Shown: one piece after another, positions 1 through 32,051 of the stretch
Layout: the number at the start of each line of letters is the position of its first letter
Position numbering within the stretch: the stretch's first letter is position 1
The notes under the pieces: model-generated
The model's input: the letters and a program-made list of their open reading frames with translations, nothing else
Database searches by the model: none
What the model was told of the DNA's origin: nothing
Source of the DNA: a virus
DNA: 32,051 nt
IMG/VR virus record: IMGVR_UViG_3300007734_000577
Coordinates: 1 to 32,051 of that record
Reading direction: 5' to 3' (one strand)
Made by a program: the position numbers and the translations under genes

Positions 1-1
1 C

Positions 2-97
2 ACCCCGAGAAAGGGAGTCATGACTCGATACGGCAAGAAGATGGTCCGTTCGGACTTCTACGGCACTGTTACCTGTCTCGACCTCAACATCATCTGA
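2..97 (+). CDS. C-terminal end of an upstream structural gene (possibly major capsid protein)
   Basis: An open frame enters from the left edge and ends at TGA 95-97, giving the last 31 residues of a protein. The segment contains MTRYGKKMVRSDFYGT. Its codons are GC-richer and more uniform (ctc, acc, atc, ggc) than those of most genes here, and resemble those of the SSB gene near 24.6 kb, as expected for a very abundant protein. It is followed at once by two hairpins ending in a T-run. In T4-like phages the major capsid gene often precedes the neck genes and is strongly terminated, so a capsid-protein C-terminus is my inference. The fragment is too short to prove it. Confidence 0.5.
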   Translation, partial: TPRKGVMTRYGKKMVRSDFYGTVTCLDLNII

Positions 98-105
98 TGC
101 AGGTC

Positions 106-131
106 ATGCCACTGACTTAAGTCAGTGGCAT
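106..131. repeat. Perfect 26-bp palindrome
   Basis: The two 13-nt halves are exact reverse complements, centred between 118 and 119 on TTAA, with no loop spacer. As RNA it would form a hairpin directly after the upstream stop codon. It has no T-run of its own and sits 7 bp before the terminator at 138-170. It may stabilise the 3' end of the upstream mRNA or bind a dimeric protein. The sequence does not decide between these. Confidence 0.75.
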
Positions 132-137
132 TAAATC

Positions 138-170
138 AGCGGCGCCCCCTAAAAAGGGCGCCGCTTTTTT
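138..170 (+). terminator. Strong intrinsic terminator after the upstream gene
   Basis: A 10-bp GC-rich stem (AGCGGCGCCC at 138-147 pairs with 156-165) with an 8-nt loop is followed by six T residues (165-170). This is a textbook rho-independent terminator on the + strand. It closes the transcript of the partial gene at the left edge. Confidence 0.92.
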
Positions 171-266
171 GTGTGACGAAGATATATAGAAACAAGCCAA
201 ATCAAAGATGATCATACAGTTCTGTCTGAGATAGGCTCATCTAACAAACATATTCAAGGAGATCAA

Positions 267-707
267 ATGCCAAAGCTTACTTATGATTCTACGAGAGGCC
301 TCATACAGGAGGTAGGATCAGGTGTTTCATTCAGCGCAGACGTGATCACATTCAGCACGCTGCCTTCATCTGCAGTGCAAGCAGTCACATCGGCTGCAGC
401 AGTCACATCGGGCGGTGTCTATACGATGTCGTCATCGGCAGCGCTGACACTTACCGTTCCTCCTCCAAGTGCACTCCCTGGTGCGACTCTGATCTTTAGA
501 TCATTGTCGGCTCATGCACACAAGATTACAGGCTCGGTTGATGCAGGACCTAATATCTTTGCAGGTCATCCAGGAGCAACTCCTGCAAACTCAGGTCAGA
601 GAATCACTTTCCCTACAACTGTAGGAACTTCTGTCTCATTGATTTCTGATGGTCTTAGCTACTGCGTCTCAGCAACATCAGGAACGCTGACAATCACTGA
701 TCCCTAG
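267..707 (+). CDS. Small Ser/Thr/Ala-rich structural protein, possible head decoration or fibre
   Basis: A 146-aa protein starting at ATG 267 behind a good ribosome-binding site (AAGGAG, about 6 nt upstream). The N-terminus (MPKLTYDSTRGLIQEVGSG) is followed by a Ser/Thr/Ala/Val-rich body with alternating small and hydrophobic residues typical of beta-rich virion proteins. A segment PGATLIFRS near residues 70-78 recalls beta-sandwich decoration or fibre domains of phages. There is no signal peptide, membrane segment or catalytic motif. The gene lies alone between two strong terminators (138-170 and 725-766), so it appears to be its own transcription unit, consistent with an abundant late product. 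Decoration or fibre is an inference; I do not recognise the family. Confidence 0.6.
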   Translation: MPKLTYDSTRGLIQEVGSGVSFSADVITFSTLPSSAVQAVTSAAAVTSGGVYTMSSSAALTLTVPPPSALPGATLIFRSLSAHAHKITGSVDAGPNIFAGHPGATPANSGQRITFPTTVGTSVSLISDGLSYCVSATSGTLTITDP

Positions 708-724
708 TATCGTCTGATCTTTAG

Positions 725-766
725 CAGGGGGCAAGTATGCATTCGCATCTTGCCCCCTGTCTTTTT
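725..766 (+). terminator. Intrinsic terminator after the 146-aa gene
   Basis: An 11-bp perfect stem (CAGGGGGCAAG at 725-735 with 749-759) carries an extra inner ATGC/GCAT pairing inside its 13-nt loop and is followed by a T-run at 762-766. It is a strong + strand terminator. Confidence 0.93.
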
Positions 767-805
767 GCAGATATGTGATATTTAGCTTAAACGACTGGAG
801 AAAAA

Positions 806-1057
806 ATGGCAGTTAGACCGCTTACATTAGAAGAGTTGGCACATATCAAACGAGGCAATGAGAAAGAAGAGAGAAGGAAGCGTGAAGCTGCTGAAAGAGA
901 GCATGCACACCATGCTACTGAGCAAGTAAAGAAAGTTGCTGTTGCTGTTATAGATCAGCTGATTCCTGATGTCTCAATAGACGTCGCGGTAGATGCATCT
1001 GTGTCAATAAGCGATATTGCAGACACAGCCAGAGGATTTAAGCGCAGAAAGCAGTAA
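806..1057 (+). CDS. Small charged protein of unknown function
   Basis: An 83-aa protein starting at ATG 806 with GGAG about 8 nt upstream. Residues 8-45 form a highly charged helix rich in Glu, Lys and Arg (KEERRKREAAEREHAHH). It is followed by a Val/Ile/Asp/Ser alternating segment near 46-72 (VSIDVAVDASVSISD) and a basic end (FKRRKQ). There is no cysteine, signal peptide or membrane segment. Like its left neighbour it lies between terminators (725-766 and 1068-1149). The position next to head and neck genes suggests a small virion or assembly protein. I do not recognise the family. Confidence 0.6.
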   Translation: MAVRPLTLEELAHIKRGNEKEERRKREAAEREHAHHATEQVKKVAVAVIDQLIPDVSIDVAVDASVSISDIADTARGFKRRKQ

Positions 1058-1067
1058 ATGCTTGATG

Positions 1068-1127
1068 AAACTAAAGCAATGTAACAGAAGACGACCAGTT
1101 TGATTCTGTTACATTCCTTTAGTTTTT
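1068..1127 (+). terminator. Long-stem terminator after the 83-aa gene
   Basis: The arms 1068-1088 and 1105-1125 pair at 20 of 21 positions (one C/C mismatch) around a 16-nt loop. T residues at 1123-1127 form the end of the stem and the tail. The stem is unusually long and A/T-rich at its base, so it could also act on the opposite strand. Confidence 0.85.
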
Positions 1128-1149
1128 CCATAGGTTACTATGGTTTTTT
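1128..1149 (+). terminator. Second, compact terminator in tandem
   Basis: CCATAG at 1128-1133 pairs with CTATGG at 1138-1143 around the loop GTTA. Six T residues follow at 1144-1149. It abuts the long-stem terminator, making a back-to-back pair just upstream of the 209-aa gene. Confidence 0.8.
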
Positions 1150-1175
1150 GAAGATCGTTCAACAGGAGCAATCTG

Positions 1176-1805
1176 GTGGATAAAGAAGTTTATTATAGAT
1201 CACATTCAGCTGCCTGGATTACGCCTGAGGGAAAATTTATTCCACTCGATGAAGACTCAATACATGAAGATTACACGTCAAAGTTTGGAATCCAGAGATT
1301 TATTGGTCTTTATGACTCTGGAAAAGCATCAAGAATCGCAATCAATATGGGCTATGGAAAAGTTTCTAGTCTATTTTCAATCTCGATAGATAAAATACGC
1401 GGAAACGACCCAAGACTCGAGACGATGGCACAGTTTGTCGCTCAAGGAATTATAGAATTCCGGAATAGCAAGTTATTGCCTTCTTGGATGCAAGAAAAAT
1501 ACGAACGCATGTCACTTTTATCATTGCCAATTACCATCATGTTTAGTAATGGCACGTTTGAAGAAATGGTTACAGGTGATTTCATCTTCAGCTATGGGTC
1601 TAAAGAAACACAAGATCTTCTAAAAGCTGCCTTTAAGATGAATGAAAACTTAATTCGTCAGCTAATTCAAGAGACTATCAAACGCATGGGTGATGAATGG
1701 ATAGTCTATCCGAAGAAGGGTGGAAAACGACTCGGTACTCACAAGTCAAAAGCGTCAGCATTGCGTCAATTACGTGCTATTGAGATCTCTAAATCAAAGC
1801 GCTGA
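1176..1805 (+). CDS. Unrecognised 209-aa phage protein with Lys-rich C-terminal tail motif
   Basis: Starts at GTG 1176, chosen because AGGAG lies 7 nt upstream at 1164-1168 and no ATG fits better. The body (about residues 1-140) is mixed alpha/beta without a catalytic motif I recognise. Residues near 157-169 (NENLIRQLIQETIKRM) form an amphipathic helix. The last 35 residues (WIVYPKKGGKRLGTHKSKA, then ALRQLRAIE) match a short basic tail pattern that I recall at the ends of assorted phage virion proteins. It lies just upstream of the neck genes and after tandem terminators, with only about 26 nt in between, so it must rely on read-through or a promoter overlapping the hairpins. Function unknown; a virion or head-assembly protein is likely from context. 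Confidence 0.6.
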   Translation: MDKEVYYRSHSAAWITPEGKFIPLDEDSIHEDYTSKFGIQRFIGLYDSGKASRIAINMGYGKVSSLFSISIDKIRGNDPRLETMAQFVAQGIIEFRNSKLLPSWMQEKYERMSLLSLPITIMFSNGTFEEMVTGDFIFSYGSKETQDLLKAAFKMNENLIRQLIQETIKRMGDEWIVYPKKGGKRLGTHKSKASALRQLRAIEISKSKR

Positions 1806-1839
1806 TTATAGAATGTGATAGTTATTGTAAGGTGGTGAG

Positions 1840-3018
1840 ATGTCTACCTTTGTAACTACGCTAAATCCTACACCTTTTGGAATCTACGACGCAGACACGT
1901 CATTTCAGACTGATGCTGATAAGATGGTTGTATTTGTCAAACGCAAATTAGGTGATGACATCTTGAGCGTAGAATTGACAAAAAAGCAGATATGGGCAAA
2001 TCTTGAAGAAGCATGCTTCGAATATAGTAACATATTAAACCAATATCAGGCAAAGTCAACGCTTCTTAACTACCTTGGTTATTCAACAGGATCGCAGGCA
2101 GGTTTAGAAGCAGCATTTCCAAGAGATAATCTTGAGTATCTTGCAAGATTTGCTGATCCTTACGCGTCTGAGGCAGGTATCGGCGGATCATACAATATGC
2201 CATCAGGATCAATCGAGTTAATACCGGGTCAGCAAGATTATGACTTGTACACGGAATTAAAAGATTCAACTGGCACTGCTCTTTACGCATCAACAGCCAA
2301 TGCAACTCCTAAATCAAAGATGAGAATTGTAGAAGTATTTCACTTCAATCCACAAGCAGCCTATCGATTCTTTGATACAACATCAGCTGTCAATTATCTA
2401 AATAATGAATTCAGCTTTGAGTCTTTCACACCAGAAACGATCTTCTATGTTTTACCTGTATTTGAAGACATCTTAAGAGCAGGTCAGTTAGATCTCTCTA
2501 ATAGAGTTAGGCGATCAAATTACTCATACAAGGTTGTTGGAACAAAAATAAGAATCTTTCCTGTTCCGACACTTACAGCGACTGCAACTAAGCATCTCTT
2601 TGTTAGAGTCAAATTCTGGCAAAATCCAGTAAACCCAAGCTTCCAAGATCAGACAATTTACGGTGTAAACAATCTGTCAAATGTCCCATTTGGAAATCTG
2701 ACTTATGCAAGAATCAACAGCATGGGCTTGCAATGGATAAGGCAATACACACTTGCGCTGTCAATGGAACAGCTAGGAATGATTAGAAGCAAATTCGCGT
2801 CTGTTCCTATTCCAGGAGGAACAGTGACGTTGAATGGCGGCGATCTTCAATCAAAAGGTCGCGAAGATAAAAAAGAGCTGGTTACAAAACTCAAAGAAAT
2901 GCTCGAGACACTTACATACGACAAACTTATTGAAGGTGCTGCGACTAGAGCAGAAAATCTTACAAAGCAACTATCAAAAATTCCAATGCCTAACGGTAAA
3001 GCAATCTTTACAGGATGA
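1840..3018 (+). CDS. Neck / head-completion protein, T4 gp13-like
   Basis: A 392-aa protein with ATG 1840 behind AAGGTGGTGAG. The N-terminal 70 residues (FVKRKLGDDILSVELTKKQ, then WANLEEACFEYSNI) form the helical segment I associate with gp13-type neck proteins of T4-like marine phages. The middle is rich in aromatic and Asn residues, and the C-terminus (about 330-370) is helical and charged. T4 gp13 is about 309 aa, so this version is longer. It is followed 8 nt later by a gp14-like gene and then a gp15-like gene, reproducing the T4 neck order 13-14-15-18-19, which supports the call more than the motif does. In T4 the neck proteins close the filled head and connect it to the tail. Confidence 0.6.
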   Translation: MSTFVTTLNPTPFGIYDADTSFQTDADKMVVFVKRKLGDDILSVELTKKQIWANLEEACFEYSNILNQYQAKSTLLNYLGYSTGSQAGLEAAFPRDNLEYLARFADPYASEAGIGGSYNMPSGSIELIPGQQDYDLYTELKDSTGTALYASTANATPKSKMRIVEVFHFNPQAAYRFFDTTSAVNYLNNEFSFESFTPETIFYVLPVFEDILRAGQLDLSNRVRRSNYSYKVVGTKIRIFPVPTLTATATKHLFVRVKFWQNPVNPSFQDQTIYGVNNLSNVPFGNLTYARINSMGLQWIRQYTLALSMEQLGMIRSKFASVPIPGGTVTLNGGDLQSKGREDKKELVTKLKEMLETLTYDKLIEGAATRAENLTKQLSKIPMPNGKAIFTG

Positions 3019-3026
3019 GACACTAA

Positions 3027-3692
3027 ATGGCTAGACTGTTTATTACAGAGCGAGAGATCAATTTCATCAATGACCTTGGCAAGGAACTTGTCAAAGATGT
3101 TGCTGGGCAAAAGATATATTACTTCTCTGTTAATAACATTAAATCAAACGTGCATGATGTGTACGAAGAGTCTTCTGACAAGATATTCGAGAATCCTATT
3201 GAGATTGATTCATTCGTCAAATATTCACCTCAAGACGTTAGGACAAATCGATTTGGATCAGAAGAATACTACACAATTGAATGTTATGTCCAGTCGCGCG
3301 ATCTACTTGATAAAGGTATTGATGTTCATGAAGGTGATTTCTTTAGTTACGGCGATACATTCTTTGAAGTCATTAAATCACCCAGAACAGATGTCATCTT
3401 TGGCCAGATTGAGCATAAAGCATACATCACAATTACAGGCAAGCAATCAAGAAAAGGACAGTTTGTCGCGAAGGTCTTTGGCCCAACATCAGAAGGATAC
3501 TCAGACCCAGATGCTGTTCAGACAACGTTTGTCCAGCAACGCGGTTATTCTGAGAATCGATTGGGCGTGACAGGTGACGTAAGACAATTACAGAAGAACG
3601 GTGTGCTTGATGCACCTCTTACAGGACCTGCTGAAGTTTCTCCCGCAGGTGATCCTGACGGTGTTGGATCTTCTTTCTATGATGAGAGTTAA
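3027..3692 (+). CDS. Neck protein, T4 gp14-like
   Basis: A 221-aa protein with ATG 3027, 8 nt after the previous stop; AGGATGAGA at the end of the upstream gene serves as its ribosome-binding site, implying coupled translation. The pattern of a short N-terminal helix, a central all-beta region with SRDLLDKGIDVHEGDFFSYG near residues 90-110 and FFEVIKSPRTD just after, and a disordered Gly/Pro/Asp-rich C-terminus fits gp14 neck proteins (T4 gp14 is about 256 aa). Its position between gp13-like and gp15-like genes agrees. It probably forms part of the ring joining head and tail. Family assignment is by motif and synteny. Confidence 0.6.
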   Translation: MARLFITEREINFINDLGKELVKDVAGQKIYYFSVNNIKSNVHDVYEESSDKIFENPIEIDSFVKYSPQDVRTNRFGSEEYYTIECYVQSRDLLDKGIDVHEGDFFSYGDTFFEVIKSPRTDVIFGQIEHKAYITITGKQSRKGQFVAKVFGPTSEGYSDPDAVQTTFVQQRGYSENRLGVTGDVRQLQKNGVLDAPLTGPAEVSPAGDPDGVGSSFYDES

Positions 3693-3694
3693 AG

Positions 3695-4885
3695 ATGCCT
3701 ATCAAAGAAATTCTCAAAAAAGGCTACGAAGGGTTTAATGTACCTGATGATTTCAAGATACCGCCATGTGGTATTGAAGATGTTGATCGTGCTGTATTTG
3801 AACTTTTTGACAAGCGTCTTGCGTTTGAAGTCAAAGTCAATGAGCAGACAACAAAAGTTCCTGTTGTTTTCGCTGCAGGTGAAAGATTTGCACTAACTAA
3901 AAGGCTGAAGCCGATTAGAGACAAAAACAATGCATTGGTCTTGCCGCTTATTGCATTAAAAAGAACAAGTATCGGTCACAAGAATGAAGCAGAAGTAGGT
4001 GGGACAGCAATAGCATTTAGACAATCTGCAGACTATGTAATCAAAAAAAGACTGTCAGAAACTGACAGAAATTACCAGAACATCATAAACAAGCTTTCAA
4101 TCAAGAATCAAGATAATGTCAGTGCAAGATCTCACTTTATTGAACGTGAATCATCACCTGGAAAGTTTTCATTTCCAGATACTCTTGCATCAAGGCGTAA
4201 TGGGCCGGCAATTGCATACGGATCTGGAAAGCTAGCAACACCTCTCAATAACGCAGATCTAGGTCAGAATATCTTTGAGATCATCACAATTCCATACCCA
4301 CAATTTATTGGAATGACATACAATGTTGTTTTCTGGACGCAATACATGATTCAGATGAATCAGCTACTTGAAACAATGATGATGAAGTTTGACGGGCAAG
4401 GCCATGAATTCCAGATCTCAACAAGCAAGGGCTATAAATTCACTGCATTTGTTCAAGGTCCCTTCAGCAATAATGACAACTTTGACAATTACACAGATGA
4501 AGAGCGCATCATCAAATACAGCTTTGACATCAAAGTTCCAGCATATATTCTTGCTCCAGAACACCCAGGCCTGAGTTCACCATTCAGGACATTTCAATCT
4601 GCGCCTGAGATTAACTTTGGGATTTATGATTCAAGAACACAAATCGCAGAAGAGCCACCTGTTCCAGGTTCTGATGCGCATCTCAACAAATTTATTTTAT
4701 CTGATATTAATCATCTTGATGAAGATGGAAATCCGCATCTAGAACGCGGTGAAGATCTTGTCAAGGCAGTTGTTACTACAAATAAGAAGAAAGAATACCA
4801 GAGAATCATATATACAGATATCAAATCCGGCGAACAGGTCATCCCAGCACGCAAGGTGACTTTTGCGGAAGACGAGAAGATTTAA
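3695..4885 (+). CDS. Tail-completion / proximal sheath stabiliser, T4 gp15-like
   Basis: A 396-aa protein beginning 2 nt after the previous stop. Residues about 50-90 (VPVVFAAGERFALTKR, then IRDKNNALVLPLIALKRTS) and about 195-300 (IPYPQFIGMTYNVVFWTQY, then DEERIIKYSFDIKVPAYIL) match the layout of gp15-type tail terminators of T4-like phages. There a beta-rich core caps the end of tube and sheath and joins it to the neck. T4 gp15 is about 272 aa; this one has an extra C-terminal stretch of about 100 residues that is acidic and basic by turns. The next gene is the sheath, as expected for the T4 order. Confidence 0.65.
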   Translation: MPIKEILKKGYEGFNVPDDFKIPPCGIEDVDRAVFELFDKRLAFEVKVNEQTTKVPVVFAAGERFALTKRLKPIRDKNNALVLPLIALKRTSIGHKNEAEVGGTAIAFRQSADYVIKKRLSETDRNYQNIINKLSIKNQDNVSARSHFIERESSPGKFSFPDTLASRRNGPAIAYGSGKLATPLNNADLGQNIFEIITIPYPQFIGMTYNVVFWTQYMIQMNQLLETMMMKFDGQGHEFQISTSKGYKFTAFVQGPFSNNDNFDNYTDEERIIKYSFDIKVPAYILAPEHPGLSSPFRTFQSAPEINFGIYDSRTQIAEEPPVPGSDAHLNKFILSDINHLDEDGNPHLERGEDLVKAVVTTNKKKEYQRIIYTDIKSGEQVIPARKVTFAEDEKI

Positions 4886-4940
4886 CAGAGTTTCTTCGCA
4901 GTGATGGGATATTTATAATCAAAGTGTGATTGGAGAAACA

Positions 4941-7900
4941 ATGGCAGAAACAACTTATCGATCTCCTGGATTTTTTGACAGAGAGATAGATCTATCTTCT
5001 CCGGCATCTGTGACTGTGACCGCGACACCCGCAGGTGTTGTAGGACCTAGTCCAGTTGGACCAGCATTCGTACCCGTGACGGTCAGTTCTCTTGCAGAGT
5101 TCAAAGAGAAATTCATCGGTACTTCTAATGATCGTTATGACACGTACTACGCAGCACAAGAATTTCTTAGAAGCGGCCAGGCCCTGACATTCGTCAGAAC
5201 ACTTGGAGTTGGTGCAAATAGCTCTGTAGGTGATATCACTACAACGCTCTCACAGGGAACAGCAAAAGGTGCAGGCTTCGTCATTACAGGATCAGTAAAT
5301 CAAAATCTGAAGTCGCAAGGCGCTGTCCAGTTCCTTGTTGCAAATCACGTTGTTAATAAGACAGCAAATGTATCATATCCTGTATTCATCGATAATCAGA
5401 GTTTCTCGACGTCTACATCAGGTGGTGATGCAAAGATGGTCAGAGCAGTCTTGCTCTTTCCAACTGGATCCCGCGCACAGATCCTAAGCTACAATGAGAA
5501 CTACTCACCTGCAAATGTTGTAGATGACGCAGCAACAATTCAGAGCACATCTACAGCAGCTAATTACAACACATTCAAGCTTGTCATCTCATCTTCATCA
5601 CCTGGATTTGGAACAGCTGATGGTTATACAGGCATCAAGATCTTTACTGCATCTCTTGATCCTGCAAGCTCTGCTTATGTTGGCAAGATTCTGAATACAG
5701 AGCCTGCTTTATTCCAGACGCAACAACACTTGCTCTATTTTGATCTCGCGGTTGAGAATGAACTTGCATATGTTTCTTCTGCAACTGATAGCGTTGGCCT
5801 ACTATCAGGTTCAACTAAGACATCAGCAAATTCTGCACTCGCATCACAGACATTCATAGATGCATTTGGAAGATTTGATACTCGTTATAAGGCAGCAAGA
5901 ACCACAAACTTCATCTCACAGCCATTCGGCGGTCAAGAGTACGATCTATTCTACTTTGAGACCATGGGTGACGGTGCTGCAACAAACCAACTTTACAAGG
6001 TTTCGATTGCAAATCTTAGGCGTTCAACAGATCCCCAGAATCCTTATGGAACTTTTACTGTACAAGTAAGAGACTTCTATGATGATGATAAGAATCCTAA
6101 CGTACTTGAGCAATACCCGAATTGCACACTTAACCCAGACGATGCAAATTTCGTCGGTAAGTTAATTGGTGACAAGAAAGTCTTCTACAACTTTGATGCA
6201 GCTAACTCTTTGGATAGAAACTTTGTCTCATCTGGGCAATATCCAAATGTGTCAACACGTGTAAGAATTGTGCTTGATGCTGACATTGTAAACAACAATA
6301 TCCCAAAGACAGCGCTTCCATTTGGTTTTAGAGGTATGCCGACTCAGAAGTACACGTCATCGCTTAAAGACTCTGATAACGGATCAGATCGGGCTGATGG
6401 TCCCATCTTAAGCAATCGCCTGATAGGAACGCTCGCAGGTTCTGCACAGTCATTGACTTCTTCAATCGCACCTCCTGTTCCACTTCGTTACAAGGTGACA
6501 CAAGGTGCAGTGAATTCTTCACCTGCATTCACAGGGTCTGCAGGAACACAGGAATTTGCTGATGCAAATCTCTATTGGGGCGTTAAATACGATCTATTCC
6601 CGTCAACTACAAGCTTCTTGGGAGCATCAGCAGTCTATCAGCCTAACTCGCCTGGTGCAATTAATCCACTAATCACATCGCTGGCAAAATTTGCAGGAAT
6701 AGAGAAACTCGATGTTGTTACGACAGGATCAACATCAGACAAGATGAATAATAACAAGTTCACACTTGCAAGAGTCGCGCTCTATAACTCCAAGGGTAAT
6801 GGTACGGCGCTCGCTGCAGCAGTCAACAATCTGACAGGAACGCTTGACCAACACATGGTAAATGCAATCTACGTCAGAAATAGAGAACCCGATGTGAATG
6901 ATGGCACGATCTCTGATGGCAATGAGCCCGGTTCAGTTGGAACAATCTCAGGAAGGTTGACTTTTGGTACGATGGCATTAATTACATCGTCTTCAATATT
7001 CAATAGATTCTCACCTTTTATGAAGTTCACCAACATGTTCTATGGAGGCTTCGACGGACTTAACATCCTCGATTCAGACATGGCCAATATGAATGATAAG
7101 TCAACTTCATCTGAACCTGGTGGTAAGGCAGCGACAGGTCTGAACATTGGACTTAACACAACGGCAAATATCTTCTCTGCAGGAACATCTAATTCATTGA
7201 TCAATTCGTATCGCGCCGGCGCAGATATCATCACAAATCCCGGCGTTTCTAATGTCAACATTGTCACGATTCCAGGCATTAGAGATAAGTTGATCACTGA
7301 TTACACATCGACAGCAACAAAGAACTATGCACGAGCCATCTACTTGATGGATATTCCGACATACACAGATTCTGGAACAAGAATCTTCGATAAGACAACG
7401 ATACCTGATGTGACATACACAATTAGGCAGTTCTCAGGTCGTGGAATCAATAACAACTATGTTGCAACATACTTCCCAGATGCATCGATTATTGATGAAT
7501 CATCAGCAGCTGTCGTTGGTAAGCGCATGAGAGTTCCTTCATCTGTTATTGCCTTAGGTGCACTTGCACAGAATGACTCAAAGACATATCCGTGGTATGC
7601 ACCTGCAGGATTTAATCGAGCAGCATTATCAAATGTTGTAAATCTTGCTGTTAGGCTCTCAAGCACTGATAGAGACAATCTCTATGATGCTCGAATCAAT
7701 CCTATCACGTCATTTCCTGGACTTGGATTTGTAATCTTCGGTCAGAAGACATTGCAGATTGCGCGCTCAGCACTTGATCGTGTTAATGTTAGAAGATTGA
7801 TGTTGGAACTTGCAAGAATTGTTACCAATATAGGTCTACAGTTCGTGTTTGAACCCAATACATCTGCTACTAGAGCAAGATTCGTGAGTCAATTGACACC

Positions 7901-8090
7901 ACAATTTGCAACAATCCAGTCACAAAGCGGTGTTGATAGTTTCCAAATAGTAATGGATGATTCCAACAATACACAACAAGATATCGAGGCAAATAAGCTT
8001 AACGGCAGGATCATCATAGTTCCTACAAAAGCAGTTGAGTTTATTGCAATCGATTTCATTATTACAAACTCCGGCGTCGAGTTTGTCTGA
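4941..8090 (+). CDS. Tail sheath protein, paralogue 1 (gp18-like)
   Basis: A 1,049-aa contractile-sheath subunit. I take ATG 4941 (MAETTYRSPGFF) as the start because GGAGA sits 5 nt upstream; a GTG 15 nt earlier has no such site. The N-terminus YRSPGFFDREIDLS and the following PVGPAFVPVTV are the usual sheath opening. The C-terminal domain (about residues 880-1049) has the conserved sheath core: YPWYAPAG, FGQKTLQ, DRVNVRRLMLELAR, FEPN and a final strand ending IDFIITNSG. It is far longer than T4 gp18 (659 aa), so the middle carries large insertions that probably form outer domains. It is homologous along its whole length to the next gene. Sheath subunits polymerise around the tube and contract on infection. 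Confidence 0.93.
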   Translation: MAETTYRSPGFFDREIDLSSPASVTVTATPAGVVGPSPVGPAFVPVTVSSLAEFKEKFIGTSNDRYDTYYAAQEFLRSGQALTFVRTLGVGANSSVGDITTTLSQGTAKGAGFVITGSVNQNLKSQGAVQFLVANHVVNKTANVSYPVFIDNQSFSTSTSGGDAKMVRAVLLFPTGSRAQILSYNENYSPANVVDDAATIQSTSTAANYNTFKLVISSSSPGFGTADGYTGIKIFTASLDPASSAYVGKILNTEPALFQTQQHLLYFDLAVENELAYVSSATDSVGLLSGSTKTSANSALASQTFIDAFGRFDTRYKAARTTNFISQPFGGQEYDLFYFETMGDGAATNQLYKVSIANLRRSTDPQNPYGTFTVQVRDFYDDDKNPNVLEQYPNCTLNPDDANFVGKLIGDKKVFYNFDAANSLDRNFVSSGQYPNVSTRVRIVLDADIVNNNIPKTALPFGFRGMPTQKYTSSLKDSDNGSDRADGPILSNRLIGTLAGSAQSLTSSIAPPVPLRYKVTQGAVNSSPAFTGSAGTQEFADANLYWGVKYDLFPSTTSFLGASAVYQPNSPGAINPLITSLAKFAGIEKLDVVTTGSTSDKMNNNKFTLARVALYNSKGNGTALAAAVNNLTGTLDQHMVNAIYVRNREPDVNDGTISDGNEPGSVGTISGRLTFGTMALITSSSIFNRFSPFMKFTNMFYGGFDGLNILDSDMANMNDKSTSSEPGGKAATGLNIGLNTTANIFSAGTSNSLINSYRAGADIITNPGVSNVNIVTIPGIRDKLITDYTSTATKNYARAIYLMDIPTYTDSGTRIFDKTTIPDVTYTIRQFSGRGINNNYVATYFPDASIIDESSAAVVGKRMRVPSSVIALGALAQNDSKTYPWYAPAGFNRAALSNVVNLAVRLSSTDRDNLYDARINPITSFPGLGFVIFGQKTLQIARSALDRVNVRRLMLELARIVTNIGLQFVFEPNTSATRARFVSQLTPQFATIQSQSGVDSFQIVMDDSNNTQQDIEANKLNGRIIIVPTKAVEFIAIDFIITNSGVEFV

Positions 8091-8115
8091 TACTTAGATC
8101 TAAGAGGTTGATCGA

Positions 8116-11094
8116 ATGGCAACACTAACTTATCCTGGCGTCTCTATCACAGAGATTGACAGATCGACAGCGTCAACTCGTTCCAATACGGGTGTCCCTG
8201 CAGGTATAATTGGTACTGCTGATAGTGGACCTGCATATGTTCCACTAACATTTAGCACTTACCAGAATATGACTAATGTTTTCGGCCTTAGCGGTGGAAG
8301 ATTTGGTCCTGTTGCAGTCAATTTGTGGCTATCAAATGGCGCAAATGCAAATGCAACATATCTCCGCGTGCTTGGTGCAGGTGATGGAACAAAACGATCA
8401 ACATCCACAGGTGCTGTAAATCGTGCAGGTTTTGTTGTCGGTGAGCAGCAAGTAGGTGCATCAGGTATCGTTGGTGCAAATCCTTACGCAAACTCAAATG
8501 GTATTCTTGGAATGACATATTTCCTGGGATGCTATATGTCTGAGTCAGCAGGATCAACATACTTCTCATCTGCAGGCATCCAAGATTCACCAAAAGCAAT
8601 GCCAATTATCAGAGGAATCCTGATGACGCCCTCCGGTGTCTCACTTTCTCTGTCTGGAAATTACACAACAGCAGCACTTAATCAGCCTTCTGGAATTGCA
8701 ACGGCAAATTCAGGAATCTCTGGCTCATATGATTTTACGACTAGCACATTCGTCATGTTGCTTAATGGGCACGTCAATAATCCTTCTGAGCAAGCACTTA
8801 ACATCATCACTGCGTCGTTTAATCCGGCATCGCCGTCGTATCTGCCAAATGTGCTCAATACGAATCCGTTTGATTACCAGAAGAAAGGTCATTACCTCTA
8901 CACATGGTACGATGTCTCAGAGCAAGTTGCGGCTGTAACAGGAACAAATATCCTCGCAGCGCCATATACACAGGGCGATACTAACAAGCAAGATGTTGTA
9001 TTTATTACATCATCTTCGCTTGGCAGAAATACATCAAATGCATCTACGCCAAACTTCGAGCAATTCAGCGAAAGATACACACATCCTAAGTCACCGTTTG
9101 TTATCTCACAAAACTACGGCGGACCAAAATACGATCTGTTCAGGATACATGCGCTTGCTGATGGTGTGTCATTAGGCGATGATTATCAACTTAATGCATT
9201 GAAGAATTACAAGATCACTATCGGAAATATTATTCCGGGTGCCAATGCTAATTCATATTCGCAGTTTGATCTTGAAGTTCGTCCATTTGATCTTGCAGAT
9301 GGTGCTGCTAATCCTCTTCCCGGATCATACTTTGCAGGACTTACGCTTGATCCTAACTCTGACAATTATATTGCTTCGAGAATCGGTGACCAGAATATCT
9401 ACTTCGACTTCGACCGTGCAAATGGTAGTCAGAAGATTGCTATCGTAGGAGATTACCCGGTAACAAACAACTACATCAGAGTCGAGCTATCAGCTGATCA
9501 AATTGCAGGAAATGTGCCTACAGACGCAGTTCCGGCAGGGTATAGGGGTTACGGTTATCTCTTCACATCAGGTAGCAGCCTTACAACATTTAGTGCAGTA
9601 GATCTTAACTTTGCAGCAAATCAGTATGAAGTCCTAAGGCGCGCAGTAATACCTCCTGTGCCAACGCGTCAGTCAATATCTGACGGTATTGCACCTTCAG
9701 CTGTTCTTAACACAGACTACACATGGGGATCAAAGTTCGAGAGTATCACTAGCCTCAATGAACAAAATGCAGAGACAACTTTCAACAAGTCAGTGCTTAA
9801 TTTTGCAAAATTCTTCCCAAGCTACGATGTAACTGGAAAGAAATTCTTTATTGAAAACACTGCAGCGGCTGATACATTTGAGAACAACATATTCACAATT
9901 GAAAATATTCAAGTTGTGACAGGTGCGTTTGGTGTCTCTAATGCGATTCTCTGGGAATCTGCATCGTACATAAGAAATGGAAACATCACAGCAAATGATG
10001 CGAATAAGTCCAGAGCGCTGGCAGTCAATGATCTTAATGATCTATACAGCTCCAATAGGCAGAATGTCTACTACACATTCTTCTTGCAAGGCGGATTTGA
10101 TGGCGTCAATATCTTTGACACACAGAAGGCGAACCTGACCGATCTCGCTGCGACAAGAGAAATTGATGATGCAACAAATCAAGGTGGCGTCAATGGCCCC
10201 ACAGTCTCATCATTTAAGAAAGCAATAGACATCATGGGTTCATCTGCAGATGTTGATATCCAGCTGCTTGCAGTTCCTGGCATTAGAACACCTGCTATAA
10301 CAAACTATGCTGTCACTGCGGTTGAGAATAGATTCGATGCTTTGTATCTCATGGATATTCAGCAGAAAGATATGCTTAACACATATGTCACATCAAGCAA
10401 TCAAATCGTATCGATATCGAATACTGTGACAGACTTTAGATCACGCGGATTAAATACGTCTTTTGCCGCAGCATACTTCCCTGATGTTTCGATATCATCA
10501 CCAGACGGGACAGGAACAATCACAATTCCGCCCTCAGCTGTTGTCCTTGCTGCTTATGCAAAGAATGACACATATGCACCCTGGTATGCTCCTGCAGGTA
10601 CAACTCGTGGTGGTGTTCCGGCACTGACTGCAGGTTTCACTGCACTTGATGTTCCACTGAATGAATCATCGCCACAGCTTGGTACAATCTACGGCGCTGA
10701 TATTAACCCAATCGTCAAGTTGAGCAGCGGTACACAGACAGTTGTATGGGGTCAGAAGACACTGCTTAAGAATGCATCGTCACTCGACAGAGTGAATGTT
10801 AGACGCCTGTTAATAGACCTCAGGCGTAAGGTTCGTTCAGTTGCTAACTCGCTTCTATTCGAGCCGAATACACAAGCAACATTGACGAGATTCAATAATC
10901 TTGTCAATCCTATTCTTCAAGATGCACAAACAAGGTTTGGCGTTTCTCGTTATAAGGTCATAATTGATACGTCAACTACGACTCAGGCAGACATCGACAA
11001 TAATACGATAAGAGGAAAGATATTTCTGCAACCCGTCAGAGTCGCAGAATTTATCTCACTTGATTTCGTGATTAACGCATCATCAGCAACGTAA
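8116..11094 (+). CDS. Tail sheath protein, paralogue 2 (gp18-like)
   Basis: A 992-aa sheath subunit starting at ATG 8116 behind AGAGG, 25 nt after paralogue 1. N-terminus LTYPGVSITEIDRS is the canonical sheath opening. Shared landmarks with paralogue 1 include GGFDGVNIF (about residue 656), VPGIR, APWYAPAG (about 821), WGQKTL, DRVNVRRLL (about 890), FEPNTQAT and a closing strand ISLDFVINASS. The segments around TLDPNSDNY and GYRGYGY also align. Two intact, divergent copies in a row imply an old duplication with separate roles. By analogy, Afp/PVC contractile injection systems carry several sheath paralogues, one of which sits at the baseplate. Which copy forms the bulk of this tail cannot be told from sequence. 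Confidence 0.93.
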   Translation: MATLTYPGVSITEIDRSTASTRSNTGVPAGIIGTADSGPAYVPLTFSTYQNMTNVFGLSGGRFGPVAVNLWLSNGANANATYLRVLGAGDGTKRSTSTGAVNRAGFVVGEQQVGASGIVGANPYANSNGILGMTYFLGCYMSESAGSTYFSSAGIQDSPKAMPIIRGILMTPSGVSLSLSGNYTTAALNQPSGIATANSGISGSYDFTTSTFVMLLNGHVNNPSEQALNIITASFNPASPSYLPNVLNTNPFDYQKKGHYLYTWYDVSEQVAAVTGTNILAAPYTQGDTNKQDVVFITSSSLGRNTSNASTPNFEQFSERYTHPKSPFVISQNYGGPKYDLFRIHALADGVSLGDDYQLNALKNYKITIGNIIPGANANSYSQFDLEVRPFDLADGAANPLPGSYFAGLTLDPNSDNYIASRIGDQNIYFDFDRANGSQKIAIVGDYPVTNNYIRVELSADQIAGNVPTDAVPAGYRGYGYLFTSGSSLTTFSAVDLNFAANQYEVLRRAVIPPVPTRQSISDGIAPSAVLNTDYTWGSKFESITSLNEQNAETTFNKSVLNFAKFFPSYDVTGKKFFIENTAAADTFENNIFTIENIQVVTGAFGVSNAILWESASYIRNGNITANDANKSRALAVNDLNDLYSSNRQNVYYTFFLQGGFDGVNIFDTQKANLTDLAATREIDDATNQGGVNGPTVSSFKKAIDIMGSSADVDIQLLAVPGIRTPAITNYAVTAVENRFDALYLMDIQQKDMLNTYVTSSNQIVSISNTVTDFRSRGLNTSFAAAYFPDVSISSPDGTGTITIPPSAVVLAAYAKNDTYAPWYAPAGTTRGGVPALTAGFTALDVPLNESSPQLGTIYGADINPIVKLSSGTQTVVWGQKTLLKNASSLDRVNVRRLLIDLRRKVRSVANSLLFEPNTQATLTRFNNLVNPILQDAQTRFGVSRYKVIIDTSTTTQADIDNNTIRGKIFLQPVRVAEFISLDFVINASSAT

Positions 11095-11128
11095 TAGTTA
11101 GCTATAGAACAGCTACGGAGTAAACAAA

Positions 11129-11617
11129 ATGGCCGAGACTCTATCAGTTACAGATATGCTTCCGAACAAATTCGAACCGAAGCGCAAGCACCGTTGGGTC
11201 TTTGCTATCGAAGGTATTGATGCATTTCTAGTAAAGAAAGCGGGACGCCCAGGTTTTACAATGGGTTCCAAAGAAATTCCTTGGATGAACACACAACGTT
11301 ATATCTCAAGCAAACTTAAGTTTGATACGATGTCTGTTGATCTACATGATCCGATCGCACCGTCAGGTGCGCAACAGGTTATGGAATGGATCAGGACACA
11401 CCATGAATCGGTGTCTGGACGTAGCGGTTATGCCGACTTCTATAAGAGAGATGTCCAGCTTAAGATGCTTGACCCGATAGGCACAGTTGTTGAGCTTTGG
11501 GACATCAAAGGCGCGCTTCTTGAATCAGCAAAGTTTGGTGATGTTGATTACGGAAGTGATGATGTTATGTCTATTTCGCTTTCATTGAAATTTGACAATT
11601 GTGTATTGCAGTTCTGA
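11129..11617 (+). CDS. Tail tube protein (gp19-like)
   Basis: A 162-aa protein, almost exactly the length of T4 gp19 (163 aa), starting at ATG 11129 with GGAG upstream. FEPKRKHRWVFAIEGID near the N-terminus, PWMNTQRYISSKLKFD near residues 50-65 and the beta-rich end (VDYGSDDVMSISLSLKFD) match the tube fold that stacks hexamers into the inner tail tube. Synteny directly after the sheath genes is decisive. A terminator hairpin 32 nt downstream suggests that most transcripts end here, in keeping with the tube being needed in much larger amounts than the baseplate proteins that follow. Confidence 0.92.
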   Translation: MAETLSVTDMLPNKFEPKRKHRWVFAIEGIDAFLVKKAGRPGFTMGSKEIPWMNTQRYISSKLKFDTMSVDLHDPIAPSGAQQVMEWIRTHHESVSGRSGYADFYKRDVQLKMLDPIGTVVELWDIKGALLESAKFGDVDYGSDDVMSISLSLKFDNCVLQF

Positions 11618-11648
11618 TTGTTAAAAAACTGAAATTAACAGAACATAT

Positions 11649-11686
11649 AGCTCCTCTACGCTGTAAAATGCATAGAGGAGCTTTTT
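11649..11686 (+). terminator. Terminator whose 3' arm contains the next gene's ribosome-binding site
   Basis: AGCTCCTCTA at 11649-11658 pairs perfectly with 11673-11682 around a 14-nt loop and is followed by TTTTT (11682-11686). The 3' arm contains AGAGGAG, the only plausible Shine-Dalgarno sequence for ATG 11690. The hairpin would therefore both stop most transcription after the tube gene and hide the ribosome-binding site on read-through transcripts. Confidence 0.85.
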
Positions 11687-11689
11687 ATT

Positions 11690-12529
11690 ATGCCAAGAAA
11701 GAGTGACAATATCGGACAGCATCCAGAAGGTTTTGACCAGATTCAACGATCAAATCCGGTTCAAGATGATTTTGGTTGGTCTGTTCCTGTTGAGAGTATT
11801 CCATTGCCATCAAATGGCAAGATCTACCCACAGAATAGCCCTTTACACAATAAAGAAACTGTCCAAATCAAGGCAATGACTGCACAAGAAGAAGACATTC
11901 TAATGTCTCGTGCATTGATCAAAGACGGCACTGTTCTTACATACCTAATGAACAGTTGCTTAATTGACAAGACAATTAGCCCAAGAGACATGCTTAATGG
12001 CGATCGTCTCTCAGTGCTTGTAGCAATCAGAATTACTGGATACGGCCCGGGTTATAAAGTTGACTGCACTTGCGCTTCATGTGGCACATCACAGTCAACT
12101 GAATTTGATTTGTCAAATCTGGAGATCAAGCGACTTGAAATTTCTCCTGTATCTCCTGGAATAAATCAATTTGACTACATTTTGCCTGTTTCAAAGAAGC
12201 GCATTGGGTTCAAATTTTTGACGGGTAGAGATGAAGAAGAACGCGAGACAATTATGGAGCGGCGTCGTAAGAGTATGCCCGACATACTTGTTGACAATGT
12301 TGTTACATCAAAAATGGAATTCTCAATACTTTCAATTGACGGAATTTCTGATAGAAACAAGGTTAATGCATTCATAAAATCGATGCCTGCACATGACTCA
12401 AGGATGCTTAGAAAGTACATCGCAGATAATGAGCCGGGCATCGACATGTCAGACAATCTGACTTGTGTCAAGTGCTCTGCAGTCACTCGGGTGTCTCTTC
12501 CCATCGGATCAACGTTTTTTTGGCCTTGA
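11690..12529 (+). CDS. Baseplate hub / assembly protein, T4 gp26-like with zinc-type cysteines
   Basis: A 279-aa protein from ATG 11690, whose SD (GGAG, 9 nt upstream) lies in the terminator stem. Residues about 33-110 (ESIPLPSNGKIYP, then IKAMTAQEEDILMSRALIK and MLNGDRLSVLVAIRITGYG) are the signature of the T4 gp26-like baseplate family. Two cysteine pairs, CTCASCG near 125-131 and CVKC near 258-261, look like a zinc knuckle. T4 gp26 is about 208 aa. The zero frame ends WP-stop just after a run of seven T (12515-12521); a shift there would fuse the protein to the next frame. The family is linked to hub formation or chaperoning of the tape measure, which follows downstream as expected. Confidence 0.75.
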   Translation: MPRKSDNIGQHPEGFDQIQRSNPVQDDFGWSVPVESIPLPSNGKIYPQNSPLHNKETVQIKAMTAQEEDILMSRALIKDGTVLTYLMNSCLIDKTISPRDMLNGDRLSVLVAIRITGYGPGYKVDCTCASCGTSQSTEFDLSNLEIKRLEISPVSPGINQFDYILPVSKKRIGFKFLTGRDEEERETIMERRRKSMPDILVDNVVTSKMEFSILSIDGISDRNKVNAFIKSMPAHDSRMLRKYIADNEPGIDMSDNLTCVKCSAVTRVSLPIGSTFFWP

Positions 12530-12752
12530 TCAAAGCTATCGAGTCCAGTTACTTGAAGAGTTCTTCTATCTGATGAAAAATCTGAATATAAGCTATACAG
12601 AGCTTAGCAGACTTCCTATCAGGTATAGAAGGTGGTTCATCGATAGATGCATCAAGCAGAACACACCTGTGTCAAATATGACAAATATGGGTGGCATACA
12701 GATTGATGACGACACACCTATATCACAAGTTCTCGGGAAGATGAATAGTTAG
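12465..12752 (+). CDS. Tail-assembly chaperone-like frame, probably expressed by frameshift from the gp26-like gene
   Basis: Open frame in the +1 phase relative to the gp26-like gene, overlapping its last 65 nt. The first codon available is GTG 12465, but it has no ribosome-binding site, and residues before about 18 merely shadow the upstream gene. Recognisable protein begins exactly at the T-run: FFGLDQSYRVQLLEEFFYLM, then YTELSRLPIRYRRWFIDR. This short helical pattern resembles small proteins following gp26 in T4-like marine phages. Translation is best explained by a +1 (or -2) slip on seven T at 12515-12521, giving an extended gp26-like product. The alternative is internal initiation at ATG 12573, with only a weak GAAGAG 12 nt upstream. 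Position just before the tape measure fits a tail-assembly chaperone. Confidence 0.6.
   Translation: MSSALQSLGCLFPSDQRFFGLDQSYRVQLLEEFFYLMKNLNISYTELSRLPIRYRRWFIDRCIKQNTPVSNMTNMGGIQIDDDTPISQVLGKMNS
12515..12521 (+). other. Candidate programmed ribosomal frameshift site (seven T)
   Basis: In the zero frame the codons are ACG TTT TTT TGG CCT TGA. A phenylalanyl-tRNA on the second TTT can re-pair with TTT after a +1 or a -2 slip; either leads into the long downstream frame ending at 12752. A -1 slip gives only a short extension ending near 12573. A homopolymer-length sequencing error would look identical, because six T instead of seven would fuse the two frames. Confidence 0.55.
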
Positions 12753-12767
12753 CTATAAGGTTATAAG

Positions 12768-14804
12768 ATGCCACCGACAACAGATCAAGGAAAAGCAGTA
12801 AGTGATATAGGGGCAGCAAGTTCTGCAGCTGTTCCAGCAATTCAATTGCTACAAGGTGCTCTTAATGGCATGTTTGATATGTTGCGTGATAGATCTGATG
12901 AAATTGGCAAGATTACATCGGGTCTTGGCGGTCTTGTTTTAGCAAACGAGATCTATAGTAGTGCGTTATACAATACAGCCATATCTGGTATGGAAAAAGC
13001 CGCAAGAGTTCCACGTGCAATTGCTGCTGAGATTGCAGGTGGTAATATACTTGCCGGAACAGCATTAAATGAGCAAGCAAAAATTCTTTTTGAAGATGCC
13101 ACTCGTACGCAGACAGAGCTCCTTACAAAAGAAATCAGCTTTGGATTAGACGCATCTGGTCAAGAAATAAAGCGCAGTGCAACGCTCTTATACAAAAATT
13201 CAGTAGATCTAAATAAAGCGTATGCAGAATCTGTTCTAAAAGAATCATCACTCTATAGCGCAGGTATAAAAGCCCTTAATAAAGCCAATGCGTATGACAT
13301 GAAAGAGTCTACAGATCTCGCAATGAGAGGTCTTGGGCTTGATGCTGCCGCAGTTCGTCAGATCTATGAGCGAGAATATGCGAATACAGGAGAGATAACA
13401 GGTAAATACATTGAGAATTTCTCTGCAACAATTATCGCAGGTGAAAAGCTTACAGGCTTAAGCAAGAAAGCGCTGACTGAAGATGTCTCAAGGATGCTTG
13501 CCGATTTTAATATGTACGGAAGGTATTCTGAATCACAGATGATTGTTTTATCGAAAACAGTTCACGATTTAGGAATTGATCTTGCAACAGCATCAGAATC
13601 TGCACAAAAGTTTATGTCGTTTGAGGGTGCAACACAAGCAGCAGCTAATGTCGCAGCACTTACCGGGGTAGTTATAGATTCACAGAAGATGTTTTATCTG
13701 TCTAATACAGATCAAGCAGCCTTTATGACTGAGCAGAGAAGAATTCTTCAAGAGATGAATTTTGACTCGTATGATCCTGTAACGAAAAATGCACTCGCTG
13801 CGGAGCTTGGATTTAAAAACACCGCCGATGCGCTCGCCGTAATGCATTCACAACTTGATGCAACAGGAAAAGTCGCAGCTGATACTATAGCAATGGCAGC
13901 CAAGGCTAAGGAGAATACAGGCGAAGCACTTGATGTACAGTTACGTCTTGGTTCTGCGATTGATACGTTAAGAGCAATGAAACCAGAAGAATTAAGACAA
14001 TCTGAGATTGCAATAAAAGATCTTGCAGGTGGAACGGAACAACTTGCCATCGCTATCGAAACATTTAATAATAAACTCATGAAAACTTCGTCAGAAGTTG
14101 CACCTGTGATGGTCACAGCAGGTAAAGAAGTATCAGATGCATTTTCCAAAGGTTTATCAACTGCATCAGAAATCATAACAAAACTTCAAGATGGAACTGC
14201 AGACTTCTTTAAGTCAGGTGGTTTTATGCAGGTTGTTGATAGTGTTCATGGAATGTTAAACGGTGCTTCAAAGGCAATCAAAGAATCACCAGTATATCCA
14301 CAATCTATGCCTCCCGCATGGGCGCAGATTCTTGTTGGTGTCAAACTTTTTAAAGATCAACTTAATATAGACTTTGATGCGATCATCAAAGATCTGTCTA
14401 GCAAACTTGATCAGATGGCAAATGCAGCCAAAGAAAAAGGAAAACTTAAAGCCGAACTTGAATTAGAAACAAGCGTGAGTGAGGCTGCATCGTCTACTAA
14501 TTCAAGTGTCAATGTAGCAGCACCTGTAGCACCTGCTGTTTCGACGCCGACGGCGGCACCAGCGCCTGCTATGCCCGTAATAGAGGCTACTAACACACCT
14601 GTGGCATCACCACTTACAGCGACAGCAGATATTGCAGACATGAAGATAAAAGTTCATGTTGAGTTTAATGATGACAAGATGAATGACATAATAGACGCCC
14701 GCGTTCAAGAAATTATAACAGGTCATATTACTTTCAAAAACCCGGTAGACAGCAGATACAGTCCAGGAATGTACAGAATTCGTTTTGAAGAAGCGAACAA
14801 GTAA
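12768..14804 (+). CDS. Tape-measure protein (gp29-like)
   Basis: A 678-aa, strongly alpha-helical, Ala-rich protein from ATG 12768 with AAGG upstream. It follows the gp26-like gene and chaperone frame, the standard place for a tail tape measure. The region near residues 275-365 (ASESAQKFMSFEGATQAAA, then EQRRILQEMNFDSYDP and ALAAELGF) matches a helical repeat pattern I recall from tape measures of large marine phages. Residues about 570-620 form an Ala/Pro/Val/Thr-rich linker before a small C-terminal domain (about 625-678). At roughly 1.5 angstrom per residue the length implies a tail near 100 nm, comparable to T4 (gp29 about 590 aa). It overlaps the next gene by one base (TAATG), implying coupled translation. 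Confidence 0.75.
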   Translation: MPPTTDQGKAVSDIGAASSAAVPAIQLLQGALNGMFDMLRDRSDEIGKITSGLGGLVLANEIYSSALYNTAISGMEKAARVPRAIAAEIAGGNILAGTALNEQAKILFEDATRTQTELLTKEISFGLDASGQEIKRSATLLYKNSVDLNKAYAESVLKESSLYSAGIKALNKANAYDMKESTDLAMRGLGLDAAAVRQIYEREYANTGEITGKYIENFSATIIAGEKLTGLSKKALTEDVSRMLADFNMYGRYSESQMIVLSKTVHDLGIDLATASESAQKFMSFEGATQAAANVAALTGVVIDSQKMFYLSNTDQAAFMTEQRRILQEMNFDSYDPVTKNALAAELGFKNTADALAVMHSQLDATGKVAADTIAMAAKAKENTGEALDVQLRLGSAIDTLRAMKPEELRQSEIAIKDLAGGTEQLAIAIETFNNKLMKTSSEVAPVMVTAGKEVSDAFSKGLSTASEIITKLQDGTADFFKSGGFMQVVDSVHGMLNGASKAIKESPVYPQSMPPAWAQILVGVKLFKDQLNIDFDAIIKDLSSKLDQMANAAKEKGKLKAELELETSVSEAASSTNSSVNVAAPVAPAVSTPTAAPAPAMPVIEATNTPVASPLTATADIADMKIKVHVEFNDDKMNDIIDARVQEIITGHITFKNPVDSRYSPGMYRIRFEEANK

Positions 14805-15016
14805 TGTCACTTGAAGACGATATTAAACTTCTAGCATCAATCAAATTATTTGAAAGTCAAATGCAAGATCTCGTCGACGGAACAATCGCTCATTACGAAT
14901 CAATGATGAGAGATGAATCAAAAGTAAAGACACTTCTTGAGTATGTAGGCGAGATACCTATTATAAAGAGGCCGAGTAATGAGCACAAGACAGACACTGA
15001 GGAACTACCTAAGTAG
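14804..15016 (+). CDS. Small helical protein of unknown function in the baseplate operon
   Basis: A 70-aa protein whose ATG at 14804 overlaps the tape-measure stop. It is predicted to be mostly helical and acidic (LEDDIKLLASIKLFESQMQD, then HYESMMRDESKVKTLLEYVG), with no cysteine, signal or membrane segment. Its 3' end overlaps the next gene by 38 nt in another frame. Such tight packing argues that it is real and translationally coupled to both neighbours. It may be a small chaperone or baseplate accessory. I do not recognise a family. Confidence 0.65.
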   Translation: MSLEDDIKLLASIKLFESQMQDLVDGTIAHYESMMRDESKVKTLLEYVGEIPIIKRPSNEHKTDTEELPK

Positions 15017-18000
15017 CATCGGTCGACCCGATGTCAGTGCGATCTCATATGCATCAGACATAACGACAGGTCTAAATGGGACTGCACTTGATGAAGGTGA
15101 TGATCTTGGAATTGATCCAAATACAGGCAAGAAGCTTGTTGGTCTAGGCGAATCAGGTGGAATTGTTCCAGGATATGTTGGGTATATTACACAACAGGCA
15201 GGCAATGAGTTCACAATAGACTCATCAACACCTACGACAATCGCAAATTCCTCAGATAGAGGTGTAAGCCTAGAAGTGCCAGAAAGCCAAGGTGCATCAG
15301 CTGTCTTTGTCAAATCATCAGATTATCCTGCTGTTCCAAACTATTTTGATAGCTCTGGATCGCCTATCATTAATTTAGTCGATAAAGTAGGAAATAATTC
15401 GACAACATCTGGGCCGGAGCTTCTAACCAGCGTAATACAAGATCCAGCTTATTCTGATGTTACAAGCGGTCAGTCTAAAGCAGTCACATCTACCTTTAAG
15501 ATGTTGAAAAAATACAATAAATTCACAGGTGGTAGTGAGGCGCAAGATCAACAATTTGTCGATGTACAAGGAACATCAACACCCACAGATTCACTAAATA
15601 TTGACTCTAGAGTTGAGCTTAGTTTTCAGAGAGGTGCAGGTACATACCAGATTCCTGACGACACTTCGTCTAAAAAGAAGTCTCTTGATGACTTGAAAGA
15701 CGTTGCTCATAGCATGCTTTTAAAAGCAGCAGGTTGGGATGTCACACAAACAGCAGCAAATTCTATTGATCCAAATGCGCTATTTGATAATGTTACACCG
15801 ACAAACTTGGCTAGTTTTCCAATTATAGACAGGCTTCTAAATCCTGATCAAGTGCGGCCACGAGAGTCATATGGCGCGCCTACAGACGGTAATGCATCAT
15901 TTCTTGCAAATCAAGGTGATGCAGTCGTTAAGATTGCATCTGATGCAAATTACACAAAATCATCACCCTCAGTCTATACACCTGAGGTGACATTTTCTGA
16001 GTCTACAGTTGATGAGAATAGTGTCGGTGTCTTGCGAGCATATCAGGCTGCGATTTCAATCATCTCAATGGCAATCATCATTGAGAAGACATTGTCTGAT
16101 AAGTCAAAATATCTCTCAAGTGACATGTTAAATTTAGGACTGGGCCCATACTACATGGGCACATCTCCACAGACAAAGACGACAGCGACGCTACGCGCGC
16201 TATCAGATATTGCAATAGTCAATACAGGAAGATTTTCATATCAATCATGCGTCAGAGCAGGTTTGACTCTTTACTTTGGAATTGATGCAGGCGGAGAAAT
16301 GAGCGCTGTTCCAGATGTTTCTGCAGCAATTAATGTCTCATTCTCACGTGATGTAGCGACAATTGCAACGCCTGTAGTCAATCAAACTATTCAAGAGAGA
16401 ATGGCGGGATCACATGGTTTTTGGAATGCTGTTGCAAGATCTAATGTTAGAATAATCGACTTATTCCAAAAATCAATCGAAGTAGGAAATACACAGCTTG
16501 TCGCAGAGAGCATATTTAACTTGCTTAATTCTAGGGCATTGCGAATCACAAATGTATTTGCTCAAATTGGATACACGTATCTCGTAGCACATCTTGAAGT
16601 GCCAACATCAACATCGCAAGATGAAAACATTACTCAAGACGGTAAACTCAAGTCTGCATTTCAGGTTGATTCATTTGCATCACTTCCTGGAACAAGAATC
16701 ATGAAGAGTCGTGATCCATCAGGTAAGAGCCTATTGACCTTAGCATGGCGTCACAGTGCAGTTCCAAGTGCGCTTCTTTTACCTCCAACACTTTTGCAAG
16801 CTTCGTTAGATATGGATTACATCTATGATGGACCAAATGCGGCAAAATTAGTCGCTGCAACAACGCTACGTGACAAGACGTACACATCACTTCGTATCAA
16901 GGGTAGAATTCCAATTGAAGTTGTAAATAATCTTGAGAATAGGCTTGATGCAGAGTATGTTCCATTCTACTTTCATGATCTTCGCACAAATGATGTAATA
17001 GGCTTGCATGCATTTCTTGACACATTATCAGATAACTACGGTATAACATACAATCAAACACAAGCTCATGGCAGAGCCGATACGATTAAGAACTACAGCA
17101 ATACGAAGCGGTCTGTTGGTTTCTCATTCTGGCTTATCGCAACAGCAGAAGAAGATTTTGACGAAATGTGGGTTAAAATCAACAAGTTGGTAACGCTTGC
17201 ATACCCACAATACACAAAAGGCACAATGATGTCTGCAAAAGACATTCAGATTAATGGTGCATTTGGAAGTAAACCTACAATGACGTTTGAGCAACCATTT
17301 AGTCAGGTCGTAGGCGGAACACCTGTCATTAGATTAAGAATCGGTGATGTAATCAAAAGCAACTACTCTAGATTCAATCTTTCCAGACTATTTGGCGCAG
17401 GTAGCCCTGATGTTGGGCCATCAAAAGCAGAAAAAAGCGTATCAATCCCGATCGTGGACAAAGCAGCAGCCGCGTTAGGAAAAGCCAACATCTTCAACAA
17501 TTTTGCCCTCTCAGGAGTCCTGTCACTGCTTGCGTCACCTGTAGAAGCAGTTTACATAGCGTCTGCTATCGCTTCCAATTCAGCGCAAGCGAGCAAAATC
17601 CCCGGTGCGCTTAACCCTGTTGTTGACATTGGAAGCTCAATAGCTTATGATGCACTAGATGCGCTCTTGGTCAATGGATTTGTCAACCCACTTCTTCATG
17701 CATTACCAAATCCAAATGCACCTTCAAATGATTGGCTTGCAATTCCTGGTGCTGACAGTGTATTAGGAAAGATTCTTCTAAAGCCTAGATACGCACCTTA
17801 CATCTTTACTTTGGGTAATGAATCTGTAAGTGTTAAAGTGACAAGGCCAACACCTATTAGCATTATTTCTAGCGAAAGCGCTACACAAGGTCAAAACAAC
17901 GCAGTCAAGAATTTGACAGTCAAATTTTCAAGCATTTTTGGTGCAAATGCATTCTCACTATCTATTGACGACTCATTCATATTTCCACCAAACAACAAGT

Positions 18001-18590
18001 CAATCCTCACTGGTGGCGCAACTTGCAAAATTACGTCCGACGATTGTCTATTCGATCCTGATGCATATTACAGCCTTGTGCTCGCACTCGCATTTAGCGC
18101 TGCAGGTCTTCTTTCAAATATTCAAGGAACACTTGCTGGTGCAGCATCAAGCGCTGCGGCAGGCGCACTTGGAGCAGCTGGATTACCTGTTGACATATCA
18201 ATCTTTAATGACTTGTATGGTAGTGCAATGAGGCAATTCACAGCACCTTCAGCAAATCCAATAACATACGCAATTGAAGGCTCAATGGGAAGAGGTCTAG
18301 CAGGCGTCATTACATCAATGCAATTTAACTGGCTGGATGCTTCTACAATGTGGGAGACAAAATGGGGTTCTCGAGCGCCAATTGCATGCAAAGTAACAAT
18401 GGCATTTGATCCAATTCATGATATTTCACCTGGACTTGATTACTACGGAGCAAATCGAGCTCCTAACTACAATGTAGGTGCAATGCAGACAATTGCAGGT
18501 GATCCGCATCCAGACAACGGATCGAAATCTAAGACAACATATTCTCGGAATGGAAAATCTTTATGGAATGGAAAATCTTTCTCAGGATAG
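14979..18590 (+). CDS. Very large baseplate / tail-tube-initiator type structural protein
   Basis: A 1,203-aa protein from ATG 14979 inside the end of the 70-aa gene. The N-terminal 250 residues are Ser/Thr/Gly/Asp-rich and look extended. The most telling region is about 660-800: DAEYVPFYFHDLRTNDVIG, then RSVGFSFWLIATAEEDFDEM, WVKINKLVTLAYPQYTKG and VIRLRIGDVIKSNYSRFNL. I associate it with tube-fold baseplate proteins of large marine myoviruses, comparable in role to T4 gp48/gp54. Later segments (about 860-1120) contain hydrophobic Ala-rich stretches. The extreme C-terminus carries a short tandem repeat (NGKSLW, NGKSF). It is flanked by the tape measure and the gp53-like gene. Baseplate membership is fairly secure; the exact role is inferred. 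Confidence 0.6.
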   Translation: MSTRQTLRNYLSSIGRPDVSAISYASDITTGLNGTALDEGDDLGIDPNTGKKLVGLGESGGIVPGYVGYITQQAGNEFTIDSSTPTTIANSSDRGVSLEVPESQGASAVFVKSSDYPAVPNYFDSSGSPIINLVDKVGNNSTTSGPELLTSVIQDPAYSDVTSGQSKAVTSTFKMLKKYNKFTGGSEAQDQQFVDVQGTSTPTDSLNIDSRVELSFQRGAGTYQIPDDTSSKKKSLDDLKDVAHSMLLKAAGWDVTQTAANSIDPNALFDNVTPTNLASFPIIDRLLNPDQVRPRESYGAPTDGNASFLANQGDAVVKIASDANYTKSSPSVYTPEVTFSESTVDENSVGVLRAYQAAISIISMAIIIEKTLSDKSKYLSSDMLNLGLGPYYMGTSPQTKTTATLRALSDIAIVNTGRFSYQSCVRAGLTLYFGIDAGGEMSAVPDVSAAINVSFSRDVATIATPVVNQTIQERMAGSHGFWNAVARSNVRIIDLFQKSIEVGNTQLVAESIFNLLNSRALRITNVFAQIGYTYLVAHLEVPTSTSQDENITQDGKLKSAFQVDSFASLPGTRIMKSRDPSGKSLLTLAWRHSAVPSALLLPPTLLQASLDMDYIYDGPNAAKLVAATTLRDKTYTSLRIKGRIPIEVVNNLENRLDAEYVPFYFHDLRTNDVIGLHAFLDTLSDNYGITYNQTQAHGRADTIKNYSNTKRSVGFSFWLIATAEEDFDEMWVKINKLVTLAYPQYTKGTMMSAKDIQINGAFGSKPTMTFEQPFSQVVGGTPVIRLRIGDVIKSNYSRFNLSRLFGAGSPDVGPSKAEKSVSIPIVDKAAAALGKANIFNNFALSGVLSLLASPVEAVYIASAIASNSAQASKIPGALNPVVDIGSSIAYDALDALLVNGFVNPLLHALPNPNAPSNDWLAIPGADSVLGKILLKPRYAPYIFTLGNESVSVKVTRPTPISIISSESATQGQNNAVKNLTVKFSSIFGANAFSLSIDDSFIFPPNNKSILTGGATCKITSDDCLFDPDAYYSLVLALAFSAAGLLSNIQGTLAGAASSAAAGALGAAGLPVDISIFNDLYGSAMRQFTAPSANPITYAIEGSMGRGLAGVITSMQFNWLDASTMWETKWGSRAPIACKVTMAFDPIHDISPGLDYYGANRAPNYNVGAMQTIAGDPHPDNGSKSKTTYSRNGKSLWNGKSFSG
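18547..18580 (+). repeat. Short tandem repeat at the 3' end of the 1,203-aa gene
   Basis: GGAATGGAAAATCTTT occurs at 18547-18562 and again at 18565-18580 (period 18 nt). It encodes a duplicated NGKS motif ten residues before the stop. It looks like a small in-frame duplication by slippage. Confidence 0.7.
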
Positions 18591-18599
18591 AGGAGAAAC

Positions 18600-18899
18600 A
18601 TGTCGACAAGTAGATATTTCTTTACATCAAAGACAGGTAACAGATACATCAACACAACAACTGTGACAACTGACATCTTTCGTGCAGTTGATAGCGGTCA
18701 GATACCATCGCAATTATACCAAATTGGATCTGCAGAAAGACTTGATCACATTGCATTTAAGTCTTATGGAGACGGAACTTTATGGTGGATCATAGCAGCA
18801 GCATCAGGTATTGGTTGGCCTACACAGCTAGCTGCAGGAACATATGTGAGAATTCCAAGTGATCTTAATGCGGTATACCAGATTATGAGAGGACGCTAA
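18600..18899 (+). CDS. LysM-like baseplate wedge protein (gp53-type)
   Basis: A 99-aa protein from ATG 18600 behind a strong AGAGGAGA. The C-terminal two-thirds (AERLDHIAFKSYGDGTLWWI, then IGWPTQLAAGTYVRIPSDL) is the LysM-like fold used by short baseplate wedge proteins such as T4 gp53 and the small LysM proteins of contractile injection systems: the region I..rlD.IA...YGD..lWW.Ia.aN followed by G..l.IP. In such systems it sits at the wedge or hub interface and helps to hold the baseplate together. The length is shorter than T4 gp53 (196 aa), so it represents mainly the LysM domain. It stops one base before the next ATG. Confidence 0.75.
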   Translation: MSTSRYFFTSKTGNRYINTTTVTTDIFRAVDSGQIPSQLYQIGSAERLDHIAFKSYGDGTLWWIIAAASGIGWPTQLAAGTYVRIPSDLNAVYQIMRGR

Positions 18900-18900
18900 T

Positions 18901-21900
18901 ATGGGAATATTTAGCGACACGTCAGAAACTCAGACAAGTGCTTCGAGCACTCTTGCATTAACTGCGGCGGGCGATGCCCTTCGTAGATACATGAGGCTTG
19001 CTTCTAATAATGACATTGTCGACGCAGTCGGCGGCGGCGACTCGGACTCGATCAAGATAGCGATACAATCAGATCCAGCAGAAGTCGAATATCGCAATAG
19101 TATAAAAGATATTATACACCAACTTAATACACCTGATTCACCGACCAGTGGCAATGTGACTGCTACGGCAGGAAAAATAAAAGATGATGCAGCAGATAAC
19201 ATAAGTTCAGCGACGGCAAGTAGTAAAAATCCTGCAGTTATCGATATAACACCTGAAGAATTTGGCACACTTAATGATATAAGATCGGGTGCAAAAGAAT
19301 CAAATGGGAATACATTATCAACATCAATAACACACTATGCTATAACAAATTCTGGAAAAGACTTTAATTTCTCTGATCGAGGCTCAGATTATGTTGCAAT
19401 GTTTTGTAGCTTAATTCCGTCAGTAGAATTATCATTATGTGTGCCACACTTCAAGATCAGCTTCACACAAGTTGAAACTCAGCAGACATCTGATTATATC
19501 CCATTCTTAAAACTTGAATCTTTTCTTGGCGCAGGTCAAGAAAATGCATCTGCAATAGGTAGCGCGACACAGAAATCACTGCCATCAGCCCATAATTCAT
19601 CAGAAGTAAATAGTACAAATCAAAGAATTGGTACATCAACTTCAGGTATGGAATTATTTCTTTCACCTCAAACGCTAGTCAATGCTGATATTAATACGAC
19701 ATCTTTGTATCAAACTACAAGAAATGTTACTGTGCTTGATCCGTTACAGCCACTAATGTCAATCGAGTCGATAGGGATTGATGTGAATGCAATTGGCAAA
19801 AATTTTATGACAACAAATATGACTGTCAATTTGACACTCATATTGCACGACAGATCACGCCTTACAGAAATTGCACCACTCATAAGCCCGTCATTACGTC
19901 CGACGATCAGAACAGAAATTGAATACGGCTGGAATCACCCAGATACTAATGAATTCACAAACAACCCATATTCAAAATTCCTTAATGCGCTAAAAGTGAA
20001 ACAAATATTCAGCGTTACACAAGCAACTTTGTCAAGTAGAGATGCAACTTCACTTTCTATAAAAGTGACTCTGGTTGGATTAGGCAATTCGACAGCAAAC
20101 GATTTGTCTGCATTTACAGGCGAATACATTGAATATGCGCAGGCAGAAGCAAAACTAAAACAAGTATTTAGAATAATCGAAACAAACAGCAATTCAGGCA
20201 CACCAGATGCGCCTCAAACGACATCACAAATACACATAGGTGATGAGATTATTGTTAAAACGTCTGAATACGCAGCGTCGGACAGATGGATTAAATATTC
20301 TGATTATGTGGCTATTACAGATATTACCAGGGACCTCGACCCAGCAAAAATCAACGATTTGATTAACATCTACAAAAAGATTATCACTGAGACAACCAGC
20401 CAAACTAATCCAAACAAGACTGCGATTATTACATTGATTAGGAATAGAGTCATTGCAGATCTTAGCGCGGCGTCATGGGAAAGCTCAGCTTATTATAATA
20501 AAGTGATCTCCAGCCAAGACGAGCGAAATTACTTCGGAAAAAATATCATCAGTTACATCTTAGCTGATGAAGGAAGTAGCGACGCCGGCTTTTTGACGTT
20601 TGAAGACAAGTTATCGACGACAGGATCGCCGAGCGCCACGGGATTCAGCGGTCTTAGGTTTGGTAAAGCACCATCTAAAATTGTACTATTAGGTGATGTC
20701 ATATATCGTTTATTTTCAATACCAATAGGCCTTGGGCGTTTTTATGACGAGATTAGAGTTACTACATTTGATTTTAATGATTATGCAGGTGCAATGGGCG
20801 GTTTAAATATTGGCTCGCTTCCCATTAGTCAGACTAGGCTTGCAGATACATTGAAAATGTCAACAAGCGCAACTTGCATGTCGATTATACAAGGTCTGCT
20901 TGAAACAGCATCAGATCCTGCATATGCGCCTTTTGGGATCAAGGCAGCTATTGCAAACAAAGCCGCTATGGAAGCAAAAATAGGTGACAATGAAGATCAA
21001 ACCAATGCAGAAACACCAACAATAGAGCAAGCACAAGCTGAATTTGAGAGAACAATAACAGCTATCTATAATGCAAAAAGTGCAATTAAAAGTGTTTCTT
21101 ATGAGCCAAAATTTGTCGCACCACAGATTAAGCTTGAGACTGTTGTCATGCCTATTAACGCAGTAAATGCTGATGGGACAAGTACTGTAAAACACGTCTT
21201 GTGCATCTTTATATATGACGGTGCAAATTCTGGTAAGAGCGAGACAAATCTTATTGTTTCAGCAATGAAAAAATCATCGGGTGTAGTTAAGGTAATAGAT
21301 TCAACATCAAGCATCCAGAGCAATTCTGATCTTTTCAAAATCAAAAAACAGAGTGATGGCACCTACGACGTCTCAGTCAATAAAGCACAAGCAAAAAGCA
21401 TTATCTCTGCAGCATATCCGACAATAAAGATCGGAGCAGAAGGATCTACTATCATTAATGCGTCATATAGCACAATGTCATCTGGAGTTGTTGAAAATGC
21501 ATTGCAATACAAATCACTTGCAGAAAGTTATTCAGGTGCAAGTGGAACAGCAACATCTGCTGATGTAAATGCAAACTTCTATCTCACGCCAAGCTCTGTT
21601 TCAATAAGTATGCTAGGAATGCCGCTGTTAAATCGCGGTCAAAACTACTACATAGACTTTGGAACAGGAACGTCATTAGATAATGTTTATACTGTAACGA
21701 CAGTTAAGCATTCTATTAAGGGCGGACAATTTACGACGACTGCAACGCTACTTCCAACAAATGCAGCATCTATTAGATCAATACTCACACAGATCAGATC
21801 AGATCTAGGAATTGTTGAGCAACATGCTGAAAATACAACTCCGTCTACGACGACGGTGATGGGCAGACAAGCAAGGAAAGATTTTGAGGCGATGGAGTAG
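18901..21900 (+). CDS. Large baseplate hub-like protein
   Basis: A 999-aa protein, ATG 18901, one base after the previous stop; GAGAGGA at the end of the upstream gene is its ribosome-binding site. Residues about 150-165 (DRGSDYVAMFCSLIPSVEL) start a beta-rich region. LHDRSRLTEIAPLI near 317 and IRTEIEYGWNHPD near 340 recall hub proteins of large marine myoviruses. The end (about 895-965) has PLLNRGQNYYIDFGTGTSL and VYTVTTVKHSIKGGQF, like the last tube-fold domain of gp27/gpD-type hubs. No lysozyme or peptidase motif was seen. It closes the structural module. Hub is the likely role; T4 gp27 is only about 390 aa, so this is an enlarged form or a fusion. Confidence 0.6.
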   Translation: MGIFSDTSETQTSASSTLALTAAGDALRRYMRLASNNDIVDAVGGGDSDSIKIAIQSDPAEVEYRNSIKDIIHQLNTPDSPTSGNVTATAGKIKDDAADNISSATASSKNPAVIDITPEEFGTLNDIRSGAKESNGNTLSTSITHYAITNSGKDFNFSDRGSDYVAMFCSLIPSVELSLCVPHFKISFTQVETQQTSDYIPFLKLESFLGAGQENASAIGSATQKSLPSAHNSSEVNSTNQRIGTSTSGMELFLSPQTLVNADINTTSLYQTTRNVTVLDPLQPLMSIESIGIDVNAIGKNFMTTNMTVNLTLILHDRSRLTEIAPLISPSLRPTIRTEIEYGWNHPDTNEFTNNPYSKFLNALKVKQIFSVTQATLSSRDATSLSIKVTLVGLGNSTANDLSAFTGEYIEYAQAEAKLKQVFRIIETNSNSGTPDAPQTTSQIHIGDEIIVKTSEYAASDRWIKYSDYVAITDITRDLDPAKINDLINIYKKIITETTSQTNPNKTAIITLIRNRVIADLSAASWESSAYYNKVISSQDERNYFGKNIISYILADEGSSDAGFLTFEDKLSTTGSPSATGFSGLRFGKAPSKIVLLGDVIYRLFSIPIGLGRFYDEIRVTTFDFNDYAGAMGGLNIGSLPISQTRLADTLKMSTSATCMSIIQGLLETASDPAYAPFGIKAAIANKAAMEAKIGDNEDQTNAETPTIEQAQAEFERTITAIYNAKSAIKSVSYEPKFVAPQIKLETVVMPINAVNADGTSTVKHVLCIFIYDGANSGKSETNLIVSAMKKSSGVVKVIDSTSSIQSNSDLFKIKKQSDGTYDVSVNKAQAKSIISAAYPTIKIGAEGSTIINASYSTMSSGVVENALQYKSLAESYSGASGTATSADVNANFYLTPSSVSISMLGMPLLNRGQNYYIDFGTGTSLDNVYTVTTVKHSIKGGQFTTTATLLPTNAASIRSILTQIRSDLGIVEQHAENTTPSTTTVMGRQARKDFEAME

Positions 21901-21932
21901 AGCGGCTCAAATCACATTAAGAGGTTGCAATT

Positions 21933-22091
21933 ATGAAGATGATATACGATTTTGATTACAAGCAGCTATTACACAGCATTCTTGATATTGTGCTTAATTT
22001 AAGCATTCTAGCGATCTGCTCGATTGCTTACTTTTTTCTAATGAGTGTGCTCATATTCAGTGCCCTCGTATTACGCGGATCTTTTTTGTAA
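21933..22091 (+). CDS. Small membrane peptide (52 aa)
   Basis: ATG 21933 lies 6-7 nt after TAAGAGG, a good ribosome-binding site, and the frame ends at TAA 22089-22091. The 52-residue product has a short charged start (MKMIYDFDYKQLLH) and then about 30 hydrophobic residues (ILDIVLNLSILAICSIAYFF and onwards), enough for one long or two short membrane helices, ending RGSFL. It sits between the structural module and the polymerase promoter. A holin-like or other membrane role is possible but unsupported beyond hydrophobicity. Confidence 0.55.
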   Translation: MKMIYDFDYKQLLHSILDIVLNLSILAICSIAYFFLMSVLIFSALVLRGSFL

Positions 22092-22110
22092 GAAAAGAAG
22101 TCGCAAAGCA

Positions 22111-22140
22111 TTGTAAAACGCTATACGTCAACGATATAAT
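22111..22140 (+). promoter_or_regulatory. Sigma70-like promoter before the polymerase gene
   Basis: TTGTAA (22111-22116, 4/6 match to TTGACA) and a perfect TATAAT (22135-22140) are separated by 18 bp. It lies at the border between the tail genes and the replication genes, where a new transcript start is expected. The predicted start of transcription, about 22147, coincides with the GTG start codon of the polymerase. Confidence 0.5.
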
Positions 22141-22145
22141 GTTTT

Positions 22146-23315
22146 GTGTTAATCCATATTTCAAAGAACATTACATGCATCGGTCAAGATGTTATCATCG
22201 ATGATAATGGTGTCACATTTGATAGTGATCCTGTAGTTTCAAAAGAATACTGGCATTTCGGCGACCTAGCTTATAAGTCAATTTCCAGAATCTCACAAGC
22301 ACTTGAAATGCCTATTCCGATCATTCCAAATGATCCTAAGCTAACATGGTGGACAAAATACACACATACACCACGAATAGACTTGATACTTGGGCGTCGG
22401 CATGCAATGCAACATGTTAAAAGCATTATTGAAGCATCTCAAAAAGCAATTAATGAGTCAAGCTACTTTAATCTTGCATTTCAAAGGCAAAACAAACTGC
22501 TTGACATGATTCAATCTGCATATGCAGATATGTCAGAAATAGACCAGTTAAGACTGACTGAATCGATTCCAATAGATGATCCCAAGACAGGTCGTTGCAA
22601 AATTCCTGTATACGATAACTTTTCTTCTTCAACAGGAAGAATGTCAATCAAGTCAGGACCACGGGTCTTAAACCTGAGCAAGCAGCATCGACACGTCTTT
22701 AGGTCTAGATGGGGTAATGATGGTGTCATTCTAGGTGTCGATTTTACTTCATTAGAGCCTAGAGTCATCATGAGGCTGCACGGTGAAGAAATAACTTCAA
22801 CAGACATCTATTCTCAAATCGCTTTCAAGGCGAAATTGTCTAATCTCGATAGAGACACAATCAAGCTGATGATTCTATCAATCCTCTACGGCATGTCAAG
22901 AAAGAATTTCATTGTGAAGTTCATAATGTCACAAGACCCTGACCTAGTCTATGATAGCCTTCGTGAGGCTATTGGCGCAAAGGCAATTCTTGAAAAGATC
23001 AAGAGCGAAACGAAAGACGGTGTATTCAAAAATCATTACGGGCGACCACTCAAGTGTGATCAAAATTTGATGATCAACTACTTTACACAATCATCAGCTG
23101 TTGATGTTGCATGTGATGGATTTCTCAATCTACTTGAAGAAAATGAGTCATATGTCACGCCTATTTTCTTAATTCATGATGAGCTTGTTATTGATGTCTT
23201 GTCTAAAGATCAAGAGCAGATCGAAGCTTACTGTAAGAATGGAATCTACATTCCAAGTCTTGAAACAAATTTCCCTGTCAAAATAAAGGTGTTTAATGGA
23301 AGAGAAGATCATTAA
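22146..23315 (+). CDS. Family A DNA polymerase, polymerase domain only
   Basis: A 389-aa protein with all three polymerase motifs of the Pol I family. The template/primer region is SSTGRMSIKSGPRVLNLSK (about residue 162). Motif A is GVDFTSLEPRV (about 197) and motif B is DRDTIKLMILSILYGMS (about 236). Motif C is LIHDELVIDV (about 341). The carboxylates in A and C and the Lys of motif B are present, so it should be active. There is no 3'-5' exonuclease domain, and the roughly 150 N-terminal residues can hold only a thumb. GTG 22146 is the only early start after an in-frame stop at 22137 and has no Shine-Dalgarno sequence. Separation of exonuclease and polymerase is known, from memory, in phage RM378. 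It overlaps the next gene by 20 nt. Confidence 0.9.
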   Translation: MLIHISKNITCIGQDVIIDDNGVTFDSDPVVSKEYWHFGDLAYKSISRISQALEMPIPIIPNDPKLTWWTKYTHTPRIDLILGRRHAMQHVKSIIEASQKAINESSYFNLAFQRQNKLLDMIQSAYADMSEIDQLRLTESIPIDDPKTGRCKIPVYDNFSSSTGRMSIKSGPRVLNLSKQHRHVFRSRWGNDGVILGVDFTSLEPRVIMRLHGEEITSTDIYSQIAFKAKLSNLDRDTIKLMILSILYGMSRKNFIVKFIMSQDPDLVYDSLREAIGAKAILEKIKSETKDGVFKNHYGRPLKCDQNLMINYFTQSSAVDVACDGFLNLLEENESYVTPIFLIHDELVIDVLSKDQEQIEAYCKNGIYIPSLETNFPVKIKVFNGREDH

Positions 23316-23871
23316 GAATTTTGAAGTATTCCAAAAGCTACTTTCCAAAGTAGGCGATAGATCTACAGCTATCGCTGCATTTCTTGAGAAATACGGTGAG
23401 CGCATTGCAGTCTGCCCATCACATGGGGTGAGTAAGCGATCGACATCTGCACCGGGTGGGCTTGTTGAACATTCACTTAACACATTCAAGATTGCTCGAA
23501 AGCTAGTTGAAGCTGCAGGGGTCGGGATTGATCCTGAAAGTCTTGCAATTGTTTGCCTTCTCCATGAAGTTGGAAAGATAGGTGACGATGAATTTGACTA
23601 CTTTATCCCACAGAATTCTGATTGGCATCGTGAACGTGGAAATGTCTACACGTACAATCCAGAACTGCCTAAAATGACACATACCCACAGGACGCTTTAT
23701 ATACTGCAGCGATCTGGAATCAATTTGTCGCTTGATGAATGGATTGCAATCTTGACCCAACACGGCTCAGCATCTGAGGAAAATCGTTTCTATCAAGGAT
23801 GCGAAAATAATCTTGCAGTGATTCTGCAGAGTGCGGTAAGAATCGCAGTAATGAAAGAAGAAGATATTTAG
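23296..23871 (+). CDS. HD-domain phosphohydrolase-like protein with an HE variant
   Basis: A 191-aa protein from ATG 23296 (AAGG about 8 nt upstream), overlapping the polymerase gene by 20 nt. APGGLVEHSLNT (about residues 51-62) and CLLHEVGKIGD (about 87-97) reproduce the first two metal-binding blocks of HD hydrolases, especially the GGL-x-H pattern of YhaM-like and phage HD proteins. The central HD pair is HE here. Further histidines at THTHRTL (about 136) and LTQHGS (about 156) could complete the site. Substrate unknown: nucleotides or nucleic acid ends are the usual ones. Its coupling to the polymerase suggests a role in DNA synthesis or the nucleotide pool. Whether HE keeps activity cannot be judged from sequence. 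Confidence 0.75.
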   Translation: MEEKIIKNFEVFQKLLSKVGDRSTAIAAFLEKYGERIAVCPSHGVSKRSTSAPGGLVEHSLNTFKIARKLVEAAGVGIDPESLAIVCLLHEVGKIGDDEFDYFIPQNSDWHRERGNVYTYNPELPKMTHTHRTLYILQRSGINLSLDEWIAILTQHGSASEENRFYQGCENNLAVILQSAVRIAVMKEEDI

Positions 23872-23878
23872 ATAGACC

Positions 23879-24472
23879 ATGGCTAAAGCAGAAGGATCAC
23901 TAAATCAATACTCATCACGTGGAATTGGTATTCCCGTTGGTGGTGCTATTGGCGGTGGTGATGATTTTGCGCAGAGGATTGGCAAGCCATATGTTCCTAA
24001 ACCTTTTAGGAGCAGTGGCGGATTTGAAGGTTCTGCAGATTCAACGTTTTCATACAAGTTGGGTCGACATAATGTTGATGTTCCTGATGATGCCGGAGAA
24101 ACATTCAATTTCGATGACATCAATTCAAGAAAGATTGCAGGTCCAAGAAAACTACCACGCGGTTACAAATTGCCAAAAAATCAATACGGTAAGTTAGCTG
24201 ACTATGAAGAAATGGGTAGCCATGCAGTCATGTCAGCAGCAATGCAATATGAATCTAAAATGAACAAATATGTGTCATCTGTCCTCGACGAGGTTCCTGA
24301 TGATGAAGAAGACGAAGCCTATGCAAATGAGTTTAGTGGAGCCGGCGCTATAGCAGGTTACACAGGCCCACTCGGTGCACCCGCTCGTCAATCAGACTTT
24401 TACTCAAAGATGGCAAAACCTTTTGGCGGGTCTTATCTACAGGACCCAAAAAAAATTAAAGCCAGACCTTGA
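23879..24472 (+). CDS. Unrecognised 197-aa protein in the replication cluster
   Basis: ATG 23879, 7 nt after the HD gene, with no clear Shine-Dalgarno sequence, so coupling to the upstream stop is likely. The first 60 residues are Gly/Ser-rich (GIGIPVGGAIGGGDDF, KPYVPKPFRSSGGF) and probably disordered. The middle has a basic stretch (RKLPRGYKLPKNQYGK, about 95-110) and a helix (SHAVMSAAMQYESKMNKYV). It is followed by an acidic run (DEVPDDEEDEAY, about 136-147) and a Gly/Pro-rich end. No enzyme motif is present. Its place between polymerase/HD and SSB would suit a replication accessory or loader, but the composition also fits a virion or scaffold protein. Confidence 0.6.
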   Translation: MAKAEGSLNQYSSRGIGIPVGGAIGGGDDFAQRIGKPYVPKPFRSSGGFEGSADSTFSYKLGRHNVDVPDDAGETFNFDDINSRKIAGPRKLPRGYKLPKNQYGKLADYEEMGSHAVMSAAMQYESKMNKYVSSVLDEVPDDEEDEAYANEFSGAGAIAGYTGPLGAPARQSDFYSKMAKPFGGSYLQDPKKIKARP

Positions 24473-24483
24473 AAATCATCTCC

Positions 24484-24542
24484 CAGGCCAGTAATATGGT
24501 CCTGTGAGCTTACCTCACTAGCAAAGAACTATAATTTTATAG
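24484..24542 (+). promoter_or_regulatory. Structured leader of the SSB gene with -10-like box
   Basis: Between the 197-aa gene and the SSB gene lie three small inverted repeats. CAGGCCA/TGGTCCTG (24484-24504) has a one-base bulge. GTGAG/CTCAC (24504-24518) has a 5-nt loop. CTATAA/TTATAG (24529-24542) is the third and contains TATAAT at 24530-24535, usable as a -10 box, although I find no good -35. None is followed by a T-run, so they are not terminators. They may form the 5' structured part of an autoregulatory leader. Confidence 0.4.
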
Positions 24543-24569
24543 ATTAGAAACTAGAAGTTGTAAGTTGCA

Positions 24570-24590
24570 CATTAAACATTAAACACTAAA
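24570..24590 (+). promoter_or_regulatory. Three tandem 7-nt repeats upstream of the SSB start, candidate SSB autogenous operator
   Basis: CATTAAA (24570-24576), CATTAAA (24577-24583) and CACTAAA (24584-24590) run head to tail, followed within 5 nt by the ribosome-binding site AAGGAA (24595-24600) and ATG 24606. T4 gene 32 has an A/U-rich unstructured leader with repeated UUAAA before its ribosome-binding site; gp32 coats it to block its own translation, and it occupies about 7 nt per monomer. The same arrangement here suggests the same control. Confidence 0.5.
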
Positions 24591-24605
24591 ACTCAAGGAA
24601 ATCAA

Positions 24606-25442
24606 ATGCCCATCAATTTTGATGCGATTCGCAAGAAGCTCGATAATCTCAGTGGAAACAATAAGAAGTCTTCTTCCTCCTGGAAGCCCAAGGAAGGTGA
24701 AGAGTATACAATTAGACTTCTGAGCTTCCCTGGAAATGACGGCCAGCCCTTCAAGGAGTTGTGGTTCTACTACAACATTGGCAACAATCCTGGTCTCCTG
24801 GCACCTTACCAGTTCGGTAAGCCTGACCCGATCCAGGACCTGATCACCCGTCTTCGTGAAGAAGGGACCAAGGAGTCCTACGAGCTTGCCAAGAAGCTGT
24901 ACCCGAAGATGCGTTGCTATGCACCGGTTGTGGTCCGGGGAGAAGAAGACAAGGGAGTCCAGCTTTGGGCATTTGGCAAGCAAGTTTATCAGGCTTTGCT
25001 TGGCATCATGTTGGATGAAGATTATGGCGATATCACCGATCCTGAGTCCGGTCGTGATGTGAAGGTTCGTTGCTTCAAGCCTGCTGGCAAGAAGTACTCT
25101 GAAACTGAGGTTATGCCTCGTGGAAAGTCAGCTGTACTTTCCACCAATGCAGGTCAGGCAAAGCAGTGGATGGGTAACATCCCTGATGTCTCGAATCTCT
25201 TTGAGGTTAAGAGTGCCGATGAGCTGAGCAAGATTGTCAATGACTGGATTAATGGTGGAGCACCTGACGGTGATGGAACGCTTCATGGCCCGGTTTCAAC
25301 TTCATCTGCAGCAAAAGATGAAGATGATACTCCTGCTCCTGCTCCAAAATCAAGCAACAGCCCAGTTGCGTCTAGCACAACTAGCAAGACAAAGAACTTT
25401 AAGTCTCTAGATGATGCATTCTCAGACTTGATGGAAGACTAA
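24606..25442 (+). CDS. Single-strand DNA-binding protein (gp32-like)
   Basis: A 278-aa protein from ATG 24606. N-terminal FDAIRKKLDNLSGNNKK is a basic arm like the one gp32 uses for cooperative binding. The core (about 30-200: EYTIRLLSFPGNDGQPFKEL, LLAPYQFGKPDPIQDL, RCYAPVVVRGEEDKGVQLW, DEDYGDITDPESGRDV) is the gp32 OB-fold pattern of marine T4-like phages. A Ser/Pro/Ala linker leads to an acidic tail, DDAFSDLMED, the usual docking site for replication partners. The zinc ligands of T4 gp32 (one His, three Cys) are not evident; only two isolated cysteines are visible. Codons are GC-richer than neighbours, typical of high expression. A terminator follows, so it can be a single-gene transcript. 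Confidence 0.88.
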   Translation: MPINFDAIRKKLDNLSGNNKKSSSSWKPKEGEEYTIRLLSFPGNDGQPFKELWFYYNIGNNPGLLAPYQFGKPDPIQDLITRLREEGTKESYELAKKLYPKMRCYAPVVVRGEEDKGVQLWAFGKQVYQALLGIMLDEDYGDITDPESGRDVKVRCFKPAGKKYSETEVMPRGKSAVLSTNAGQAKQWMGNIPDVSNLFEVKSADELSKIVNDWINGGAPDGDGTLHGPVSTSSAAKDEDDTPAPAPKSSNSPVASSTTSKTKNFKSLDDAFSDLMED

Positions 25443-25457
25443 AAAAACTAGCTGTAC

Positions 25458-25493
25458 ACGGGCAGGTGACAAACTCACCTGCCCGTTTTGTTT
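25458..25493 (+). terminator. Intrinsic terminator after the SSB gene
   Basis: A perfect 12-bp stem, ACGGGCAGGTGA (25458-25469) with 25475-25486, has a 5-nt loop CAAAC and is followed by TTTTGTTT. It lies only 17 bp before the start of the recombinase gene, so downstream replication genes depend on read-through or anti-termination. Confidence 0.93.
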
Positions 25494-25509
25494 ATAACAA
25501 GGAGCATAC

Positions 25510-26661
25510 ATGGCAAGAGTAGCGAAAGCAACACGACCTGACGAATCTTCAGGTGATTTTACGGCAGAACTTATCTCCTCTCTTAATAAGGAGAACGGTT
25601 CGAGAATAGCATACAATCTAGCAGAAGATGAATCTCCCACACACATCAAGCGCTGGATATCGACAGGATCAACTCTTCTCGATTATATCGTCTCTAACAG
25701 GAAGCGTGCAGGCCTTCCTGAAGGGCGTATTATTGAGATCTTTGGTCCTCCATCGATTGGCAAGTCTCATATCGCAACACAGATAGCTCGTTCAACACAA
25801 CAGATGGGTGGAATCTGTGTCTATATCGACACTGAGAATGCCACATCTGTCGAGAATCTTCAGGCGCTAGGGGTTGATGTGACAAAGCGATTTGTCTATG
25901 TTGACACACACTGCACAGAAGAAGTTCTTGATATTGCTGAGAAGACTATCCTAAAGGCAAAGGCGATGCAAAAAGATGTCCCGATAACTATTATCTGGGA
26001 CTCTGTGGCAGCATCATCACCTAAAGCAGAGCTGTTGGGCGACTATGACAAAGATAGCATCGGCCTCCAGGCAAGAGCAATCTCTAAGGGAATGAGAAAA
26101 ATCACCGGCGTCATCGGTGACCAATCTGTTCTCATGGTCTGCCTCAACCAGACACGTGTCAAGATCGGTGTCTTGCATGGTGATCCGACATCTGTTCCAG
26201 GTGGTATGGCAATTCCGTTCCATGCATCAGTTCGAATCAAGCTGGGTGCAGGTCAGCAGATCCAAAACAAGAACGGTGACGTCATCGGTATCAATGTCTC
26301 TGCTAAGACAGTAAAGAACAAGGTGGCACCACCATTCAGGACTGCAAACTTCCAAATCCACTTTGGAAAGGGCATTGTTGAGCACGAAGAGATCTTTGAT
26401 GTCTTACGTGATGCAGGTGAGAGACAGATCGGGAATAAGATCATCTGCGTATCAGGTGATGGTGCGTGGAAAGTCTTCACAGTGACTGATGTTGATCTTG
26501 GCGCAGCAATCATTGAGAAGAAATTCCATAAAGCTGAGTTTGGCGAGTTGTTAAAAAATCCTGAGTATGCGGGTTATTTAGACAGCTTGATTGAAGCAGT
26601 CATGATACGCACAAAGCAAGATGCAGAGATCGAAGAGTTCGAAGAAGAAGAGGCAGTGTAA
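25510..26661 (+). CDS. uvsX: RecA/UvsX-type recombinase
   Basis: A 383-aa protein from ATG 25510 with AAGGAG upstream. Walker A is GPPSIGKS (about residue 78) and Walker B is ITIIWDSVAA (about 157-166). The L1/L2 region includes GLQARAISKGMRKITG and SVPGGMAIPFHASVRIKLG, as in RecA. VCLNQTRVK corresponds to the RecA NQ motif near loop 2. An acidic tail (EIEEFEEEEAV) ends the protein, as in RecA and UvsX. The enzyme forms filaments on ssDNA and catalyses strand exchange, which in T4-like phages primes recombination-dependent replication and works with the SSB encoded just upstream. The stop overlaps the next start by one base (TAATG). Confidence 0.9.
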   Translation: MARVAKATRPDESSGDFTAELISSLNKENGSRIAYNLAEDESPTHIKRWISTGSTLLDYIVSNRKRAGLPEGRIIEIFGPPSIGKSHIATQIARSTQQMGGICVYIDTENATSVENLQALGVDVTKRFVYVDTHCTEEVLDIAEKTILKAKAMQKDVPITIIWDSVAASSPKAELLGDYDKDSIGLQARAISKGMRKITGVIGDQSVLMVCLNQTRVKIGVLHGDPTSVPGGMAIPFHASVRIKLGAGQQIQNKNGDVIGINVSAKTVKNKVAPPFRTANFQIHFGKGIVEHEEIFDVLRDAGERQIGNKIICVSGDGAWKVFTVTDVDLGAAIIEKKFHKAEFGELLKNPEYAGYLDSLIEAVMIRTKQDAEIEEFEEEEAV

Positions 26662-27617
26662 TGACAGGCGAAGGAACAATCCTCTTAATTGATGCACTAA
26701 ACCTGTTCCTTCGCCACTTTACTGCAAACCCAGCAATGGGTAGCAATGGTAATCATGTGGGTGGGATCATTGGGTTTCTGTATGATCTTACTCACATGGT
26801 TCAGCGCTTCAAGCCGCAAAAAGTCTATGTGGTTTGGGAAGGAGGCGGTTCTGCACGTAGAAGAGCTATCTTCCCAGACTACAAAGCGCATAGGAGGCCT
26901 GAACGGCTAAATCGATTCTATGCCGATGAAATCAAGTCAACAGTGTCTGACTATGATACCCAGGTAAAAGACATTGTAGGACTACTTAAGAATCTTCCGG
27001 TAAATCAGCTTTATGTGCCTGATTGCGAAGCTGATGACGTGATTGGATTCATCTGTCGATATGAGCATCCAAAAGATCTTCACGTAATCCTGTCGTCAGA
27101 CAAAGACTATTACCAGCTTATTAGCGACCGGGCTGTAATCTATTCACCTACGTCTAAGAAGATCATTCAGACACAAGATGTGATTGATCGCTTTGGAATT
27201 CATCCAAACAACTTTGCACTTGCAAAAGCAGTCTGTGGAGACCCATCAGATAACATTCCTGGGATCCCAGGTGTGAAGTATAAAACACTAAACAAGCGTT
27301 TCCCGTGTTTGGCAGAATCAAACGCAGCCTTATTGGATGATATTCTGAGCGAAGCTCGTGAACGAGCTACAACATCGACAGTCAAGGCATTCGCTGAGAT
27401 TATTTCACATGAATCATTAATCAGGCGAAACTGGCAGCTTGTCAATCTTGACACAGGAATCCTTGCAGGCCACCAAGTTAAGAAGATCCAAGACCTGTGT
27501 GGTAATTCTAAGACCACGCGAGATAAGATCGAATTTATACGATATTTACTGCGCCTGGGCATCCAGACGTACAACACCGACCACATGTTCTTTGCACTTA
27601 GTCATATTGGAGCTTAA
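26661..27617 (+). CDS. FEN-type 5'-3' exonuclease / flap nuclease
   Basis: A 318-aa protein from ATG 26661, translationally coupled to the recombinase. It has the full set of acidic motifs of the Pol I 5'-nuclease/RNase H (T4 rnh) superfamily. These are LLIDALNLFLRHF (about 8-20), VVWEGGGSARRRAIFPDYK (about 58-76, with Arg/Lys contacts), PDCEADDVIGF (about 119-129), LSSDKDYYQLI (about 143-153) and VCGDPSDNIPGIPGV (about 189-203, the helix-hairpin-helix entry). It probably removes RNA primers and flaps during lagging-strand synthesis, which fits a polymerase here that lacks a nuclease domain. The end of the gene contains the ribosome-binding site of the helicase gene. Confidence 0.9.
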   Translation: MTGEGTILLIDALNLFLRHFTANPAMGSNGNHVGGIIGFLYDLTHMVQRFKPQKVYVVWEGGGSARRRAIFPDYKAHRRPERLNRFYADEIKSTVSDYDTQVKDIVGLLKNLPVNQLYVPDCEADDVIGFICRYEHPKDLHVILSSDKDYYQLISDRAVIYSPTSKKIIQTQDVIDRFGIHPNNFALAKAVCGDPSDNIPGIPGVKYKTLNKRFPCLAESNAALLDDILSEARERATTSTVKAFAEIISHESLIRRNWQLVNLDTGILAGHQVKKIQDLCGNSKTTRDKIEFIRYLLRLGIQTYNTDHMFFALSHIGA

Positions 27618-27618
27618 A

Positions 27619-28989
27619 TTGTCAGGAATCGCCCACTTTAGTCAATACGGCAAAAACTTCCAAGAGAAGATCCTCCAGTGTCTTTTCACTGACAGGATGT
27701 GGTCGACTCAGATGACTGAGATTATGACGCCCGAATATTTCGAGCTGAAGTATCTCCAGTATCTGAGTAAGGCCTACTTCAGCTACTATCAAAAGTACAA
27801 GGATTTTCCAACACTTCCTCTTCTCATCACAATCATTAGAGATGACCTCAAGGAAGGCAAGGACACGATCCTTCGTGACCAGATCGTTGAGTTCTTGCAG
27901 AGAATTCGAGTCAATCCTGATGTTGGTGACCTCCAGTTCGTCAAAGATAAGACACTTGATTTTTGCAAAAAGCAAGCAATGAAAGAGGCTCTTGAGAAAG
28001 CAGTTGAGCTGATTGCAACAGACAATATCGATTCTGTTGTCGACTTGATGAAGAATGCTCTTGCGGCAGGCACTCCTGCTTCGATCGGTCATGACTTCTT
28101 TGAAGATACAGAAGCAAGATTTATTAAGACAAGACGGGTCACTTGCCCGACAGGTCTTAGTCAAATTGATGCACCGGACATCTTAAATGGAGGACTTGGA
28201 CGTGGTGAGTTAGGTGTTATTGTTGCACCTACAGGCGTTGGCAAATCACATTTTCTAGTCCAGATAGGTGCAGAAGCACTTCGTGTAGGCAAGAACGTCG
28301 TTCATTACACGTTCGAATTATCTGAGACCTCGGTAGGTCTTCGTTATGATTCAAATCTATGTAGCATACCATCAGGTGATGTGATCGATAGAAAAGATGA
28401 AGTTCTTGATTTCTATAAACAGAACCAGCTTGGTCGACTGATAATTAAGGAATACCCAACAGGAACAGCATCTGTTCAGACGCTGCGAAATCATATCGAG
28501 AAGCTGCTATTGAAGTCTTTTGTACCAAGTATCATCATCATCGACTATGCTGATATTATGAAATCCTCAAGAAAGTTTGACTCTTTGCGTCATGAGTTGA
28601 AACTCGTGTATGAAGAGTTGAGAAATCTATCGATGGACCTCAATCTACCATTATGGACAGCATCGCAGTCAAATCGAGAAGGTTCCAATGCTGATGTTGT
28701 AGGCCTTGAGAATATGAGTGAGGCATACGGCAAAGCAATGGTAGCTGACGTTGTTCTCTCAATTTCGAGAAAGCCTACAGAGAAAGCTGACGGCAGCGGC
28801 AGAATCTTTGTCGCAAAGAATAGGGCAGGTCGTGATGGAATGCTCTTTACGATGAAAATTGACACATCGATGTCTAAATTCATGCTAATGGATACAAATG
28901 AAATGTCGATGGATGACGTTGTCAAAGCTGATGGGTCTAGTATGAAAAAGCTTCTCAAAGAGAAGTGGGATTTAGTTAACGCAAAGTGA
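27619..28989 (+). CDS. Replicative DNA helicase (DnaB / T4 gp41-like), TTG start
   Basis: I place the start at TTG 27619 (SGIAHFSQYGKN): GGAG at 27609-27612 is 6 nt upstream and the reading frame before it only shadows the nuclease gene. This gives 456 aa, close to T4 gp41 (475 aa). The N-terminal 150 residues are the helical DnaB-N-like domain. The RecA-like motor shows Walker A APTGVGKSHFL (about 203), FELSET (about 233), Walker B IIIIDYADIM (about 304), motif LWTASQSNREG (about 348) and an arginine-finger region IFVAKNRAGRDGM (about 395). It would unwind DNA ahead of the polymerase as a hexamer. No primase gene lies in the window. The start codon is one base after the nuclease stop, implying coupling. 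Confidence 0.88.
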   Translation: MSGIAHFSQYGKNFQEKILQCLFTDRMWSTQMTEIMTPEYFELKYLQYLSKAYFSYYQKYKDFPTLPLLITIIRDDLKEGKDTILRDQIVEFLQRIRVNPDVGDLQFVKDKTLDFCKKQAMKEALEKAVELIATDNIDSVVDLMKNALAAGTPASIGHDFFEDTEARFIKTRRVTCPTGLSQIDAPDILNGGLGRGELGVIVAPTGVGKSHFLVQIGAEALRVGKNVVHYTFELSETSVGLRYDSNLCSIPSGDVIDRKDEVLDFYKQNQLGRLIIKEYPTGTASVQTLRNHIEKLLLKSFVPSIIIIDYADIMKSSRKFDSLRHELKLVYEELRNLSMDLNLPLWTASQSNREGSNADVVGLENMSEAYGKAMVADVVLSISRKPTEKADGSGRIFVAKNRAGRDGMLFTMKIDTSMSKFMLMDTNEMSMDDVVKADGSSMKKLLKEKWDLVNAK

Positions 28990-29018
28990 TTAGCGATTAT
29001 TGTTGACCAGGAGATTTT

Positions 29019-31514
29019 ATGTCAAACAGTTTGAAGGAGAAAGCCTATGAAGAAATTACATCTTACTTTGATGGTGATGAGCTTGCTCCCGATGTGTTCC
29101 TAAAGTATGCACTTCATGATGGAGATGCGCTTCTTGAAGTGAATCCAGACCAGATGCATCGTCGTATTGCGCGAGAATTCGCAAGGATCGAGTCAAAGTA
29201 TCCAAGCCCAATGTCAGAAGATGAGATCTACGATCTCCTGAAGAACTTTGCTGATGTGGTCCCCCAAGGATCGCCAATGTCTGGCATCGGCAACCCGTAT
29301 CAGTTGCAGAGTCTCTCAAACTGTTTTGTCATTGATCAACCCCATGACTCCTACGGCGGCATCCTGTTCTCTGATCAAGAACAAGTTCAGATCATGAAGC
29401 GGCGTGGTGGTGTTGGAATGGATATCTCCAATATTCGCCCTAAGGGCCAGCCGACCTCCAATGCTGCAAGAACCACAGATGGCCTCGGTGTTTTCATGGA
29501 GCGCTTCAGCAACTCGACCCGTGAGGTTGCACAGGGTGGAAGACGCGGAGCACTGATGCTCACTATTGACTGCCGTCATCCGGAGATCGAGACCTTCATC
29601 GACATTAAACGTGACCTCAAGAAAGTGACAGGTGCGAATATTTCTATCCGTTTTACGGATGAGTTCATGCATGCTGTGGATCGAAATTCTGAGTTCACAC
29701 TTCGATGGCCTGTTGAGAAGAGTCCGGAAGATGCTGAGATCACTAAGATAGTAAGTGCCAAGCAGATCTGGGACAAATTTGTTGATGCAGCATGGACTTC
29801 TGCCGAGCCTGGTGCACTTTTTTGGGACACAATAATCAAAAACGGCATACCAGATTGCTATCAAGATATTGGATATAAAACAATCAGCACAAATCCTTGC
29901 GGCGAGATTCCTCTCAGCCCTTACGATTCTTGTCGATTAATGGTGGTAAATCTCACTTCATTTGTTCTTAGCCCATTCACAGATTGTGCGCGATTTGACT
30001 TTAATCGATTTAAATCAGTTGTCTATAAAGCACAACGACTAATGGATGATCTTGTCGATCTTGAGATCGAGTGTGTTGATCGCATTCTTGCAAAGATTGA
30101 AAGTGATCCGCAACCCCAGCATGTGAAGCAGATCGAATGGGATCTTTGGCACAAGATCAGGGCAGCAGGTCGCAATGGACGACGTACAGGTCTTGGCATT
30201 ACAGGACTTGGTGATGCACTCGCAGGTCTCAATATCAAATACGGTTCAGAATGTTCAATCTCAGCAACAAATGAGATCTATAAGACCCTTGCAATTGGTG
30301 CACATTCTTCGTCGCTGATTATGGCGCAGGAACGTGGTGCATTCCCTGCATTCAGCTACGAGAAAGAGAAAGATCATGATTATCTTAAAAAGATAATGGA
30401 ATCATGTGGACCTGATTTTGTTGACATGTGGAAAAAGACAGGTCGACGTAATATCGCACTTACTACCACAGCACCTGTCGGGTCTGTGTCTTGCTTGACC
30501 AGAACGACATCGGGTATTGAACCGGCTTTCTTGCTCTCTTATAAGCGTCGTCGCAAGATCACACAAGGTGATATTCATTCCAGAATGGATTATGTTGATC
30601 AAATGGGCGATAAATGGCAGGAATACACAGTCTATCATCACTGGTTTAAGCGGTGGATGGAGATCACCGGAAAGACAGATCCTAAAGATAGCCCATACTG
30701 GGGCGGAACAGCAAACGACATTAACTGGGAAAATTCTGTCACAATTCAAGCGACAGCCCAGCAATGGGTTGATCACTCAATAAGCAAAACTTGTAATCTG
30801 CCAAACTCAGCAACACGTGAGACAGTTAATTCTGTCTATATGAAAGCTTGGAAATCTGGATGCAAAGGTTTTACGGTCTATCGTGATGGTTGCCGTGCTG
30901 GTGTGCTTGTCTCCAATGATGAGCCCAAGAAAGAAGACAAGAAAGTTGAAGAAGGGCGTCTTGCACCAAAGCGCCCAAGAACACTAAAATGTGACATTCA
31001 CAGGGCAAATGTTAGAAATGGTGAAAAGTCTGAATCGTGGCTTGTCCTCGTTGGGCTTAGCGAAGGAATGCCTTATGAGGTCTTCTGCGGAATTCCAGAG
31101 AACATTGAGATTCCCAAGAAGTTCAAGGCAGGAACGCTTCTAAAGAACGGCAAGCGCGAGGGCGTCACCACATATAATCTTCTTGTTCCAACCGGCGCAG
31201 GTGAAGATGACAGCATTGTTTTCAAAGATATCGTGAATCTGTTTGATAATCCAACACAAGGTGCCTTCACTAGGACAATCTCTCTTGCACTCCGGCATGA
31301 TGTTCCACTGCACTACGTGGTTGAACAGTTGCAAAAAGACAAGAATAGCGACATGTTCTCCTTTGCAAGAGTAATTGCCAGAGTCCTTAAAGGCTATATT
31401 GTTGATGGTACAACATCAAGTGAAAAATCTTGCCCATCATGTAAGAACGGTGATCTTGTCTATCAAGAAGGTTGTCTCTCATGCAAGTCTTGCGGTTATA
31501 GTAAGTGCGGATAA
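29019..31514 (+). CDS. nrdJ: Class II (adenosylcobalamin-dependent) ribonucleotide reductase
   Basis: An 831-aa protein from ATG 29019 with AGGAG upstream. It has the glycyl-free, B12-type layout. The first redox Cys is in SLSNCFV (about 99). GGVGMDISNIRPKG (about 130) and EVAQGGRRGALMLTIDC follow. The thiyl-radical site is NPCGEIPL (about 293) and the partner Cys is in SCRLMVVNLTS (about 305). GLGITGLGDALAGL, TTAPVGSVSCLTRTTSGIEP and CKGFTVYRDG complete the barrel. A C-terminal domain (about 660-790) and a cysteine-rich end (CPSCKNG, then GCLSCKSCGYSKCG) provide zinc binding and the swinging disulfide. There is no ATP-cone at the N-terminus. It reduces ribonucleotides for phage DNA synthesis and needs host B12. 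A block near 29.40-29.58 kb is about 55% GC against about 40% later in the gene. Confidence 0.92.
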   Translation: MSNSLKEKAYEEITSYFDGDELAPDVFLKYALHDGDALLEVNPDQMHRRIAREFARIESKYPSPMSEDEIYDLLKNFADVVPQGSPMSGIGNPYQLQSLSNCFVIDQPHDSYGGILFSDQEQVQIMKRRGGVGMDISNIRPKGQPTSNAARTTDGLGVFMERFSNSTREVAQGGRRGALMLTIDCRHPEIETFIDIKRDLKKVTGANISIRFTDEFMHAVDRNSEFTLRWPVEKSPEDAEITKIVSAKQIWDKFVDAAWTSAEPGALFWDTIIKNGIPDCYQDIGYKTISTNPCGEIPLSPYDSCRLMVVNLTSFVLSPFTDCARFDFNRFKSVVYKAQRLMDDLVDLEIECVDRILAKIESDPQPQHVKQIEWDLWHKIRAAGRNGRRTGLGITGLGDALAGLNIKYGSECSISATNEIYKTLAIGAHSSSLIMAQERGAFPAFSYEKEKDHDYLKKIMESCGPDFVDMWKKTGRRNIALTTTAPVGSVSCLTRTTSGIEPAFLLSYKRRRKITQGDIHSRMDYVDQMGDKWQEYTVYHHWFKRWMEITGKTDPKDSPYWGGTANDINWENSVTIQATAQQWVDHSISKTCNLPNSATRETVNSVYMKAWKSGCKGFTVYRDGCRAGVLVSNDEPKKEDKKVEEGRLAPKRPRTLKCDIHRANVRNGEKSESWLVLVGLSEGMPYEVFCGIPENIEIPKKFKAGTLLKNGKREGVTTYNLLVPTGAGEDDSIVFKDIVNLFDNPTQGAFTRTISLALRHDVPLHYVVEQLQKDKNSDMFSFARVIARVLKGYIVDGTTSSEKSCPSCKNGDLVYQEGCLSCKSCGYSKCG

Positions 31515-31536
31515 ACAAATCTCTTAAAGGTATAAA

Positions 31537-32051
31537 ATGACTAATGTAATTGCTGAATATATTTGGATTGACGGCTCAATTCCAACAGCAAAGCTTAGAA
31601 GCAAAACAAAGATCTTTTTTCACAATGAAGACATTCTTAAATTTGAGAATATTCCTTCATGGACATTTGATGGATCTTCTACGGGTCAAGCAACAGGAAA
31701 TAAAAGTGATTGTGTGCTTCTACCTGTTGCTTTTTGCAAAGATCCAATAAGGACAACAAAACAACCTGCAATTCTTGTTCTTTGTGAAGTCTTTAACGCA
31801 GATGGAACGCCACATAGGTCAAATAAGCGTCGTGATCTTCTCAAAATGATGGAGCGCAAGTCATATAAGAATCCGCTATGTGGAATTGAGCAAGAATACA
31901 CGCTCTTCAAAGGCGGTCGTCCTCTTGGATGGAATACAGGCGGCTTCGCACCACAGCAGGGACCCTACTATTGCGGTGTAGGCACAGACGAAGTCTGTGG
32001 ACGCGATCTTGTTGAAGATCATATGAAGGCATGTCTTGATGCAGGTATTAT
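31537..32051 (+). CDS. glnII: Type II glutamine synthetase, N-terminal half (runs off the window)
   Basis: ATG 31537 with AAAGG 6 nt upstream; 171 complete codons are present and the frame is open to the edge. The sequence follows the eukaryotic-type GSII pattern: AEYIWIDGS at the start, LRSKTKIF, then SWTFDGSSTGQATG (about 41-54, with the ammonium-site Asp), VLCEVFNADGTPH, GIEQEYTLF (about 115, with the two metal-binding Glu), APQQGPYYCGVG (about 137) and GRDLVEDHMKACLDAGI. Family length is about 330-370 aa, so about half is visible. It makes glutamine from glutamate, ammonia and ATP. Next to the reductase, it probably feeds nitrogen to nucleotide synthesis. Codon use matches the phage, suggesting long residence rather than recent capture. 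Confidence 0.92.
   Translation, partial: MTNVIAEYIWIDGSIPTAKLRSKTKIFFHNEDILKFENIPSWTFDGSSTGQATGNKSDCVLLPVAFCKDPIRTTKQPAILVLCEVFNADGTPHRSNKRRDLLKMMERKSYKNPLCGIEQEYTLFKGGRPLGWNTGGFAPQQGPYYCGVGTDEVCGRDLVEDHMKACLDAGI

Follow-up and report, generated by a model that had tools for sequence, protein, structure and literature searches.

A type II glutamine synthetase encoded beside nucleotide-synthesis genes in a lineage of uncultivated phages

At the end of the genome record of an uncultivated phage, directly after a class II ribonucleotide reductase (RNR) gene, lies the N-terminal half of a type II glutamine synthetase (GSII) gene. Sequence comparisons identify it as a genuine phage-encoded GSII, and not a decayed one. 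The reading that we favor, and consider probable, is that it specifies a working ammonia-dependent enzyme of bacterial origin, which would raise glutamine for host-run purine and CTP synthesis and is kept within the phage dNTP module. A further-reaching proposal is put forward tentatively: in this lineage, GSII might be a fixed part of a phage dNTP factory (RNR-GS-ThyX) and a bypass of the host-regulated GSI, so that purine and CTP synthesis would not run short of glutamine; GSII might also have been acquired by phages several times.

The GSII gene and its setting in the phage record

The window, that is, the whole stretch of DNA analyzed, is the complete IMG/VR record IMGVR_UViG_3300007734_000577 (32,051 bases). 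It contains genes of a contractile-tailed phage, all on the + strand. Two tandem tail-sheath proteins, a marker of contractile tails, are encoded at 4926..11094 (phrog_23, 9.4e-57 and 6.7e-52); both are large, with 1054 aa (4926-8090) and 992 aa (8116-11094). A baseplate hub is also present, as are a single-strand DNA-binding protein (24606..25442; phrog_1192, 3.6e-18), a UvsX-like recombinase (25510..26661; phrog_97, 4.5e-68), an exonuclease (26661..27617; phrog_107, 3.4e-34), and a DnaB-like replicative helicase (27439..28989; phrog_19, 1.3e-77). The next gene, at 29019..31514, encodes the class II (adenosylcobalamin-dependent) RNR NrdJ, of 831 aa (TIGR02504, 500 bits for a curated cut-off of 400; Pfam PF02867). 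The tail sheaths, baseplate hub, UvsX, and DnaB on the same record, in an arrangement that recurs in other viral contigs, locate the GSII gene in a phage genome and not in a host flank.

The GS reading frame (31537..32049, + strand) starts with an ATG 22 nt past the RNR stop and remains open at the 3′ end of the window after 171 complete codons. Because the window is the whole record, this truncation is the end of the contig and not of the gene. The part that can be read covers the beta-grasp domain and the start of the catalytic domain, the rest lying beyond the record end. The original prediction had described a clean GSII N-terminal half, directly after a class II reductase, with its own ribosome-binding site and phage-like codon use, and this description held. 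Indeed, the FDGSST, GIEQEY, and GPYYCGVG motifs were all found in the protein, the catalytic residues of the N-terminal half were present, and the Pfam Gln-synt_N model (PF03951, N-terminal beta-grasp) matched it with 48.5 bits (6.9e-13) against a cut-off of 33.4. A probable ribosome-binding site (31523..31536, + strand) places AAAGG six bases upstream of the ATG. The mention of phage-like codon use was fair, GC3 being 0.29 as compared with 0.28-0.44 for the other genes of the window.

Integrity, selection, and origin

Close relatives of this GS are encoded at eleven viral loci. One of them, L003, encodes a full-length protein of 338 aa with a normal stop (L003:8001-9017), 98% identical to the window GS, and thus supplies the C-terminal half. 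The PF00120 C-terminal catalytic domain matched the L003 protein with 56.1 bits (cut-off 24), and the GlnII equivalog model NF041605 aligned nearly full length with 457 bits, as compared with 50 bits for GSI and 38 bits for GSIII. In four viral proteins, NF041605 scores were 440-461 bits, below the curated cut-off of 500, and we therefore claim membership of the GSII family and not of the bacterial GlnII equivalog. The best solved relatives of the L003 protein were the Streptomyces, yeast, and plant GSIIs (about 1e-119 to 1e-94), with matches spanning the whole protein.

The C-terminal glutamate and arginine of the active site, which the original prediction had proposed to look for downstream, were present in the relatives. 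More generally, the catalytic Glu/Arg and substrate-binding residues that we checked, located with residue numbers of human GS, were invariant in 104/104 full-length viral GSIIs and in yeast, with the exception of Y144. At this position, one tyrosine of GPYYC, 83 of the 104 viral proteins have Y and 21 have F. The dN/dS ratio between the window and L003 GS genes was about 0.07, indicating purifying selection. A decayed gene was thus ruled out by the intact L003 reading frame, the invariant active site, and this ratio. Incidentally, dS was 0.14 for GS and 0.61 for the adjacent RNR (window 29019-32049 versus L003). The low value for GS suggests recent recombination around this gene between the window and L003 phages.

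Since the gene sits right at the edge of the record, it might be a recent passenger from a host, or a chimeric contig end, devoid of phage function. We regard this as extremely improbable, as the L003 locus matches the window with 89% nucleotide identity over 8.5 kb, unbroken across the RNR-GS junction; L002, L004, L005, L006, and L007 likewise match on both sides of it; several contigs share this junction and gene, with nucleotide identities of about 70-90%; and the GSIIs form a phage-only clade with low dN/dS. A chimera is thus ruled out unless all these separate contigs share one error. In short, neither the premature stop nor the loss of active-site residues that the original prediction had named as fatal to it was found in the C-terminal half as read from L003 and other relatives, nor was the chimerism.

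A GSII tree, as the original prediction had proposed, was built, using a quick search without bootstraps and with SH-aLRT supports; besides references, it comprised 81 GSIIs from viruses and 41 from bacteria. The nine non-redundant GSIIs of the window clade grouped together to the exclusion of bacterial sequences (SH-aLRT 99), within a wider set of bacterial GSIIs. The group lay near Myxococcota and proteobacterial GSIIs, the exact sister being weakly supported, and the phage protein was 55-60% identical to its nearest bacterial counterparts. Across the tree, the phage label required at least three changes on well-supported branches, and it is therefore probable that GSII has passed between bacteria and phages repeatedly. 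An ancestor of the phage lineage would have taken GSII from bacteria, and the gene would then have been kept under purifying selection within the DNA-replication/dNTP module.

Conserved neighborhood and proposed role

In the window clade, gene order is conserved. It reads DnaB, RNR, GS, a small DUF2061 membrane protein, and ThyX in L003, and DnaB, RNR, ClpP, GS, DUF2061, and ThyX in L004 to L006. Both L003 and L004 have glycosylase and dUTPase-like genes farther along, and in L014 ThyX precedes GS while a thymidylate kinase follows it. In 6/6 clade records with a detected RNR, its distance from GS is at most 2.2 kb, and ThyX is no more than 250 bp away in 7/7 with a detected ThyX. The GS stop shares bases with the next ATG (TGATG) in L004 and L006, which suggests translational coupling.

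Several features of the neighboring genes were also noticed. The DUF2061 protein, a predicted membrane protein of 74-77 aa, has a start overlapping the 3′ end of GS (L003:9014-9247 and L005:9011-9235), and DUF2061-related reading frames were seen 3′ of GS in five clade loci. The RNR is uninterrupted in the window, fragmented in L014 and L119, and enlarged to 1143 aa in L006 (L006:3934-7365), where the reductase barrel contains an intein splicing domain together with a match to an HNH endonuclease; the L120 version (L120:3385-7302) has 1305 aa. In addition to the normal ThyX, L004 has a second ThyX-like gene ~4 kb further downstream than GS (L004:13268-14218). Its product, ~320 aa long, is divergent and carries an RHR..S motif, and the L005, L006, and L120 records have equivalents.

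Outside the window clade, RNR linkage was not above chance, since only 1 of 17 other phage GSIIs had an RNR within 5 kb for 1.5 expected. ThyX linkage was weak (4/15 versus 1.4 expected, P about 0.04, ignoring relatedness). The dNTP-module setting is thus a property of the window lineage and not of phage GSIIs generally. In other phage clades, GSII was found beside ClpP, PhoH, amidase, DNA polymerase B, glycosyltransferases, or a tail-sheath-like gene. In one of these clades, an IMP dehydrogenase/GMP reductase-family gene lies directly 3′ of GS (L130:9038-10075). Downstream of GS, L012 carries a 1599-aa gene that was considered as a candidate glutamate synthase (GOGAT), but it instead gave a weak match to a tail-sheath domain.

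We looked for partner genes in 36 records, which are often fragments. Class I amidotransferase PF00117 was found in 1/36, GATase_6 PF13522 in 5/36, and a PII homologue in 0/36, and neither amidotransferase family occurred in the window clade. The original prediction had also proposed a search for base-modification genes nearby, and none was recognizable among the annotated clade neighbors, as judged from annotations only. With neither of the two amidotransferase families found in the clade and no PII in the 36 records, it would be host enzymes that use up the glutamine.

Bacterial GSI enzymes can be regulated by adenylylation, a control to which GSII is not subject. During infection, the phage GSII would convert host glutamate to glutamine with ammonium and ATP, and would presumably escape host adenylylation control. 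This glutamine would feed the host amidotransferase steps leading to purines, GMP, and CTP, and the resulting ribonucleotides would be turned into dNTPs by the phage RNR, ThyX, and dUTPase-like enzymes. Enzyme activity, its timing, the escape from host control, and a benefit to nucleotide synthesis over nitrogen assimilation in general are all what we infer from sequence. The neighborhood is indirect evidence for a role in nucleotide synthesis because RNR and ThyX themselves use no glutamine.

A serious rival, which we judge rather unlikely, is that the enzyme works mainly in general nitrogen assimilation, providing glutamine for protein or keeping a nitrogen-status signal high or ammonium low, and that the RNR adjacency is an accident of an early/metabolic gene cluster. 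The unrelated neighbors of GSII in other phage clades, with RNR linkage not above chance there, are in line with this possibility, and published authors have interpreted phage GS in terms of nitrogen assimilation (PMC12619734, PMC11944383). However, linkage with dNTP genes is kept in every checkable record of the window clade, the L130 GSII adjoins an IMPDH/GMP-reductase-family gene, and the PII search was negative throughout the 36 records.

The original prediction had offered two roles, namely a glutamine supply for nucleotide synthesis or a GS-like ligase acting on a hypermodified base. The first one is consistent with the dNTP-gene neighbors ThyX and dUTPase-like, and corresponds to the reading that we favor. 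The second one, a GS-fold amidoligase repurposed for nucleotide or base modification, for example of a hypermodified pyrimidine, appears very improbable. The proximity of ThyX, of its second paralogue, and of dUTPase-like genes in relatives would fit it, but the canonical ATP, glutamate, and ammonium residues are retained, identity to bacterial GSII is 55-60%, and the clade records yielded neither PF00117 or PF13522 amidotransferases nor, among annotated neighbors, a recognizable base-modification gene.

Comparison with known glutamine synthetases

The original prediction knew of no well-characterized phage GSII. For biochemistry, this stood in the literature that we searched: no description of a biochemically studied phage GSII, or of the RNR-GS-ThyX arrangement, was found in openly licensed literature. 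The gene itself, on the other hand, is neither rare nor unreported (PMC1821046, PMC12619734). A degenerate-pattern scan with a family alignment returned at least 590 viral stretches in which a relative of GS is encoded, these being stretches and not independent phages. In a tblastn search of 50,697 phage records, the only ones found with a GSII were four from uncultured huge phages; all other matches, with 23-30% identity, were distant GS relatives, two of them annotated as type I. GSII is frequent in environmental phage contigs, yet no cultured phage of this collection was found to carry it.

Viral type II GS was seen as early as 2007 in Global Ocean Sampling (GOS) data (Yooseph et al., PMC1821046). 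Most type II sequences were assigned there to bacteria, and about half carried a Tyr-to-Phe change at the ammonium-pocket tyrosine (PMC1821046). Our GSIIs share with the GOS viral ones the viral assignment, the conserved active site, and this Tyr-to-Phe variation, probably at the Y144 position. In contrast, the viral sequences of GOS were placed close to eukaryotes and mimivirus, and GOS gives no phage gene context (PMC1821046). GS has also been reported in digester phages (PMC11944383), in nine moraphages (PMC12619734), and in jumbo phages (PMC13037316). Papers on S-CREM1, the OM43 methylophage, phiCbK, YerA41, and an ODZ virome mention GS only in other senses. Like the window GSII, the moraphage and jumbo-phage auxiliary metabolic genes are phage-encoded GSs of large tailed phages. 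Neither GS type nor gene context was found for them in the text searched, and the window lineage and its RNR-GS-ThyX order are described from the contigs analyzed here. The metagenomic huge phages LR756501, LR756502, and LR745206 encode GSIIs 46-48% identical over 97-99% of the length, but their genomes are far larger (634-735 kb), their GSs more distant, and their records unannotated.

The bacterial GlnII (Streptomyces GSII, PDB 4bax; NF041605) is also among the closest known systems. Length (338 versus about 333-344 aa), catalytic residues, and near-full-length alignment are the same, whereas the phage GSII sits in a dNTP-synthesis module, scores below the NF041605 cut-off, and forms its own clade. 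Most listings of phage GS genes go by annotation only. The clade described here combines intact active sites and purifying selection with a conserved position in a nucleotide module, and so turns the idea that phages may relieve a shortage of glutamine into a specific one that can be tested. The window GSII adds a good example to a known class of borrowed metabolic genes and is not a new kind of system.
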